Positions 1 through 64,000 of a stretch of 64,000 nucleotides of DNA are shown piece by piece. Source of the stretch: Duganella dendranthematis (GTDB lineage Bacteria > Pseudomonadota > Gammaproteobacteria > Burkholderiales > Burkholderiaceae_D); contig NZ_CP051684.1 in NCBI RefSeq assembly GCF_012849375.1, positions 2,418,001-2,482,000 on the forward strand. The letters are read 5' to 3'. Under the pieces are notes generated by a model, which was not told the DNA's origin, made no database searches, and saw only the letters and a list, made by a program, of their open reading frames with translations. How positions within the stretch are numbered: the stretch's first letter is position 1; each line of letters opens with the position of its first letter. Both the position numbers and the translations under genes were made by a program.

Positions 1-1
1 C

Positions 2-1198
2 GCCGGCGCAATCCAGGACGCCTTTGTCATGGTGTTCCCGCCGCCGCCCGTCAACGGCCTTGGCACAATCGGTGGCCTGAAGATGATGATCGAGGACCGT
101 GGCAATCTCGGATACGACGAACTGTACAAGGCCACCCAGGCGCTGGTCGACAAGGCGCGCGCCGCACCGGAGTTGGCAGGCGTGTTCTCCGGCTATCAGA
201 TCAACGTGCCGCAGCTGTATGCCGACATCGACCGCGACCGCGCCAAGCAGCTGGGCGTACCGCTGCAAACCATCTACCAGACGCTGCAGATCAACCTCGG
301 CTCGCTGTATGTAAACGACTTCAACCAGTTCGGCCGTACCTATCAGGTCAGGGTGCAGGCTGACGCCCGCTTCCGCTCGCGGGTGGAGGACATCGGCCAG
401 ATGAAGGTGCGCAATGACAAAGGCGAAATGATTCCACTGTCTTCGCTTATGCGCATCAGCGACAGCTACGGCCCGGATCGCGTGCAGCGCTATAACGCTT
501 ATGTGGCGGCCGATCTGAATGCCGGCCCGGCACCTGGCTATTCCAGTGGCCAGGCACAGGCGGTGCTGGAACGGCTGGCGGCCGAGGTACTGCCCAAAGG
601 CGTCAGCTATGAATGGACTGGGCTGACCTACCAAGACACCATCGCCGGCAACACCATGATGTATGTGTTCCCGCTGTGCGTGCTGTTGGTATTCCTGGTG
701 CTGGCAGCGCAATACGAAAGCTGGACGCTGCCGCTGGCGGTGATCCTGATCGTGCCGATGTCGATCATGAGCGCGCTGCTGGGCGTCAAGCTGAGCGGTG
801 GCGACAATAATATCTTTACGCAGATCGCACTGTTCGTGCTGGTCGGCCTGGCGTCGAAGAACGCTATCCTGATCGTCGAGTTTGCCCGCGAACTGGAGCA
901 TCACGGCCGTGGCGTGGTGGACGCCGCGCTGGAAGCATGCCGTCTGCGCCTGCGGCCGATCCTGATGACGTCGATCGCCTTCATCATGGGCGTGCTGCCG
1001 CTGGTGTTCTCACACGGCGCCGGCTCGGAAATGCGTCACGCAATGGGCGTGGCGGTATTTGCAGGCATGTTAGGCGTTACCTTCTTCGGCCTGTTCCTGA
1101 CGCCGGTATTTTATGTGCTCGTGCGTAAGCTGGCGCTACGACTAGAGCGCCACAAGCCCGTGTCGCACACCGTCGCGCATCAGACGGAGGGCCATTAA
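2..1198 (+). CDS. RND efflux permease, HAE1/AcrB family (3' part)
   Basis: Inner-membrane proton-driven efflux permease of a tripartite multidrug pump. Only about the last 398 residues are present; the reading frame is open from base 2, so the gene starts outside the window. Seen: the pore-domain FPPPPV and GLGTIGG motifs near the visible start, periplasmic docking sequence, then the C-terminal membrane half from about visible residue 220, with the ALFVLVGLASKNAILIVEFA region and RLRPILMTS, both typical of AcrB/MexB. The outer-membrane partner begins two bases after the stop, so the two are one operon, and the periplasmic adaptor should lie upstream. The substrate cannot be deduced. Confidence 0.95.
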   Translation, partial: AGAIQDAFVMVFPPPPVNGLGTIGGLKMMIEDRGNLGYDELYKATQALVDKARAAPELAGVFSGYQINVPQLYADIDRDRAKQLGVPLQTIYQTLQINLGSLYVNDFNQFGRTYQVRVQADARFRSRVEDIGQMKVRNDKGEMIPLSSLMRISDSYGPDRVQRYNAYVAADLNAGPAPGYSSGQAQAVLERLAAEVLPKGVSYEWTGLTYQDTIAGNTMMYVFPLCVLLVFLVLAAQYESWTLPLAVILIVPMSIMSALLGVKLSGGDNNIFTQIALFVLVGLASKNAILIVEFARELEHHGRGVVDAALEACRLRLRPILMTSIAFIMGVLPLVFSHGAGSEMRHAMGVAVFAGMLGVTFFGLFLTPVFYVLVRKLALRLERHKPVSHTVAHQTEGH

Positions 1199-1199
1199 A

Positions 1200-2636
1200 A
1201 TGAAATTGCCAATCATGACGATACTGGCGTCATTGCTGGCTGGCTGCGCAGCTCCAAACTTCAGCCAACCTGTCATTGATACGCCAAGCGCTTTCAAGGA
1301 AGCGTCTATTCAGACGGCGGCGGACGGCAGCCGTTGGGTCACCGCACGTCCAGCCGAGCAACAACCTCGCGGTGAGTGGTGGCGTGCTTTTGGTGATCCG
1401 GTACTGGACGAGCTGATTGCCGATGCCACGCGAAGCAATGCCAATCTGGCATTGGCGGCGGCACGGGTGAAGCAGGCGCGCGCTATCACTGGCATTGCCG
1501 AGGCGGATCGGGTGCCGCAAGTGGACCTGGCAGTGGGCGCACAGCGCGCCCGTTCAGCGCCGGCTGAATTGGGCATACCGGCTGGTTCCCCTGTTGCACC
1601 GCAGACGACCTACCGGGCCCACCTGATGGCAAGCTATGAGGTCGACCTGTTCGGTCGCGTGTCCTCGAACGTGGCGGCCGCTTCCGCTGATGCAGACGCA
1701 GCGGAAGCCAGCTATCGCTCAGTGCTTCTTGCACTGCAGGCCGACGTGGCGCAGCACTACTTCCTCCTGCGCGCCACCGACGCCGAGTTAGAGACGTTGG
1801 CGCGCACCGTGCAAACGCGCGAGGAAAACGTCAAGGTCAATCAGCGCCGCTTCGACCTCGGCGACATTGGCGAATTCGACTTGGCGCGTGCGCTGACCGA
1901 ACTATCGACAACACGAGCCGATGCCATCGGTCTGCAACAGCGACGTGTCACCACCGAGCATGCGCTGGCGGTCTTGCTGGGCAAGCCGGCGGCCAGCTAC
2001 ACGGTCGAAGCCAGCTCATTGCTCGACAACACGCGCATGCCGGCAATCCCGCCCGGGCTGCCGTCCACGTTACTGGAACGTCGGCCCGACATCGCCGCCG
2101 CCCAGCGCATTATGGAGGCAGCCAACGCTCGCATTGGCATTGCACGTTCGGCTATGTTTCCGGCGTTGAACATCAACGCAGCAGGTGGAGGCGTAGCCGG
2201 CAATTTTCCGGATGTGCTGACCATGACCGGGCGTTCGTGGGTGCTCGGTGCGCTGCTGGCTGCGCCAGTGATCGACGGCGGGCGCCGCCGCGCCGATGTC
2301 ACACGCAGCGAGGCGGTACTGGAGGAGTCTGTCGCGGCGTATCGCCACAGCGTATTGACAGCGTTCGCCGAAGTCGAGGACAACCTGGCTGGGCTACGCA
2401 TCTTGCATAGCCAGTCCACGCAGATCGAGGATGCGCTGATATCAGCGCGTCGCTCAGCCGAGCTGGCGCACAAGCTCTACGACGCTGGCCGTTCCAACTA
2501 TCTGGAACTGCTGGACGCTGAGCGCAATCTGGCCACCGTCGAAAGGAGCGCTGTACAGCTGCGCGGAAATCGCGCCATCTCCACCGTCGCGCTAATCCGT
2601 GCGCTGGGTGGTGGCTGGGATGTACCACGTAGCTAA
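1200..2636 (+). CDS. RND efflux outer membrane lipoprotein, NodT/OprM family
   Basis: Outer-membrane channel of the tripartite pump. The 478-residue product starts with a lipoprotein signal peptide ending in the lipobox LAGC (Cys16), followed by two outer membrane efflux repeats (roughly residues 60-255 and 280-475). The second repeat has the family-typical LLERRPDIAAAQ and YLELLDAERNL signatures. Length is normal for OprM. It is directly downstream of the RND permease with one base between the genes, so they are cotranscribed and probably translationally coupled. A MarR-type regulator follows 85 bases later. Confidence 0.95.
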   Translation: MKLPIMTILASLLAGCAAPNFSQPVIDTPSAFKEASIQTAADGSRWVTARPAEQQPRGEWWRAFGDPVLDELIADATRSNANLALAAARVKQARAITGIAEADRVPQVDLAVGAQRARSAPAELGIPAGSPVAPQTTYRAHLMASYEVDLFGRVSSNVAAASADADAAEASYRSVLLALQADVAQHYFLLRATDAELETLARTVQTREENVKVNQRRFDLGDIGEFDLARALTELSTTRADAIGLQQRRVTTEHALAVLLGKPAASYTVEASSLLDNTRMPAIPPGLPSTLLERRPDIAAAQRIMEAANARIGIARSAMFPALNINAAGGGVAGNFPDVLTMTGRSWVLGALLAAPVIDGGRRRADVTRSEAVLEESVAAYRHSVLTAFAEVEDNLAGLRILHSQSTQIEDALISARRSAELAHKLYDAGRSNYLELLDAERNLATVERSAVQLRGNRAISTVALIRALGGGWDVPRS

Positions 2637-2721
2637 ATCCACGTATCGCAGGGCAGGAGAGGCAACCGCCATCTCCTGCGTGCGGTACACTTCCAAGCAA
2701 ACGCTTTAGATTGAACTTCCT

Positions 2722-3150
2722 ATGACCAAGCAGCTCGCCATTTCGGATTGCAATTGCCTAGCCATACGCCAGGCTGCGCGCGCGATTTCAGCGCTCTATG
2801 ACCGGCATCTCGCGCCTACGGGCCTGAGTTCTTCGCAATTCAGCATCCTGGCCGCCATTCATGCCCAGGTCGGTATTCCAGTGCAGCAACTGGCCGATGT
2901 ACTGGTGATGGACCGGACCAGCATGGTGCGTGCACTTCAACCGCTGACCCGCGACGGCTATGTCGTGCAGCAGCCTGATCCGGCCAATCCGCGCAAGCTG
3001 CTACTGTCACTAACGGCGGAAGGGCGCGAGCTTTATACGCGAGCGCACCAGCACTGGCAGGATGCGCAGGCGGAATTTGAAGCCGACGTTGGCACACCCG
3101 AAGCGGCATCGCTACGCCAGCAGCTGGCCGTTTGGAGTCACAAGCCCTGA
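2722..3150 (+). CDS. MarR family transcriptional regulator
   Basis: A 142-residue winged-helix repressor. The central segment QLADVLVMDRTSMVRALQPL is the recognition helix, followed by the wing (RDGYVVQQPDPANPRKLLLSL) characteristic of MarR. The N-terminus carries two cysteines (SDCNCLAIRQAAR), as in the redox- or ligand-responsive MarR proteins whose N-terminus reads CxCxxLR. It lies downstream of the efflux genes in the same direction, so regulation of the pump by phenolic or antibiotic ligands is a reasonable inference. No operator was identified. The start is the only good ATG and follows a short AT-rich leader. Confidence 0.88.
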   Translation: MTKQLAISDCNCLAIRQAARAISALYDRHLAPTGLSSSQFSILAAIHAQVGIPVQQLADVLVMDRTSMVRALQPLTRDGYVVQQPDPANPRKLLLSLTAEGRELYTRAHQHWQDAQAEFEADVGTPEAASLRQQLAVWSHKP

Positions 3151-3183
3151 CCCACTAAAAACGAAATAGCCGCGACGTGTCGC

Positions 3184-3213
3184 TTGACAGCGGCGATAGC
3201 GTCGTTTTACTAT
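3184..3213 (+). promoter_or_regulatory. sigma70-type promoter of the haloperoxidase-like hydrolase
   Basis: TTGACA at 3184-3189 and TACTAT at 3208-3213 are separated by 18 bases. Transcription would start a few bases after 3219, directly on the palindromic operator at 3223-3240. Confidence 0.65.
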
Positions 3214-3222
3214 CCGATCACT

Positions 3223-3240
3223 CTATCTATCGATAGATAG
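3223..3240. promoter_or_regulatory. 18-bp palindromic operator, copy 1
   Basis: CTATCTATCGATAGATAG is a perfect 18-bp palindrome just downstream of the -10 element. Close copies occur at 8345-8362 (15 of 18 identical) and 8401-8418 (17 of 18) around the promoters of the glutathione transferase and the TetR regulator. This makes it the probable TetR operator. The site is seen directly; the binding protein is inferred. Confidence 0.7.
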
Positions 3241-3260
3241 TTAAACTTCTTAGGACTATC

Positions 3261-4226
3261 ATGACCACGAAATCCACAACTTCATCCCGCCGCACTTTGC
3301 TTGGCACCCTGGCCGGCATGGCCGCTGTCACTGGCTTGGCAGCTGCTGTCAAACCAGCCGAAGCAGCAGCCCCTGCCAAAGCGGCAGTCACATCGCGCCT
3401 GACTTCCAACACGCTGACTTTAAACGACGGCACAACCCTGTACTACAAGGACTGGGGGAGCGGCCCAGCAGTGGTATTTAGCCACGGCTATCCACTGTCG
3501 GCGGACGCATGGGAATATCAAATGTTGTTCCTGATGCAGCAGGGCTTCCGCGTGATCGCCTTCGACCGCCGGGGCTTTGGCCGTTCCAGCCAGCCGGCCA
3601 GCGGCTACGACTACGACACCTTTGCCGACGATCTGGCAGCACTGATCAACGCGCTCAACCTGAAGCAGGTCACGCTGGTTGGACACTCGATGGGTGGCGG
3701 TGAAGTGGCGCGCTATATCGGCCGTCATGGCGAACAGCGAGTGGCTAAGGTCGCACTGGTGGCAGCCGTGACGCCGTTCCTGTTGCAAACGTCGGATAAC
3801 CCGACTGGCGCGCCAAAAGCACTGTTCGACACTTTCCGCGCCGCCGTGCAAGCAGACCGTTCGCAATGGAACAAAGACGTGACCATGCCGTATTACAGCT
3901 ACAACCGTGCTGGTGCCAAAGTGTCGGAAGGCGTGCGTGACGACTACTGGCGTCAGGGCATGAACACTGGCGTGCTGGCAGCGTACCACGCCATCACCGC
4001 CTTCTCGGAAACCGACTTCCGCGCCGACCTGAAGAAGATTACCGTACCAACCTTGGTCGTGCACGGCAACGACGACCAGATCGTACCGTTCGAAATCTCT
4101 GGCAAGTTATCGGCGCAGTTGGTACGCAACGCCACGTTGAAGGTCTACGAAGGTGGCTCGCACGGCCTGCTGATTACGCAGAAAGACCAGTTGAACAGCG
4201 ATCTGCTGGCCTTCCTGCGTTCCTGA
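3261..4226 (+). CDS. Tat-exported alpha/beta hydrolase, non-heme haloperoxidase family
   Basis: A 321-residue serine hydrolase of the cofactor-free chloroperoxidase type. The N-terminus has a twin-arginine signal ([12 protein letters not shown]) followed by an alanine-rich segment, suggesting periplasmic export. Catalytic features: oxyanion HGYPL, nucleophile elbow GHSMGGG (Ser143), acid in HGNDDQIVP and histidine in GGSHGL. The family performs perhydrolysis or ester hydrolysis; the true substrate is unknown. The gene is preceded by a strong promoter and a palindromic operator shared with the tetR-gst locus 5 kb downstream, so it is likely part of that local regulon. Confidence 0.92.
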
Positions 4227-4228
4227 TG

Positions 4229-5044
4229 TTACAGCCCGCCGACGCTGCTAACGGCGCCCATGATGCTGCTGGCGACTTCGGCGGGATGCGATATCAAGGC
4301 CACATGGCTGGCGCCGCTAATGGCACTGACGTGAGCCTTGATCTGCGCGGCCTCTGCCTGTTGGAAGGCACCCGGAATGATGATGTCGGCATCGCCGTAC
4401 ACCCACCAAGATGGCTTGGTCTTCCATGCTGCGGCGGTGACTTTGTCATCCAGTACATGGTTGAAGATCGGACCTTGGACCGAAGTCAACACATTGCGGT
4501 CGCCTTCCGCCACATCTGGCGCGAAGCTGGCAGCGAAGGTGGGCGCATCCAGCGTCAGGTAGCCGGCACTGTCGACCACCAGGCCTTTTTGCCAGGCACC
4601 GGCAGGGAACGGCTTTGTGATGTCGTTGATCGACTGGCCGTCGCCCGGCGCAAAGGCGGATACGTAGACCAGTGCCGCTACCTTAGCGTCGTTACCAGAC
4701 TCAGTGATAACGGCGCCGCCGTAGGAGTGGCCAACCAACACCACTTGACCGCTCTGTGCGGCAATGGCACGGCTGACAGTAGCGGCGTCGTCGGCCAGCG
4801 ATTTGCGCGCCAACTGTACAGCTACAACTTTAAGGCCACGCTGTTGCAGTATCGGGATCACTTTCGACCAGCTGGAGCCATCGGCCCAGGCTCCATGCAC
4901 CAGAACCACGGTGGTGGGCTTGATTTCAACTGGCGCGGTGGCGGCCACAGCATCGGAGCTACCGCAACCAGATAGCGACACGGCACCAGTTAGCGCCGCC
5001 ACGGCGAGCGCAATCGCGCCCATGGGTTTCCATATTTGTTTCAT
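4229..5044 (-). CDS. alpha/beta hydrolase lipoprotein
   Basis: A 271-residue alpha/beta-fold hydrolase with a lipoprotein signal (lipobox LSGC) at the N-terminus, so probably envelope-anchored. It shows the oxyanion segment VLVHGAWADGSSW, nucleophile elbow GHSYGG and C-terminal histidine SGASHV, as in salicylate-esterase-like or EstA-like hydrolases. The start at 5044 is preferred over an upstream in-frame codon because it gives a proper signal peptide and has AGGAAT upstream. It converges on the preceding hydrolase with two bases between stops and diverges from the AraC gene, with 15 bases between the starts. Confidence 0.9.
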   Translation of the reverse strand: MKQIWKPMGAIALAVAALTGAVSLSGCGSSDAVAATAPVEIKPTTVVLVHGAWADGSSWSKVIPILQQRGLKVVAVQLARKSLADDAATVSRAIAAQSGQVVLVGHSYGGAVITESGNDAKVAALVYVSAFAPGDGQSINDITKPFPAGAWQKGLVVDSAGYLTLDAPTFAASFAPDVAEGDRNVLTSVQGPIFNHVLDDKVTAAAWKTKPSWWVYGDADIIIPGAFQQAEAAQIKAHVSAISGASHVALISHPAEVASSIMGAVSSVGGL

Positions 5045-5059
5045 GAGGTATTCCTGTAA

Positions 5060-6091
5060 ATGAAAGAAAAGACTGCCGCGGCGATAAGCATGATAAGTAA
5101 GGCGTGCCTGACCGGCCATGATGCGGACGCCTTAGTTCATGCCCCATCGTCCGAAATCACCGGCGTGCCGCCGATCGATCCGGACATGCTGTCGCACGTA
5201 CTGACGCAAGTGCGGCTGCGCGGCGGAGCCGTCTATCGGGCGAAACTTCGCGCACCTTGGGCATTGCGCTTTCCGGCCGGCGCGGCGCATTTCTATTATG
5301 TGGAGCAAGGTACAGCGTGGGTCCATTTGGCCGGCCGCACAGCGTTGTCGCTAGAACAAGGCGATCTTCTGATGCTTCCACACCGCCAGGATCATGTATT
5401 AAGCGGCGGAGCACTGATGGCGACGGACGATATCGAACTGGTCAGCCGCGCCCACTTCGGTACTAACCGACATGTCTTGCGCGCCGGGAAGGACGGTGCT
5501 GTCTGCCGCCTGATCGGTGGGCAGTTTCATTTCGATGGCGATGCGGCGGCAGCCGTACTAGCTGCGCTGCCGCAGGCGTTGCACCTGCCAGGCAATGGTA
5601 TCGACGCACCGCCTTGGCTGGACGCCATCACCCGTTTCCTGTTGCAAGAAGCGCACGGCGGTGGCCCCGGCTCGGCATTGATGGTGTCCCGGCTGGTTGA
5701 CCTATTGGTAATACGCATGCTGCGTTGTTGGGCCGAAAGCCAGGTGCGCCTTCCGGGCTGGATTGCCGGCCTGTCGGAGCTGCGCCTTGGCCGCGCTTTG
5801 CGCGCCATTCACGCCGAACCGCACCGGCCTTGGACGGTGCAAGCGCTAGCGGCACTGGCAGGCATGTCGCGATCGGCGTTTGCGGAACGCTTCACTGCGG
5901 CTGTCGGGCAGGCGCCGTTGCAGTATGCACAGCACTGGAAACTGACGCTGGCGCACGACATGCTGGCGCAAGGAGTGTTGGTCACACAGGCGGCGGGGCG
6001 CAGTGGATACGCCTCGGAGGCAGCATTCAGCAGGGCCTTCAAAAGCCATTTCGGCTATTCGCCAAGCACGGTGCGCGGGCAGCGTGCTTGA
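5060..6091 (+). CDS. AraC family transcriptional regulator with cupin sensor
   Basis: A regulator of up to 343 residues: a cupin-type sensor (roughly residues 45-210, with WALRFP and a histidine-containing beta-barrel segment) and a C-terminal double helix-turn-helix of AraC type (LAALAGMSRSAFAERFTAAVGQAP, then SGYASEAAFSRAFKSHFGYSP). The conserved domain starts near Met43 (5186), so the true start may be 5090 or 5186. It is divergent from the lipoprotein hydrolase and 29 bases upstream of dienelactone hydrolase, so it probably controls one or both. The inducer is unknown. Confidence 0.9.
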   Translation: MKEKTAAAISMISKACLTGHDADALVHAPSSEITGVPPIDPDMLSHVLTQVRLRGGAVYRAKLRAPWALRFPAGAAHFYYVEQGTAWVHLAGRTALSLEQGDLLMLPHRQDHVLSGGALMATDDIELVSRAHFGTNRHVLRAGKDGAVCRLIGGQFHFDGDAAAAVLAALPQALHLPGNGIDAPPWLDAITRFLLQEAHGGGPGSALMVSRLVDLLVIRMLRCWAESQVRLPGWIAGLSELRLGRALRAIHAEPHRPWTVQALAALAGMSRSAFAERFTAAVGQAPLQYAQHWKLTLAHDMLAQGVLVTQAAGRSGYASEAAFSRAFKSHFGYSPSTVRGQRA

Positions 6092-6120
6092 TCAAATCAG
6101 ACTATTTGAAAGAACACATC

Positions 6121-6816
6121 ATGACTGACACACTCACCATCGACGTGGCCGACGGCAGCTTTAACTGCTATGTGGCGCGCCCCCGCGGCGTAGCTTTGGC
6201 TCCGGTGATCATCGTCCTACAGGAAATCTTCGGCGTCAACGCTGGCATCCGTCAGATTGCCGATGAGTATGCGGCGCAAGGTTATATCGCTGTGGCACCG
6301 GACCTGTTCTGGCGTGCTGATCCTGGACTAAGCCTGTCCGAGCAGCAACCTGGTGATTGGGCACGCGGCTTTGCGCTGTACAGTGCCTACGACCGCCAGC
6401 AGGGCGTGGGCGATATCGCCGCCACCGTGCGCACGGCCCGCACTATCGCTGGAGCATCTGGCAAGGTCGGTGTCACCGGCTACTGCCTCGGTGGCCTGAT
6501 GACTTACCTGACAGCTGCCCGTACAGATGCCGACGCCTTTGTCGCCTACTACGGTGGCGCCACGGAGGACTACGCACAGGAAGCCGGCAACGTCGGCATG
6601 CCCTTGCTATACCACTTGGCCGAGCAAGACGAATACATCGGCACGGAAGCGCAGCGGGCCATCCGAAACGCCTTTGCCACGAATCCACTCATCGAACTCT
6701 ACGGCTACCCGGGCTGCAACCATGCGTTCGCTCGCCCCAACGGGAGCCATTACGATCCCGTCGCCGCACCGCTGGCCAATGCCCGCACTGCGGCGTTTTT
6801 CAAGCAGTACCTTTAA
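6121..6816 (+). CDS. dienelactone hydrolase family protein
   Basis: A 231-residue cytoplasmic alpha/beta hydrolase of the carboxymethylenebutenolidase family. Seen: QEIFGVN with the glutamate that interacts with the active cysteine, GYCLGG with nucleophile Cys122 (as in DLH, not serine), and the histidine in GCNHAFARP. The family opens dienelactones in chloroaromatic breakdown, but many members have other substrates. It sits between the AraC regulator and an NTF2-like gene in one probable operon. The start at 6121 is chosen because it matches the family N-terminus; the longer open frame upstream overlaps araC. Confidence 0.93.
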   Translation: MTDTLTIDVADGSFNCYVARPRGVALAPVIIVLQEIFGVNAGIRQIADEYAAQGYIAVAPDLFWRADPGLSLSEQQPGDWARGFALYSAYDRQQGVGDIAATVRTARTIAGASGKVGVTGYCLGGLMTYLTAARTDADAFVAYYGGATEDYAQEAGNVGMPLLYHLAEQDEYIGTEAQRAIRNAFATNPLIELYGYPGCNHAFARPNGSHYDPVAAPLANARTAAFFKQYL

Positions 6817-6825
6817 GGAGTAATC

Positions 6826-7371
6826 ATGCAAGCATTTCCTGCCATCGCCCGCGTCAGTCCTGTAGACGCCGCAGACCGCGCCAGTGCCGTCGATTTCGTC
6901 AACCGTGTCAACTGGCTATTTGAGACTTGGGATGTGGAGGGTATGATCGACGCCTTCACACCCGACGCTGTGGCCTACCACTTCCACGGTACCATCAGTG
7001 GTCATGCCGAAATCCGCCATTTCTTTGAACACGACTACCCTTACCTGATTCCAGGTGTCAGCCGGCATGCAACCAATCATATCGTTGATGTGGATGGCGA
7101 TGGCGTGCAGGTGCGCTACCACAATCTGCTGGTGCGCCATGCCTTGCCACAGGATGCGCCAGCGCTCGGGGCTGGACAGGTAATGACCAGCTATGACGGT
7201 CTGCCAGCCATATGGTTGTATTCGCCAATGCGCGACCGCCTGGTACGTACGCCAGAGGGCTGGAAAATCTTCGAACGTTACATCGGCGGCTCGACCACCA
7301 ACGACGCGCTGACCCCAGCCGATACCACAGCAGCAGCCTTTGAAGGACTGATGCCAGTACTTCCTGATTGA
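6826..7371 (+). CDS. SnoaL/NTF2-like domain protein
   Basis: A 181-residue protein with a cone-shaped NTF2 fold, recognisable from FVNRVNWLFETWDVEGMIDAF, the GHAEIRHFF segment and the C-terminal beta-strands ending in GWKIFERYIGG. Such proteins act as small-molecule isomerases, hydrolases or ring-hydroxylating accessory subunits. A clear AAGGAG sits seven bases before the ATG, and the gene follows dienelactone hydrolase by nine bases. It probably processes the same metabolite; the activity itself cannot be assigned. Confidence 0.8.
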   Translation: MQAFPAIARVSPVDAADRASAVDFVNRVNWLFETWDVEGMIDAFTPDAVAYHFHGTISGHAEIRHFFEHDYPYLIPGVSRHATNHIVDVDGDGVQVRYHNLLVRHALPQDAPALGAGQVMTSYDGLPAIWLYSPMRDRLVRTPEGWKIFERYIGGSTTNDALTPADTTAAAFEGLMPVLPD

Positions 7372-7389
7372 ACATTGAAGGAGAAGAGC

Positions 7390-7641
7390 GTGAACGTCAT
7401 TAAACCTATGCCGTCAAACTTTGTACCAACCTTTGCAGTGCAGGATAAGCCAACAATGGCGCAGTTTGACGCATCAAACGCGCCTGTCCTGAGAGCGGTC
7501 TCATCCTCAGAAACCGAGACGGCGCCCTCGCGCGTAGTTGACCACAAGAGCACGGATAGCGCACACAAGGAACCTAGCCACGAGGAGCTCTTGCAAGATC
7601 TGTTCGCCCAATTGGCGAACGCATCCGGCAACGAGGTCTAA
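7390..7641 (+). CDS. hypothetical small protein, 83 aa
   Basis: Not recognised. The product is hydrophilic, Ser/Thr/Pro-rich, with no membrane segment and an acidic C-terminus (HEELLQDLFAQLANASG). The GTG start at 7390 is chosen because AAGGAG ends seven bases before it; a TTG at 7375 would be inside the ribosome binding site. It is the last gene of the araC-dlh-NTF2 run and ends at a strong terminator, which supports it being translated. Confidence 0.5.
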   Translation: MNVIKPMPSNFVPTFAVQDKPTMAQFDASNAPVLRAVSSSETETAPSRVVDHKSTDSAHKEPSHEELLQDLFAQLANASGNEV

Positions 7642-7646
7642 AAAAG

Positions 7647-7672
7647 AAGAGGAGTCCTGCGGGACTCCTCTT
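7647..7672. terminator. bidirectional rho-independent terminator
   Basis: A perfect 11-bp stem (AAGAGGAGTCC paired with GGACTCCTCTT, loop TGCG) is flanked by an A-run on the left and TTT on the right. It lies between two convergent genes and can serve both strands. Confidence 0.85.
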
Positions 7673-7675
7673 TGC

Positions 7676-8326
7676 TTATTGCCCGCTGCGGTTTTTCACA
7701 CTTGGGCGTTCGGCCACTTTTGCTTGCCATGCCTTCAATGCCGGATATTCATCCGTGACAGTGATGTTAAGGAACGCCGCATGCAATAGGGCAGCGTAGA
7801 CCGTGATGTCGGCCATCGAAAACTGGTCGCCAGCCAGATACGGCGTCTTAGCCAGAATGCCATCGAAGTAGCGCAGGCCATTCTTGAATTTTTCCAGCTG
7901 CCGTTCGCCCCATTCCTTACGGCCGGCCCACTCCGGCGCCTTGAACGGCTGCAGTGCATCGCCCAGGCCAGGCGTGGCATAGTGGAAGTAGATTCCAATG
8001 CCATCGATCATCCAGTCATCAGCACGCTTTTGCATCATGTGGATCATGGCTTTTTCACGCGGAGTTTTACCAGTCAGGACAGGATCGGCATCCAGATTGT
8101 CCAAGTATTCAGTGATGGCCACACACTCGCTGATGTAGGTGCCGTCGTCCAACTCCAGCACTGGTACCACGCCGTTCGGATTCTTTGCCAGAAAAGCTGG
8201 TTGCTTGTGTTCAGCGGCAATCAGATTGACTGGTACGAATTGGAACAACTGCTCCAGGCCTTTTTCGGCCAGAACGATGCGAATGCGGGCTGGGTTAGGA
8301 AAGCCCGGGGTATCATAAATTTTCAT
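7676..8326 (-). CDS. glutathione S-transferase
   Basis: A 216-residue cytosolic glutathione transferase. The N-terminal thioredoxin-like domain (about residues 1-80) contains the start MKIYDTPGFPNPARIRI and the glutathione-binding segment NGVVPVLELDDGTYISE; the all-helical domain follows, with YLAGDQFSMADITVYAAL near residue 165. It resembles stress-related bacterial GSTs that conjugate electrophiles. Its promoter region contains a copy of the palindromic operator and faces tetR, so repression by that protein is likely. Confidence 0.93.
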   Translation of the reverse strand: MKIYDTPGFPNPARIRIVLAEKGLEQLFQFVPVNLIAAEHKQPAFLAKNPNGVVPVLELDDGTYISECVAITEYLDNLDADPVLTGKTPREKAMIHMMQKRADDWMIDGIGIYFHYATPGLGDALQPFKAPEWAGRKEWGERQLEKFKNGLRYFDGILAKTPYLAGDQFSMADITVYAALLHAAFLNITVTDEYPALKAWQAKVAERPSVKNRSGQ

Positions 8327-8344
8327 ATTTTGCTTTCGGTATGT

Positions 8345-8362
8345 CTACCTCTCGGTAGATAG
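8345..8362. promoter_or_regulatory. palindromic operator, copy 2 (gst promoter)
   Basis: CTACCTCTCGGTAGATAG matches the perfect palindrome at 3223-3240 in 15 of 18 positions. It lies 18 bases upstream of the gst start codon, where a bound repressor would block initiation. Confidence 0.65.
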
Positions 8363-8396
8363 ATTAAAATAGCCGAAAGAAAGACGTACTCTGAAT

Positions 8397-8425
8397 TTGT
8401 CTATCTATCGATAGGTAGATATTAT
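8397..8425 (+). promoter_or_regulatory. tetR promoter
   Basis: TTGTCT (8397-8402) and TATTAT (8420-8425) are 17 bases apart. Operator copy 3 fills the spacer. Confidence 0.6.
8401..8418. promoter_or_regulatory. palindromic operator, copy 3 (tetR autoregulation)
   Basis: CTATCTATCGATAGGTAG differs from the perfect palindrome at 3223-3240 at one position. Its place between the -35 and -10 elements of tetR is typical of autorepression. Confidence 0.7.
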
Positions 8426-8437
8426 TCCGGAGGCTTT

Positions 8438-9034
8438 GTGTCGTCAAGCAAAATTTTTCAAGGATCAGGTATGGCAAGTGATAAAAAACAAGAAGTGATG
8501 TTGGCGGCACGGTTAATGGTCCAGGCGCAGGGCTACAATGCTTTAAGCTTCCGCGACTTGGCCGAAGCCGTCGGCGTCAAGAGTTCTAGCATCCATTATT
8601 ACTTCCCCACCAAGGGAGACCTTGGCGCCGCGCTAGCACGCCAATACACCGATGAATTCATGGAATACTTGAACAGCCTAGTTGAGCAGGGGCTGGACTG
8701 GCACACTTGCGTAGCTAAATACGCTGAAGTGTTCCGTGACACGCTGCTGCGCGAGAATCGCATGTGCATGGCCGGGGTGCTGGCTGCCGAGCGTCCGAGC
8801 CTGGCACCTGAAGTAAAGGCGGAGGTGGAGCGTTTTACCGAGCATATCGTTGGTTGGTTGGCGCGAGTAGTGAAGCTCGGTCATCCGAGAATGGGTGACG
8901 AGGCCGTGAAAGGCCGCGCTTTTGCGATTTTCTCTGCGATTGAAGGCGCTCAGTTGGTCGCACGTGGTTGCGACGACGTGAAGGTATTCGATAGTACCTT
9001 GATCGCTTACAAGGCCGCAGGACTGTTGCCCTAA
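8438..9034 (+). CDS. TetR family transcriptional regulator
   Basis: A 198-residue repressor. The N-terminal helix-turn-helix is clear (LSFRDLAEAVGVKSSSIHYYF followed by KGDLGAAL). The ligand-binding C-terminus carries Cys residues near the domain junction (ENRMCMAG), as in electrophile-sensing TetR proteins, though this is only suggestive. The GTG at 8438 has CCGGAGG upstream; an ATG at 8471 is an alternative and would remove 11 residues. Palindromes in its own promoter, in the gst promoter and in the hydrolase promoter at 3223 are the probable operators. Confidence 0.9.
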   Translation: MSSSKIFQGSGMASDKKQEVMLAARLMVQAQGYNALSFRDLAEAVGVKSSSIHYYFPTKGDLGAALARQYTDEFMEYLNSLVEQGLDWHTCVAKYAEVFRDTLLRENRMCMAGVLAAERPSLAPEVKAEVERFTEHIVGWLARVVKLGHPRMGDEAVKGRAFAIFSAIEGAQLVARGCDDVKVFDSTLIAYKAAGLLP

Positions 9035-9139
9035 GATTTTCCGTTTATCCGCTGGCGACGGCCAAGCTGGTCGCAACATGCGCTTGACTGGGCGATACAA
9101 CGCAGCCGTTCGAATTTTCTCTCAATGAGGATTTGAAAT

Positions 9140-9733
9140 ATGACCACTTCTGAACTCAGGCCTCGTGTGTTTATTGCTGAGCTCATTCAACCCGGTGATA
9201 TCGTCATGACGACGACTCCGGGTATAGTCAGCAAAACTATCCGTGTTTTTACCGGCGTGGACATTTCTCATGCCATGATCTGCGTTGCCAAGTCGTGCGT
9301 GATTGATTCAACTAGCGATGGCGTACATGCACGCAATCTCGAAAGACTAATTCTCGAACCAGGGTGTGCTGGCCATGTGCTCCGGCCGGTGAAGCCACTG
9401 ACTTTTGACCAATTGCACGCCATCACCTCGTACGCACGAGCTGCCGTCGGCACTCGTTACTCCATGGCTAGCGCCGCCCAGAGCGTGCTGGCTGGCTTTT
9501 ATGCTGGACGCCGGCAATTTTGTTCACGCCTGGTAGCCCAAGCTTATCGCAATGCTGGTGCCGATCTTGTACCTGATGCAGATTTTTGCCATCCAGGAGA
9601 GTTACTAAAGAGTGCGGCTCTTGTTGAGATCTCTGATGTACTCAGAGATCTTAGTACCGAGGAGGAAGAGGATCGGCGTGAGGACATTGATAATGTTCAG
9701 GCCATGCGTAGTTCAACCAATGCGCTGCTTTAA
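9140..9733 (+). CDS. YiiX/YebB-like permuted papain-fold cysteine peptidase
   Basis: A 197-residue protein of the NlpC/P60 superfamily with circularly permuted order. Seen: the entry motif IQPGDIVMTT, catalytic histidine in DISHAMI (His44) and catalytic cysteine in QFCSRLVAQAY (Cys128); the order His before Cys defines the permuted YiiX/YebB group. Such enzymes hydrolyse amide or acyl links in lipids or peptides. No signal peptide is visible. The stop TAA is followed in the same frame by a second open stretch that encodes the next protein, so the pair may have been one gene. Confidence 0.75.
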   Translation: MTTSELRPRVFIAELIQPGDIVMTTTPGIVSKTIRVFTGVDISHAMICVAKSCVIDSTSDGVHARNLERLILEPGCAGHVLRPVKPLTFDQLHAITSYARAAVGTRYSMASAAQSVLAGFYAGRRQFCSRLVAQAYRNAGADLVPDADFCHPGELLKSAALVEISDVLRDLSTEEEEDRREDIDNVQAMRSSTNALL

Positions 9734-9787
9734 GAAGCGCGCAAACTATCGCCAAACATAGAGTCGCTCAACGACATCGACGCCTAT

Positions 9788-10402
9788 TTGGTTGAGCACG
9801 AGGATGCCGATGCTCACTTGGTAAAGGCACTACATTCATCGAAATATCTAGAGCTGTGGAAAGATGAGTTTACGCGAAACTTTTGGCAATACAACGTCGC
9901 ACTAATCGAAGGACATCGCGGATCAGATAAACGCAAGCGCCGTTATTGCGAAGAGCTACTTGAAGACGAAAGACTATGCAAAAATCGGTTTATCCTGAAC
10001 CACGCAGGGTACGTGACCGTGAATACACTGTACCCACGACAGTACTTTGAGGCGAAGATAGATCTGTATGCAGCCCTAACGGAATTTCATGCTCGTCGCA
10101 TTAAAGCAGCAACCAATTGGCTTGAACGCAGGGGGCTGGCCAAGTCAGCACCGCCTAGTCTGCTGCGCCCACATACGCCTGAGTGGTTTACCTCGTTGCG
10201 AGAATGGAATCCAAAACAAGCCGCAATGTCGGAGGCAGCGATAACGGCAGCCGGCAGCTTAAACGTATGTTCGGTCTGCGCTGATGACCCTGCGCGCGAC
10301 TATGCGATGGTAAGAATGCCAGCAGCTGGCCCAGGGACATTGAAACTTTGCGAGGATTGTTTCAAGCTTCGCTCTGTCGACGAACCGATGAATCCCTTCT
10401 AG
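9788..10402 (+). CDS. hypothetical protein with C-terminal Cys4 motif
   Basis: Not recognised. The product (up to 204 residues from a TTG) ends in two CxxC pairs (Cys161/Cys164 and Cys188/Cys191) that could form a zinc ribbon; the rest is helical and charged. No ribosome binding site precedes the TTG, and coding-like sequence extends in frame back to the TAA that closes the YiiX-like gene at 9731-9733. It may therefore be the downstream half of a gene split by a nonsense change rather than an independent gene. Confidence 0.45.
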   Translation: MVEHEDADAHLVKALHSSKYLELWKDEFTRNFWQYNVALIEGHRGSDKRKRRYCEELLEDERLCKNRFILNHAGYVTVNTLYPRQYFEAKIDLYAALTEFHARRIKAATNWLERRGLAKSAPPSLLRPHTPEWFTSLREWNPKQAAMSEAAITAAGSLNVCSVCADDPARDYAMVRMPAAGPGTLKLCEDCFKLRSVDEPMNPF

Positions 10403-10411
10403 AGAAATCGC

Positions 10412-10660
10412 TTACCAAGTACCGATGTTTGGCATTGAAGCCCATGGCTCTTGGGGCGTAAGTGGCGAGCCTGCTTGCAGCAATTCAATCGAAATATTGT
10501 CAGGCGAGCGCACAAATGCCATGTAGCCATCGCGTGGCGGTCGGTTGATCACGACGCCGTGCTCTGCCATTCGTTGGCAGGCCTGATAAATATCGGATAC
10601 TTCGAATGCCAGGTGGCCAAAATTGCGCCCTCCCTGAACTACACCGGGTCGATTCTTCCC
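10412..10660 (-). pseudogene. glyoxalase I-like (VOC) C-terminal fragment
   Basis: The minus strand encodes the C-terminal half of a lactoylglutathione-lyase-like protein: [11 protein letters not shown], then [12 protein letters not shown] and [13 protein letters not shown], which carries the metal-ligand glutamate. The N-terminal half expected upstream is absent; instead the sequence runs into a qorB fragment on the other strand. The open frame continues to 10705, but the last 15 or so residues are unrelated. A non-functional remnant. Confidence 0.7.
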
Positions 10661-11062
10661 GCACTGAATAACGGCGCATTCTATGGCTCTGCGGGCGCTG
10701 GTCAAATTTCGTCAGCAGCTCGTGCTGACTACGCAGAAGCAGCAGCGGTAGTGCTGACCTCTGATGGCCATGTTGGTAAAACTTACGAACTCGCTGGCGA
10801 TGTGGCATACACGCTCACTGACCTCGCTGCAGAAATTTCGAAGCAGACCGGCAAAGAAATTCCTTATACCAACGTGCCCGAAGCAGATTATGCCGCAGCA
10901 CTAAAAGGTGCTGGTGTTCCCGCCGGTTTTGCCGAAGCGATCGCATCGTGGGATACGGGAGCAGCAAAGGGTGCGCTGTTTGATAATGGTCATCAGCTCT
11001 CCAAACTGCTAGGCCGACCAACCACTACGCTCCAGAACAGCGTCGAACAAGCCCTGGCTTGA
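10637..11062 (+). pseudogene. qorB: qorB/NmrA-type NAD(P)H:quinone oxidoreductase C-terminal fragment
   Basis: From about 10637 the plus strand matches the C-terminal half of the QorB (YtfG) family: ADYAEAAAVVLT, GKTYELAGDVAYTLTDLAAE and LLGRPTTTLQNSVEQAL. The N-terminal Rossmann half with the GxxGxxG motif is missing. The upstream part of this open frame is merely antisense to the glyoxalase fragment. The protein would lack its cofactor site, so this is a truncated remnant. Confidence 0.75.
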
Positions 11063-11129
11063 CGAATGAAGGGTATCCGGACACACATGCCTTAGCTACA
11101 CACTAACTGGCAGCGGAACAGAATGGAGA

Positions 11130-11432
11130 ATGAAAAACCAAACGGGCTTAAAGATTGTGCCCGTAACCGGGCCAATTCGTGCGGACAATGGCGATATTCT
11201 TCGAATTGCGGCTGTCAGAGGAACAGGAATAATTTTTCAGCCACATTTTATCGTTGCAGATGATCTAGCGGCCGGAAGACTCTTACATATCCTTCCTGAA
11301 TGGGAGTCTCCAGAGTTTGGCATTTTCGCTGTTTATCCTAGTCGGAAACACGTCTCAGCTAAAGTTCGAACCTTCGTCGACTTCCTGAATAATTCACTGG
11401 CGGCAGTTTCTCCAATTATCAGCATAGCTTAA
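11130..11432 (+). pseudogene. LysR-type regulator effector-domain fragment
   Basis: The 100-residue open frame matches the last third of a LysR regulator's substrate-binding domain: NGDILRIAAVRGTGI, then FIVADDLAAGRLLHILPEW and VYPSRKHVSAKVRTFVDFL. The DNA-binding helix-turn-helix and first effector subdomain are absent and no homologous sequence was seen just upstream. It lies directly behind the qorB fragment; lysR and qorB genes are often neighbours, so both may derive from one deleted locus. Confidence 0.7.
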
Positions 11433-11868
11433 CCGGCTAGAACCAGTATCGTGATTCTTGGATAGTGGCGCCACGCGAGCTTTGTGTCGAGCCTGTCACC
11501 ATTGACAGACACAGACTCAGGTCGGTTCGCTAGTATCTCCCTCTCGACATCGTAAGGGACAAACAAAGTGGTGCAAGTCATCAAGCAAATGACGTGCTTT
11601 TGTGCCCGCAGCGGGCACAGTCGCCGATCCTGGCCGCCAACTTCAAGATGGCTGACAATCTGTCCTCGTAGAAACCCCACCACTAGATCGGCCATGCAAC
11701 CAGTACGGGAAATCCGCTAAACCGCAGCACAAAGCTATTCACAGCACTATGTCAAGGCTGACATCGGTCAGCCTTACAGAAAATGGCTGGTCGAACTATT
11801 CTTACCTCTGCGAAATATGGGTATCAACTGGCGCACAAAGTGCCGTTTCTTTGCTCGAAAGGATCAAG
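11433..11868. other. gene-poor stretch in the remnant region
   Basis: No gene was recognised. An open frame on the minus strand (11429-11695) has no family resemblance or ribosome binding site. A perfect 9-bp hairpin (AAGGCTGAC, loop ATCG, GTCAGCCTT) lies at 11754-11775. Confidence 0.4.
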
Positions 11869-12042
11869 ATGCAACAGCAGGACATTTTAGAGATCGCTCT
11901 CAAGTGGGGCGGGCAATTTATGGTCGCCGCACAGGCCAACCTGCTAGGTGCATTGTTCTTGCTAGGCCTGGTCGCACTAGTGCTTTACATGCCGGTTGCG
12001 CTGGCCGCGATGGCGCGCACCGCCAGATCGCGCCGGCACTAG
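11869..12042 (+). CDS. small single-span membrane protein, 57 aa
   Basis: Not recognised. The ATG follows AAAGGA with suitable spacing. The product has one hydrophobic helix (LLGALFLLGLVALVLYMPVALAAMA, about residues 25-49, quoted in part only as its leucine-rich core) and a basic C-terminus (ARTARSRRH), giving an N-out or hairpin-free topology with the tail in the cytoplasm. An upstream in-frame ATG at 11749 is less convincing. Its position among gene remnants lowers confidence. Confidence 0.35.
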   Translation: MQQQDILEIALKWGGQFMVAAQANLLGALFLLGLVALVLYMPVALAAMARTARSRRH

Positions 12043-12330
12043 TTTGGTCACGAACGTGGCACCGTCAGCTGGATCGAACCTAGTATCCTGTCGCAAATTA
12101 GACTGGCTGGCCACAGTACTTATCAGTGATGGTTTCTCATGTGAATCGTTGGTGGGTTCTGGATGCTAGACGATGGCAGGCTGGATGCTAATAACGGTTG
12201 TCAGCAATTGGCAAAATCATCACCCAATCAGCGCTTTAGGAATCTCAATTGTCTAAAATTTACATAATTCAAAATAATTGTAAATCGTTGACTTTTAAGC
12301 CTACAAATTCCCCGTAACTTTAGTAAATTA
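12043..12330. other. intergenic region without recognised gene
   Basis: No open frame of interest on either strand. A short direct repeat CTGGATGCTA occurs at about 12158 and 12181, and the last 120 bases are AT-rich. Confidence 0.4.
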
Positions 12331-12352
12331 AAGACGCGCAGTGACGGGTCTT
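12331..12352 (-). terminator. probable glmS terminator
   Basis: An 8-bp stem with one mismatch (AAGACGCG and CGGGTCTT, loop CAGTGA) lies just past the glmS stop, and AT-rich sequence follows on the minus strand. Confidence 0.5.
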
Positions 12353-12358
12353 AAAACC

Positions 12359-14188
12359 TTATTCCACCGTTACAGACTTGGCCAGATTGCGCGGCTTATC
12401 GACGTCAGTGCCGCGTGCCACCGCCGTGTGATAGGCCAGCAGCTGCAGTGACACCACGTGCAGGATCGGCGACAGCAGGCCGTAGTGTTCCGGCAGTCGG
12501 ATCACGTGCACGCCTTCGCCCGACGTGATGCGCGAGTCGACGTCGGCGAACACGTACAGCTGGCCGCCGCGCGCGCGCACTTCCTGCATATTCGACTTGA
12601 GCTTCTCGATCAGCGCGTCGTTCGGCGCCACCGTCACCACCGGCATCTCTTCCGTCACCAGCGCCAGTGGGCCGTGCTTCAATTCACCTGCCGGATAGGC
12701 TTCGGCGTGAATGTAGGAAATCTCTTTCAGCTTGAGCGCGCCTTCCAGCGCGATCGGGTAGTGCATGCCGCGGCCGAGGAACAGGGCGTTTTCCTTGCGC
12801 GCGAAGTCTTCGGCCCAGGCGATGATCTGGGGTTCAAGCGCCAGCACCGAGGCGATCGCCAGCGGCAGGTGCCGCATCGATTTCAGGTGTTCGGCTTCTT
12901 CGGCGTCGGTCAGGCGGCCGTTGATTTGCGCCAGCGCCAGCGTCAGCAGGAACAGCCCGGCCAGCTGGGTGGTGAAGGCTTTGGTCGAAGCCACGCCCAC
13001 TTCAACGCCGGCGCGGGTGATGTAGGCCAGTTTGCATTCGCGCACCATGGCGCTGGTGGCGACGTTGCAGATGGTCAGCGTGTGTTCCATGCCGAGGCTG
13101 CGCGCGTGCTTGAGCGCGGCCAGCGTGTCGGCGGTTTCGCCGCTCTGCGAGATAGTCACGACCAGCGTGTTCGGATGCGGCACGCTGTCGCGGTAGCGGT
13201 ATTCGGACGCGATTTCGACGTTGACCGGAATCTTGGCCACCGATTCGATCCAGTATTTGGCGGTCAGGCCCGAGTAGTAGCTGGTGCCGCAGGCCAGGAT
13301 CAGCACGCGGTCGATCTGCTTGAAGACGTTGTAGGCGCCGTCGCCAAACAGCTCGGGCATGATGCCGGTGACGCCTTCCAGCGTGTCGCCGATGACGCGC
13401 GGCTGCTCGAAGATTTCTTTCTGCATGTAGTGGCGGTACGGGCCCAGCTCGGCCGCGCCGGTGTGCGCCTGCACGGTTTTGACGTCGCGCTGCGCCGGCT
13501 TGCCGTTGCTGTCGACGATCCACACCCGGCCCAGTTGCAGGTCGACCACGTCGCCTTCTTCCAGGTAGATGATCTGGTCGGTGGTGCCGGCCAGCGCCAT
13601 GGCGTCCGACGCGACGAAGTTTTCGCCCTGCCCGACGCCGACGATCAGCGGCGAGCCCTGGCGCGCGGCCACCACGCGGTGCGGTTCCTCGCGGTGGAAG
13701 ACGGCGATCGCATAGGCGCCGGTCAGGCGCTTGACGGCTTGCTGCACGGTGTCGAACAGGTCGCCGTTGTACATGTGGTCGACCAGGTGGGCGATGACTT
13801 CGGTGTCGGTCTGGCTCTGGAACACGTAGCCGAGCGCGGTCAGTTCGGCGCGCAGTTCGTCGTGGTTTTCAATAATGCCGTTGTGGACCAGGGCGATGCG
13901 CGCCAGGTCGGCCGACGGCGAGAAGTGGGGGTGGGCGTTGTGCGAGGCCGGCGCACCGTGCGTGGCCCAGCGGGTGTGGGCGATGCCGGTGAAGCCTTTC
14001 AGGTGCGCCTCCTCAATTTGCTGTTCGAGGTCGGTCACGCGCGAGGTGCTGCGCGAACGTTGCAACTGGCCATCCACGTGCAGGGCGACGCCGCAGGAAT
14101 CGTAACCACGGTATTCCAGGCGCTTCAGGCCTTCCAGCAGGATGGGAGTGATATTGCGTTGCGCTACCGCGCCGACGATGCCGCACAT
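12359..14188 (-). CDS. glmS: glutamine--fructose-6-phosphate aminotransferase (isomerizing)
   Basis: A 609-residue cytoplasmic enzyme making glucosamine-6-phosphate from fructose-6-phosphate and glutamine, the first step to UDP-GlcNAc. The start is set at 14188 so that the protein begins MCGIVGAV, because the N-terminal Cys must be exposed as the glutaminase nucleophile; GAAGAGG precedes it. Domains: class II glutamine amidotransferase (about 1-225) and two SIS sugar-isomerase domains (about 285-425 and 455-595), with CGTSYYS and [13 protein letters not shown]. It ends in [13 protein letters not shown] as in the family. glmU, the next pathway enzyme here, lies 4 kb away. Confidence 0.98.
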
Positions 14189-14317
14189 GGGAAACCTCTT
14201 CAATTAAGTCAGGAAACCATCGTAGAACAGCGGCGATGAAATAAGCTTTCTAATTACCGTCATATTTGGCATAAAATTTCATCATCCACAGTGACTGAAA
14301 TATTCTTTCAATAAACC

Positions 14318-14773
14318 ATGATAGATGAAATAGATCGTCGCATTCTGAATGCGCTGCAAGTTGATGCTTCTCAAACCAATGCCGAATTGGCGGCCGCCGT
14401 GCACGTCTCGCCACCGACTTGCTTGCGGCGGGTCAAGCAATTGCGCGAATCGGGCGTGATCCAGCGCCAGGTGGCGATCGTGGCGCCGGAAAAGGTCGGC
14501 CCCAGCCTGACGGCGCTTGTGGAAATCTCGCTAGATATCCAGGCCGCCGAGCGCATGACCGAGTTCGAGGCGCTGGTAGCTGGCGAGGCGGCCGTGCTGC
14601 AATGCTATCGCGTGGCGCCAGGGCCGGATTTTGTGCTGGTGATCCAGGTGGCGGATATGCCGGCGTACAACGCGCTGGCACACCGCCTGTTCGCAAGCCA
14701 CGCCAATGTGCGGAATGTGAAGGCGTATTTCTCCACTTTCCGCAGCAAATTCGAGACCCGCGTTGCCCTGTGA
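14318..14773 (+). CDS. Lrp/AsnC family transcriptional regulator
   Basis: A 151-residue feast/famine regulator: N-terminal helix-turn-helix (IDEIDRRILNALQVD, then ELAAAVHVSPPTCLRRVKQL) and C-terminal RAM ligand-binding domain (about 65-140). It is divergent from glmS with 129 bases between the starts. The target is unknown; divergent autoregulation together with glmS is possible but no site was identified. Confidence 0.92.
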   Translation: MIDEIDRRILNALQVDASQTNAELAAAVHVSPPTCLRRVKQLRESGVIQRQVAIVAPEKVGPSLTALVEISLDIQAAERMTEFEALVAGEAAVLQCYRVAPGPDFVLVIQVADMPAYNALAHRLFASHANVRNVKAYFSTFRSKFETRVAL

Positions 14774-14779
14774 ACAAAG

Positions 14780-14901
14780 TTATACAGGCTTATCCCAAGG
14801 ATAAAGACAGGCTATCCAAAGGCTTATACAGGGCTTTTCCTCAGCTTATGCACGCGCTTATCCATGGACTGTTCACAGATTTAATCACAAGCTTATCCAC
14901 A
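14780..14901 (+). repeat. DnaA-box-like repeat cluster A
   Basis: Between the Lrp gene and the TonB receptor stop lie at least seven same-strand nonamers resembling TTATNCACA: 14780, 14790, 14812, 14824, 14846, 14858 and 14893. Only the last (TTATCCACA, 14893-14901) is a perfect match. Most are preceded by GGC or GC, so the repeat unit is closer to GGCTTATNCA. Whether DnaA binds is untested. Confidence 0.55.
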
Positions 14902-14908
14902 GGCGTTT

Positions 14909-17077
14909 TCAGAACTTCGCCGTCAACGAAAGGCTGATGTTGCGCGGTTCTCCCCAGAATACGCCGTCGTAGAAGCCGATGTTGCGGTAGTACTTTTTGT
15001 CGGTCAGGTTGCTGATGTTTAGCTGGGCGTGCAGATTGCGGTTGATGTCGTAGCCCGCCATCACGCTCAGCAGCGCGTAGCCGCCCTGGGTCAGGCGCGC
15101 CAGCGGTGCACCGGCCGGCGCTTGCGGACGGCCGTACCAGGATTCGCTCCAGATCGCACTTTGCGCCTGCACGCTGCCGCCCACTTTCAGGCCCGGCAGC
15201 ACGCTGTCCAGTTTGTAGGCGCTGGACAGGCGCAGCAGGTGACGCGGCTGGGTCGGCTCGCCGCGCTGGCCATCGGCCGTGGCCACGTCCAGGTAGGTGT
15301 AGCCGCCGCTCAGGTTCCAGTTGGCCGACAGCTGGCCGGACAGGTCGAACTCGACGCCGCGCGCGGTCAGGCCGTCGCCATCGGCCACGTAGGCCATGCT
15401 GCCGTCCGGCAGCAGGAAGCCGCTCGGCACGCTGCGGTCCAGCAGCGCCAGGTTCTTCTTCAGCGTGCGGAACACGGCGGCCGAGGCGTTCAGGCGCTTG
15501 TCGAAGAATTCTCCCTTGATGCCGATTTCGCTGTTGGTACCGGTTTCCGGCGCCAGCAGGTGGTTGTTCTTGTCCTTGCGCGTTTGCGGATTGAACAGCG
15601 AGGTGTAGCTGGCGTACAGCGACAACTGGTGATTCAGGTCGTAGACCAGGCCGGCATACGGCGTGGTTTCGTTCCTGGTCTCTTGCAGGTTGCTGCTGCC
15701 GGTGAAGTTGCCGCTGGTGTCGAAGGCCGAGTCCTCGGTGCGGTAGTTGCTCAGGCGCGCGCCGGCGATCAAAGTCAGCGGCTCAGTCAGGCTGAAGCGG
15801 CCGGCGATGTAGGCGCCGCCCAGTTTGGTTTCGGTCTCGGTGTGCGAGCCGTCCGGCGTGAAGGTCGGCTTGGGGATGTTGCCGGTCCAGCTGCGGTAGT
15901 CGGGAATCGCGGCCGGGTACAGGACGCTGGCGGTGCCGCCCTGGCTGCTGCTGACCTGCTTGCCGCCGTTCCAGCCGGCGATCAGCGTGTGCTGGCGGCC
16001 CAGCAGCGTAAACGGGCCGGTGGCGTACAGGTCGTAGTTGTCGTTGATGGCCTTGCCTTCGCCCCAGACGCCGCTCCACAAGCTCATGCCGCCGCCGGTG
16101 ACGATGTTGGGGTGGCCGGAGCCGCCATAGGCCACGGTGGTGTTGTTGCGACTGTCGGTGCGGGCGTAGCCCAGGTGCAGCTTCCAGCCGGCGCCGAAGC
16201 GCTGGTCGAGCGAGGCGAAGGCGGTTTGCTGCTTGTTGGCCCAGGTGCTCCATGGCGTGGTCAGCGTGAAGTTGCGTGGCATATTGGCCAGCGTGCCGTC
16301 GGCGTTCCAGTAGGGCACGGCGCCCCAGGTGGCGCCGGTCGGCGTGTTGCGCTGGAAGTCGATGCCGGCGGTCAGTAGCGTGCCCGGCGTCAAATCGGCT
16401 TCGACAATCGCCATGCCGACGGTTTTGCGCTCGTGGTACAGGTCGATGTAGGAATCGCGGTCTTCATGGGCGAGGGCGACGCGGCCGCGTACCTTGCCGT
16501 CCGGGCTCAGCGGCGAACTCAAGTCGACCTCGGCGCGTTGGTCGTCCCAGCGGCGCAGGATGACGCTGGCGCTGCCTTGCAGGATGCGGCCGGGGCGCTT
16601 GCGCACCATGTTGACGGCGGCCGAAGGGTCGCCGGTGCCGCCCATCAGGCCGGTGGCGCCGCGCACCACTTCGATGCGGTCGTAGAGGATGGTATCCGAC
16701 AGTGGCGAATTGGAGCCCATCGGCATGCCGTCCACCTGGATGTTGGTGATGCTGAAGCCGCGCGCGTAGAAGCTGGTGCGTTCGCTATCCTGCTGGCCGA
16801 TCATGACGCCGGTGGTCAGGCCCAGCGCTTCGTCCAGGCGATTGATGCCGAAGTCGTCCATCAGCGCACGGCTGATCACGCTGACCGATTGCGGCGTGTC
16901 GCGGATCGACATTTCCATGCGGGTGGAGGTGTGGGCCGAGCCGGCCGCGTAGGAATCATCGCTGCTGTTCTGGCCTTTGACCTCGACTTTGGTGATCGGC
17001 TCTTCTTCAGCGGCCAGTGCAGGGTAGGCGGCGCCCAGCGCCAATGCCAGTGCGGTGATGTGCAACTTGTGATTCAT
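14909..17077 (-). CDS. TonB-dependent siderophore receptor
   Basis: A 722-residue outer-membrane ferric-siderophore receptor. A signal peptide ends in ALAAE, a TonB-box-like stretch follows (EEPITKVEVKG), then the plug domain (about 55-165: MEMSIRDTPQSVSVISRALM, YARGFSITNIQVDGMP) and a 22-strand barrel ending in a C-terminal phenylalanine (ISLSLTAKF). It matches the FhuE/FpvA group but has no N-terminal secretin-like signalling domain, so it is not itself a surface-signalling transducer. It is 66 bases downstream of the ECF sigma gene on the same strand and probably shares its Fur-controlled promoter. Confidence 0.95.
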   Translation of the reverse strand: MNHKLHITALALALGAAYPALAAEEEPITKVEVKGQNSSDDSYAAGSAHTSTRMEMSIRDTPQSVSVISRALMDDFGINRLDEALGLTTGVMIGQQDSERTSFYARGFSITNIQVDGMPMGSNSPLSDTILYDRIEVVRGATGLMGGTGDPSAAVNMVRKRPGRILQGSASVILRRWDDQRAEVDLSSPLSPDGKVRGRVALAHEDRDSYIDLYHERKTVGMAIVEADLTPGTLLTAGIDFQRNTPTGATWGAVPYWNADGTLANMPRNFTLTTPWSTWANKQQTAFASLDQRFGAGWKLHLGYARTDSRNNTTVAYGGSGHPNIVTGGGMSLWSGVWGEGKAINDNYDLYATGPFTLLGRQHTLIAGWNGGKQVSSSQGGTASVLYPAAIPDYRSWTGNIPKPTFTPDGSHTETETKLGGAYIAGRFSLTEPLTLIAGARLSNYRTEDSAFDTSGNFTGSSNLQETRNETTPYAGLVYDLNHQLSLYASYTSLFNPQTRKDKNNHLLAPETGTNSEIGIKGEFFDKRLNASAAVFRTLKKNLALLDRSVPSGFLLPDGSMAYVADGDGLTARGVEFDLSGQLSANWNLSGGYTYLDVATADGQRGEPTQPRHLLRLSSAYKLDSVLPGLKVGGSVQAQSAIWSESWYGRPQAPAGAPLARLTQGGYALLSVMAGYDINRNLHAQLNISNLTDKKYYRNIGFYDGVFWGEPRNISLSLTAKF

Positions 17078-17143
17078 CTTACATTCCCATTTTGTTGTGA
17101 TTGGTACTAGTAAGACCGGCGATCACAAAAAAGGGGACACGCT

Positions 17144-17650
17144 TTATGCGGCCGCCATCAGGCATTGCATGAAGGCCGCCGCCATGTAGCGCTTGACGGT
17201 GCGCACGGTGACGCCGAGGCGCTGGCCGATGTCGCTGTAGCCCAGCCCTTCCAGTTGCGACAGCAGGAAGGCTTCGCGCGTCTTGGGCGGCAGGCCGTCC
17301 AGCATGCGGTCGATTTCGTGCAGGGATTCGAGGATCAGCAGCCGTTCTTCCGGTGACGGCGCCTGGCAGGGCGGCAGCTGGACCAGCACTTCGAGATAGG
17401 CGCGTTCCAGCGACTGCCGCTCGGCGTAGTTGATCAGCAGGCGCTGCGCCACCGTGGCAAGATAGGCGCGCGGTTCGCGCATGGCGGCGCAGCAGTGCTC
17501 GGGCTGGCACAGGATGCGAACAAAGGTTTCCTGCGCCAGGTCGGCAGCGTAATCGGCGCCGTTGGCCTGGCGGCGCAGCCAGCCGAGCAGCCAGCGGTGA
17601 TGGTCTGCGTACAAATTGCCTACGTCGGAGCGGGGTGCGATCGGGTGCAC
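17144..17650 (-). CDS. FecI-like ECF RNA polymerase sigma factor
   Basis: A 168-residue group IV sigma factor: region 2 (about residues 14-80, DLAQETFVRIL and REPRAYLATVAQRLLINY) and region 4 (about 108-160, LDGLPPKTREAFLLSQLEGL then IGQRLGVTVRTVKRYMA), typical of iron-starvation sigma factors. The start is GTG. No FecR anti-sigma gene follows; the TonB receptor comes next. A perfect Fur-box palindrome lies just upstream, so iron repression is likely. Confidence 0.93.
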   Translation of the reverse strand: MHPIAPRSDVGNLYADHHRWLLGWLRRQANGADYAADLAQETFVRILCQPEHCCAAMREPRAYLATVAQRLLINYAERQSLERAYLEVLVQLPPCQAPSPEERLLILESLHEIDRMLDGLPPKTREAFLLSQLEGLGYSDIGQRLGVTVRTVKRYMAAAFMQCLMAAA

Positions 17651-17667
17651 AACGGCCTAATTATTGA

Positions 17668-17684
17668 ATGAGAATTATTCTCAT
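17668..17684. promoter_or_regulatory. Fur box upstream of the ECF sigma gene
   Basis: ATGAGAATTATTCTCAT is a perfect 17-bp palindrome that fits the Fur consensus of inverted GAGAAT-type hexamers. It lies 18 bases before the GTG of the sigma factor on the minus strand. Confidence 0.75.
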
Positions 17685-17722
17685 CGTAGCATTTTTAGTA
17701 TTATTTGGCCAACACGGCTGAT

Positions 17723-18000
17723 TTATCCCATGGTTATCCGAGGGATATTCCATGCCTTCTCCACAGCTTTATACACAGCGATATTGCGCTGTAAAAAGTT
17801 ATCCTGCACTTATCCGCGCCTTATCCCGCACTTGCTCCAGTGCTTACACACAGAGTTATGCACATTTGCTGAAAAACCGGGCTGGGTGGTGATGACTACG
17901 GCAACATGCAAGCCTTGTATACCTCGCTTGCGAATAAATGGTGTACTTGCACACCTGTTTTCCCACGCTTAATCAGGTCTTACTCACAACGTTATCCACA
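17723..18000 (+). repeat. DnaA-box-like repeat cluster B
   Basis: This 400-base intergenic region has no gene but about ten same-strand TTATNCNCA-like nonamers. Three fit TTATNCACA exactly: 17769-17777, 17856-17864 and 17992-18000. Degenerate ones start at 17723, 17734, 17799, 17810 and 17821. AT-rich sequence containing the Fur box adjoins on the left (17659-17705). It resembles a DnaA-binding region but is not shown to be an origin. Confidence 0.6.
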
Positions 18001-18026
18001 ATAAAAAACGGCGCCCGCAGGCGCCG
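18001..18026 (-). terminator. glmU rho-independent terminator
   Basis: A 7-bp GC stem (CGGCGCC, loop CGCA, GGCGCCG at 18009-18026) is followed on the minus strand by a run of T (18003-18008), 26 bases past the glmU stop. Confidence 0.85.
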
Positions 18027-18051
18027 CTTGGCATAACTGGGCTCAGCCCGC

Positions 18052-19416
18052 TTATTTTTTGATCTTGACCGGACGGGTCCAGTTTTCGATGGTGACCTGG
18101 CGCGGACGCGAAACGGTCAGCTTGCCGGCCGGCGCATCCTTGGTCAGCGTGGTGCCGGCGCCAAGCGTCGCGCCTTTGCCGACGGTGACCGGGGCCACCA
18201 GCTGGCTGTCGCTGCCGATGAAGCAGTCGTCTTCGATAACGGTGCGGAATTTGTTGGCGCCGTCGTAATTGCAGGTGATGACGCCGGCACCGATGTTGAC
18301 ACGCGAGCCAATAGTGGCGTCGCCGATGTAGGCCAGGTGGTTGGCCTTGCTGTGCGCGGCGACCTGGCCGTTTTTGATTTCGACAAAGTTACCCACATGT
18401 ACATCCTCGGCCAGCACGGTGCCGGGGCGCAGACGCGCATACGGACCGATCAGCGAGGCTTCGCCGACCACCGCTTCCTCGATGTGGCAGAACGGCTTGA
18501 TCTGCGCGCCGGCCAGGATGCGGGCGTTGACCAGCACGCTGTGGGCGGCGATGTGCACGCCGTCGCCCAGTTCAACCTTGCCTTCGAACACGCAGCCGAC
18601 ATCGATGGTGACGTCGCGGCCGCAGATCAGTTCGCCGCGCACATCGATGCGCGACGGGTCCATCAGCGTCACGCCCTGTTCCAGCAGGCGGTTGGCGATG
18701 TTGCGCTGGTGGATGCGTTCCAGCTCGGCCAGCTGGACCTTGCTGTTGACGCCGGCAACTTCCCACTGGGCAGACGGCTGGGCAGACACCACCGGCACGC
18801 CGTCCGCCACGGCCAGCGCGACGATGTCGGTCAGGTAATACTCGCCCTGGGCGTTGTCGTTCTTGATCGCGCCCAGCCACTTCTTCAGCAGCGGGGTAGG
18901 CGCGACCATAATGCCGCTGTTGATCTCTTTGATGGCACGTTCGGCCTCGTTGGCATCTTTTTGCTCGACGATGCGCACTATGTGCCCGTCCACACGGACG
19001 ATTCTGCCCAACCCTGTAGGATCAGCTTGTTCAACCGTCAGAATACCAAGCTTGTCGTTACCGGCGGCGCTCACCAGTGCCTGCAGCGAAGCGGTGGTCG
19101 TCAGCGGCACGTCGCCATATAGGATCAGGGTCGGGACCTTGTCGTCCAGTTCCGGCAGCGCCTGGATCACGGCGTGGCCGGTGCCCAGTTGCTGTTCCTG
19201 CAGCGCAGTGGAAATCTGCTCCGGCTGCTTTGCGAGCAGCGCCTGCACGGCTGCGCCGCCATGCCCGTAGATCACGCATAATCTGCTGGCGGACAGGCTG
19301 CGTGCCGTATCCAACACGTGCTGCAGCAGCGGCTTGCCCGCCAGAGGATGCAAAACTTTCGGCAGCGCAGATTGCATGCGCTTGCCCATGCCGGCGGCGA
19401 GGATTACGACGTTCAT
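18052..19416 (-). CDS. glmU: bifunctional UDP-N-acetylglucosamine pyrophosphorylase / glucosamine-1-phosphate N-acetyltransferase
   Basis: A 454-residue cytoplasmic enzyme that acetylates glucosamine-1-phosphate and couples it to UTP, giving UDP-GlcNAc for peptidoglycan and LPS. The N-terminal nucleotidyltransferase (about 1-225) has [14 protein letters not shown] and the GDVPL metal-site motif; the C-terminal left-handed beta-helix (about 245-445) has hexapeptide repeats and the [12 protein letters not shown] and NYDGANK acetyl-CoA motifs. The start at 19416 is fixed by the universal N-terminus; a longer frame upstream overlaps the divergent lipoprotein gene and has no family match. Confidence 0.98.
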
Positions 19417-19443
19417 AGAGGTGCCAAATCGAGAGAGTGTCAA

Positions 19444-20340
19444 ATGCAAAAGTCTAACATGCCCCTGCCAGCCCGCCGGACCTTCTACAGCCTGTTCCTG
19501 ATCGCGCTCATGGCCGTGCTGGCCGGCTGCAGTTCGCTGCGGCTGGCCTATAACAATGGCGACACGCTGCTGTACTGGTGGATCGACGGCTATGTCGACC
19601 TGACCTCGGAGCAGAAGGGCGCGGTCAAGGAAGATATCGACAAGCTGTTCCACTGGCATCGCAAGACCCAGCTGAACGATTACGCCCAGCTGCTGCAAAC
19701 CGCACAGCGCCAGTTGGCCGCCGGCGCCACCCAGGCCGACTTGCAAACCGATTTCGACGACATCAAGAAACGCACCGAGTCTCTGCTGCTGAAGGCGACC
19801 CCGGAACTGGCCGAGCTGGCGCGTTCGCTGCAACCAGACCAGATCGCCACGCTGGAGCGCAAGTTTGCCGCCAACAACGCCGACTTCCGCAAGAAAAACA
19901 TGCGCGGCGACCGCGAGGCGCAACAGCGCTTCCGCTACAAGAAATCGATGGAGCAATTCGAGCTATGGTTCGGCAGCTTTAGCTCCGAGCAGGAAGCGGC
20001 GATCCGCAAGGCATCCGATGCGCGTCCACTCAACAATGAGATCTGGCTGGATGAACGCACCCGCCGTCAAAACAACATCCTGGCGGCGGTGCGCAAGGTG
20101 CAGAGCGAGAAGCTGAGCCAGGAAGCCACGCAGACGCTGATCCAGGGCTTGATCAAGGACGGCTTCCAGCGGCTGGAAACCTCCGACCGCAAAGCCTTCT
20201 TCGACAGCTATGAGGCGGCCAACCTGCAACTGGTGCTGACGGTGATTAACATTGCGACGCCGGCGCAAAAAGCCCACGCGCAGCGCCGCATGCAGGGCTG
20301 GATCGACGACTTCCGGACCTTGGCGGCGGATCAGCGCTAG
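19444..20340 (+). CDS. DUF6279 family lipoprotein
   Basis: A 298-residue lipoprotein: signal peptide with hydrophobic core [12 protein letters not shown] and lipobox Cys, followed by the DUF6279 signature [21 protein letters not shown]. The rest is charged and helical, with several heptad-like stretches ([20 protein letters not shown]). The function is unknown; envelope location is inferred from the lipobox. Met6 (19459) is an alternative start. It is divergent from glmU with 27 bases between start codons, so the promoters must overlap. Confidence 0.85.
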
Positions 20341-20403
20341 GGCGGCGATAAGCGCTGCTGTGGTATCATGGCCTGTTGAATCAATGACTTAGAACAGCGT
20401 CAC

Positions 20404-21051
20404 ATGCCAAAGAAGCCCTCCAGCAAGCCCGCCAAACCAGCCAAGGTGCCGGTCCACGGTCCGCAACACGCCAACCAGGTGCGCATTATCGGTGGCCAGT
20501 GGAAACGCACGCCGTTGCCAGTGCTCAGCGCGCTGGGCCTGCGGCCGACGCCTGACCGCGTGCGCGAAACCGCGTTCAACTGGATCAACCACCAGCGCGA
20601 CGCCAACTGGGCCAATGCGCAGGTGCTGGACCTGTTCGCCGGCAGCGGCGCTTTGGGCTTTGAAGCGGCCAGCCGTGGCGCGCAGTCGGTGACCATGATC
20701 GACAGTAACGCGCAAGTCACGCGCCAGCTGGAAGAAATCAAACTGAAGCTGAAGGCCGAGAATGTCCAGATCATGCGCGGCGACGCGCTGTCGGTGGCGC
20801 AATCGGCCGCCGCGCGCGGCCAGCGCTACGACCTGATCTTCCTCGATCCGCCATATCAGCAGAGCTTGCTGGAAAAAACCCTGCCGCTGTGCAGCAAACT
20901 GCTCAAAGAGGGCGGCCTGGTGTATGCCGAGTCCGGGCTTGCGCTGGAGTTCGCCGAAGGCGAGGCGCCGGAATGGCTGGCGGACTGGGAAATCATTCGG
21001 GCTGACAAAGCGGGAATGGTGTTCTATCATTTATTAAAATACAAATCCTGA
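20404..21051 (+). CDS. rsmD: 16S rRNA (guanine(966)-N(2))-methyltransferase
   Basis: A 215-residue SAM-dependent methyltransferase acting on G966 of 16S rRNA. Seen: RIIGGQWKRTPLPV and PTPDRVRETAFNWI at the N-terminus, SAM motif I DLFAGSGALGFEA, and the catalytic DPPY motif (FLDPPYQQ). Length is normal. It is followed by coaD, as in many proteobacteria, with 107 bases between that contain a CATAAT-type -10 element near 21118. Confidence 0.96.
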   Translation: MPKKPSSKPAKPAKVPVHGPQHANQVRIIGGQWKRTPLPVLSALGLRPTPDRVRETAFNWINHQRDANWANAQVLDLFAGSGALGFEAASRGAQSVTMIDSNAQVTRQLEEIKLKLKAENVQIMRGDALSVAQSAAARGQRYDLIFLDPPYQQSLLEKTLPLCSKLLKEGGLVYAESGLALEFAEGEAPEWLADWEIIRADKAGMVFYHLLKYKS

Positions 21052-21122
21052 CTGGCTGTATTTCCTGCTAAAACCGCCCCAAATTAAGGCAATTTTAAGC
21101 AAAAGCCGATTTTCAGGCATAA

Positions 21123-21926
<804 letters not shown>

Positions 21927-22023
21927 GAAGCCAAACTCTACAAAAAAGCATGACCGTGCGGCCACTCACGCCGCTGGGTCTCCATGGTGGTATAGTCCGA
22001 TCACCCCTATCACGGAGACATTC

Positions 22024-22614
22024 ATGAACCGTAGAACCATTCTGCATACCCTGATGGCCGTCGCGATCGCTGCGGCGCTGCCTTCCTTCGCTTTTGCCGC
22101 CGTCGATGTGGCTGGCGTCAAGTTCGACGATACCGTTACCGTGGGCGGCCAGCAGCTCAAGCTGAACGGCGCCGGCCTGCGTACCAAGGTCATCTTCAAA
22201 GTCTATGCGGCCGGTTTATACCTGACGGACAAGAAATCGACCGTACCGGACGTGCTGGCGGTACCGGGTCCGCGCCGCGTGGCCATCACCATGCTGCGCG
22301 AAGTCAGCTCGGAAGAGTTCGGCAAGGCCTTCACGGACGGCCTCAACGCCAATACCGGCAAGGACGAGCGCAACAAGATCCTGCCGCAAATCATGAAGTT
22401 TGGTGAAGTGTTCGCGCAGACGCCGGTGTTGAAGAAGGGCGACCAGCTGTCGCTGGACTGGACCCCGAACGACGGCACCCAGTGCTATTTGAATGGCAAG
22501 AAAATCGGGGAATTGATGCCGGACCTGGCGTTCTATAACGCCGTGCTGCGTATCTGGCTGGGTGATAAGCCGGTGGACAGTTCGTTGAAACCGGCGCTGC
22601 TCGGCGAAAAGTAA
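22024..22614 (+). CDS. chalcone isomerase-fold family protein, exported
   Basis: A 196-residue protein with a Sec signal peptide (hydrophobic core MAVAIAAALPSFAFA) and a bacterial chalcone-isomerase-like domain: VDVAGVKFDDTV, then KVIFKVYAAGLYL and VAITMLREVS, and the C-terminal WLGDKPVDSSLKPALLG. In bacteria these are periplasmic fatty-acid-binding-like proteins of unsettled role, not flavonoid enzymes. A TATAGT -10 candidate lies near 21990, so it is probably transcribed alone. Confidence 0.88.
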   Translation: MNRRTILHTLMAVAIAAALPSFAFAAVDVAGVKFDDTVTVGGQQLKLNGAGLRTKVIFKVYAAGLYLTDKKSTVPDVLAVPGPRRVAITMLREVSSEEFGKAFTDGLNANTGKDERNKILPQIMKFGEVFAQTPVLKKGDQLSLDWTPNDGTQCYLNGKKIGELMPDLAFYNAVLRIWLGDKPVDSSLKPALLGEK

Positions 22615-22629
22615 TGCTGCGTCGCAGTA

Positions 22630-22845
22630 TCAGGCACGCGTCGCCAGCTGGCGGCGCTGCAGGCGTTGTTCGCGCGTCAACTTCGGCTTGACCACCAACA
22701 CGGCGGCGCGCGCGCAGCCCAGCAGCAGGGGCTTGAACAGCACCACCAGACCACCGATCACGCCGACCAGCAGCGCCAGCTTCATCACAGCAAACAGCGC
22801 GGCGAACAGAGAAAAATCTTGTATTGCGGAAATCATGATGGACAC
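22630..22845 (-). CDS. hypothetical small membrane protein, 71 aa
   Basis: Not assigned to a family. Two adjacent hydrophobic segments (about residues 12-32 and 35-55) are followed by a basic C-terminal tail (KPKLTREQRLQRRQLATR), which predicts an inner-membrane hairpin with cytoplasmic ends. Coding is supported by the coherent membrane-then-basic-tail organisation and by its fit between the convergent chalcone-isomerase gene and the divergent LysR gene. Met4 could also be the start. Confidence 0.6.
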   Translation of the reverse strand: MSIMISAIQDFSLFAALFAVMKLALLVGVIGGLVVLFKPLLLGCARAAVLVVKPKLTREQRLQRRQLATRA

Positions 22846-22988
22846 AGTTTAGCGGTAGCTTTAGAATCTGCTGTAACTATAGTGCGCCGCAACATAGTTA
22901 TCCAATTTCCTTTCGCGATAACAATTATGCGATTGGTGAATGGACTGTGCTATCGTTATTTCTCCAACATCTACTCCCCTGAGCCGCC

Positions 22989-23969
22989 ATGAGCTTTCTG
23001 ACGCTGGACCTGAACCTGCTGCGTGTTTTCGACGCCGTGATGACAGAGCAAAATCTGACACGCGCCGCCGGCCATCTGGCCATGACCCAGCCGGCGGTAT
23101 CCAACGCCATCAAGCGCCTGCGCGAAAGCCTCGGCGATGAACTGCTGATCCGCACCGCCTACGGCGTCAAGCCGACGCCGCGCGCAGAAGCGCTGTGGCC
23201 GTCCGTGCGCGGCGCGCTGGCCAGCCTGGAAGCGGCGGTGGCGCCGGAGACCTTTGACGTCTCGGCCGCCCACGCCACCTTCCGCATGGCGATGGCCGAT
23301 GCGACCGCCGCCATGTGGCTGCCGTCGCTGATGCGCTCGATCGAGAGCGAAGCGCCTGGTATCAACGTGCGCATGGTGCCGCTGACCACGCGCGAGCCGC
23401 GGCCAATGCTGCTGCGCGGCGATATCGACCTGGCGGTCGGCTTCTTCCCCGGCGTGGCGGCGCAGCTGTCGTATGAGACCGGTTCGCCGATCCGTCACGA
23501 GCGCCTGTATTCCGGTAAATATGTGTGCGTAATGCGGCGCGACCATCCGCTGGCCAAGGTCGAACTGAACCTGGACAACTATTGCGCCGCCAATCATTTG
23601 CTGGTGAGTTTCTCCGGCCGCGCGCATGGCCTGGTTGACGAGGCGCTGGCGCAGATTCAGCGCGAACGCCGCATCCTGTTGACCGTCAACCAGTTCTTCA
23701 CGGCCGGCCGCGTGGTGGCCAACTCTGATTTGATCACCGTGCTGCCGCGCCACCTGATCGCCGCCACCGGCATGACCGATGCGCTGGCGCACAAGGAATT
23801 GCCGTTCCAGCTGCCGGCGGTCCACCTGGACATGCTGTGGCACGAACGCGATGCGCGCAGCCCGGCGCACAAATGGCTGCGCACCCATCTGGAAAAGATG
23901 AACACCCAGACCCAGCGCGCGGTCAACACCCTGCCAACGCCAACCCAGGCGCCGGCTTCTTCCCGTTAA
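22989..23969 (+). CDS. LysR family transcriptional regulator
   Basis: A 326-residue regulator. The N-terminal helix-turn-helix ([20 protein letters not shown] and [20 protein letters not shown]) is of the NodD/PcpR-like group, and the effector domain (about 95-300) follows. The C-terminal 20 residues are Thr/Pro-rich and low in complexity. It overlaps the chemoreceptor stop by four bases, tail to tail. The target is unknown. Confidence 0.93.
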
Positions 23970-25519
23970 TGACTGGAGCGGTATCCAATGCGGAAACCGC
24001 CCCAGTGCTTGCCATCCACATAAATCGGCGCCGACAGGTCGTGCATGACCTCGCCGGTATCGCGCTTGTACGTCTGTAGCAGGAACGGCTTGGTATTCGA
24101 TCCGCAGCGCTTGCCCGTGCGGTCGCTGAAGATCCGCTTGGTACGATTGTTGACGATGTCGATATCGTAGTTGCCGGTCAGCGGCTGCGAAAATTTCTTG
24201 TTATGGGTGGGGAAATAGCCGTTGTTATCCACCGTGCCGGCGTAGGCCAGTTGCGGCATGGCTTGCAGCAAGCCTTCCTGCAAGGACGGCAGCACGCGGT
24301 CGGTGAAATCGTCGAACCTGGTCTTGTGCTTGGGCGGATCGGTGTTCGGGATCGGCGTGTAGTGACGGTCCCACAGCGCCTCGCGGGTGATCTGGCCGCT
24401 GGCGATGGCGCGCTCGAAGATGCGGCCCACTTCCGCCGCCGCCCGTTGCGCCGCCTCGCGGATCGCATCGTGCGAGGTTTCGATCGACGATTCGCCCAGT
24501 GCGCCGGTGATGATTTCCGCCCGTTCCGCCAGCGCCATGGCCGAGCTGGCCGCGCGCGGCAATTCTTTCTCGGTGGATAACAGGCTGTCGCGAATGCTGG
24601 CGATGGCGTGGGCGATTTCCTCGGTGGTGACGACGTGCTCACGCGACGCCCGGGCGATCTGGCCGATTTCATCTTCCGACACGCCCGACGACTGCTCGAT
24701 ATTGCCCAGCAGCCCGTGCACGGTTTCCACATTGCCGGCGGCCTCGCTGACCTTGACGGCCAGCGAATTCATGCCGGTGGCGGCCTTTTCCGCCTGCTGA
24801 TTAATCTCGCGCACCATGGCACTGATTTCATCGGTGGCCTCCTTGGTGCGCAGCGCCAGCTGACGCACCTCGCTGGCGACCACGGCAAAGCCACGGCCCT
24901 GTTCACCGGCGCGCGCGGCCTCGATGGCGGCATTCAGCGCCAGCAGGTTGGTGCGGGCGGAGATTTCGCTGATGGCCTCGGTAAAGCCGTAGATTTTGCG
25001 GGAATTGGTTTGCAGCGCCGTCATCACAGCGGCGGCGGTCTGGGCGTCCTGGCGAGCGGTGCGGATGCGTTGCAGGCCATGGTCGGCCTCGGCGCGGCCG
25101 GCCACGGTTTCGCCGCGCACCTGGGCGGCGATCTTGGCGGCGCGCTCGGCATTGGCGGCGATACGCTCGGTGGTGTCGGCGTTCAGGCTCGAGCTTTGGA
25201 CGATGCCGCCGGCGGTGCGGACGTCCAGTTCGATTTTCTTCTTGACCGAGTCGACGAAATACGAAGTTTCCGCCGCGCCGATCATGATGGCGTCGATTTC
25301 ATCGCCAACCGTCTGGGCGAACTGTCGCACGCCGCCCTCGTCGCTATTCTGGCGCGCGGCCCACCACGCCACGGCGGCTCCGCCCAGCGCGGCGGGAATG
25401 GCCGCCATGATGGGGCCGGCGCCCGCCAGGTTGAACAAATAGGCGAGGCAGGTACCGCCTGCCGTCGCTCCCAAAATCCACAATCCACGCTGCACCAACT
25501 TCTGCTGCAAAAGCTTCAT
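23966..25519 (-). CDS. methyl-accepting chemotaxis protein with C-terminal Cache-like domain
   Basis: A 517-residue chemoreceptor. Two hydrophobic helices (about residues 10-55) have almost no periplasmic loop, so sensing outside the cell is unlikely. The signalling hairpin is intact ([37 protein letters not shown]). After it, about 125 residues form a domain ending in [20 protein letters not shown], which resembles a Cache sensor strand-turn-strand. The sensor therefore appears to lie C-terminal and cytoplasmic. The ATG at 25519 has GGGGGACAG upstream and is preferred over a TTG at 25537. Confidence 0.9.
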
Positions 25520-25576
25520 CTGTCCCCCGTTGTTCAACAGGCGCCTTGGGCGTCTCCAAATTTTATTTCTTTGATG

Positions 25577-26032
25577 CTATTTTATGGGCAACTTGGTGGT
25601 ATTCTTGACTTCTTCCATCACGGCGTAGGTGTGGGTTTCACGCACGCCTTTCTGGAGCAGGGTTTTACCCAGGAATTCGCGGTAGGCCGCCATGTCCTTG
25701 ACGCGGGCTTTGACCAGGTAGTCGAAGCCGCCGGCAACCATGTGGCATTCCAGCACTTCCGGGATGACCTGCACGCTGTGTTTGAAGGCGTCGAAGACTT
25801 CGGGTGTGGTGCGGTCCAGCACGACCTCGATGAAGACCAGCAGGGAGACATCCAGCAGTTGCGGATTCAACTGGGCGGTGTAACCCATGATATACCCGGA
25901 CTCGTGCAGCTTACGCACACGTTCCAGGCAAGCGGCGGGAGACAGATTCACCCGCGCGGCCAGCTCCACGTTGGAGATCCGGCCATCGCTCTGCAATTCC
26001 ATCAAGATTTTTTTGCTGATCTTGTCTAACAT
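25577..26032 (-). CDS. Lrp/AsnC family regulator, probable putA activator
   Basis: A 151-residue regulator with N-terminal helix-turn-helix (LDKISKKILMELQSDGRISN, VELAARVNLSPAACLERVRK) and RAM domain with VECHMVAGGFDYLVK-type sequence (ECHMVAGGFDYLVKARV seen). It is divergent from putA with 211 bases between, the arrangement of PutR/Lrp-type activators of proline catabolism. This fits the absence of a DNA-binding domain in the PutA encoded here. The start at 26032 matches the family N-terminus; upstream frame residues do not. Confidence 0.92.
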   Translation of the reverse strand: MLDKISKKILMELQSDGRISNVELAARVNLSPAACLERVRKLHESGYIMGYTAQLNPQLLDVSLLVFIEVVLDRTTPEVFDAFKHSVQVIPEVLECHMVAGGFDYLVKARVKDMAAYREFLGKTLLQKGVRETHTYAVMEEVKNTTKLPIK

Positions 26033-26243
26033 TTCCGGGAACTCCCAAATAAATATTATTTGGTTAAATTGTCTCACTAAAAACAATCTATTGCTAGCCC
26101 CCCGCATTACCAGAATTAATCCAGAAGAATTCCCACTACAATCGAATCATAAGCAGTTCACTTTAAATCACGCTCGCCGGCTTCGCTGACGGGCGTGTTT
26201 TTGTACGTGGACCGGCTCCCGATTCTTCTTCTGAGAGTACCCC

Positions 26244-29200
26244 ATGCAAGCAGCAGTTTCCTCCGGTTTTACCCCGTTTGCCGCCCTTCAGGCCGAAATC
26301 CTGCGCGACCCGATTCCCCTGCGCGCCGCAGTGACGGCCGCCTATAGAAAAGACGAAATCAGCGCGGTGCAATGGCTGATCGGCCAGCTCAATCAGCACG
26401 ACGAAGTCAGCATTCAGCAGGCGCAGCAACTGGCCCAAAAACTGGTCAGTTCGGTGCGCGCGGAACGCACCCGCGCGTCGGGTGTGGACGCGCTGATGCA
26501 CGAGTTTTCGCTGTCGTCGGACGAGGGTGTGGCGCTGATGTGTCTGGCTGAAGCACTGTTGCGTATTCCCGACAATGCCACTGCGGATCGCCTGATTGCC
26601 GACAAAATCAGCAAGGGCGACTGGCGCAAGCACCTGGGCGAGTCGCCGTCGCTGTTCGTCAATGCCGCTACCTGGGGTCTGCTGATCACTGGCAAGCTGG
26701 TATCGACCAATAGCGAAACCGGCCTGGGCTCGGCGCTGACCAAGCTGATTTCCAAGGGCGGCGAACCGCTGATCCGCAAAGGTGTGGACCTGGCGATGCG
26801 CATGCTGGGTAACCAGTTCGTCACCGGCCAGACCATTGACGAGGCGATCAAGAACGGCCAGGCCAACGAAGCGCGCGGCTACCGCTATTCCTACGACATG
26901 CTGGGCGAGGCCGCGCTGACCGAAGCCGACGCCAGGAATTACTACGCTTCCTACGAAACCGCGATCCACGCGATCGGCAAGGCCTCGAACGGCCGTGGCA
27001 TCCGCAACGGTCCCGGCATTTCGGTAAAACTGTCGGCGCTGCACCCGCGCTACAGCCGCGCCCAGCATCAACGCGTGATGGAAGAACTGCTGCCGCGCGT
27101 GCGCGCGCTGGTACTGCTGGCCAAGCAATACAACATCGGCCTGAATATCGATGCGGAAGAGGCCGATCGCCTGGAATTGTCGCTGGACCTGATGGAAGCG
27201 CTGGCGCACGATCCCGACCTGGCCGGTTTCGAAGGCATCGGCTTCGTGGTGCAGGCATACCAGAAGCGCTGCCCGTTCGTCATCGACTACCTGATCGACC
27301 TGGCCAAGCGCAGCGGCCGTAAATTCATGGTGCGCCTGGTCAAGGGCGCTTACTGGGATGCGGAAATCAAACGCGCCCAGGTGGACGGCATGAGCGGCTA
27401 TCCGGTCTACACCCGCAAGGTCTACACCGACGTCTCCTACTTGGTGTGCGCGCAAAAACTGCTCGGTGCACAAGGCCTGATCTATCCACAGTTTGCCACC
27501 CACAACGCGCAAACCTTGTCGACCATCTACACCTGGGCCAAGCGCGATGGTGTGAACGACTACGAATTCCAGTGCCTGCACGGCATGGGCGAATCGCTGT
27601 ACGACCAGGTGGTGGGCAAGGACAACCTGGACAAGGCCTGCCGCATCTACGCGCCGGTCGGCACCCACGAAACGCTGCTGGCCTACCTGGTGCGCCGCCT
27701 GCTGGAAAACGGCGCCAACTCGTCGTTCGTCAACCAGATCGTTGACGAAGCGATTCCGATCGAGTCGCTGCTGCGCGATCCGGTCGCGGCCGCGCGCGAA
27801 CAGGGCGGCCTGCCGCATCCTGGCATCGCCCTGCCGCTGGATATGTTTGGCGACCGCAAGAACTCGGCCGGTTTCGACCTGGCCAATGAAAACGTGCTGC
27901 GCGATATCTCGGCCGCACTGGCCGAACCACGCAGCTGGCACGCCGCGCCGTTGCTGGCGGGTGGCGTCAGCGCCGGTCAGCCGGTGCAAAACATCACCAA
28001 TCCCGCGCAACGTAGCGATATCGTCGGCCAACTGGTAGAGGCCAGCGCCACCGACGTGGAAGTCGCGCTGACCAGCGCCAGCAACTTCGCCATGGACTGG
28101 CAAACCACCGAACCGGCCGTGCGCGCCGCCGCGCTGCTGAACGCCGCCGACCTGTTCGAAGCCAATGCCGTCGAACTGATGACCTTGGCCATCCGCGAAG
28201 CCGGCAAATCGCTGCCGAACGCGATTGCGGAAATCCGCGAAGCGGTCGACTTCCTGCGCTACTACGCCGGCGAAGTCAGCGGCGCGACCAACACCCTGGC
28301 GCTGGGTCCGGTGACCTGCATCAGCCCGTGGAACTTCCCGCTGGCCATCTTCACCGGCCAGGTGGCCGCCTCGCTGGCGGCCGGCAACGTGGTGCTGGCC
28401 AAGCCGGCCGAGCAAACGCCGCTGATCGCGCACCGCGCGGTCGAGCTGCTGCACGAAGCCGGTATTCCACGCGCCGCGCTGCAATTCCTGCCGGGCCGCG
28501 GCGAAGTGGTCGGCGCCGCGCTGACTGCCGACAGCCGCGTCAAAGGCGTCATCTTCACCGGCTCGACCGAAGTGGCGCAGCTGATCAACCGCACGCTGGC
28601 CAAGCGCGCGACGGCGGAAAACGCCGACATTCCGCTGATCGCCGAAACCGGTGGCCAGAACGCCATGATCGTCGACTCGTCGGCGCTGCCGGAGCAGGTG
28701 GTGCAGGATGCGATCTCGTCCGCCTTCGACAGCGCTGGCCAGCGTTGCTCGGCGCTGCGCGTGCTGTTCCTGCAGGAAGATATTGCCGACAAGACCATCA
28801 AAATGCTCAAAGGCGCGATGCAGGAGCTGAAAGTCGGCTCGCCGGACCGCCTGGTGACCGATATCGGCCCGGTGATCGATGCCGAAGCGCAGCACAACCT
28901 GCTGGCCCACATCAACAAGCTGAAAGCGACGGCGGTCGATTACTACTCGCTGGATCTGCCATCGGAAGTGACAACGGCGGGCACTTTTGTGCCGCCAACC
29001 GTGCTGGAAATTCGCTCGCTGGCCGAGCTAACGCAGGAAGTGTTCGGTCCGGTGATGCACGTGATCCGCTACAAGCGGTCGGACTTGCCGAAAGTGGTCG
29101 AGCAAATCAACGCCAGCGGCTTCGGCCTGACGTTGGGCGTGCATTCGCGCATCGATGAAACCATCGACTACATCACCAGCCGCGCACATGTCGGCAATAT

Positions 29201-29894
29201 CTACGTCAACCGCAACATCGTTGGCGCAGTGGTGGGCGTGCAACCGTTCGGCGGCGAAGGCAAATCCGGCACCGGTCCGAAAGCCGGTGGTCCGCTGTAC
29301 CTGAAACGCCTGCAACGCGGCGCCAGCACGGCGCCGGTGCATGCCCGCGTCGGCACGCCGGCACTGGATGCGTTGGCAGGCTGGGCCAAGCAACACGGCT
29401 ACGAGCGCGCTTCCAGCCTGGCGGAGCAATACAGCCGTTCGACTATGCTCGGCAGTGAGACCATGCTGCCAGGCCCGACAGGCGAGCGCAACACGCTGGC
29501 ACTGGTGTCCCGTGGCTCTGTGGCCTGCATGGCCGGCACGCTGGAAGGCTTGCTGAACCAACTGGCGGCAGTGCTGGCAACCGGCAACACTGCGGTGGTG
29601 TCGGCCGCTACCGCGCATCTGGTGCCGGCGGACTTGCCGTTAGCCGTCAAAGACCGCATCCAGACCGTTACCGACCTGGAAAACTGCGATTTCCAGATCG
29701 CGCTGGTGGAATCGATGATGGCCAAGAGCCAGCACAACGCTTTGGCGGCCCGTAGCGGGGCGCTGGTGGGCCTGATCAGCACGAACGAGGAGAGCAGCAT
29801 CCCTCTGTGGCGTTTGCTCGCTGAGCGCGCTCTGTGCGTGAATACGACGGCAGCCGGCGGCAATGCCAGCCTGATGACGCTCGAAACTGCGTAA
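26244..29894 (+). CDS. putA: bifunctional proline dehydrogenase / L-glutamate gamma-semialdehyde dehydrogenase
   Basis: A 1216-residue enzyme that oxidises proline to glutamate with FAD and NAD+. Order: helical arm (about 1-160), FAD-binding PRODH barrel (about 170-480; VSVKLSALHPRY, FMVRLVKGAYWD), aldehyde dehydrogenase (about 560-1000; ISPWNFPLAIFTGQ, IFTGSTEVAQLIN, catalytic Cys in DSAGQRCSALRVL), then a roughly 200-residue C-terminal domain of type B PutA. The ribbon-helix-helix repressor domain of enteric PutA is missing, so it is bifunctional and must be regulated in trans, probably by the divergent Lrp protein. Confidence 0.97.
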   Translation: MQAAVSSGFTPFAALQAEILRDPIPLRAAVTAAYRKDEISAVQWLIGQLNQHDEVSIQQAQQLAQKLVSSVRAERTRASGVDALMHEFSLSSDEGVALMCLAEALLRIPDNATADRLIADKISKGDWRKHLGESPSLFVNAATWGLLITGKLVSTNSETGLGSALTKLISKGGEPLIRKGVDLAMRMLGNQFVTGQTIDEAIKNGQANEARGYRYSYDMLGEAALTEADARNYYASYETAIHAIGKASNGRGIRNGPGISVKLSALHPRYSRAQHQRVMEELLPRVRALVLLAKQYNIGLNIDAEEADRLELSLDLMEALAHDPDLAGFEGIGFVVQAYQKRCPFVIDYLIDLAKRSGRKFMVRLVKGAYWDAEIKRAQVDGMSGYPVYTRKVYTDVSYLVCAQKLLGAQGLIYPQFATHNAQTLSTIYTWAKRDGVNDYEFQCLHGMGESLYDQVVGKDNLDKACRIYAPVGTHETLLAYLVRRLLENGANSSFVNQIVDEAIPIESLLRDPVAAAREQGGLPHPGIALPLDMFGDRKNSAGFDLANENVLRDISAALAEPRSWHAAPLLAGGVSAGQPVQNITNPAQRSDIVGQLVEASATDVEVALTSASNFAMDWQTTEPAVRAAALLNAADLFEANAVELMTLAIREAGKSLPNAIAEIREAVDFLRYYAGEVSGATNTLALGPVTCISPWNFPLAIFTGQVAASLAAGNVVLAKPAEQTPLIAHRAVELLHEAGIPRAALQFLPGRGEVVGAALTADSRVKGVIFTGSTEVAQLINRTLAKRATAENADIPLIAETGGQNAMIVDSSALPEQVVQDAISSAFDSAGQRCSALRVLFLQEDIADKTIKMLKGAMQELKVGSPDRLVTDIGPVIDAEAQHNLLAHINKLKATAVDYYSLDLPSEVTTAGTFVPPTVLEIRSLAELTQEVFGPVMHVIRYKRSDLPKVVEQINASGFGLTLGVHSRIDETIDYITSRAHVGNIYVNRNIVGAVVGVQPFGGEGKSGTGPKAGGPLYLKRLQRGASTAPVHARVGTPALDALAGWAKQHGYERASSLAEQYSRSTMLGSETMLPGPTGERNTLALVSRGSVACMAGTLEGLLNQLAAVLATGNTAVVSAATAHLVPADLPLAVKDRIQTVTDLENCDFQIALVESMMAKSQHNALAARSGALVGLISTNEESSIPLWRLLAERALCVNTTAAGGNASLMTLETA

Positions 29895-29913
29895 TTTCGA
29901 TCAGAAACAGCTC

Positions 29914-29939
29914 AAAGCCGGGTTCGCCCGGCTTTTTTT
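29914..29939 (+). terminator. putA rho-independent terminator
   Basis: A perfect 9-bp stem AAAGCCGGG, loop TTCG, CCCGGCTTT is followed by seven T. It overlaps the stop region of the convergent mtnN. Confidence 0.9.
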
Positions 29940-30624
29940 ACGCCTTGCAGAAATTCTGGATCACATCAAATGCGTAGCGCGAGGCGACGGTTTTGATGAA
30001 ATGCATGAAATCTACCGCAGCGTCATCGTTGGCGTTGTCTGAGATTGTTCTGATCACGGCAATCGGTATTCCCAGCTCAAAACACACTTGGGCGACCGCT
30101 GCGCCTTCCATTTCCACTGCCAATAAATCAGGCAACGCTGCTTTCAGCGTCTGGATCTGGCCCAATTTGCCTATAAATTGATCACCGCTGCCGATCAATC
30201 CGCGATGTACACGCGTGATTGTCGATGCAGCGCCAACCAATCTGTCCGTCAAAGCGACGTCTGTGGCAAAGCTGGACAAGCCGGTCAGCGGAATTTCAAA
30301 TCTTGGAAACAGCGGGCTGGCATCGAAATCATGCTGGATCAAACTATCGGCTACCACGATATCGCCGACTTTCACGTTTTTATCTCCGCTTCCAGCGACG
30401 CCGGTGAAGACGATGTGTGTAACTCCGAACTTTTCCACAAGGATTGCAGCTGTCATTGCTGCAGCAACCTTGCCTATACGCGATAAAACGCACACAGCGT
30501 CGATTTCCCACAGTTTCCCGGCCGTGTACTCCCTCATGCCATGAACGTGCCTGGCGGGGCTCTGAAGGGCCTCTATCAGCCCCTGCTGTTCTTCAGCCAA
30601 CGCACTGATGATGCCTAAACGCAT
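29938..30624 (-). CDS. mtnN: 5'-methylthioadenosine/S-adenosylhomocysteine nucleosidase
   Basis: A 228-residue nucleoside hydrolase that cleaves adenine from MTA and SAH, in methionine salvage and after polyamine synthesis. Seen: start MRLGIISALAEEQQGLIEAL with the catalytic Glu region, GVAGSGDKNVKVGDIV, and LLAVEMEGAAVAQVC with the ribose-binding Met-Glu pair, then the catalytic Asp in RTISDNAND. Two spermidine-pathway genes lie at the other end of the window, which would produce MTA, but they are far away and not coregulated by position. Confidence 0.95.
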   Translation of the reverse strand: MRLGIISALAEEQQGLIEALQSPARHVHGMREYTAGKLWEIDAVCVLSRIGKVAAAMTAAILVEKFGVTHIVFTGVAGSGDKNVKVGDIVVADSLIQHDFDASPLFPRFEIPLTGLSSFATDVALTDRLVGAASTITRVHRGLIGSGDQFIGKLGQIQTLKAALPDLLAVEMEGAAVAQVCFELGIPIAVIRTISDNANDDAAVDFMHFIKTVASRYAFDVIQNFCKA

Positions 30625-30803
30625 GCTTTTCCTTCAAATTTTGAGTTATCGCTGTGGAGATCCAAGGCTTTTTCCACAACGCGTAGCGAAAAAAAGTGAA
30701 TTTTAAGGCGTTTCTTGTGGTCTGTAGGGCTTTCAAACATCAAACAGCCGTCCTATTCCGCCTGCGGCTTTTCCGACGTTATGCTTTTAGTTGTTTACAA
30801 AAG

Positions 30804-31014
30804 GTTTATATAAACATAGTGGTAGTAGTAAACGTGCATATAACTGTGGATAAGTCATGTATACGTTTACAAATCATCTGTTTACAGCGTAAACAACGTG
30901 CTGCATAAGCGCTGTATCAGCTCAGGAACAGTTTTTGGATAAAATAGTGGCCTGTGGTTAAAAGAGGTGCTTAGCCACATCTCATCCTGTGGATATCCAA
31001 TCACTTATACACAG
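30804..31014 (+). repeat. origin-like module, copy 1 (DnaA boxes, GTTTAC repeats)
   Basis: The spacer between mtnN and the GGDEF gene holds a module related to 33024-33243 at a constant offset of 2220-2222 bases. Landmarks: ATATAAACATAGTGGTAGT at 30808, DnaA box TGTGGATAA at 30845, GTTTAC at 30880, GATAAAA block at 30926-30944, TGTGGATAT at 30988 and TTATACACA at 31005. GTTTAC or GTAAAC hexamers also occur at 30793, 30828, 30865 and 30889. A palindrome GTTTATATAAAC begins it. The module runs into the last codons of the GGDEF gene. No gene lies in 30625-31000. Confidence 0.6.
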
Positions 31015-32953
31015 TCTCGGTGTTTTTTTCGCCTGAATTGGCATAATTGCAGCGATTTCGACCCTTTTGCTTGGCGCCATACATCGCTTTGTCGGCGCTT
31101 TTCATCAAACTATCGGCATCCGCACCGTCATGCGGGTATAAAGCGATGCCGATGCTGCTCGAAATTTGGGCAATGTCTTCGCCCAGCTGGAACGGCGCGC
31201 TCATTTTCTTGAGAATTTCCTGCGCAGTGCGCTCGACGTCGGCCGGTTTGCGCAATTCGCTGAGAATCACGGTGAACTCATCCCCACCTAACCTGGCCAC
31301 GATATCGCTGGTGCGCACGCAGCTGAGCAGGCGATTTGCCACTTGTTTGAGCAGCACGTCGCCCTTGTCATGGCCAAGCGTGTCGTTAATTTCCTTGAAG
31401 TAGTCCAGATCGACAAACACCAGCGCCATCGGCAGCTGCGAACGGTCGGTTTTTTTCATTTCCTGGCGTAGATGCTCGTACAGCATGTTCCGATTCGGCA
31501 AGCCGGTGAGGGTGTCGAAGTTGGCCTGGCGCCAGATCAGCTCCTCGGAAGCTTTTTTCTGCGTGATGTCGCTCAGCAAAGCGACGTAGCGGAAGGGATT
31601 GCCTTGCTCATCGTAGACGGCGTTGACCACCATCGAGGCCAGGAACTCCTCGCCGTCCTTGCTTTGTTGCCACAATTCGCCGTTCCAATGGCCCGTATCC
31701 CTCACACACGCAAAAATTTCATCGAAAAATTCCTGATCATGGCGGTGCGAGGCCAATTCGTAGGCACGATGACCGATTAATTCTTTCTCCGTGTACCCGC
31801 TCAGCAGCGAAAATGCCGGATTGATGGTCAGGATCTGGCCATTGGCGTCCACCACCATCATGCCTTCGCCGCTGTTTTGGAACAGTAGCGACGCCAGTTT
31901 CATCGATTCTTCGTTGACCAGCAGCTGGCGTTCCATTTCACGGCTCGCGCTGTACAGCGTGCGGTAACGTAATTCGCGTTCTTCCTGGCGCCTGTAGGTG
32001 CGCAGTGAAAAATGGCCGGCACTGATCATCAGCAACAACAAAATCGCCAGTCCAGCACCGGCAGTCAGGTAGTTTTGTTGCAGCAGACGGTTGGTTTCCG
32101 AGTCATTGCTTCCCACAACGATGATCAACGGCAGGCCATCAATTACGCGATAACTAAAAATCCGGCTCAGGTTGTCGATCACGCTGAAGGTTTTGTAAGT
32201 ACCGGCCTTGGCTTGACGCACGCCGTCGAACAAGGCTGTGTTGCTCAGATCTCGTGCGAAGGCCTGTTCAAAATTGGGCACGCGAGCAATGACTTTGCCG
32301 CCAGCGTGAACCAGCGTGATCGAGATATCCGTATTGAAGCGCGAGTTTTCAAATACTGTGACGTAACGGTCGACGTTGACTGGCGCTGCAACCACGCCCA
32401 GGAATTCGCCGGTGGCCGTTTCTACGCGACGACTGAGGAAAAACAGCCGTTTTTTGCTGATTTTGCCGACCGCAGGTTCGCCAATGAACAGCTTGTCCTT
32501 GTAGCTATTGCTCAAATGGATTTTGAAATAGTCGCGGTCTGCATACGAGGCGCCGATGACGCTGTTGCCGATCGACGTAGCGATCGCGTTGCCTTTCGGA
32601 TCGATAAAAGTGATCCAGTAATCGCTGTTGACATTGGCTCCGCGTGAAGAAAGCAGGTCCGTCATGGTTGTTGGCGAACGACTTTGCTTTGCAGACAGCA
32701 CTTTGATGGCGTTGGCAAAGCTGATCAGCGACAAATCCACCGATTGAATCGAGTACAGCACGTGCGCTTCCATCGCTTTGACGTAATGCTCGGTTTGGGT
32801 TTGGACGGCGAGTTCGCGTTCCAGGTAGGCAGTGCGGAATTGGCTGATGACCACAGCAATGGCAAGTGCTGCCATCGACAACAGGCCAGCGATCAGGCGT
32901 CGTCGAAATCGCAGATAAGCAGGCGACCTGGAGTTTGTGTGTGGTGAGAACAA
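31001..32953 (-). CDS. membrane-bound diguanylate cyclase with Cache, PAS and GGDEF domains
   Basis: A 650-residue c-di-GMP synthase. Order: TM1 (about 18-38), extracytoplasmic Cache-type sensor (about 45-285), TM2 (about 290-310), PAS (about 355-480, MVVDANGQILTINPAFSLLS) and GGDEF (about 485-640). The active-site GGDEF at 556 is intact and the inhibitory I-site RTSD at 547 has the right five-residue spacing, so synthase activity with feedback inhibition is expected; no EAL domain. The start is TTG at 32953 with GGAG upstream. It lies between two related origin-like modules. Confidence 0.93.
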   Translation of the reverse strand: MFSPHTNSRSPAYLRFRRRLIAGLLSMAALAIAVVISQFRTAYLERELAVQTQTEHYVKAMEAHVLYSIQSVDLSLISFANAIKVLSAKQSRSPTTMTDLLSSRGANVNSDYWITFIDPKGNAIATSIGNSVIGASYADRDYFKIHLSNSYKDKLFIGEPAVGKISKKRLFFLSRRVETATGEFLGVVAAPVNVDRYVTVFENSRFNTDISITLVHAGGKVIARVPNFEQAFARDLSNTALFDGVRQAKAGTYKTFSVIDNLSRIFSYRVIDGLPLIIVVGSNDSETNRLLQQNYLTAGAGLAILLLLMISAGHFSLRTYRRQEERELRYRTLYSASREMERQLLVNEESMKLASLLFQNSGEGMMVVDANGQILTINPAFSLLSGYTEKELIGHRAYELASHRHDQEFFDEIFACVRDTGHWNGELWQQSKDGEEFLASMVVNAVYDEQGNPFRYVALLSDITQKKASEELIWRQANFDTLTGLPNRNMLYEHLRQEMKKTDRSQLPMALVFVDLDYFKEINDTLGHDKGDVLLKQVANRLLSCVRTSDIVARLGGDEFTVILSELRKPADVERTAQEILKKMSAPFQLGEDIAQISSSIGIALYPHDGADADSLMKSADKAMYGAKQKGRNRCNYANSGEKNTETVYK

Positions 32954-33023
32954 AACATCTCCGATTGAAGCTGTTTGTTTGACAAGACCAGTATATCGGA
33001 GGTTTTATGGTTTACTCTAAAGA

Positions 33024-33243
33024 TGTAATATAAAAATAGTGATAGTTGTTAACACCGACACTTTTCTGTGGATAACTGCTCATTTTGGATTAAAATCAGC
33101 CGTTTACGAGCTTTATAAACAGTCGCGTAAACCTTGTATGAGCGAAGAACTGTTTTGGGATAAAAAAAGTCGTCCAGAACATTCGTTTGTTTACTCACAT
33201 TTGGCACCTGTGGATATCCATATGCTTATCCACAGCCGTAAAC
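33024..33243 (+). repeat. origin-like module, copy 2 (DnaA boxes, GTTTAC repeats)
   Basis: The 300-base spacer between the GGDEF start and the nitronate monooxygenase start carries the second module. Landmarks: ATATAAAAATAGTGATAGT at 33028, TGTGGATAA at 33067, GTTTAC at 33102, GATAAAA block at 33147-33165, TGTGGATAT at 33209 and a perfect TTATCCACA at 33226. GTTTAC or GTAAAC also occurs at 33010, 33127, 33189 and 33238. Landmarks agree with copy 1 at 17 of 19 positions in the two longest blocks; the intervening sequence is diverged. The promoters of both flanking genes must lie inside it. Confidence 0.6.
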
Positions 33244-33253
33244 AGGGGAATTG

Positions 33254-34291
33254 ATGTCATTAACATCTGTTTTTCCGCATCCCATCGTCCAGGGACCGAC
33301 CGCTGGCGGTTTCAACACGCCCGCGCAAATTGCTGCTGTCTCCAACGCTGGCGGGCTGGGTTCGCTGGCCTGTTCCTTGTTGTCGCCAGACGCGATTCGC
33401 GACCAAACTGCGCAGATCCGCGCGCTCACCGACCGGCCTTTTTGCCTCAATTTTTTCGTTCAGGAGACGCCAAATCCGTCTGCGGATGAGGTGGAACGGG
33501 CCAAAGAATGGTTGAAACCGGCCTGGTCTTCGCTGGGCTGGACGGGGTTGCCGACGCCGGCCAAATGGTGCGAGGATTTCGCGCCGCAATTTGAAACGCT
33601 GATCGCCTTGCGGCCGGCCGTGGCCAGTTTTACCTTCGGCATTCTGACTGTGGAGCAAATCCAGCGCTTGCATGAGGCCGGCATTTTCGTGATCGGCACC
33701 GTGACGCACGTTGATGAGGCGCTGGCCTGGGAAAGCCGGGGCGCCGATGCGGTAATTGCATCCGGCGTGGAGTCGGGCGGACATCGCGGCACCTTCATCG
33801 GCGCACAGGAAAATGCCACGCTGGGAACATTTGAATTGCTGCCTGCCGTAGTGGCGGCGGTGAATATTCCGGTGATTGCCGCCGGTGGCATCATGGACGG
33901 GGCCGATATCCGCCGCGCGCTGGCGGCCGGTGCGCAAGCGGTGCAGATGGGAACGGCGTTCCTGGTCTGTGACGAGTCCAGTATCGGCGCCGCCTATAAG
34001 CAGCGCTTGCTGACGGCCGGTGACCACCCTACTAAATTGACGCGTACGTTTTCTGGCCGCTATGCACGCGGACTGGAAAACCGTTTCATTCAGCAAATGG
34101 CTGCTAACGAACGTTTACTGCCGTTATATCCTGTTCAAAACGCATTAACGTCACCAATAAGAGCCGAAGCGGCCAAACGTGGCGAGACCGAACTGATGTC
34201 GCTCTGGTGCGGCACCGGCGTATCCCGTGCGCGGGCTTTGCCGGCGGCGAAATTGGTGGAGACTTTGCTGGCGGAGATCAGCGCGCAATAA
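33254..34291 (+). CDS. nitronate monooxygenase (2-nitropropane dioxygenase family)
   Basis: A 345-residue FMN-dependent TIM-barrel enzyme that detoxifies alkyl nitronates such as propionate-3-nitronate. Seen: IVQGPTAGGFNTPAQIAAVS and GGLGSL at the N-terminus, ASGVESGGHRG with the catalytic histidine, and AAGGIMDGADIRRALAAGAQ with VQMGTAF for FMN phosphate. The ATG at 33254 has AGGGGA upstream. A GMC oxidoreductase follows after 16 bases, so the two are likely cotranscribed. Confidence 0.92.
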   Translation: MSLTSVFPHPIVQGPTAGGFNTPAQIAAVSNAGGLGSLACSLLSPDAIRDQTAQIRALTDRPFCLNFFVQETPNPSADEVERAKEWLKPAWSSLGWTGLPTPAKWCEDFAPQFETLIALRPAVASFTFGILTVEQIQRLHEAGIFVIGTVTHVDEALAWESRGADAVIASGVESGGHRGTFIGAQENATLGTFELLPAVVAAVNIPVIAAGGIMDGADIRRALAAGAQAVQMGTAFLVCDESSIGAAYKQRLLTAGDHPTKLTRTFSGRYARGLENRFIQQMAANERLLPLYPVQNALTSPIRAEAAKRGETELMSLWCGTGVSRARALPAAKLVETLLAEISAQ

Positions 34292-34307
34292 CACGAGGAG
34301 ACCGTTT

Positions 34308-35918
34308 TTGGAATCAGCAGGCAGCTACGATTACATCATCATCGGCGCTGGCTCGGCTGGCTGCGTTCTGGCCAACCGGCTCAGCGCCGACAAAGACACC
34401 GAAGTCCTGCTGATCGAGGCGGGCGGCCGTGACGATTATGTGTGGATTCACATTCCGGTCGGCTATTTGCATTGCATCGACAATCCCCGCACCGACTGGA
34501 AATTCCGCACCGAGGCCGATCCCGGCCTGGGCGGCCGCAGCCTGTTGTACCCGCGCGGCAAAGTGCTCGGCGGCAGCTCTTCGATCAACGGCATGATCTA
34601 CATGCGTGGCCAAGCTGGCGACTACGACCGCTGGGCCGAAATCACCGGCGATGACAGCTGGCGCTGGGAGTCTGTGCTGCCGCTGTTCAAGAAGAGTGAG
34701 GACTACCACGGCGGCGCGTCAGAATTCCATGGCACAGGCGGTTTGTGGCGCGTGGAAAAACAGCGTTTGTCCTGGCAGATACTGGACGCGTTCCGCGACG
34801 CCGCCGAGCAGACCGGCATCCAGAAAGTGGACGATTTCAACCGCGGCGACAACGCCGGCTGCGGCTATTTCGACGTCAATCAAAAACGCGGCATCCGCTG
34901 GAATACCGCCAAGGCCTTTCTGAGGCCGGCGGCGCGGCGGCCCAATCTGACCATCATGACCGGGTGTCACGTGGAACGTTTGCAGATCGAAAACGGCGCG
35001 TGTACCGGCGTGATTTTCACCGGCGGCGGCACACAATTTACTGCCGGCGCGCGCAAGGAAACCCTGCTGGCGGCAGGCGCCATTGGCAGTCCGCAAATTT
35101 TGCAATGCTCCGGCATCGGTCCGGCGGCGCGCTTGCATGAACTCGGCATCACGCCGCTGGTCGACCTGCCAGGCGTCGGTGAAAACCTGCAAGACCATCT
35201 GCAACTGCGCATGATTTACAAGCTGGGCGGTAGCGCGCGCACCTTGAATACCATGGCTTCCAACTGGTTCGGCAAGATGCGCATCGGCCTTGAGTATGCG
35301 ATGTTCCAGAGCGGGCCGATGTCGATGGCGCCGTCGCAGCTGGGGGCGTTTGCGCGCTCCAGCGCCAGCGAAGCGACGCCAAATTTGGAGTACCACGTGC
35401 AGCCACTGTCGCTGGAAAAGTTTGGCGATCCTTTGCACACTTTCCCGGCCTTCACGGCCAGCGTGTGCAATCTGCGGCCGACGTCGCGCGGCCATGTGCG
35501 CATCGCCAGCGCCGATCCGTATGCGCCGCCGAAGATTTCGCCGATGTATTTGAGCACGCCGGAAGACCGCAAGGTGGCGGCGGAAGCGCTCACGCTGACC
35601 CGCAAAATAGTCGCCGCACCGGCGCTGAAAGCGTACGCGCCGGAAGAGTACAAGCCCGGCCTCCACTATCGCACCGAGGAGGAACTGGCCGAGGCAGCGA
35701 GTATCATCGGCACCACAATTTTCCATCCGGTCGGCACCTGCAAGATGGGCCGCGCCGACGATCCGGCGGCGGTGGTCGACAGTCAATTGCGCGTAAAAGG
35801 CGTCAGCGGATTGCGGGTGGTGGATGCGTCCGTCATGCCTTTCATCACCTCTGGAAACACCAATTCGCCGACGATCATGATTGCGGAAAAAGCCGCCCAG
35901 CTAATCCGCACCGCTTGA
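34308..35918 (+). CDS. GMC family oxidoreductase (choline dehydrogenase-like)
   Basis: A 536-residue FAD flavoprotein. Seen: Rossmann start YDYIIIGAGSAGCVLANRLS, the GMC signature PRGKVLGGSSSINGMIYMRG, and the C-terminal FHPVGTCKMG with catalytic His followed by LRVVDASVMPFITSGNTNSP. The family oxidises choline, alkyl alcohols or sugars; the substrate is undecided. The start is TTG at 34308, supported by GAGGAG eight bases upstream and by the Rossmann N-terminus; the longer frame overlaps the preceding gene. The short imperfect inverted repeat ATCTAGATC / GATCTAGA lies in the spacer that follows. Confidence 0.93.
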   Translation: MESAGSYDYIIIGAGSAGCVLANRLSADKDTEVLLIEAGGRDDYVWIHIPVGYLHCIDNPRTDWKFRTEADPGLGGRSLLYPRGKVLGGSSSINGMIYMRGQAGDYDRWAEITGDDSWRWESVLPLFKKSEDYHGGASEFHGTGGLWRVEKQRLSWQILDAFRDAAEQTGIQKVDDFNRGDNAGCGYFDVNQKRGIRWNTAKAFLRPAARRPNLTIMTGCHVERLQIENGACTGVIFTGGGTQFTAGARKETLLAAGAIGSPQILQCSGIGPAARLHELGITPLVDLPGVGENLQDHLQLRMIYKLGGSARTLNTMASNWFGKMRIGLEYAMFQSGPMSMAPSQLGAFARSSASEATPNLEYHVQPLSLEKFGDPLHTFPAFTASVCNLRPTSRGHVRIASADPYAPPKISPMYLSTPEDRKVAAEALTLTRKIVAAPALKAYAPEEYKPGLHYRTEEELAEAASIIGTTIFHPVGTCKMGRADDPAAVVDSQLRVKGVSGLRVVDASVMPFITSGNTNSPTIMIAEKAAQLIRTA

Positions 35919-36024
35919 ATCTAGATCAAAAATTCATCGTATTTATACTGTATTGTTAGCTAATTTGTTACTGTGTATGATCTAGAAAAAATTGGTACTT
36001 TGAAAAGAATAACAGGGAGACAGG

Positions 36025-36795
36025 ATGTCCGACGTTATCTTGGAAACAAAGCATTTGACCAAAGAATTCAAGGGTTTTACTGCGGTCAATGACGTCAATC
36101 TGAAGGTCCAGCGCGGCCACATCCACGCGCTGATTGGCCCTAACGGGGCAGGCAAAACCACATGCTTCAATTTGCTGACCAAGTTCCTGGTGCCGACCTC
36201 GGGCCAGATCCTGTTCAACGGCCATGACATCACCGCCGCCCGGCCGGCGCAGATCGCCCGCATGGGCGTGATCCGTTCATTTCAGATTTCCGCCGTATTT
36301 CCGCACCTGACGGTGTTGCAGAATGTCCGCATAGGCTTGCAGCGCCAGCTCGGCACCAGTTTCTTTTTCTGGCAAAGCGAACGGGCGCTGGACCGGCTCA
36401 ACGAGCGCGCCATGCAGCTGCTGGCGGAGGTCGACCTGACCGAGTTCGCCGACACCATTACCGTCGACATGCCTTACGGCCGCAAGCGTGCGCTGGAAAT
36501 CGCCACCACGCTGGCGATGGAGCCGGAGCTGATGCTGCTGGACGAGCCGACGCAGGGCATGGGCCATGAAGACGTTCACCGCGTCACCGAGCTGATCAAA
36601 AAAGTCTCGGCCGGCCGCACCATTTTGATGGTCGAACACAATATGAAAGTGGTGTCCGGCATCTGCGACAAGATCTCGGTATTGCAGCGCGGCGCCATGC
36701 TGGCGGAAGGCTCGTACGCCGAGGTGGCCAGCAACGCGCAGGTGATGGAAGCCTACATGGGCACGGAAGCCGCCGTGCTGGAAGGAGCGCACTGA
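36025..36795 (+). CDS. livG: branched-chain amino acid ABC transporter ATPase, LivG type
   Basis: A 256-residue cytoplasmic ATPase. Walker A is GPNGAGKTT, the signature is the variant MPYGRKRALEIA, and Walker B is LMLLDEPTQGMGHEDV; the LivG-specific C-terminal extension follows. It energises uptake of branched-chain or related amino acids with LivF, LivH, LivM and the binding protein encoded next. AGGGAGACAGG precedes the ATG. It is the first gene of a five-gene operon; its stop overlaps the livF start (TGATG). Confidence 0.93.
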   Translation: MSDVILETKHLTKEFKGFTAVNDVNLKVQRGHIHALIGPNGAGKTTCFNLLTKFLVPTSGQILFNGHDITAARPAQIARMGVIRSFQISAVFPHLTVLQNVRIGLQRQLGTSFFFWQSERALDRLNERAMQLLAEVDLTEFADTITVDMPYGRKRALEIATTLAMEPELMLLDEPTQGMGHEDVHRVTELIKKVSAGRTILMVEHNMKVVSGICDKISVLQRGAMLAEGSYAEVASNAQVMEAYMGTEAAVLEGAH

Positions 36796-37502
36796 TGACG
36801 GCCGCGCTGGAAATCTCCAACCTGCAAGCCTGGTACGGCGAATCGCACATCCTGCACAACGTCAATATGTCGGTGCAGCCGGGCGAAGTGGTGACGCTGC
36901 TCGGCCGCAACGGCGCCGGCCGCACCACTACGCTGCGCGCCATCATGGGCTTGACCGGCGCGCGCAAAGGCTCGATCAAGGTCAACGGCGCGGAAGCGAT
37001 TGGCTTGCAGACGCATAAGATCGCCCACCTCGGCATCGGCTATTGCCCGGAGGAGCGCGGTATTTTTTCGTCGCTATCGACCGAGGAAAACCTGATGCTG
37101 CCGCCGCAGTTGAACGGCGCGGACAAGGGCATGTCGGTGGCGGAAATCTACGCCATGTTTCCCAATCTGGAGGAGCGCAAACATAGTCAAGGCACGCGGC
37201 TGTCCGGCGGCGAGCAGCAGATGCTGGCCGTCGCGCGCATCCTGCGCACCGGCGCGCGCCTGCTGCTGCTGGATGAAATCTCGGAAGGCCTGGCGCCGGT
37301 GATCGTGCAGGGGCTGGCGCGCATGATTACCACGCTCAAATCCAAGGGTTACACGATTGTAATGGTGGAACAGAATTTCCGGTTTGCCGCACCGTTGGCG
37401 GACCGGTTTTATGTGATGGAACATGGGCAGATTGTGGAGACCTTTGTTGCATCGGAGTTGAACGCCAAGATGCCGGTGTTGAACGAGCTTCTCGGTGTTT
37501 AA
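36795..37502 (+). CDS. livF: branched-chain amino acid ABC transporter ATPase, LivF type
   Basis: A 235-residue ATPase partner of LivG. The signature RLSGGEQQMLAVARIL and the D-loop region are intact. The Walker A reads GRNGAGRTTT, with arginine in place of the invariant lysine, and Walker B ends LLLLDEISEGLAP instead of DEPS. Both changes are in the sequence as given; they may be a lineage trait of this subfamily or reduce ATP turnover at one of the two sites. It starts inside the livG stop, so translation is coupled. Confidence 0.92.
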   Translation: MTAALEISNLQAWYGESHILHNVNMSVQPGEVVTLLGRNGAGRTTTLRAIMGLTGARKGSIKVNGAEAIGLQTHKIAHLGIGYCPEERGIFSSLSTEENLMLPPQLNGADKGMSVAEIYAMFPNLEERKHSQGTRLSGGEQQMLAVARILRTGARLLLLDEISEGLAPVIVQGLARMITTLKSKGYTIVMVEQNFRFAAPLADRFYVMEHGQIVETFVASELNAKMPVLNELLGV

Positions 37503-37530
37503 AAATAACAACCACGGTAGGAGACGAACA

Positions 37531-38739
37531 ATGAAAATCAAAGCCATCACCCTTGCAGCCGCCGCATGCGTATCGTCCATCGCAAGCTTCTCCGCCCAGG
37601 CGCAGATTTCCAATGACACCATCAAGATCGGCCTCATCACCGACATGTCCGGCCTGTACACAGACATCGATGGCGCCGGCGGCGCGGAAGCCATCAAGAT
37701 GGCGATTGCCGATGCGGGCGGCAACATCAACGGCAAGAAGATCGAATTCATTTCTGCCGACCACCAGAACAAGGCCGACATCGCCGCTTCCAAGGCGCGC
37801 GAATGGTTCGACCAGCAGGGCGTCGATATGCTGATCGGTGGCACCAACTCCGGCGCCAACCTGGCCATGGCCAAGGTGGCGGCAGAGAAGAAAAAAGTCT
37901 TCATCTCGATCGGTGCCGGCTCGGCCCGCTTGACCAACGAAGAGTGCTCGCCGTACACGGTGCATTACGCCTACGACACCATCGCGCTGGCGCGCGGCAC
38001 CGGCGGCGCCATCGTCAAGCAGGGCGGCAAGAACTGGTATTTCATGACCGCCGACTATGCCTTCGGCCAGTCGCTGGAAAAGGATACGTCCGAGGTGGTG
38101 AAGGCGGCCGGCGGCAAGGTGATGGGCTCGGTCAAGCATCCGCTGTCGGCGTCGGACTTCTCGTCCTTCCTGTTGCAGGCGCAATCGTCGGGTGCGCAGA
38201 TCCTCGGCCTGGCCAATGCCGGCGGTGACGCGATCAATTCGATCAAGGCGGCCAACGAGTTCGGCATCACCAAGAAGATGAAGCTCGCTGGTCTGCTGAT
38301 CTTCATCAATGACGTGCACTCGCTGGGGTTGAACCTGACGCAGGGCATGTATCTGACCGACGGCTGGTACTGGGACGCCAACGACGACACGCGCGCCTGG
38401 TCGAAGCGTTACTTCGCGAAAATGAAGAAGGAGCCGTCGATGCTGCAGGCCGCCGATTACTCGGCCGCCGGCAATTACCTGAAAGCGGTCAAGGCGGTCG
38501 GTACCGACGACTCCGACAAGGTGATGGCTTACCTGAAGGCGAACAAGATCAACGACATGTTCGCCAAGAACGGCGTGGTCCGTCCGGACGGCCGCATGGT
38601 GCACGATATGTACCTGATGGAAGTGAAGAAGCCGGCGGAATCGAAGTACCCATGGGATTACTACAAGGTCGTGGCCACCATTCCGGGCGACCAGGCCTAC
38701 GCCACCAAGGCGGAGACCAAGTGCAGCCTGTGGAAGTAA
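37531..38739 (+). CDS. livK: ABC transporter periplasmic amino acid-binding protein, LivK type
   Basis: A 402-residue periplasmic binding protein. A Sec signal peptide (KAITLAAAACVSSIASFSAQ, cleaved after AQA) precedes the two-lobed peripla-BP-6 fold: IKIGLITDMSGLYTDIDG, IADAGGNINGKKIEF, YFMTADYAFGQSLEKD. Length is typical. The start is the ATG at 37531 with GTAGGAGACG upstream. It lies between the ATPase and permease genes in the operon. The ligand could be a branched-chain amino acid or another small solute such as an aromatic acid. Confidence 0.93.
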   Translation: MKIKAITLAAAACVSSIASFSAQAQISNDTIKIGLITDMSGLYTDIDGAGGAEAIKMAIADAGGNINGKKIEFISADHQNKADIAASKAREWFDQQGVDMLIGGTNSGANLAMAKVAAEKKKVFISIGAGSARLTNEECSPYTVHYAYDTIALARGTGGAIVKQGGKNWYFMTADYAFGQSLEKDTSEVVKAAGGKVMGSVKHPLSASDFSSFLLQAQSSGAQILGLANAGGDAINSIKAANEFGITKKMKLAGLLIFINDVHSLGLNLTQGMYLTDGWYWDANDDTRAWSKRYFAKMKKEPSMLQAADYSAAGNYLKAVKAVGTDDSDKVMAYLKANKINDMFAKNGVVRPDGRMVHDMYLMEVKKPAESKYPWDYYKVVATIPGDQAYATKAETKCSLWK

Positions 38740-38748
38740 ACCGCAGTC

Positions 38749-38803
38749 GCTCCCGCGTCTGCGGGAGCCCATAGTCAGCATGGATTCCTGCAGACGCGGG
38801 AAT
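38749..38803. repeat. REP-like inverted repeat pair
   Basis: Two hairpins, GCTCCCGCGTCTGCGGGAGC (38749-38768) and ATTCCTGCAGACGCGGGAAT (38784-38803), are near reverse complements of each other and could form a larger cruciform. Such GC-rich elements are common between genes in betaproteobacteria. Here it lies between livK and livH and may help keep binding-protein mRNA levels above permease levels. Confidence 0.7.
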
Positions 38804-38838
38804 GACGGCTCCTCGACCACCCTGATTTACGGATTCCC

Positions 38839-39723
38839 ATGGAAATTTTCGGCTATCCCTTGCCCGTGATTATGAGCCAACTGTCGCTGGGGCTGGTCAA
38901 CGGCTCGTTCTACGCGATGCTGTCGCTCGGCCTGGCCGTCATCTTCGGCCTGCTCAATGTGATTAACTTTTCCCACGGCGCGCTCTACATGATGGGGGCG
39001 TTCCTGGCGTGGATGGGCATCGAATACTGCGGACTGAACTATTGGGCGGTGCTGGTGCTGGCGCCGCTGCTGGTCGGGGTATTCGGCATCGTCATCGAGA
39101 GGACCATGCTGCGCCATCTGTACAAGCTGGACCACCTGTACGGGCTGCTGCTGACCTTCGGCATCACGCTGCTGGTGGAAGGCGTGTTCCGCTCGTTCTA
39201 CGGCGTCTCCGGCCAGCCGTTCCAGACGCCCGAGTCGTTGTCCGGCTCCACCGACCTCGGCTTCATGCTGATGCCGAATTACCGCGCATGGGTGGTAGTG
39301 GCGTCGCTGGGGGTATGCCTGTCGACCTGGTTCGTGATCGAGAAGACCAAACTGGGCGCTTATCTGCGCGCCGGTACCGAGAATCCCAAGCTGGTGGAAG
39401 CGTTCGGCATCAACGTGCCGCTGATGGTGACGCTGACCTACGGCTTCGGGGTCGCTTTGGCGGGCTTTGCAGGCGTTCTGGCGGCCCCAATCATCCAGGT
39501 GCAGCCCCTGATGGGTCAGAACCTGATTATCGTCGTATTCGCCGTTGTCGTGATCGGCGGCATGGGGTCGATCATGGGCTCGATCCTGACCGGGCTGGGA
39601 CTGGGGGTTATCGAGGGCCTGACCAAAGTGTTCTATCCGGAGTTTTCATCCACCGTCGTGTTTCTGGTGATGGTGGTGGTGTTGCTGCTGCGTCCAGCCG
39701 GTTTGTTCGGGAAGGAAAAATGA
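38839..39723 (+). CDS. livH: branched-chain amino acid ABC transporter permease, LivH type
   Basis: A 294-residue inner-membrane permease with about eight hydrophobic segments. Family marks: QLSLGLVNGSFYAMLSLGLA, VINFSHGALYMMGAF and the EAA-like cytoplasmic loop near GTENPKLVEAFGINV. It pairs with LivM to form the channel. A REP-like element separates it from livK; its stop overlaps the livM start in ATGATGA. Confidence 0.94.
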   Translation: MEIFGYPLPVIMSQLSLGLVNGSFYAMLSLGLAVIFGLLNVINFSHGALYMMGAFLAWMGIEYCGLNYWAVLVLAPLLVGVFGIVIERTMLRHLYKLDHLYGLLLTFGITLLVEGVFRSFYGVSGQPFQTPESLSGSTDLGFMLMPNYRAWVVVASLGVCLSTWFVIEKTKLGAYLRAGTENPKLVEAFGINVPLMVTLTYGFGVALAGFAGVLAAPIIQVQPLMGQNLIIVVFAVVVIGGMGSIMGSILTGLGLGVIEGLTKVFYPEFSSTVVFLVMVVVLLLRPAGLFGKEK

Positions 39724-40697
39724 TGAACAAGAAAATCGGCTACCTGATCGCCTTTGCGATCGCCGTGGCGGCGCCGTTTATCGGCTACCCGGTGTTCCTG
39801 TCCAAGCTGCTGTGCTTTGCGCTGTTTGCCTGCGCCTTCAACCTGCTGATCGGTTTTACCGGCTTGCTGTCCTTCGGCCACGCGGCTTTCTTCGGCGCCG
39901 CCGGCTACGTCGCCGGCAATGCGCTGAAGAACTGGGGCCTGCCGTTTGAGCTGGGCCTGCTGGCCGGCGTCGTGGCCGGCGCGCTGATCGGGCTGGTGAT
40001 GGGCGCGCTGGCGATCCGCCGGCAGGGCATCTACTTCTCGATGATTACGCTGGCGCTGGCGCAGATGGTGTATTTCGGCGCGCTGCGGGCAGGGGAGTTC
40101 ACCGGCGGCGAGGATGGCCTGCAAGGTGTTCCACGTGGACGGCTCCTCGGCGTGATCGACCTCGGCAACGATACCAACTTGTACTTCGTCGTGCTGGGCA
40201 TCTGCGTGCTGGCGTTTGCGCTGATCCTGCGCACCGTGCATTCGCCGTTCGGCCAGGTGCTGAAGGCGATCAAGGAAAACGAACCGCGCGCCATCTCGCT
40301 CGGCTACGACGTCGACAAGTACAAGCTGCTGGCCTTCGTGCTGTCGGCCGCGCTTGCGGGGCTGGCGGGCGCCACCAAGACGGTGGTGCTGGGTTTCGAA
40401 ACCTTGACCGATGTCCATTGGACGATGTCTGGTCTGGTTATCCTGATGACGCTGGTCGGCGGCATGGGGACGCTGGCCGGTCCGATGCTCGGCGCCATCA
40501 TCATCGTCATGCTGGAAAACAAACTGGGGGACTGGGGCACGCTGCTGGCCAACGTCACCGGCATCGAGTGGTTTAATACCATCGGCGAAGCGGTCAACAT
40601 GGTGGTTGGCCTGATCTTCATTATTTGTGTGCTGTTGTTCCGGCGCGGGATTATTGGTGAGTTCATTGCGCTGGCCGGGAAGAAGAAACCAGTGTGA
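39720..40697 (+). CDS. livM: branched-chain amino acid ABC transporter permease, LivM type
   Basis: A 325-residue inner-membrane permease, about nine membrane segments. Seen: NLLIGFTGLLSFGHAAFFGA at the N-terminal half and the EAA-like loop KAIKENEPRAISLGYDV. The tandem ATGATG at 39720 overlaps the livH stop, so translational coupling is expected; either ATG may be used. It is the last transport gene; the oligomer hydrolase starts seven bases after its stop. Confidence 0.94.
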   Translation: MMNKKIGYLIAFAIAVAAPFIGYPVFLSKLLCFALFACAFNLLIGFTGLLSFGHAAFFGAAGYVAGNALKNWGLPFELGLLAGVVAGALIGLVMGALAIRRQGIYFSMITLALAQMVYFGALRAGEFTGGEDGLQGVPRGRLLGVIDLGNDTNLYFVVLGICVLAFALILRTVHSPFGQVLKAIKENEPRAISLGYDVDKYKLLAFVLSAALAGLAGATKTVVLGFETLTDVHWTMSGLVILMTLVGGMGTLAGPMLGAIIIVMLENKLGDWGTLLANVTGIEWFNTIGEAVNMVVGLIFIICVLLFRRGIIGEFIALAGKKKPV

Positions 40698-40704
40698 GGA
40701 AATC

Positions 40705-42768
40705 ATGCAAAACAAAACCATTGTGCTGGCGCTGGCCAGCATCGCAGTCGCCGCCTGCGGTTCGCACCATCATCACGATGAGCGCGAAGACCTGAACACC
40801 AAGCCGAGTTATCTCGGCGCCATCAGCAGCATCAACTACGACGGCGTCAGCGACGATCTGCTGACCGCCGGCCTCGGCAAGACAGGACTGGCCGGCGCCG
40901 CGCCGGCCTATGCCGACCCTAATAATCCCACCCCAGCAGAACTGCGCCGTAACGCCATCTACGCCAATTACCGGGCGGTGCTGGATATCGCCGCCAATAG
41001 CGGCTACGGTACGCTGTACGGCCCCAACGTCGACGCCAAGGGCGTGGCGGGCAGCGGCGAGGGCAAGGTCGCTGGCGCCGAATACATCGCTTACGCCGAC
41101 GACGGCAGCGGCAATCAGAACGTGACCTTGATGGTGCAGGTTCCGGTCGGATTCGACGTGAAAAATCCCTGCATCGTTACCGGCACGTCGAGCGGTTCGC
41201 GCGGCATCTACGGCGCCATCGGCAGCTCGGGCGAGTGGGGACTGAAGAACAATTGCGCCGTGGCCTACGCCGACAAGGGCAGCGGCACTGGCCTGTACAC
41301 CTTCGACGACGATGGCGTGAACTTGCAGAATGGCATGCGCGCCACACGTGCGGCGGCCGGCAAGAACGCCAGCTTCGCGCCGGTGCTGACCGATGCCGAA
41401 CGGGCGGCGTTTGCGGCGGCTTATCCGGGACGCGTGGCATTCAAACACGCGCACTCCCAGCAGAATCCGGAAAAGGACTGGGGCAAGTTCACCTTGCAGG
41501 CGGTGGAGTTCGCCTTCTACGTGCTCAACGAAAAGTACGGCGCGCTGGCGCGGGATAACACCAGCCACGTCGTGATGCTGACGCCAAAGAATACGATCAC
41601 GATCGCCTCCAGCATTTCCAACGGTGCCGGTGCGGCGCTGCTGGCGGCGGAACAGGACACCAAGGGTCTGATCTCCGGCGTGGCCGCCAGCGAGCCACAG
41701 ATCCAGCCCAAGTCCGGCAGCGGCTACACGGTGCGGCAGGGCGCGGCAGCGGTGACGGGGCAGGGCAAGGCGCTATTCGATTACTCGACCTATGCCGCGC
41801 TGTACCAGCCGTGCATCGCCTCCACAGCGGCGGCGCCGGGACGCTGCACGGCGCTGGTGGCGCGCGGCCTGCTGAGTGGGGCTGACCTAACGGCGCAGCA
41901 GACCGACGCCAAGGCGCGGCTGAAAGCGTATGGTTGGCTGCCGGATTCCGATGTGCTGCAAGCGGCGCATGCGGGCACCAACATCCTGGTGGCGGTGACC
42001 TACGCCTATGCCTATGGCAAATTTTCTGTGACCGATAAAGTCTGCGGTTTCACATTTGCGCCGACCGACGCGAGCGGCGTGCCGGTGGCTTTTACTGCCG
42101 CGCAGAAGGCCAGCAGCTTTGCTACGCAGAACGGCATTATCGGCAACGTGGTGTATGAGGATTCAGTAGGGGGGGCGAAGGCGTATAACTTCGGCGTGTC
42201 GCCGATGAGCGGGATTGCGGATCAGTCGCTGGATGGCTTCCTGTGTCTGCGTTCGCTGGCGACCGGGATGGATGCGGTGAGTGGTGCGCCGCTGACTGGC
42301 GCCTTGGCGGCGCAGAGCACACGCGTGCGGGCTGGTGTGGCAGAGGTGGCGGCCAGCGGCAATCTGAAGGGCAAGCCAGCCATCATCGTGCAGGGACGCA
42401 GCGATACGCTGATACCGGTGAACTTTGCTTCACGTGCGTATGTGGGGCTAAATGCGTCGGTGGAGGGCAGTGCGAGCAAGCTGCGTTATATCGAGGTGAC
42501 CAATGCCAATCACTTCGATTCGTTTGCCAATGCGCTGCCGGCGAATATCGTGCCGCTGCATGTATACCTGTTCCGGGCGCTGGATGCGATGCTAGCCAAC
42601 TTGCGCAGCAGCGCAACGGCCTTGCCGCCATCGCAGGTGGTGCGGACGGTGACGCGAGCAGATAACACCACCGCGATTACCGTCGCGAATGTGCCGCCGT
42701 TCGCCGCAACCCCAACGACGGCGAACTCGATCGCTATCAGTGGCACGACAATTACAGTGCCTGATTGA
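40705..42768 (+). CDS. D-(-)-3-hydroxybutyrate oligomer hydrolase, lipoprotein form
   Basis: A 687-residue hydrolase of the Ralstonia-type 3HB-oligomer hydrolase family (EC 3.1.1.22), which cleaves soluble oligomers released from PHB. Family marks: INYDGVSDDLLTAGLGKTGL, ELRRNAIYANYRAVLDIA, EGKVAGAEYIAYADDGSG and VTGTSSGSRGIYGAIGSSGE, where the serine is the nucleophile candidate. The signal ends in VAAC, a lipobox, followed by a His run (SHHHHDE), so it is probably an envelope lipoprotein. It is seven bases behind livM; the operon connection is notable because oligomer use and solute uptake could be linked. Confidence 0.93.
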   Translation: MQNKTIVLALASIAVAACGSHHHHDEREDLNTKPSYLGAISSINYDGVSDDLLTAGLGKTGLAGAAPAYADPNNPTPAELRRNAIYANYRAVLDIAANSGYGTLYGPNVDAKGVAGSGEGKVAGAEYIAYADDGSGNQNVTLMVQVPVGFDVKNPCIVTGTSSGSRGIYGAIGSSGEWGLKNNCAVAYADKGSGTGLYTFDDDGVNLQNGMRATRAAAGKNASFAPVLTDAERAAFAAAYPGRVAFKHAHSQQNPEKDWGKFTLQAVEFAFYVLNEKYGALARDNTSHVVMLTPKNTITIASSISNGAGAALLAAEQDTKGLISGVAASEPQIQPKSGSGYTVRQGAAAVTGQGKALFDYSTYAALYQPCIASTAAAPGRCTALVARGLLSGADLTAQQTDAKARLKAYGWLPDSDVLQAAHAGTNILVAVTYAYAYGKFSVTDKVCGFTFAPTDASGVPVAFTAAQKASSFATQNGIIGNVVYEDSVGGAKAYNFGVSPMSGIADQSLDGFLCLRSLATGMDAVSGAPLTGALAAQSTRVRAGVAEVAASGNLKGKPAIIVQGRSDTLIPVNFASRAYVGLNASVEGSASKLRYIEVTNANHFDSFANALPANIVPLHVYLFRALDAMLANLRSSATALPPSQVVRTVTRADNTTAITVANVPPFAATPTTANSIAISGTTITVPD

Positions 42769-42793
42769 GCGGCGCAGCCGACCCCGGTAGGTC

Positions 42794-42822
42794 GGGGTCA
42801 GACCCGTATGGGGTCTGACCCC
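42794..42822. repeat. GGGGTCAGACCC palindromic repeat
   Basis: A perfect 12-bp stem (GGGGTCAGACCC, loop GTATG, GGGTCTGACCCC) lies between convergent genes. Just before it, ACCCCGGTAGGTCGGGGT forms a second small hairpin. No T-run follows, so it is a repeat or a weak terminator. Confidence 0.7.
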
Positions 42823-42847
42823 TGCGGTTCGCCGTGCGGGGTAAATG

Positions 42848-44014
42848 TTACAGCGCCGATGCATAGATAGCGCGCGCATCCTCCCGCGTCACGAGGCGGG
42901 GGTTATTTCCGAGTAACCGGGTCTGAAGCATGGCGTCATCCGCCAGCCGATCCAGATCCGTTTCCTTGATCCCGACCTGTTGCAACGTCCGCTCAATTCC
43001 CGTCACGGTGGCGATTTGTTGCATCGCAACAGCCAGCGCCTCCGCCCTCGCCTCGGTCGAGCCGCTGGCTGCCGGCACCACGATCTCCGCCAGCTCGGCA
43101 TATAGCCCAGCAGCTTCCGGCGCATTAAAGCGCAGCACATGCGGCAGCACCAGCGAATTCGACAGCCCATGTGGCACGTGGAATATTCCGCCGATCGGAT
43201 AGGCCAGCGCATGCACCGCTGCTACCGGCGCGTTGGAAAATGCCTGCCCTGCCAGCATCGCTCCTAGAAGCATGGCCTGTCGCGCCGCCAGGTTGTTGCC
43301 GTTCTCACATGCCGTAATCAGGTTGGCTGACAGCAGTCCCAGCGCCTTACGCGCCAGCACATCGGATAGCGGATTCTTTTTATGCCGCGTAGTGTAAGCC
43401 TCAATGGCATGGACCATCGCATCAATCCCTGTGGCTGCAGTCACCTGCGGCGGCAGCCCGAGCGTCAGCTCCGCATCCAGCAATGCCAAATCGGCATAGA
43501 GCTGCGGCGCGACCACGCCCATCTTTGTGGTAGCGCCAGTCGTCACAATCGCGATATTGGTTACCTCTGAACCGGTACCTGCGGTGGTGGGAATCTGCAC
43601 CAGGGGCAGCCGCGATCCCTTTACATTGCCAATGCCGTAGATGGCCTCGATGGGCTGCTCGCTGTCAGTCAGCACCGCAATCAGCTTGGCCACATCCATG
43701 GAACTGCCACCGCCCAAGCCGATGACGATGTCAGCCCGAAACGCGCGCGCCGCGCCAACCGCCTCCAGCACTACCACCTCCGGCGGGTCCGCCACCACCT
43801 TGGAATACACCTCGACCGTCAGCCCTGCAGCCCGCAGGCTGGCTACGGGTGCATCTACCAGCCCGGTCTTCAGGAAGCCAGGATCGGTGACCAGCAGCGC
43901 GCGCCGGGCGTGGGGGAAGCGCTGGGCGATGTGCTCGCCGAGGCGCGCAGCGGCGCCCAGCTCGGAAACGATATGGGCCACGGTGCTGAAAGAAAAGGCA
44001 GGGAAATCAGTCAT
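42848..44014 (-). CDS. iron-containing alcohol dehydrogenase
   Basis: A 388-residue NAD(P)-dependent group III alcohol dehydrogenase. Seen: IGLGGGSSMDVAKLIAVL for cofactor binding and metal ligands in GIDAMVHAIEAYTT (Asp, His) and AAVHALAYPIGG with IFHVPHGLSN (two His). Length is standard. It converges on the oligomer hydrolase and is divergent from the TSUP transporter. The substrate is not deducible; 4-hydroxybutyrate or simple alcohols are possibilities for the family. Confidence 0.94.
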   Translation of the reverse strand: MTDFPAFSFSTVAHIVSELGAAARLGEHIAQRFPHARRALLVTDPGFLKTGLVDAPVASLRAAGLTVEVYSKVVADPPEVVVLEAVGAARAFRADIVIGLGGGSSMDVAKLIAVLTDSEQPIEAIYGIGNVKGSRLPLVQIPTTAGTGSEVTNIAIVTTGATTKMGVVAPQLYADLALLDAELTLGLPPQVTAATGIDAMVHAIEAYTTRHKKNPLSDVLARKALGLLSANLITACENGNNLAARQAMLLGAMLAGQAFSNAPVAAVHALAYPIGGIFHVPHGLSNSLVLPHVLRFNAPEAAGLYAELAEIVVPAASGSTEARAEALAVAMQQIATVTGIERTLQQVGIKETDLDRLADDAMLQTRLLGNNPRLVTREDARAIYASAL

Positions 44015-44136
44015 GACGGCGTCCGTTCAGTAGTGAATTCGTCGTCTAGCTTACCCCAAGCCATGCCGCATGCGCATAAGCTGGCGCAGATTTCTTCCGT
44101 ACAATAGAGCCTTTGCACGTTACGGATGGCGGGATC

Positions 44137-44901
44137 ATGGTGGACTTCTGGGTGTTAGGTATTGCTGCGTTTGGTGCAGGGCTGGTTGACGCGGTGGTTG
44201 GGGGAGGCGGGCTGATCCAGCTGCCGACCATGTTCACGGTGTTCCCCAACATGGCGCCGGCCACGCTGATCGGCACCAACAAGCTGGCCAGCATTTTCGG
44301 CACCAGTGTGGCGGCGGTCAGCTATGCGCGCCGGGTGGCGATTGCATGGTCGGTGGCGACGCCGGCCGCGATGGCGGCGCTGGTGTTTGCGTTCTTCGGC
44401 GCCTATACCGTTACCCACGTCTCGGCCGACTTCATGCGCACTGCGCTGCCCGTGGTGTTGGTGCTGGTGGCGATCTATACCTTCGCCAAGAAGGACTTTG
44501 GCAGCGTGCACGCGCCGATCCACTCGGGCGCGAGGGAACAGTCGCTGGCGCTGGTAGTCGGTGCCGCCATCGGTTTCTATGATGGCTTCTTCGGTCCGGG
44601 CACCGGCAGCTTTCTGGTATTCCTGTTCGTGCGCGTGTTCGGCTTCGACTTCCTGGGTGCATCGGCGGTAGCCAAGGTTGTCAACGTGGCCTGCAACTTT
44701 GCCGGCCTGGTGTGGTTTGGCTACGCCGGCCACCTGATCTGGCAGTTGGGCATGACCATGGCCGTGTGCCAGATCGCCGGTTCACTGATCGGTTCGCGCA
44801 TGGCGATGAAGCACGGCAGCGGCTTCGTCCGCAAGCTGTTCCTGGTGGTGGTGTCGGTGCTGATCGTCAAGACTGGCTATGACGCCTGGCTGCGGTGGTG
44901 A
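44137..44901 (+). CDS. TSUP family (TauE/SafE) membrane transporter
   Basis: A 254-residue inner-membrane protein with about eight hydrophobic helices and the TSUP repeat marks AFGAGLVDAVVGGGGLIQLP and IGFYDGFFGPGTGSFLVFLF. Such proteins export or import sulfite, sulfoacetate or related organosulfur anions; the solute here is unknown. The start is placed at ATG 44137, because the upstream TTG (44113) adds residues outside the conserved domain. It is followed by a parS site 15 bases after its stop. Confidence 0.93.
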   Translation: MVDFWVLGIAAFGAGLVDAVVGGGGLIQLPTMFTVFPNMAPATLIGTNKLASIFGTSVAAVSYARRVAIAWSVATPAAMAALVFAFFGAYTVTHVSADFMRTALPVVLVLVAIYTFAKKDFGSVHAPIHSGAREQSLALVVGAAIGFYDGFFGPGTGSFLVFLFVRVFGFDFLGASAVAKVVNVACNFAGLVWFGYAGHLIWQLGMTMAVCQIAGSLIGSRMAMKHGSGFVRKLFLVVVSVLIVKTGYDAWLRW

Positions 44902-44915
44902 TACCTGGGTGACAC

Positions 44916-44931
44916 TGTTCCACGTGAAACA
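44916..44931. promoter_or_regulatory. parS site 1
   Basis: TGTTCCACGTGAAACA matches the bacterial parS consensus TGTTTCACGTGAAACA at 15 of 16 positions. ParB, encoded 3.6 kb downstream, is expected to load here. Confidence 0.93.
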
Positions 44932-44935
44932 ATAG

Positions 44936-44973
44936 AAAAAGGGCACTTGGCAACTCACCAAGTGCCCTTTTTT
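44936..44973. terminator. rho-independent terminator between two parS sites
   Basis: A long perfect stem (AAAAAGGGCACTTGG at 44936-44950 with CCAAGTGCCCTTTTT from 44958, loop CAACTCA) ends in T on the right and A on the left, so it can act in both directions. It closes the TSUP gene. Confidence 0.9.
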
Positions 44974-44976
44974 CAT

Positions 44977-44992
44977 TGTTTCACGTGGAACA
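44977..44992. promoter_or_regulatory. parS site 2
   Basis: TGTTTCACGTGGAACA matches the parS consensus at 15 of 16 positions. It is the reverse complement of a TGTTCCACGTGAAACA site, so the two copies are in inverted orientation with centres 61 bp apart, 90 bp upstream of mnmG. Confidence 0.93.
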
Positions 44993-45081
44993 CAGCCAAC
45001 AATATTTTTGCCTAAAAAAGTCGCAACACCAAAAAAACTCTATAATCTGACCTTGATCCCCTTCGCTTTAAATTCTCCACC

Positions 45082-47007
45082 ATGCTATTTCCTACGAAAT
45101 TCGACGTCATCGTTGTCGGCGGTGGTCATGCCGGTACCGAAGCTGCACTCGCTTCTGCCCGCATGGGCCAGAAGACGCTGCTGCTCACCCACAACATTGA
45201 GACGCTGGGTCAGATGTCGTGCAATCCCTCCATCGGCGGTATCGGCAAAGGCCATCTGGTCAAAGAAGTCGATGCGCTGGGCGGCGCCATGGCGATCGCT
45301 ACCGATGAATCGGGCATCCAGTTCCGCATCCTGAATTCCTCCAAAGGCCCGGCCGTACGCGCCACGCGCGCGCAAGCCGATCGTATCCTGTACAAGGCCG
45401 CCATCCGCGAGCGCCTGGAAAACCAACCTAACCTGTGGCTGTTCCAGCAGGCAGTGGACGACCTGATCGTGGAGGGCGACCGCGTGGTCGGCGCCGTTAC
45501 CCAGATCGGCCTGAAGTTCCTTGCGCCAGCGGTGGTGCTGACCGCCGGCACTTTCCTCGACGGTAAGATCCACGTCGGCCTGAACAGCTACTCGGGTGGC
45601 CGCGCCGGCGATCCGCCAGCCGTATCGCTGTCCGCGCGCCTGAAAGAATTGAAGCTGCCGCAAGGCCGTCTGAAGACCGGCACGCCGCCGCGCATCGACG
45701 GCCGCAGCATCGACTTTACGCAGATGACCGAACAGCCGGGCGACCTCGATCCGGTGCCGGTGTTCTCGGTGATGGGCAATGCCGCCATGCACCCTGAGCA
45801 AATGCCTTGCTGGATCACGCATACCAACCAGCAAACCCACGACATCATCCGTGGCGGCCTGGACCGCAGTCCGATGTACACCGGCGTGATCGAAGGCGTC
45901 GGCCCGCGTTATTGCCCGTCGATCGAAGACAAGATTCACCGCTTCGCGTCGAAGGAATCGCACCAGATTTTCCTGGAGCCGGAAGGCCTGACCACGCACG
46001 AATTCTATCCAAACGGCATCTCCACCAGCCTGCCGTTCGACGTGCAGATCGCGCTGGTGCGCTCGATGAAAGGCCTGGAAAACGCCCACATTCTGCGTCC
46101 TGGCTATGCGATTGAATACGATTACTTCGACCCGCGTGGCCTGAAAGCATCGCTGGAAACCAAGGCTATCAATGGCCTGTTTTTCGCCGGCCAGATCAAT
46201 GGCACCACCGGTTACGAAGAGGCTGCGGCACAAGGTCTGCTGGCCGGCGTCAACGCCGCGCTGCAAACTCAGGGCCGTGGAGCCTGGACGCCAGCCCGTT
46301 CGGAAGCCTATCTGGGCGTGATGGTAGACGACCTCGTCACGCAAGGCGTGATGGAGCCGTACCGCATGTTCACCAGCCGCGCCGAGTACCGCCTGAGCCT
46401 GCGCGAAGACAACGCCGACATGCGCCTGACCGAAATCGGCCGCAAGCTGGGCGTGGTTGGCGATGCGCAGTGGGAAGCCTTCGACCGCAAGCGCGAGTCG
46501 GTTGGCCGCGAACTGGAACGGCTGCGCTCCACGTGGGTGAACCCGCGCATCCTGGAAGCGGCTGAGTCCGAACGCGTGATTGGTCAGGCCATCGAGCGGG
46601 AGTATTCGTTGGCCGATTTGCTGCGCCGTCCCGGCGTTGCCTACGACACGCTGATGACGCTCAAAGGTACTGACGGCCGCGAGCTCGCAGGTCCGGGTGA
46701 GACTGATGAAGCGGTCAAGGAACAGATCGAAATTCAGCTCAAATACTCGGGCTATATTGATCGCCAGACCAAGGAAGTCGAGCGCCACGAGCACTACGAA
46801 AACCTGAAATTGCCGGAAGGTTTCAGCTATCTGGACATCACCGCGCTGTCGGTGGAAGTGCGCCAGAAGTTGCACGCGCAGCGTCCGGAAACGCTGGGCC
46901 AGGCATCGCGTATTTCTGGTGTGACGCCGGCGGCGATTTCGCTGCTGCTGGTACACCTGAAGAAGGCCGGATTCGGCGGTTTTTTGAATAAAGAAGAGGC
47001 AGCATGA
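45082..47007 (+). CDS. mnmG: tRNA uridine-5-carboxymethylaminomethyl(34) synthesis enzyme
   Basis: A 641-residue FAD protein that, with MnmE, modifies U34 of tRNAs reading split codon boxes. Seen: [20 protein letters not shown] dinucleotide-binding motif, the MnmG signature GPKYCPSI in the variant [15 protein letters not shown], and [15 protein letters not shown] near the middle. The C-terminal helical domain binds MnmE. It starts 90 bp after parS 2, overlaps rsmG by four bases (ATGA) and heads the mnmG-rsmG-parAB block. Confidence 0.98.
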
Positions 47008-47666
47008 AGGTGTTTAACCGCGAAGTAGTAGCGGATGTTCTGAAACAAGGCATCAAGCAGCTGCCCTTGCAGCTGAGCGAGGAACAGGTAGAAAAGCTGC
47101 TGGACTACCTGGCCCTGCTGAACAAGTGGAATTCGGTCTACAACCTGACCTCGGTGCGCGACCCCATGGAAATGGTCAAGCTGCACCTGCTGGACTCGCT
47201 GGCGGCCGTTCCGGCGTTCGCGGGGGCGTCAAATGTACTGGATGTCGGGGCAGGGGGCGGATTGCCGGGCGTGGTGCTGGCGATTAGCCGGCCGGATATG
47301 AAATTGTCGATGATCGACACGGTGCACAAGAAGACCGCCTTCCTCAATCAGGTGAAGGCGGAGCTGGAACTGGGCAATGTGACGGTGTACACCAAAAAGG
47401 TGCAGGAGCTGGAAGTGAAGACCAAGTTCGACGTCATCACCTCCCGGGCGTTCGCCGACCTGTCGGACTTCGTCAACTGGTCCGGGCACCTGCTGGCGGA
47501 GGGCGGCCAGTTCATCGCCTTGAAAGGCACGGCGCCGGCGGAGGAGCGAGAGCGACTGCCAGCACCATGGAAAGTGCAGAAACTGGAGCCTTTGGCAGTG
47601 CCGGGGCTGGACGCAGAACGCCACCTGGTATTCATCCAGGCTGATGAAAACGCAGAAACAGTATAA
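47004..47666 (+). CDS. rsmG: 16S rRNA (guanine(527)-N(7))-methyltransferase
   Basis: A 220-residue SAM methyltransferase acting on G527 of 16S rRNA; its loss gives low-level streptomycin resistance in other bacteria. Seen: [30 protein letters not shown] and the SAM motif [17 protein letters not shown], then TSRAFADL. It overlaps mnmG in ATGA. Its last codon falls inside the first palindrome of the array before parA. Confidence 0.97.
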
Positions 47667-47740
47667 ACGGTTTATACGGTATAAATGGTTTATATCAAAT
47701 AAATAGTATAAATCGTTTATATCGTTTATACCGTATAAAT
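47661..47740. repeat. array of four 17-bp GTATAAA/TTTATAC palindromes before parA
   Basis: Four 17-bp palindromes or near-palindromes with half-site GTATAAA occupy 47661-47677, 47679-47695, 47706-47722 and 47724-47740. Centres are at 47669, 47687, 47714 and 47732, spaced 18, 27 and 18. The first is perfect apart from its centre base (GTATAAACGGTTTATAC). The array ends 28 bp before the parA ATG. It could be the parA operator, a promoter with cooperative repressor binding, or an easily melted element. Confidence 0.75.
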
Positions 47741-47768
47741 CAAAAGCATCAACACACATAAGAATTAC

Positions 47769-48539
47769 ATGGCAAAAATTTTTTGCGTAGCAAATCAAAA
47801 GGGCGGCGTAGGCAAGACCACCACCACAGTCAACCTGGCCGCCGGTTTGGCAAAACTGGATCAGCGCGTATTGCTGGTCGATCTAGACCCGCAGGGCAAT
47901 GCCACCATGGGTGCCGGCATTAACAAGGCGGGCCTGCCTTCCTCGACCTATGAAGTGTTGCTCGGCACCGCCGACGTGGCCACCGCGCGCCAGCGTTCGG
48001 AGCCGGGGCACTTCGACGTGCTGCCGTCCAATCGTGAGCTGGCCGGCGCCGAAGTCGAGATGGTGGAACTGGACAACCGCGAACGCCGCCTCAAGGACGC
48101 GCTGGCGGCTGTGGATAAGCAGTACGATTTCATTCTGATCGACTGCCCGCCGGCGCTGTCGATGCTGACGCTGAACGGCCTGTGCGCCGCGCACGGCGTG
48201 ATCATCCCGATGCAGTGCGAGTACTACGCGCTGGAAGGGTTGTCCGATCTGGTCAACACCATCAAGAAGGTGCACGCCAACCTGAACCCGGACCTGAAGA
48301 TTATCGGCCTGTTGCGCGTGATGTTCGATCCGCGCATGACGCTGTCGCAGCAGGTGTCGGCGCAGCTGGAGCAGCACTTCGGCGACAAAGTCTTCAAGAC
48401 CATCATCCCGCGCAATGTGCGCCTGGCGGAAGCGCCGTCGTACGGCGTACCGGGCGTCACCTTCGATCCGACCTCCAAGGGTGCGCAGGCGTATATCGCC
48501 TTCGGCGCCGAGATGGTCAAGCGCATCAAGAAAATGTAA
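47769..48539 (+). CDS. parA: chromosome partitioning ATPase ParA
   Basis: A 256-residue deviant Walker-type ATPase that moves ParB-parS complexes away from the pole. Seen: ANQKGGVGKTTTTVNLAAGL (deviant Walker A), LVDLDPQGNATMG (Walker A') and ILIDCPPALSMLTLNGL (Walker B). It lacks the N-terminal helix-turn-helix of plasmid type Ia ParA, so a bare chromosomal Soj type. It precedes parB by 19 bases and follows a palindrome array. Confidence 0.98.
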   Translation: MAKIFCVANQKGGVGKTTTTVNLAAGLAKLDQRVLLVDLDPQGNATMGAGINKAGLPSSTYEVLLGTADVATARQRSEPGHFDVLPSNRELAGAEVEMVELDNRERRLKDALAAVDKQYDFILIDCPPALSMLTLNGLCAAHGVIIPMQCEYYALEGLSDLVNTIKKVHANLNPDLKIIGLLRVMFDPRMTLSQQVSAQLEQHFGDKVFKTIIPRNVRLAEAPSYGVPGVTFDPTSKGAQAYIAFGAEMVKRIKKM

Positions 48540-48558
48540 GGCATAGGTAGGCACATAC

Positions 48559-49428
48559 ATGGCAACTAAAAAATTCAAAGGCCTGGGTCGCGGCCTGGAC
48601 GCGCTGCTTGGCGGCGATAGCGATCTGACCACGGCGGACGCCAACACGCCGTCCGAACTGCCAGTGAGCAAAATGCAGGCTGGTAAATATCAGCCGCGTA
48701 CCCGCATGGACGAAGGTGGCCTGCAAGAGCTGGCCGCCTCGATCAAAACCCAGGGCATCATGCAGCCTATCCTGGTGCGTCCGGTCGGCAAGGACAAATA
48801 CGAGATCATCGCCGGCGAACGCCGCTTCCGCGCCGCCCAGCTGGCTGGACTGGACATGCTGCCGGTCCTGGTGCGCGATGTCGACGATCAGGCCGCCGCC
48901 GCCATGGCGCTGATCGAGAACATGCAGCGCGAGGATCTGAATCCGCTGGAAGAGGCGCAGGGCATCCACCGCCTGATCACCGACTTCAGCTTCACCCACG
49001 AGCAGGCGGCCACGGCGGTCGGCCGCTCGCGCAGCGCGGTGTCCAACCTGCTGCGCCTGATGAACCTGGCGTCGCCGGTGCAAACCATGCTGATGGCCGG
49101 CGATATCGACATGGGCCACGCGCGCGCGCTGCTGTCGGTCGACGCCGCCACCCAGATCAACCTCGCCAACATGGTGGTTGCCAAAAGGTTATCGGTGCGC
49201 GAAACCGAGAAACTGGTTTCCAAAACCTTGGAAGAACTGCAAGCTTCGCCAAAAGAAGCCCGCGTCAAGGAAAAGTCCGGCGACATCTCGCGCCTGGAAG
49301 AAGAGCTGTCCGACAAGCTGGCCACGCCGGTGGTCTTCAAGATGGGCGCCAAAGGCCGCGGCCAGATGATCATCGATTTTGCCGACCTCGACATCCTCGA
49401 CGGCGTCCTCGCCCGCCTGCGCGCCTAG
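48559..49428 (+). CDS. parB: chromosome partitioning protein ParB
   Basis: A 289-residue parS-binding CTPase. N-terminal CTP-binding domain with the box II motif GERRFR (86-91), central helix-turn-helix (QAATAVGRSRSAVSNLLRL seen around 151-170), and a C-terminal dimerisation domain ending in DLDILDGVLARLRA. The two parS sites upstream of mnmG are its expected nucleation sites. It is the last gene before a hairpin and the atp operon. Confidence 0.98.
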   Translation: MATKKFKGLGRGLDALLGGDSDLTTADANTPSELPVSKMQAGKYQPRTRMDEGGLQELAASIKTQGIMQPILVRPVGKDKYEIIAGERRFRAAQLAGLDMLPVLVRDVDDQAAAAMALIENMQREDLNPLEEAQGIHRLITDFSFTHEQAATAVGRSRSAVSNLLRLMNLASPVQTMLMAGDIDMGHARALLSVDAATQINLANMVVAKRLSVRETEKLVSKTLEELQASPKEARVKEKSGDISRLEEELSDKLATPVVFKMGAKGRGQMIIDFADLDILDGVLARLRA

Positions 49429-49441
49429 CGCACTAAACACG

Positions 49442-49476
49442 CCAAGTTGGAAAACGTCTAACTGATTCCAACTTGG
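49442..49476. terminator. inverted repeat after parB
   Basis: A perfect 11-bp inverted repeat (CCAAGTTGGAA at 49442-49452, TTCCAACTTGG at 49466-49476, 13-base loop) without a T-run lies between parB and the atp operon. It may be a weak terminator or an operator for the atp promoter, which must lie in 49477-49610. Confidence 0.5.
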
Positions 49477-49620
49477 TGCAATGACAGCGGAAATGTTTCT
49501 AAAAGCGTCTCATTCGTGCACTAAATGCTCTGCTGCGGTGCAGCATGTTTGACGTGATACATGAAAGACACATATAATCACGCGTCTTTGGGGTTTAATC
49601 GGTTTTTAAGGAGGCTCGCA

Positions 49621-49986
49621 GTGACTGTTTTGTCGAGCAATTCCAGACCGATGTTCCGAGTCGTCGCCCTCCAGTTCGCTATCGTGACTGGTTTCGCCTT
49701 GCTCGCCTGGAATATTGGCGGAGTAAACAAAGCTTGGTCGGCCGCCTATGGCGGAGCAATCGCAGTCATCGGGAGTCTGATGTACGCGATGATTGTTGCG
49801 GGCGGAACAAATGATGCCAAAAAAGCTTTTCGCGCGCATGTGCGCGCCGAAGTGACAAAAATATTTATCACGGTAGTGCTGTTTATTGTCGCGCTAGCGT
49901 TGTTTCAGTCGGCCTCATGGTTATGGCTGATCTTGGGTTTCGCGGTGGCAACCTTGGCATACTGGTTTTCACTGCTCGCAATTTAA
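49621..49986 (+). CDS. atpI: ATP synthase assembly protein I
   Basis: A 121-residue inner-membrane protein with four hydrophobic segments, a chaperone for assembly of the c-ring. The start is GTG at 49621, with GGAGG eight bases upstream; an in-frame ATG at 49561 lacks such a site. It leads the atp operon 21 bases before atpB, as in most proteobacteria. Confidence 0.9.
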   Translation: MTVLSSNSRPMFRVVALQFAIVTGFALLAWNIGGVNKAWSAAYGGAIAVIGSLMYAMIVAGGTNDAKKAFRAHVRAEVTKIFITVVLFIVALALFQSASWLWLILGFAVATLAYWFSLLAI

Positions 49987-50802
<816 letters not shown>

Positions 50803-50843
50803 ATTTTCGTTTTTAACTTTTTAGTATCTGTAGTCTTTTTTAA

Positions 50844-51140
<297 letters not shown>

Positions 51141-51182
51141 TCTGCTCCACCCTAGGAGAAACTTTTAGTTAGGAGCAAAGGT

Positions 51183-51653
51183 ATGGACATCAATATGTCT
51201 CTCATCGGTCAGATGATCACCTTCGCGGTGCTGGTCTGGGTGTCGATGAAGTTCGTATTTCCATCGCTGAATGCAGCGTTGGATGAGCGTGCCAAGCGTA
51301 TCGCTGATGGTCTGGCCGCTGCCGACCAAGGTCAGCAAGCAATGGTGGTCGCGGAAAAACGCGCCGCCGAAGCGCTGTCCGGTGCACGCGAAGAAGCTTC
51401 GCAACGCGTTGCCGACGCTGAAAAGCGCGCGCAACTGGTAGCCGAAGAAATCAAAGCGAATGCACAAGCTGAAGCGGACCGCATCATTGCGCAAGCCAAG
51501 GCTGAAGCCGAGCAGCAACTGGCCAAGGCGCGCGAAGCGCTGCGCGCTCAGGTGGCTGACCTGGCTGTGAAGGGCGCCGAGCAAATCCTCAAGCGCGAAG
51601 TCAACGCCTCGGCTCACGCCGATCTGTTGTCGCGCCTGGCTGTCGAGCTGTAA
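51183..51653 (+). CDS. atpF: F1Fo ATP synthase subunit b
   Basis: A 156-residue peripheral stalk protein: one N-terminal membrane helix ([20 protein letters not shown]) followed by a long charged, alanine-rich coiled coil to the C-terminus, about 130 residues, as in E. coli b. It is followed two bases later by atpH. Confidence 0.98.
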
Positions 51654-51655
51654 TC

Positions 51656-52201
51656 ATGGCAGAAAACGCAACCGTCGCCCGTCCCTACGCGGAAGCTTTG
51701 TTCCGCGTAGCCCAAGCAGGTAAGGAATCGTTCAACCTCGCGGCGTGGGCCGAACTGGTGGCCGAACTGGCCCAGATCGCATCCCACCCCGAGGTGCAAG
51801 CATTCGCCCGCAACCCGAAAGCGTCGGACAGCGATATCGTCGCCGCCTTCAAGGCCCTGGTGAAAACCCCGGTCAACACGGAAGCCACTAACTTCCTGTC
51901 GATGCTGGTGGAAAATGGCCGTATCAGTCTGCTGCCGGAAATCGGCACGCAATTCCTGGCGTTGAAAAACGCCGCGGAAGGCGCCGCAGACGCCGAGATC
52001 ACCAGCGCCTTCGAACTGGACGCCGCGCAAGTGAGCACGCTGATCGCTACGCTGGAAAAGAAATTCAGCCGCAAGCTGAACCCGGTTGTAACCGTGGACC
52101 CAGCCCTGATCGGCGGTGTACGCGTGGTGGTCGGTGACGAAGTGCTGGACACTTCGGTGCGCGCCAAGCTGCAGCAAATGCGTGTTGCACTGGTCGCTTA
52201 A
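51656..52201 (+). CDS. atpH: F1Fo ATP synthase subunit delta
   Basis: A 181-residue stalk protein that joins subunit b to the alpha3beta3 head. Seen: [14 protein letters not shown] at the N-terminus and the C-terminal [19 protein letters not shown] with [13 protein letters not shown], typical of OSCP/delta. Two bases separate it from atpF. Confidence 0.97.
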
Positions 52202-52268
52202 TCTGCGGCCGGCTTAGAACAGATTCTTCATCTCGCGCAAGCTGAGAGAAACACTTTTAGGAGTTAGT

Positions 52269-53810
52269 ATGCAACTCAACCCATCTGAAATCAGCGAGCT
52301 GATCAAGAGCCGTATCGAAGGCCTTGATGGTGGCGCTGAAGTACGTAACCAAGGCACGGTTATTTCCGTCGCCGACGGTATCGTCCGTATCCACGGCCTG
52401 TCGGACGTGATGCAAGGCGAGATGCTGGAATTCCCAGGCAACACCTTCGGCCTGGCCATGAATCTGGAACGTGATTCGGTCGGTTCCGTGATCCTGGGTG
52501 CTTACGAGCACATCTCGGAAGGCGACACCGTCAAAACCACCGGCCGTATTCTGGAAGTGCCAGTCGGTCCGGAACTGCGTGGCCGCGTGGTCAACGCCCT
52601 GGGCCAGCCGATCGACGGCAAAGGCGCCATCGCTACCAAGCTGACCTCGCCAATCGAAAAGATTGCCCCAGGCGTGATCGCCCGTGAGTCCGTCTCGCAG
52701 CCAATGCAGACCGGCCTGAAATCGATCGATGCGATGGTACCAATCGGCCGTGGCCAGCGCGAGCTGATCATTGGCGACCGCCAGACCGGTAAATCGGCTG
52801 TGGCGGTGGATGCGATCATCAACCAAAAAGGCCAGGGCATGACGTGTATCTACGTCGCCATCGGTCAAAAAGCCTCGACCATCAAGAACATCGTGCGCTC
52901 GCTGGAAGAGCACGGCGCGCTGGAGTACACCATCGTGGTCGCCGCTTCGGCGTCGGAATCGGCTGCCATGCAGTACATTTCGGCCTACTCGGGTTGCACC
53001 ATGGGCGAATACTTCCGCGACCGCGGTGAAGATGCGCTGATCGTCTACGATGACCTGTCGAAGCAAGCTGTTGCTTACCGTCAGATCTCGCTGCTGCTGC
53101 GCCGTCCACCAGGCCGCGAAGCGTACCCAGGCGACGTGTTCTACCTGCACAGCCGTCTGCTGGAACGCGCAGCCCGCGTCAACGCCGACTACGTCGAAGC
53201 CTTCACCAAGGGTGAAGTCAAAGGCAAGACCGGTTCGCTGACCGCACTGCCGATCATCGAAACCCAGGCGGGTGACGTCTCGGCCTTCGTGCCGACCAAC
53301 GTGATTTCGATTACCGACGGCCAGATCTTCCTGGAAACCTCGCTGTTCAACGCCGGTATCCGTCCTGCGATTAACGCCGGTATCTCGGTGTCGCGCGTTG
53401 GTGGTGCTGCTCAGACCAAGGTCATCAAAAACCTGTCGGGCGGTATCCGTACCGACCTGGCCCAGTACCGTGAACTGGCTGCGTTCGCGCAGTTCGCTTC
53501 GGACCTGGACGAGTCGACCCGCAAGCAGCTGGACCGCGGCGCCCGCGTGACCGAACTGCTGAAACAGAAACAGTACTCGCCACTGTCGATCTCCCTGATG
53601 GCCGCTTCGCTGTTCGCAGTGAACAAGGGCTACCTGGATGATGTCGAAGTCAAGAAAGTGCTGTCGTTCGAAGCCGGCCTGCATGCGTACCTGAAGACCA
53701 AACAAGCTGACCTGCTGTCGAAGATTGAATCGTCGAAGCAACTGGACAAAGACGGCGAAGCAACGCTGTCGGCCGCCATTGCCGACTTCAAGAAATCCGG
53801 CGCATTTTAA
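52269..53810 (+). CDS. atpA: F1Fo ATP synthase subunit alpha
   Basis: A 513-residue non-catalytic nucleotide-binding subunit of F1. Seen: P-loop [15 protein letters not shown] and the alpha signature in [18 protein letters not shown]-terminal beta-barrel (about 1-95) and C-terminal helical domain follow the standard order. Length equals that of E. coli AtpA. TTTTAGGAGTT precedes the ATG. A strong hairpin separates it from atpG. Confidence 0.98.
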
Positions 53811-53817
53811 GGTGCTT

Positions 53818-53843
53818 GGCGCTCCGGGACACCCGGGAGCGCC
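53818..53843 (+). other. intercistronic hairpin between atpA and atpG
   Basis: GGCGCTCC (53818-53825) pairs with GGAGCGCC (53836-53843), extended by three further G-C pairs toward the loop with one bulge. No T-run follows, so it is more likely an mRNA processing or stability element than a terminator. Confidence 0.6.
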
Positions 53844-53868
53844 GTCAGCGCAGAAGGAGTAAGGACTC

Positions 53869-54744
53869 ATGGCAGTAGGCAAAGAGATACGTGGCAAGAT
53901 CAAAAGCGTAGAAAATACGAAGAAGATCACCAAGGCGATGGAAATGGTTGCCGCATCGAAAATGCGCAAAGCGCAGGATCGTATGCGCGCCGCCCGTCCC
54001 TACAGTGAGAAAGTTCGTAACATCGCTGCAAATCTGGCCAACGCAAACCCAGAGTACACGCACCCGTTCCTGGCCGATGAAGCCAAGGAAACGGCGAAGG
54101 CGATTGGTTTCATCGTGGTCACGACCGACAAAGGTCTGTGCGGCGGCATGAACACCAATATCCTGCGTCTGGTGACGAACAAATCGCGTGAGCTGGAAGC
54201 CGCTGGCAACAAGATTGCTGCAGTGGCGATTGGTAATAAAGGTTTGGGTTTCCTGAATCGCGTCGGCGTGCCGGTGGTGGCGCAAGTCACCCAGATCGGC
54301 GACACCCCGCACCTGGAAAAACTGATCGGCCCGGTAAAAGTCATGCTGGAAAAGTTCCAGAATGGCGAGGTCGATGCGGTTTACCTGTGCTACACCAAGT
54401 TCATCAACACGATGAAACAGGAACCGGTGGTCCAGCAATTGCTGCCCCTGCCGGCTGCAACCAAGCAGGCTGACGCAGGTAATCACAACTGGGATTACAT
54501 CTACGAGCCGGATGCAGCGACTGTCATCGACGAACTGCTGGAGCGCTATGTAGAAGCGCTGGTGTACCAGTCGGTGGCGGAAAACCTGGCGTCCGAGCAA
54601 TCGGCGCGGATGGTGGCGATGAAGGCGGCCAGCGACAACGCGGGTAGCGTGATCGGCGAATTGAAGCTGATCTACAACAAGACCCGCCAGGCTGCAATTA
54701 CCAAAGAACTCTCCGAAATCGTCGCCGGTGCGGCAGCGGTTTAA
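53869..54744 (+). CDS. atpG: F1Fo ATP synthase subunit gamma
   Basis: A 291-residue central rotor shaft. N- and C-terminal helices form the coiled coil: start [20 protein letters not shown] with MEMVAASKM, and end NSTRQAAIT-type sequence ([20 protein letters not shown]). The central Rossmann-like part has [20 protein letters not shown] precedes the ATG. Confidence 0.98.
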
Positions 54745-56175
<1,431 letters not shown>

Positions 56176-56233
56176 TTGTTTGAGTTGTTCGCCTCCGCTG
56201 TAAAGCGGGGGCGTTCTACCCGATAGGACACAC

Positions 56234-56656
56234 ATGGCAAACACTATTCACGTTGACGTGGTTTCGGCAGAGGAGTTGATCTACTCTGGCGAAGCCGAAT
56301 TCGTCGCGTTGCCGGGTGAGCAGGGCGAGCTGGGTATCTACCCGAAGCACACGCCGCTGATTACCCGCATCCGTCCGGGCGCGGTGCGCATCCAGGTTCC
56401 AGGCCAGGCTGAAGAAGAATTCGTCTTCGTCGCCGGCGGCCTGCTGGAAGTGCAGCCTGGCGCGGTGACGGTGCTGGCGGATACCGCGATTCGCGGCAAG
56501 GATCTGGACGAAGCCAAAGCATCGGCCGCCAAGAAACGCGCTGAAGAAACGCTGGCCAACAACAGCTCCGGCATCGACTACGCGAAAGCGCAAGCCGAAC
56601 TGGCAGCGGCCATCGGCCAGCTGGCAGCCATCGCCAAACTGCGCGCGAAGCACTAA
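56234..56656 (+). CDS. atpC: F1Fo ATP synthase subunit epsilon
   Basis: A 140-residue regulatory subunit: beta-sandwich (about 1-85: [35 protein letters not shown]) and two C-terminal helices (about 90-138) that can inhibit ATP hydrolysis. It is the last gene of the complete atpIBEFHAGDC operon and is followed by a terminator. Confidence 0.97.
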
Positions 56657-56679
56657 GCAACGCAACCCGGTAGCACAGC

Positions 56680-56708
56680 AAAAAGGCAGCCTCGGCTGCC
56701 TTTTTTTA
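56680..56708 (+). terminator. atp operon rho-independent terminator
   Basis: GGCAGC, loop CTCG, GCTGCC (56685-56700), preceded by A-run and followed by seven T. It may also end the minus-strand remnant that follows. Confidence 0.9.
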
Positions 56709-56712
56709 TTGC

Positions 56713-56850
56713 TTATGATCGAAGTTCGATCAGCGTACACGGCCGAACAGCAGAAAGTTCTGATTTGAAGACCGTGCTGACCTGATGCCCTATCAGCTCA
56801 TTGGCCAATCGTCGCGGTAGCGACTCATCTAGCAGAATACGCTTGTTCAG
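56713..56850 (-). pseudogene. DUF5615 PIN-like toxin remnant
   Basis: Directly downstream of and overlapping the DUF433 gene, the minus strand reads RILLDESLPRRLANELIGHQ and VSTV, the N-terminus of DUF5615 PIN-like toxins. It then departs from the family and stops after 45 codons instead of about 110. No ATG, GTG or TTG begins the frame; only a CTG at 56850 follows an upstream stop. The catalytic acidic residues further on are absent, so the toxin is inactivated. Confidence 0.65.
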
Positions 56851-57046
56851 CGGTCAACCGCTCAGCGATTTCGAGTGCGCCAATCGCAGAGTTTTTCGTT
56901 ACTGAAGGAAAATCATCTAGAAAGCTCTCGATAGATTCGCCAGCTTTGAGATAGTCGAATAGCGCGGCCAGTGGGACGCTTGTGCCCACAAAAACTGGTG
57001 CGCCACTATAAATCTCCGGATGACAATGGATAATTGAGGCAGTCAT
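56825..57046 (-). CDS. DUF433 domain antitoxin-like protein
   Basis: A 73-residue DUF433 protein with a winged-helix fold. Seen: HPEIYSGAPVFVGTSVPLAA, then LFDYLKAGESIESFLDDFPS, which is the family core. DUF433 genes usually form an operon with a DUF5615 PIN-like toxin. Here only a truncated toxin frame follows. GAGGAAATT precedes the ATG. Its partner lost, this may be a solitary antitoxin. Confidence 0.85.
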   Translation of the reverse strand: MTASIIHCHPEIYSGAPVFVGTSVPLAALFDYLKAGESIESFLDDFPSVTKNSAIGALEIAERLTAEQAYSAR

Positions 57047-57195
57047 AATTTCCTCGCTTAAGTGGTTCTATGCCGTTTAAGTATAGTCCATACGCTTTCC
57101 AAACTGCTTGCGCTGCTAGGTCTGTCGGAAAAAGACCGTAGCGTGGAACTTGTGTCTGACCTAGGTTTTGGTCAAAAGCGGCATGCACCCCGACC

Positions 57196-58011
57196 TCAAC
57201 GCGCGTTGCAGCTGACGCGGTAGTCGGATGGGGGCTTGCCGACGAGTTTTTCGAAGTCTGTGGTGAAATGCGCCTGATCGTAATAACCCAGTTGCTGGGC
57301 CAGCTCGGCCAGGCTGATAGCGCTGCCTTGGGCCAGCAGGTCGGCGGCGTCCAGCAGGCGCTTGCGTCGGATGATCCACTTGGGGCTGGCGCCGATGTAG
57401 TCCTTGAACAGCAGCTGCAGCTTGCGCACGCTGATCCCGGTATGATCGGCCAGCTGCTGCACTTGTGTGATGTCGGCATGGTCGTCGATTACCTGCAGGA
57501 TGGTGGCAATGCGCTCCACCGCCGGGTCCGGCGTTGGCAGCGCGCGGCGCAGGAAGGCGCTGGCGGCGGCGACCATGCCGGCATCGTCGGCCGCGTCCAT
57601 CACGCTGCGCTCGGTCTGCGCGTCGTCGCAGGCAAAGACTGCGGACAACGGCAACTGGCGATCGGTGATCGACTGCACTTCGGCTTGCAGGAAGGCGCGA
57701 AACGCGCCGGGCCGGAAGCTGATGCCCAGCACCCGCCCGCTGCCTTGCAGCGTATATTCAAACGATCCCGTCATCACGCCGAAGATGGCCGTGCGGCCCT
57801 CGTCAAACACCAGATGGATGGCGTGGCGAGGCAGGGTGCGCTGCACGTGCACCACGCCGTCCGGCAGCGTCCACGCCACCAGCCAGAAGTGTTCGACAAA
57901 CGGCGCCAGGTCGGCGTCCGGCAGGTAGCGCTCCAGCCGGAAAACTTTTTCGCCGGCCGCCGGATTCACCACACCGCGGGTCGGACGCGGTACACTTTGC
58001 AGCGTTGTCAT
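57196..58011 (-). CDS. AraC family regulator (DUF6597-type sensor)
   Basis: A 271-residue regulator. The N-terminal sensor (about 15-150: FVEHFWLVAWTLPDG, GISFRPGAFRAFL) matches the DUF6597 group and the C-terminal AraC domain (about 165-265) has LADHTGISVRKLQLLFKDYI and LGYYDQAHFTTDFEKLVGKPP. It is divergent from a glutathione transferase with 77 bases between start codons, so it probably controls that gene and itself. Confidence 0.92.
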   Translation of the reverse strand: MTTLQSVPRPTRGVVNPAAGEKVFRLERYLPDADLAPFVEHFWLVAWTLPDGVVHVQRTLPRHAIHLVFDEGRTAIFGVMTGSFEYTLQGSGRVLGISFRPGAFRAFLQAEVQSITDRQLPLSAVFACDDAQTERSVMDAADDAGMVAAASAFLRRALPTPDPAVERIATILQVIDDHADITQVQQLADHTGISVRKLQLLFKDYIGASPKWIIRRKRLLDAADLLAQGSAISLAELAQQLGYYDQAHFTTDFEKLVGKPPSDYRVSCNAR

Positions 58012-58088
58012 ATTGCGTTCGCGTTTTTACAAGACCCCCATCTTAGCAAGAGTTATCGTGCGTTTTCACCCAACCGAAGGAGAAAATC

Positions 58089-58718
58089 ATGGCACCGCAA
58101 CTGACCCTGTACCACTGCCCGCAATCACGCTCGACCGGCGTGTTGACCTTGCTGGAAGAACTGCACGCACCGTACGAGCTGCATGTGATGAACATGAAAA
58201 AGGGCGAGAACCGCGAAGCCGCCTACCTCGCCGTCAACCCCATGGGCAAGGTGCCGGCGATCCGCCATGGTGACGCCATCGTTACCGAACAAGTGGCGAT
58301 CTACCTCTATCTGGCCGACTTGTTCCCGGACGCCAAACTGGCGCCGCCGCTCGGCGACCCGCTGCGCGGTCCCTATCTGCGCTGGATGGCGTTCTACGGC
58401 AGTTGCTTCGAGCCGGCGATTGTCGACCAGTGGCTGAAGAACAAGCCGGCTGACAAGCAAGCCTGCCACTACGGTGATTTCGACACCATGTTCAACACGC
58501 TGATCGAGCAGCTGGGCAAAGGCCCGTATCTGCTGGGCGAACGATTCAGCGCGCTGGATGTGCTGTGGGGTACGGCCTTCGGCTGGATGGTGATGTTTGG
58601 CCTGGTGCCCAAGCTCCCCGTCATCGAACAGTACATCGCGCGCGTCAGCCAACGACCGGCGGCATTGGCCGCGCGTGAAAAAGATGCGGCGCTGGTCGCC
58701 GAGCAAGCGGTGGCATGA
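58089..58718 (+). CDS. glutathione S-transferase family protein
   Basis: A 209-residue cytosolic transferase. N-terminal thioredoxin-like domain (about 1-80: LTLYHCPQSRSTGVLTLLEE, NPMGKVPAIRHGDAIVTEQV) and C-terminal helical domain with LLGERFSALDVLWGTAF. The catalytic residue is likely Ser or Cys near SRS rather than Tyr. GAAGGAGAAAATC precedes the ATG. Its stop overlaps the CPBP gene start by four bases, so the two are coupled. Confidence 0.93.
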   Translation: MAPQLTLYHCPQSRSTGVLTLLEELHAPYELHVMNMKKGENREAAYLAVNPMGKVPAIRHGDAIVTEQVAIYLYLADLFPDAKLAPPLGDPLRGPYLRWMAFYGSCFEPAIVDQWLKNKPADKQACHYGDFDTMFNTLIEQLGKGPYLLGERFSALDVLWGTAFGWMVMFGLVPKLPVIEQYIARVSQRPAALAAREKDAALVAEQAVA

Positions 58719-59422
58719 GCGATTCCCCTGTCACCGCCATTATCGGCGTGGTGCTGGCGCTCGGCCTGCCGACGCTGTTCTCTTTCCTGTACCGCGACAG
58801 CCAGGGCCAGCCGATGAACATCCGGCGCCATCTGCTGACGACGTGGGGTTGTTGCCTGACCGTGCTGGCGTGGCTGCTGCTGTGGGAACAGCGTCCGCTA
58901 TCCAGCATCGGCCTCGTCTGGGGCAATTACCTGGCCTGGCTGATCGGCGCCGCGCTGGGATTGACGGTGTTGTCCACATCGGTGCTGTCGGTGATCCAGG
59001 CCAGCAAGGCCGGCAAGGCGGCGGTGCCGGAAGGCTCGGAAGCGGGATTGACGCGGCTGCTGTCGACGCCGGCCTGGTTCCGCTGGGCGGTGGTGATCAC
59101 TGCCGGCGTCACCGAAGAAATCATGTTTCGCGGCTACCCGATCGAGAGCCTGCACGAAATCACCGGCAGCCTGTGGCTGGCGGCGCTGATACCGCTGACG
59201 GTGTTCACGCTGGCGCACCTGGGCGGCTGGTCGTGGAGCCACCTGGTTGGCGTGCTGTTCGGCGGCGGGTTGTTGACCGGCCTCTATCTGTGGCAGCGCG
59301 ACCTGGTCGCCTGCATCATCGCCCACGCGCTGATCGATTCGCTGATTATCTTTCTGCCGGCATTGCTGAAAAAACTGGCAGCGCGCCAGCTGGTACAGCC
59401 TACGTCATTGAACGCTGGATAG
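58715..59422 (+). CDS. CPBP family intramembrane metalloprotease (Abi/CAAX-type)
   Basis: A 235-residue membrane protein with about seven hydrophobic segments. Active-site motifs are present: EE of GVTEEIMFRG (Glu134, Glu135, Arg139), FxxAH of FTLAHLGGW (His168) and the third IIAHALID motif near residue 210. The family cleaves prenylated or membrane peptides, often in bacteriocin self-immunity; its target is unknown. It starts with ATGA overlap in the GST stop, and its last 23 bases overlap the convergent SAM decarboxylase gene. Confidence 0.9.
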   Translation: MSDSPVTAIIGVVLALGLPTLFSFLYRDSQGQPMNIRRHLLTTWGCCLTVLAWLLLWEQRPLSSIGLVWGNYLAWLIGAALGLTVLSTSVLSVIQASKAGKAAVPEGSEAGLTRLLSTPAWFRWAVVITAGVTEEIMFRGYPIESLHEITGSLWLAALIPLTVFTLAHLGGWSWSHLVGVLFGGGLLTGLYLWQRDLVACIIAHALIDSLIIFLPALLKKLAARQLVQPTSLNAG

Positions 59423-59783
59423 CCTGGACTTTGCGCGATAGCGGCTGTAGCGCATTTTCGATGAGAGCAAGCGCTAACTCCGGCTGCGCGCTGCCGCACA
59501 TGAAAATGTCGGCGGCGGCGAAGCCGCATTCGGGCCAGGTGTGAATGGTGATGTGGGACTCGGCCAGCAGCACCACGCCGGTCACGCCCTGGCCGTCGCC
59601 GAAGGCATGGAAGTGGCTGAACAGGATGTGTGCGCCGGCCGCTTCGGCTGCCTGGCGCAGCAGCGTTTCCAGCCCGGCGCAGTCGCTCAGTTTGCCGGCG
59701 GCGATGCCGTTCAGGTCGGCCAGCACATGGGTGCCGGACGCCACATGCGTCGTCGTCGCCACTGGTAGCGCTTCGCGCTTCAC
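59400..59783 (-). CDS. speD: S-adenosylmethionine decarboxylase proenzyme (class 1B)
   Basis: A 127-residue proenzyme that self-cleaves to make its pyruvoyl cofactor and decarboxylates SAM to supply aminopropyl groups. The cleavage site is Glu-Ser in LLAESHITIHTWPE (Ser76 becomes pyruvoyl); His81 and Cys96 follow at the spacings of 5 and 20 known from the bacterial SpeD/SpeH enzymes. The start is GTG at 59783, inside the stop of the 58-residue gene (GTGA), with GGAGG upstream. It is the last gene of the DUF350-SPFH-DUF4178 run and faces an aminopropyltransferase-like gene across that operon. Confidence 0.92.
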   Translation of the reverse strand: MKREALPVATTTHVASGTHVLADLNGIAAGKLSDCAGLETLLRQAAEAAGAHILFSHFHAFGDGQGVTGVVLLAESHITIHTWPECGFAAADIFMCGSAQPELALALIENALQPLSRKVQAIQRSMT

Positions 59784-59956
59784 TTGTGGCCTCCGCCGCC
59801 GGAACCGCCACCCCAGCTGCCGCCGCCACCGCCGGTGTGCGAACTCCACGAGCTGCCGCCGGCGCTGCGGCCCGAGCCGCCGCTCACCATGCGGGTCCAG
59901 CTGCTACCGGCGCTGAACAGCACGACGACGATCGCGTAGATAAAAAATTTGCTCAT
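59780..59956 (-). CDS. 58-aa Gly/Ser-rich membrane peptide
   Basis: Unrecognised short gene. Residues 3-17 form one hydrophobic helix (FFIYAIVVVLFSA), followed by about 40 residues rich in Gly, Ser and Trp and ending in GGGGHK. It overlaps both neighbours by four bases: ATGA with the DUF4178 stop and GTGA with the SAM decarboxylase start. These tight couplings, not homology, support it as a gene. Its position argues for a structural role in the same membrane complex. Confidence 0.7.
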   Translation of the reverse strand: MSKFFIYAIVVVLFSAGSSWTRMVSGGSGRSAGGSSWSSHTGGGGGSWGGGSGGGGHK

Positions 59957-61422
59957 GTTTTTTCGTTATCGTCCAGGAAGACAGCAGGCAGGTAAATGGC
60001 GATCGCGGCGATCGCCGTCATGAACCAGGTGCCGGAGAAGTTGAACAGCAGCGGCACCGCATTCACCACCAGCATGAACCAGATGATGTACTTGGCCGTA
60101 GTGCGATAACGGTTGTTGCCGAACGGCTTGGACTTCGACGGCGCTTTCACCTTGCCCTTGAAGCCTTTGCCGAACCACATCGCCAGCTGGTCGGCCGACA
60201 CCGGCGAGGAGCGCGACCATGTCATCTCGCTGTCGGTGGTCTCGGCGGCCAGCCGCAACTGGCCGGCCTGGAATTCCGCCACCTGCGCCTTGTCGCCGAC
60301 GGACACGCGCCAGTTGAAGGCGCCCACCGCATAGGTGACTTCCGCCTCGTAGCTGTACAAGGCGGAAAACTGCACCTTATCCACAGCCACATTACCGGCG
60401 CCGGGCATGTACGACATCGGCCACGACGACAGCACGTTGGCACCGGACCAGCCGTCTTCCGTCAGCACCAGCCAGGAGAAGCCGGCGCGCGGGCCGTACA
60501 TCAGATATTCGTCCCACTCGTTGGCCTCATCGTCGGCGCGCCGCATCATGCCGATGATGGTGAAGTCCTGGTTGTTGATCTTGGCGGTGGCGCCCAGTTC
60601 CAGCATCAGCGGCACGGCTTCCACCCGTTCGCCGGCGGCCACCACCTGCGCTTTCGGACTGGAGGCGTCGATCTGCGTGGCGCAGGCCGGGCATACCAGG
60701 TTGGCGGTAATGCCGGGCAGATATTTGATCGGCGTGCCGCACGACGGGCAGTCCAGCGCCGTGAGCTTGCCGCGATAGCGGCCGGCCGCGCGCTGGATGG
60801 TGTCGTCGTCGCGCAGCAGCTGGCATTGCAGGCTGTCGAGCGTGACGGCGATACCGGTGTAGACCACCGGTTGCGGACCGTCGGAATAATCGAGCGTGAT
60901 GAATTCCTGGCCGCGGCGGAAGTCGGCCACTTTGGCCTGGTAGCCGTCGCCTACCTTGAACGGCAGCTCGCCCTGGCCGCCGATGCAATCGGCCACGCGC
61001 ACTTCGGCCGCCGTGTACAAGCCGCCGCCGATGCCGTAGGTTCGGCCGGGCACCAGGTCCTCGAAAGCCTGCGGCGGCTTGGCGCCGTCGTATTCGGCGG
61101 TGATGGTGTACATGCCGGACGAATCGCCCAGCCACGAGGTTTTACCGTCGTCGAACAGCAGATACCATTCGTTCCACATACCGGCCGAGTAGCGCAGCTG
61201 GATGCGGCCGACCACGGTGAACGGCCGGCCGCCGAGCACGCCGGCGGTGCCGATCTGGATCGGCGAGTAGTCCTCCAGCACGGACGACATCTTGCCCAGG
61301 TCTTTGACGGCGTTGGCATCCTTGAGCACTCGTGTGCTGCAATACTCGCAGACCGCCATGACCGAGGCGTGCGAGCGGAATTTAACTTCCGCGCCGCAGC
61401 TGGGACAGGAAACGATTTGCAT
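59953..61422 (-). CDS. DUF4178 protein with two zinc ribbons and C-terminal membrane segments
   Basis: A 489-residue protein with an internal duplication: zinc ribbon 1 (Cys6, Cys9, Cys25, Cys28), DUF4178 domain 1 (about 55-190, GTAGVLGGRPFTVVGRIQL), zinc ribbon 2 (about 225-250, DCPSCGTPIKY and VCPACA), DUF4178 domain 2 (about 275-410, NNQDFTIIGMMRRADDE). Two hydrophobic helices end it (about 445-485). The function is unknown. DUF4178 genes often accompany SPFH and polyamine genes, as here. The next upstream gene ends six bases before this start. Confidence 0.9.
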   Translation of the reverse strand: MQIVSCPSCGAEVKFRSHASVMAVCEYCSTRVLKDANAVKDLGKMSSVLEDYSPIQIGTAGVLGGRPFTVVGRIQLRYSAGMWNEWYLLFDDGKTSWLGDSSGMYTITAEYDGAKPPQAFEDLVPGRTYGIGGGLYTAAEVRVADCIGGQGELPFKVGDGYQAKVADFRRGQEFITLDYSDGPQPVVYTGIAVTLDSLQCQLLRDDDTIQRAAGRYRGKLTALDCPSCGTPIKYLPGITANLVCPACATQIDASSPKAQVVAAGERVEAVPLMLELGATAKINNQDFTIIGMMRRADDEANEWDEYLMYGPRAGFSWLVLTEDGWSGANVLSSWPMSYMPGAGNVAVDKVQFSALYSYEAEVTYAVGAFNWRVSVGDKAQVAEFQAGQLRLAAETTDSEMTWSRSSPVSADQLAMWFGKGFKGKVKAPSKSKPFGNNRYRTTAKYIIWFMLVVNAVPLLFNFSGTWFMTAIAAIAIYLPAVFLDDNEKT

Positions 61423-61428
61423 GCAGTA

Positions 61429-62457
61429 TTAGCCGATCAGTTTTTTCAGCAGCTCGGCCTTGGTGCTGTCGTAGTCGGCGGCCGAGATCAGGCCTTTGTC
61501 GAGCAGGCCCTTGAGTTTTCCCAGACGGTCTTCGATCGAGTCCTCGGTGGCAGGTGCGGCAGGTGCGGCGGCTTGCGGCGCTAGCGTGCCGCCCATGGTC
61601 TGGCCGATCACCTGGCCCACCGACAGTCCGGCACCGAGGCCCGCGCCGATGCCGGCCAGGCCGCCCTCGTTGCTGGCCGCTAGTGGAATCGAACTAGCCA
61701 CCTGGTATTTGGTAAAGCCGGCCAGCTTGTCGGCGCTCATGCCGCCCTTCATGCCGGCCGAGATGCGCTCGTCCAGCGCCGCCTGCAGTTCTTCCGGCAG
61801 GCTGACGCTGGCCACGTTGAATTCATCCAGTGCGATGCCATAGCGGGCAAACGCCGTGGTCAGGTCGCCCTTGACCTGCTGCGCCATCAGCGCCTGGTTG
61901 GCCGCCATGTCGAGGAACGGCACCTGCGACGCGCCGAGCGAACTGGCCATGCTGGCCATCAGAATGCCGCGCAGCTGGTCTTCTACCTCGTCGCGGGTGT
62001 AGACCTCGCGCGTGCCGCTGATTTCGGTGAAGAAGGTACGCGCGTTGGTCACGCGGTACGAGTACATGCCGAAGGCGCGCACGCGCACCATGTCGAAGTC
62101 CTTGTCGCGGATGGTGATCGGCTGCGGCGTGCCCCATTTGCGGCCGGTCTGCACGCGGGTGCTGAAGAAGTACACGTCCGACTTGAACGGCGAATCAAAC
62201 AGCTTGTCCCAGTTTTTCAGGTTGGTCAGCACCGGCAGCGTGCGGGTGGTCAGCGTGTGGGTACCGGGACCGAAGACGTCGGCCACCTGGCCTTCGTTGA
62301 CGAACACCGCCACCTGTGATTCGCGCACCACCAGCTGGCCGCCGTTCTGGATCTCCTGGTCGGCCATCGGATAACGCCATGCCAGCACGCCGTCGGTGTC
62401 CTCGTTCCATTGCAGTACATCGATAAACTGCTTCTTGATAAAGCTGCCGATACCCAT
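61429..62457 (-). CDS. SPFH domain protein with C-terminal SHOCT motif
   Basis: A 342-residue protein. The SPFH/Band 7 domain (about 25-260) is of the virion-core or YdjI-like group, seen in LVVRESQVAVFVNEGQVADV, FGPGTHTLTTRTLPVL and YRVTNARTFFTEISGTREVY. A Gly-rich hinge (about 265-300) leads to a SHOCT module (LGKLKGLLDKGLISAADYDS, then KAELLKKLIG). No transmembrane helix is visible. SPFH proteins scaffold membrane complexes; here it is encoded with DUF350 and DUF4178. Confidence 0.9.
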   Translation of the reverse strand: MGIGSFIKKQFIDVLQWNEDTDGVLAWRYPMADQEIQNGGQLVVRESQVAVFVNEGQVADVFGPGTHTLTTRTLPVLTNLKNWDKLFDSPFKSDVYFFSTRVQTGRKWGTPQPITIRDKDFDMVRVRAFGMYSYRVTNARTFFTEISGTREVYTRDEVEDQLRGILMASMASSLGASQVPFLDMAANQALMAQQVKGDLTTAFARYGIALDEFNVASVSLPEELQAALDERISAGMKGGMSADKLAGFTKYQVASSIPLAASNEGGLAGIGAGLGAGLSVGQVIGQTMGGTLAPQAAAPAAPATEDSIEDRLGKLKGLLDKGLISAADYDSTKAELLKKLIG

Positions 62458-62476
62458 GATGGTCCTCGCTTCGAAA

Positions 62477-62863
62477 TTAGGAAATGCCGGCGCCGTTGAT
62501 CACGCCGATGGAAATGGAAATCGCGCCGAGCAGGCCGCCGAACGCCGTGTTGTTCGCCTCAATCTGGTCTTTGGACATGTTCAGCACCCGCGTGGTGATG
62601 GCGTAGGCCAGCATCTGGATCAGCATGGCGCCGAAGGCCCAGGCGAAAAACTGCTGGTAGTCGAGAGTATGCATCAGCGCCGAACCGATGGTGATTGAAA
62701 AACCGATCACCGCCCCGCCCAGCGATAGCGCCGCCGCCTGATTGCCCGCGCGGATCAGCTTGACCTCGTCGAACGGCGTCGACCAGGTGTAGGCCTTGAA
62801 GAACACGGCCAGCAGCAAAGCGGCCAGCAACAGGTGAATCAGGTAGTTTAGGATGGCGGGCAC
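62477..62863 (-). CDS. DUF350 family membrane protein
   Basis: A 128-residue inner-membrane protein with four hydrophobic helices and the DUF350 marks AALSLGGAVIGFSITIGSAL and FFAWAFGAMLIQMLAYAI. The helix pairs have internal two-fold similarity. It is the first gene of the minus-strand run, which starts 50 bases from the divergent spermidine-synthase-like gene. The same family (YjfL) occurs with a PspA homologue and a glutathionylspermidine-synthase-like protein in E. coli yjf genes. Confidence 0.92.
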   Translation of the reverse strand: MPAILNYLIHLLLAALLLAVFFKAYTWSTPFDEVKLIRAGNQAAALSLGGAVIGFSITIGSALMHTLDYQQFFAWAFGAMLIQMLAYAITTRVLNMSKDQIEANNTAFGGLLGAISISIGVINGAGIS

Positions 62864-62913
62864 GGCACACCTTCAGGTAAAGTATTACTTGATAATAATG
62901 CAAATGAGCAGAA

Positions 62914-64000
62914 ATGACCAAAAAGATTCTGATTTTGTCCGTCTTCGTCGTGGCGTCGTGTGGACTGGCGTATGAGCTGATTGCCGGTGCGCTGTCCAGT
63001 TATCTGCTGGGCGATTCGGTGCTGCAGTTCTCGACGATTATCGGATGCTACCTGTTTGCGATGGGCGTCGGCGCGCATTTCTCCAAGTACGTCAAGGACG
63101 AGGATGTGCTGGCGCGCTTTGTCGATATCGAGCTGGCGGTGGGCCTGATCGGCGGCGTGTCGGCGGCGGTGCTGTTCCTGACCTTCGCGTGGATGGCGGC
63201 GCCGTTCCGCACGCTGTTGTACACCATGGTGTTTCTGGTCGGCGCGTTTGTCGGTATGGAGGTGCCACTGGTGATGCGCGCGCTGAATGCGCGGCAAACC
63301 GAATTCAATGAACTGGTCAGCCGCGTGCTGACTTTCGATTATCTGGGCGCGCTGGCGGTGTCGCTGCTGTTCCCGCTGGTACTGGCGCCGTATCTGGGCC
63401 TGGTGCGCACCGGCTTCCTGTTCGGCATGCTGAATGTCGGCGTGGCCCTGTGGACAATCAAGGCGTTTTCCACAGAGCTGAAAAACGTCACCGGCCGTTT
63501 GCTGCGCGCCAGCGCGGTGTTGTGCGCCTTGGTGTTCGGCTTTGCCTTCGCCGACAAGATGACCTACTGGGGCGAGCATGGCCTGTTCGGCGACGAAATC
63601 GTGTTTGCCACCACCACGCCATATCAGCGCCTGGTCATCACGCGCTGGAAGGACGATACGCGCCTGTACATCAACGGCAATCTGCAATTCTCGTCGCGCG
63701 ACGAATACCGTTATCACGAGGCGTTGGTGCATCCGGTGCTGCAGCCGCTGCCCTGGGCGAAGCGGGTGCTGGTGCTGGGTGGTGGCGACGGCCTTGCGCT
63801 GCGCGAGATCCTGCGCTACCAGAACATCGAGCATGTAACGCTGGTCGACCTCGACCCCGCCATGACCGGCGCCTTCACCCACCGCGAGGAACTGGTCAAG
63901 CTCAATCACGGCTCGTTCAGCGACAAGCGCGTACGCGTGGTGAACGCCGATGCGGCCATCTGGCTGCAGCACAACGACGATATGTTCGACGCCGTCATCG
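62914..64000 (+). CDS. membrane-anchored spermidine synthase-like aminopropyltransferase (3' end missing)
   Basis: The first 362 residues are in the window; the frame stays open to the end. Residues 1 to about 215 hold about seven hydrophobic helices. The catalytic domain begins near 225: NGNLQFSSRDEYRYHEALVH (substrate gate and DEYxYHE), LVLGGGDGLALREIL (decarboxy-SAM binding, GGGDG at 289-293), LVDLDP (311-315) and VNADAAIW. It would use the product of the SAM decarboxylase encoded at the far end of the facing operon. The acceptor amine cannot be told from the visible part. Confidence 0.9.
   Translation, partial: MTKKILILSVFVVASCGLAYELIAGALSSYLLGDSVLQFSTIIGCYLFAMGVGAHFSKYVKDEDVLARFVDIELAVGLIGGVSAAVLFLTFAWMAAPFRTLLYTMVFLVGAFVGMEVPLVMRALNARQTEFNELVSRVLTFDYLGALAVSLLFPLVLAPYLGLVRTGFLFGMLNVGVALWTIKAFSTELKNVTGRLLRASAVLCALVFGFAFADKMTYWGEHGLFGDEIVFATTTPYQRLVITRWKDDTRLYINGNLQFSSRDEYRYHEALVHPVLQPLPWAKRVLVLGGGDGLALREILRYQNIEHVTLVDLDPAMTGAFTHREELVKLNHGSFSDKRVRVVNADAAIWLQHNDDMFDAVI

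Follow-up and report, generated by a model that had tools for sequence, protein, structure and literature searches.

Tandem oriC-like modules around a diguanylate cyclase gene as the probable replication origin of the Duganella dendranthematis chromosome

A single origin of replication is taken as the norm for a bacterial chromosome, and the locus described here raises the question of what two related modules of about 225 bp, both carrying DnaA boxes and set in the same direction on either side of a gene for a c-di-GMP enzyme, are doing on one chromosome. The window (the whole stretch of 64,000 nucleotides that was analysed) is part of a single 6,532,782-bp contig, and positions refer to the window unless they are given as genome positions. 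An earlier reading of the letters alone, the original prediction, had proposed a replication or DnaA-titration element. From the evidence presented below, the two modules are very probably the oriC of the chromosome, and the region can be read, with a probability of roughly 0.6, as a chromosomal replication origin built as a tandem array of origin units.

Anatomy of the two modules

The features of the locus and its surroundings are the following:

29938..30624, minus strand: MTA/SAH nucleosidase gene (MTN), left neighbour
30653..30678, plus strand: what is probably left of the terminal pair from a third module (left) that was lost, relatives having three modules
30793..31013, plus strand: module A, complete oriC-like unit, grouping with the middle unit of three-unit arrays
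30817..30831, plus strand: DnaA-trio-like repeats of module A, TAG at -28, -22 and -19 from R1
30845..30853, plus strand: perfect DnaA box of module A (R1 equivalent)
30872..30884, plus strand: IHF-like site of module A, differing from WATCARNNNNTTR at one position and lying 27 bp from R1
30988..31013, plus strand: terminal inverted DnaA-box pair of module A, TGTGGATAT ... TTATACACA
31001..32953, minus strand: gene between the modules, for a dCache-PAS-GGDEF diguanylate cyclase, which overlaps the last DnaA box of module A at its 3' end
33010..33234, plus strand: module B, complete oriC-like unit, right-hand, identified by DnaA boxes, trio/IHF anatomy and tree
33037..33053, plus strand: DnaA-trio-like repeats of module B, TAG at -30 and -24 from R1
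33067..33075, plus strand: perfect DnaA box of module B (R1 equivalent)
33094..33106, plus strand: IHF-like site of module B, exact WATCARNNNNTTR, 27 bp from R1
33209..33234, plus strand: terminal inverted DnaA-box pair of module B, TGTGGATAT ... TTATCCACA
33251..34291, plus strand: nitronate monooxygenase-family gene (NMO), right neighbour, ATG at 33254
44916-44931 and 44977-44992, no strand assigned: two perfect parS-like sites
45082..49428, plus strand: mnmG, rsmG, parA and parB

When module A is aligned locally with module B the score is 74, whereas 1000 dinucleotide shuffles of B reach at most 33, and the best match to module B elsewhere in the 64-kb window is module A. Six landmarks had been predicted to recur in the same order in both modules at offsets of 2220-2222 bases, and this was borne out. 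They include a first block at 30808/33028 (17 of 19 positions identical), TGTGGATAA at 30845/33067, AAATCAnnnGTTTAC at 30871/33093 (13/15 identical), GGATAAAA at 30937/33158, TGTGGATAT at 30988/33209 and TTATNCACA at 31005/33226, while the GATAAAA block is identical at 9 of 11 positions, counted on a shorter string than the 19 of the original prediction. The five GTTTAC/GTAAAC hexamers claimed for each module are present (10 of the 19 in the window), but the aligned genus modules (52 of the left type and 46 of the right type) share only two common hexamer positions between both types, at the edge of the DUE (-52/-58 from the R1 box) and at +35, within the IHF-like block, so the shared count of five is partly coincidence.

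Read rightward, each module presents an AT-rich stretch, TAG repeats, a perfect TGTGGATAA box, AATCAnnnnnTTTA at +27, a GGATAAAA box, TGTGGATAT and, 17 bp further on, an inverted TTATNCACA; the distal DnaA boxes end in this inverted pair, which lies about 142 bp from R1 in each module. The outermost 30 bp are 80-83% AT in both modules, and the trio-like repeats of module A sit inside the AT-rich stretch 30793-30841. In both modules the TAG repeats correspond to 3'-GAT-5' reading away from the DnaA box, which fits the definition of DnaA-trios in the available text of PMC6669920 and resembles the basal unwinding system described there (DnaA box plus DnaA-trios), with the difference that here the combination is found two or three times in tandem. 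Judged from its sequence, each module would combine an unwinding element, rich in AT and bearing the DnaA-trio-like repeats, with a perfect DnaA box, a bend site of the IHF type and distal boxes. AATCAnnnnnTTTA matches the IHF consensus exactly in B and with one mismatch in A, and an exact consensus anywhere in a module was obtained in a fraction of 0.036 of 2000 base-shuffled modules. DnaA boxes are clustered as in a chromosomal oriC: module A contains six with at most one mismatch in 250 bp, the densest cluster among the window and 80 sampled loci of the same genome, and module B contains three by the same count. Neither module has GATC sites, hence control by Dam/SeqA is not expected. The module profile matches both A and B, having been built partly from them, and Rfam gave no match within the window at gathering scores.

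This arrangement can be set beside oriC of E. coli, which lies in the order mnmG-oriC-mioC. There too an AT-rich element stands left of a forward TGTGGATAA box, GATCAA is spaced exactly 27 bp from R1, just as AATCA is here, and a forward box occurs at +141, compared with +142/143 in the modules. With help from the review PMC10380432, we take this GATCAA to be part of IBS1 and the forward box at +141 to be R2. As with mnmG and mioC, the left neighbour is transcribed away from the locus and the right neighbour is transcribed into module A. The E. coli origin differs in being one unit instead of two or three, and the modules differ from it in their lack of GATC sites; its locus gave no match to the module profile, and the rule that finds the IHF-like sites here, agreement with the consensus but for at most one mismatch, finds none there. 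By analogy with E. coli oriC, DnaA is predicted to load at the first box of a unit and to spread onto the trios, while IHF would fold the distal boxes in.

Position of the modules on the chromosome

The terminal pairs of the modules are at genome positions 2,448,988 and 2,451,209, and dnaA (2,040,674) is 409 kb away from them; adjacency to dnaA is common for oriC and is not required, as E. coli illustrates. A GC-skew analysis, suggested along with the original prediction, places the modules at the skew switch. A two-arm model fitted to 406 four-kb pieces (1.62 Mb of the genome, overlapping partly in one place) breaks at 2.40 Mb and at 5.66-5.76 Mb, and a dif-like site with two mismatches is found at 5,703,495. 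With the terminus fixed at this site, dlogL is -1.8 at 2.45 Mb, -9.7 at 2.35 Mb, -22.8 at 2.20 Mb and -23.2 both at 2.30 Mb and at dnaA. A second genome (G042) agrees weakly, its best skew break being at 420 kb and its modules at 414 kb with poor resolution (500 kb costs only 1.0, hemE 4.5). The modules also lie opposite dif: in the present genome the point opposite the dif-like site, its antipode, is 13 kb from them and 396 kb from dnaA, and in 14 of 14 complete genus genomes (three lengths rounded to 0.1 Mb) the antipode is missed by 3-66 kb by the modules, by 121-283 kb by hemE and by 263-449 kb by dnaA. Chi polarity is best at 2.415 Mb (modules -1.9, dnaA -5.5). Boxes of the form TTATMCACA number 49 genome-wide, of which 17 fall within 2.35-2.49 Mb and four in the modules. 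The nearby parS and parAB of the original prediction are indeed there, with perfect parS-like sites at 44916 and 44977 and parA/parB at 47769-49428, the mnmG-rsmG-parAB group lying 12-16 kb from the modules.

The skew values at 2.20 Mb, at 2.30 Mb and at dnaA, together with the distance of hemE from the dif antipode in all 14 genomes, also bear on the view that replication really starts at dnaA, or at a group of DnaA boxes next to hemE, and that the modules are titration sites. They make it very improbable, as does a profile search that finds no module-type element at dnaA or hemE, even though DnaA boxes do occur beside hemE, in G042 too, and a putative hemE-side origin in Ralstonia pickettii is listed by PMC4403523. 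KOPS polarity, whose change-point is best at 2.26 Mb (modules -3.6, dnaA -3.9) and which in G042 also flips nearer hemE, speaks for such a view on few sites, too sparse to place an origin. In our judgement, the skew and dif evidence outweighs KOPS and the hemE-side cluster. The gap of about 100 bp after dnaA of this genome contains no module, and none was found in the other sampled loci of the genome.

Other groups of DnaA boxes were noticed along the way. Upstream of hemE, a gene assigned by family, there are two palindromic DnaA-box arrays (G000:C1:2245550-2246240; L198:5561-6240), the other neighbour of which reads as priA, and arrays like these occur in G042 at 210210-210830; they are possibly a titration site, a promoter control or an old origin. 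At G000:C1:4204199-4204545, distant from origin and terminus, a stretch of 350 bp contains three perfect TTATCCACA boxes that all point the same way, and positions 17757-18000 of the window, the gap that separates the gene of an ECF-type sigma factor from a hexapeptide/nucleotidyltransferase gene, carry four DnaA-box-like sites, also in one orientation.

Conservation and history of the units, and the gene between them

Alignment with related genomes, which the original prediction had named as a check, shows that the landmarks are conserved. In a sample of 60 genus genomes, which includes Duganella, Rugamonas and Pseudoduganella records, the core pattern of the terminal pair is present in 59, and in at least two places in 57, with no hits for a reversed-pattern control; it is absent from one genome (G006, 83% complete) and single in two (G008 and G056). 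In 47 genus loci, 98 of the 101 core hits are preceded at 140-143 bp by a TGTGGATAA R1 box, the remaining three being the left remnant, which was omitted from the module alignment. AATCA stands exactly at +27 from R1 in 103/105 modules of 50 genus loci, but in only 157 of the 265 modules in 120 named loci of all genera, many Massilia modules being without it. In the wider family the strict pattern is found in 54 of 145 genomes. The order PutA-MTN-modules-NMO-GMC is retained in many relatives, and among the 71 named loci with both flanking genes, selected by module match up to a capped number so that absence is outside the count, two modules are present in 33 and three in 38. Three units are common in Massilia and Janthinobacterium, and all six named Undibacterium loci show two strong profile matches. 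The profile did not bear out a pattern match in Oceanirhabdus (L085), which was taken as chance.

Identity to seven relatives ranges from 80 to 100% for module B and from 75 to 99.6% for module A. The GGDEF and NMO genes are both less conserved than module B in 7/7 relatives; with module A this holds for the GGDEF gene in 7/7 and for the NMO gene in 6/7. Each module is less conserved than the compared part of the MTN gene in 3/7; both exceed the spacer between MTN and module A in all seven. The proposal of a selected architecture for the locus is supported.

The relation of the modules to known origins was approached with a sequence-only model built from 54 modules, which matches 150 of 300 genomes of the order. 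Besides the own locus, 29 loci were fetched, eight from this family and 21 from other families of Burkholderiales. In 10 of these 21, those for which the dnaA context was judged within fetched flanks of only 1.5 kb, the match lies between dnaA and the next gene, whose product is presumably DnaN as read from its protein sequence. These matches in the dnaA-dnaN gap indicate that the modules belong to the oriC sequence family. The dnaA-dnaN origins of other families are thus alike in being matched by a model made from these modules, and different in that the origin here stands well apart from dnaA. There is a precedent for such separation in chromosome 1 of Cupriavidus metallidurans, with a skew switch about 90 kb from dnaA according to the available text of PMC2864759. 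Within the family, one genome (G063) has a single module near mnmG-rsmG-parAB and another (G072) has none by the model; outside the family there are weak second matches, several of them about 275 bp apart, which serve as leads only.

The copies appear to be old positional lineages. In a tree of 54 of the 91 listed module hits, the same 54 as in the model, the right-hand units of Duganella, Massilia and Janthinobacterium mostly cluster (62/57 overall, better within), the exceptions being the right unit of L065, placed elsewhere, and one middle unit of L126, inside the right-hand group; the deepest splits are poorly supported. Module A of the window falls with the units that stand in the middle of three-unit Janthinobacterium arrays (100/98). 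The position labels require 11 changes on the tree, compared with 24.5 in shuffles, and are therefore clustered and not of single origin. These positional groups support the statement of the original prediction that no recent duplication is involved; a recent duplication, tried as an explanation, is contradicted by the tree. We read the ancestral array as one of three units, of which the left one decayed here to 30653-30678, where no R1 box was found upstream.

The gene between the modules of the window lacks the EAL domain present in two orthologues (L025 and L072), and this domain was probably lost from the form in the window; short frames are seen in four other relatives as well. Its stop codon is placed within -34 to +14 bp of the start of the last box of module A in 27 of 27 loci, and this placement means that the gene reads into module A from the side where mioC faces E. 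coli oriC. A transcriptional influence on module A is possible. PADLOC returned nothing for the GGDEF protein. Of 170 loci, the 114 with both flanking genes were counted, some species twice, and 59 of them have no match to the GGDEF gene between the last two modules. In one locus (L063) the interval contains genes for a MocR-like regulator and a LysE-like protein instead, and in Massilia sp. Bi118 (L188) a TnpB-like gene lies between the second and third modules (translations read by eye in both cases). Duganella margarita, whose NMO protein is 96% identical, keeps only a decayed remnant of the gene between intact modules. The idea that the c-di-GMP gene is a specific partner of the origin was rejected on account of this absence, replacement or decay in relatives that keep the modules; the gene has the look of a passenger and is most likely an insert that is tolerated. 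Duganella callida (L105), with a spacing of 796 bp, may be a case like D. margarita. Two or three units across the family, a third unit decayed here and a dispensable c-di-GMP gene all lay beyond the reach of the original prediction.

A proposed origin in tandem units and its alternatives

The reading as an origin is supported by the skew switch, the symmetry with dif, the conservation across genera with rigid internal spacing, and the occurrence of the same sequence family after dnaA in other families. What each unit contributes has several possible answers. Under the preferred one, a tandem array, each unit would open independently, and the array would improve the robustness or the timing precision of initiation, here with two units left and a third decayed, and in relatives with two or three. 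What the computations show is the position of the origin, the make-up of the units, their conserved multiplicity and the dispensability of the gene; binding of DnaA and IHF, unwinding and the firing of either unit alone are things we infer. The +27 offset of the IHF-like site, which is not universal outside the genus, counts against this reading, as do the KOPS polarity and the hemE-side cluster.

The divergence of the copies into position-specific groups suggests that their roles may differ, and with the unequal hexamer positions of A and B, the six DnaA-like boxes in 250 bp of A compared with three in B, and the higher conservation of B in 5/7 relatives, it would suit a division in which one unit is the firing origin and the other a DnaA-binding copy for titration or timing. 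This is rather unlikely, since the spacing from R1 and a DnaA-trio-like element are kept in both modules, as is, within the genus, the offset of the IHF-like site, none of which a titration site would need. A datA-type site, described in the available part of PMC10380432 as DnaA boxes and an IHF site without an unwinding element, would likewise differ from both modules, each of which carries a putative unwinding-type element. Two DnaA-box clusters around a spacer gene are also what is seen in the bipartite origins of Bacillus subtilis and Helicobacter pylori, and the accessible text of PMC4285127 describes spacer genes between the subregions of such origins; by this comparison the clusters would act jointly, through DnaA looping across the spacer gene. 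The same text, however, assigns the DUE to one subregion, whereas an AT-rich, trio-bearing candidate element stands in both modules here, and the spacer is not dnaA, varies or is missing, with up to three units in a row. The last two units are 333 to 3571 bp apart and the units may number three, while intra-unit spacing is rigid. Because all elements are kept in both units and spacing is rigid within and free between them, autonomous units fit better, and a looped bipartite origin seems distinctly improbable. That the second module is a recent or neutral duplicate can be given hardly any credence: the modules do resemble each other, but the positional groups are common to several genera and both modules surpass the MTN-module A spacer in conservation in every relative compared.

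The tandem array may be extended to a broader and more tentative proposal, to which we give somewhat less than even odds: a bacterial family that, across several genera, initiates chromosome replication from a naturally tandem array of two or three oriC units which are complete, evolve separately and can each fire. Since the units here lack GATC sites, the basis of Dam/SeqA control, some other rule would have to restrict the array to one start per cell cycle if this reading is true. Bacterial chromosomes with a second origin or origin-like region have been described: a single-chromosome strain of V. cholerae with two functional origins is cited in the available part of PMC10225481, a tandem duplication carrying oriC appears for M. 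bovis BCG in a literature listing, and the double origins of PMC4403523 are duplications including dnaA, or sites 150-882 kb apart. None of these is described, in the parts of the sources at hand, as a conserved row of small units, and no description of tandem oriC units in this family was among the matches listed by a literature search that reached few subscription journals and drew on sources other than DoriC; the available text of PMC4948915 was also among the literature drawn on. A conserved tandem array, if real, would be a natural system for testing once-per-cycle control, DnaA dosage and the redundancy of units, which could be removed one by one.

The present results suggest that the replication start in Duganella-group genomes should be looked for at this locus and not at dnaA, where the record begins in 3 of the 14 complete genomes, and the same probably applies to the search for the start in Massilia and Janthinobacterium. 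Elements resembling the modules occur in another arrangement in two loci of family f31 (L292 and L293), where two of them, some 3 kb from each other, have opposite orientations; in L292 (7662-7901 on the minus strand and 10814-11061 on the plus strand) they have two long frames between them.
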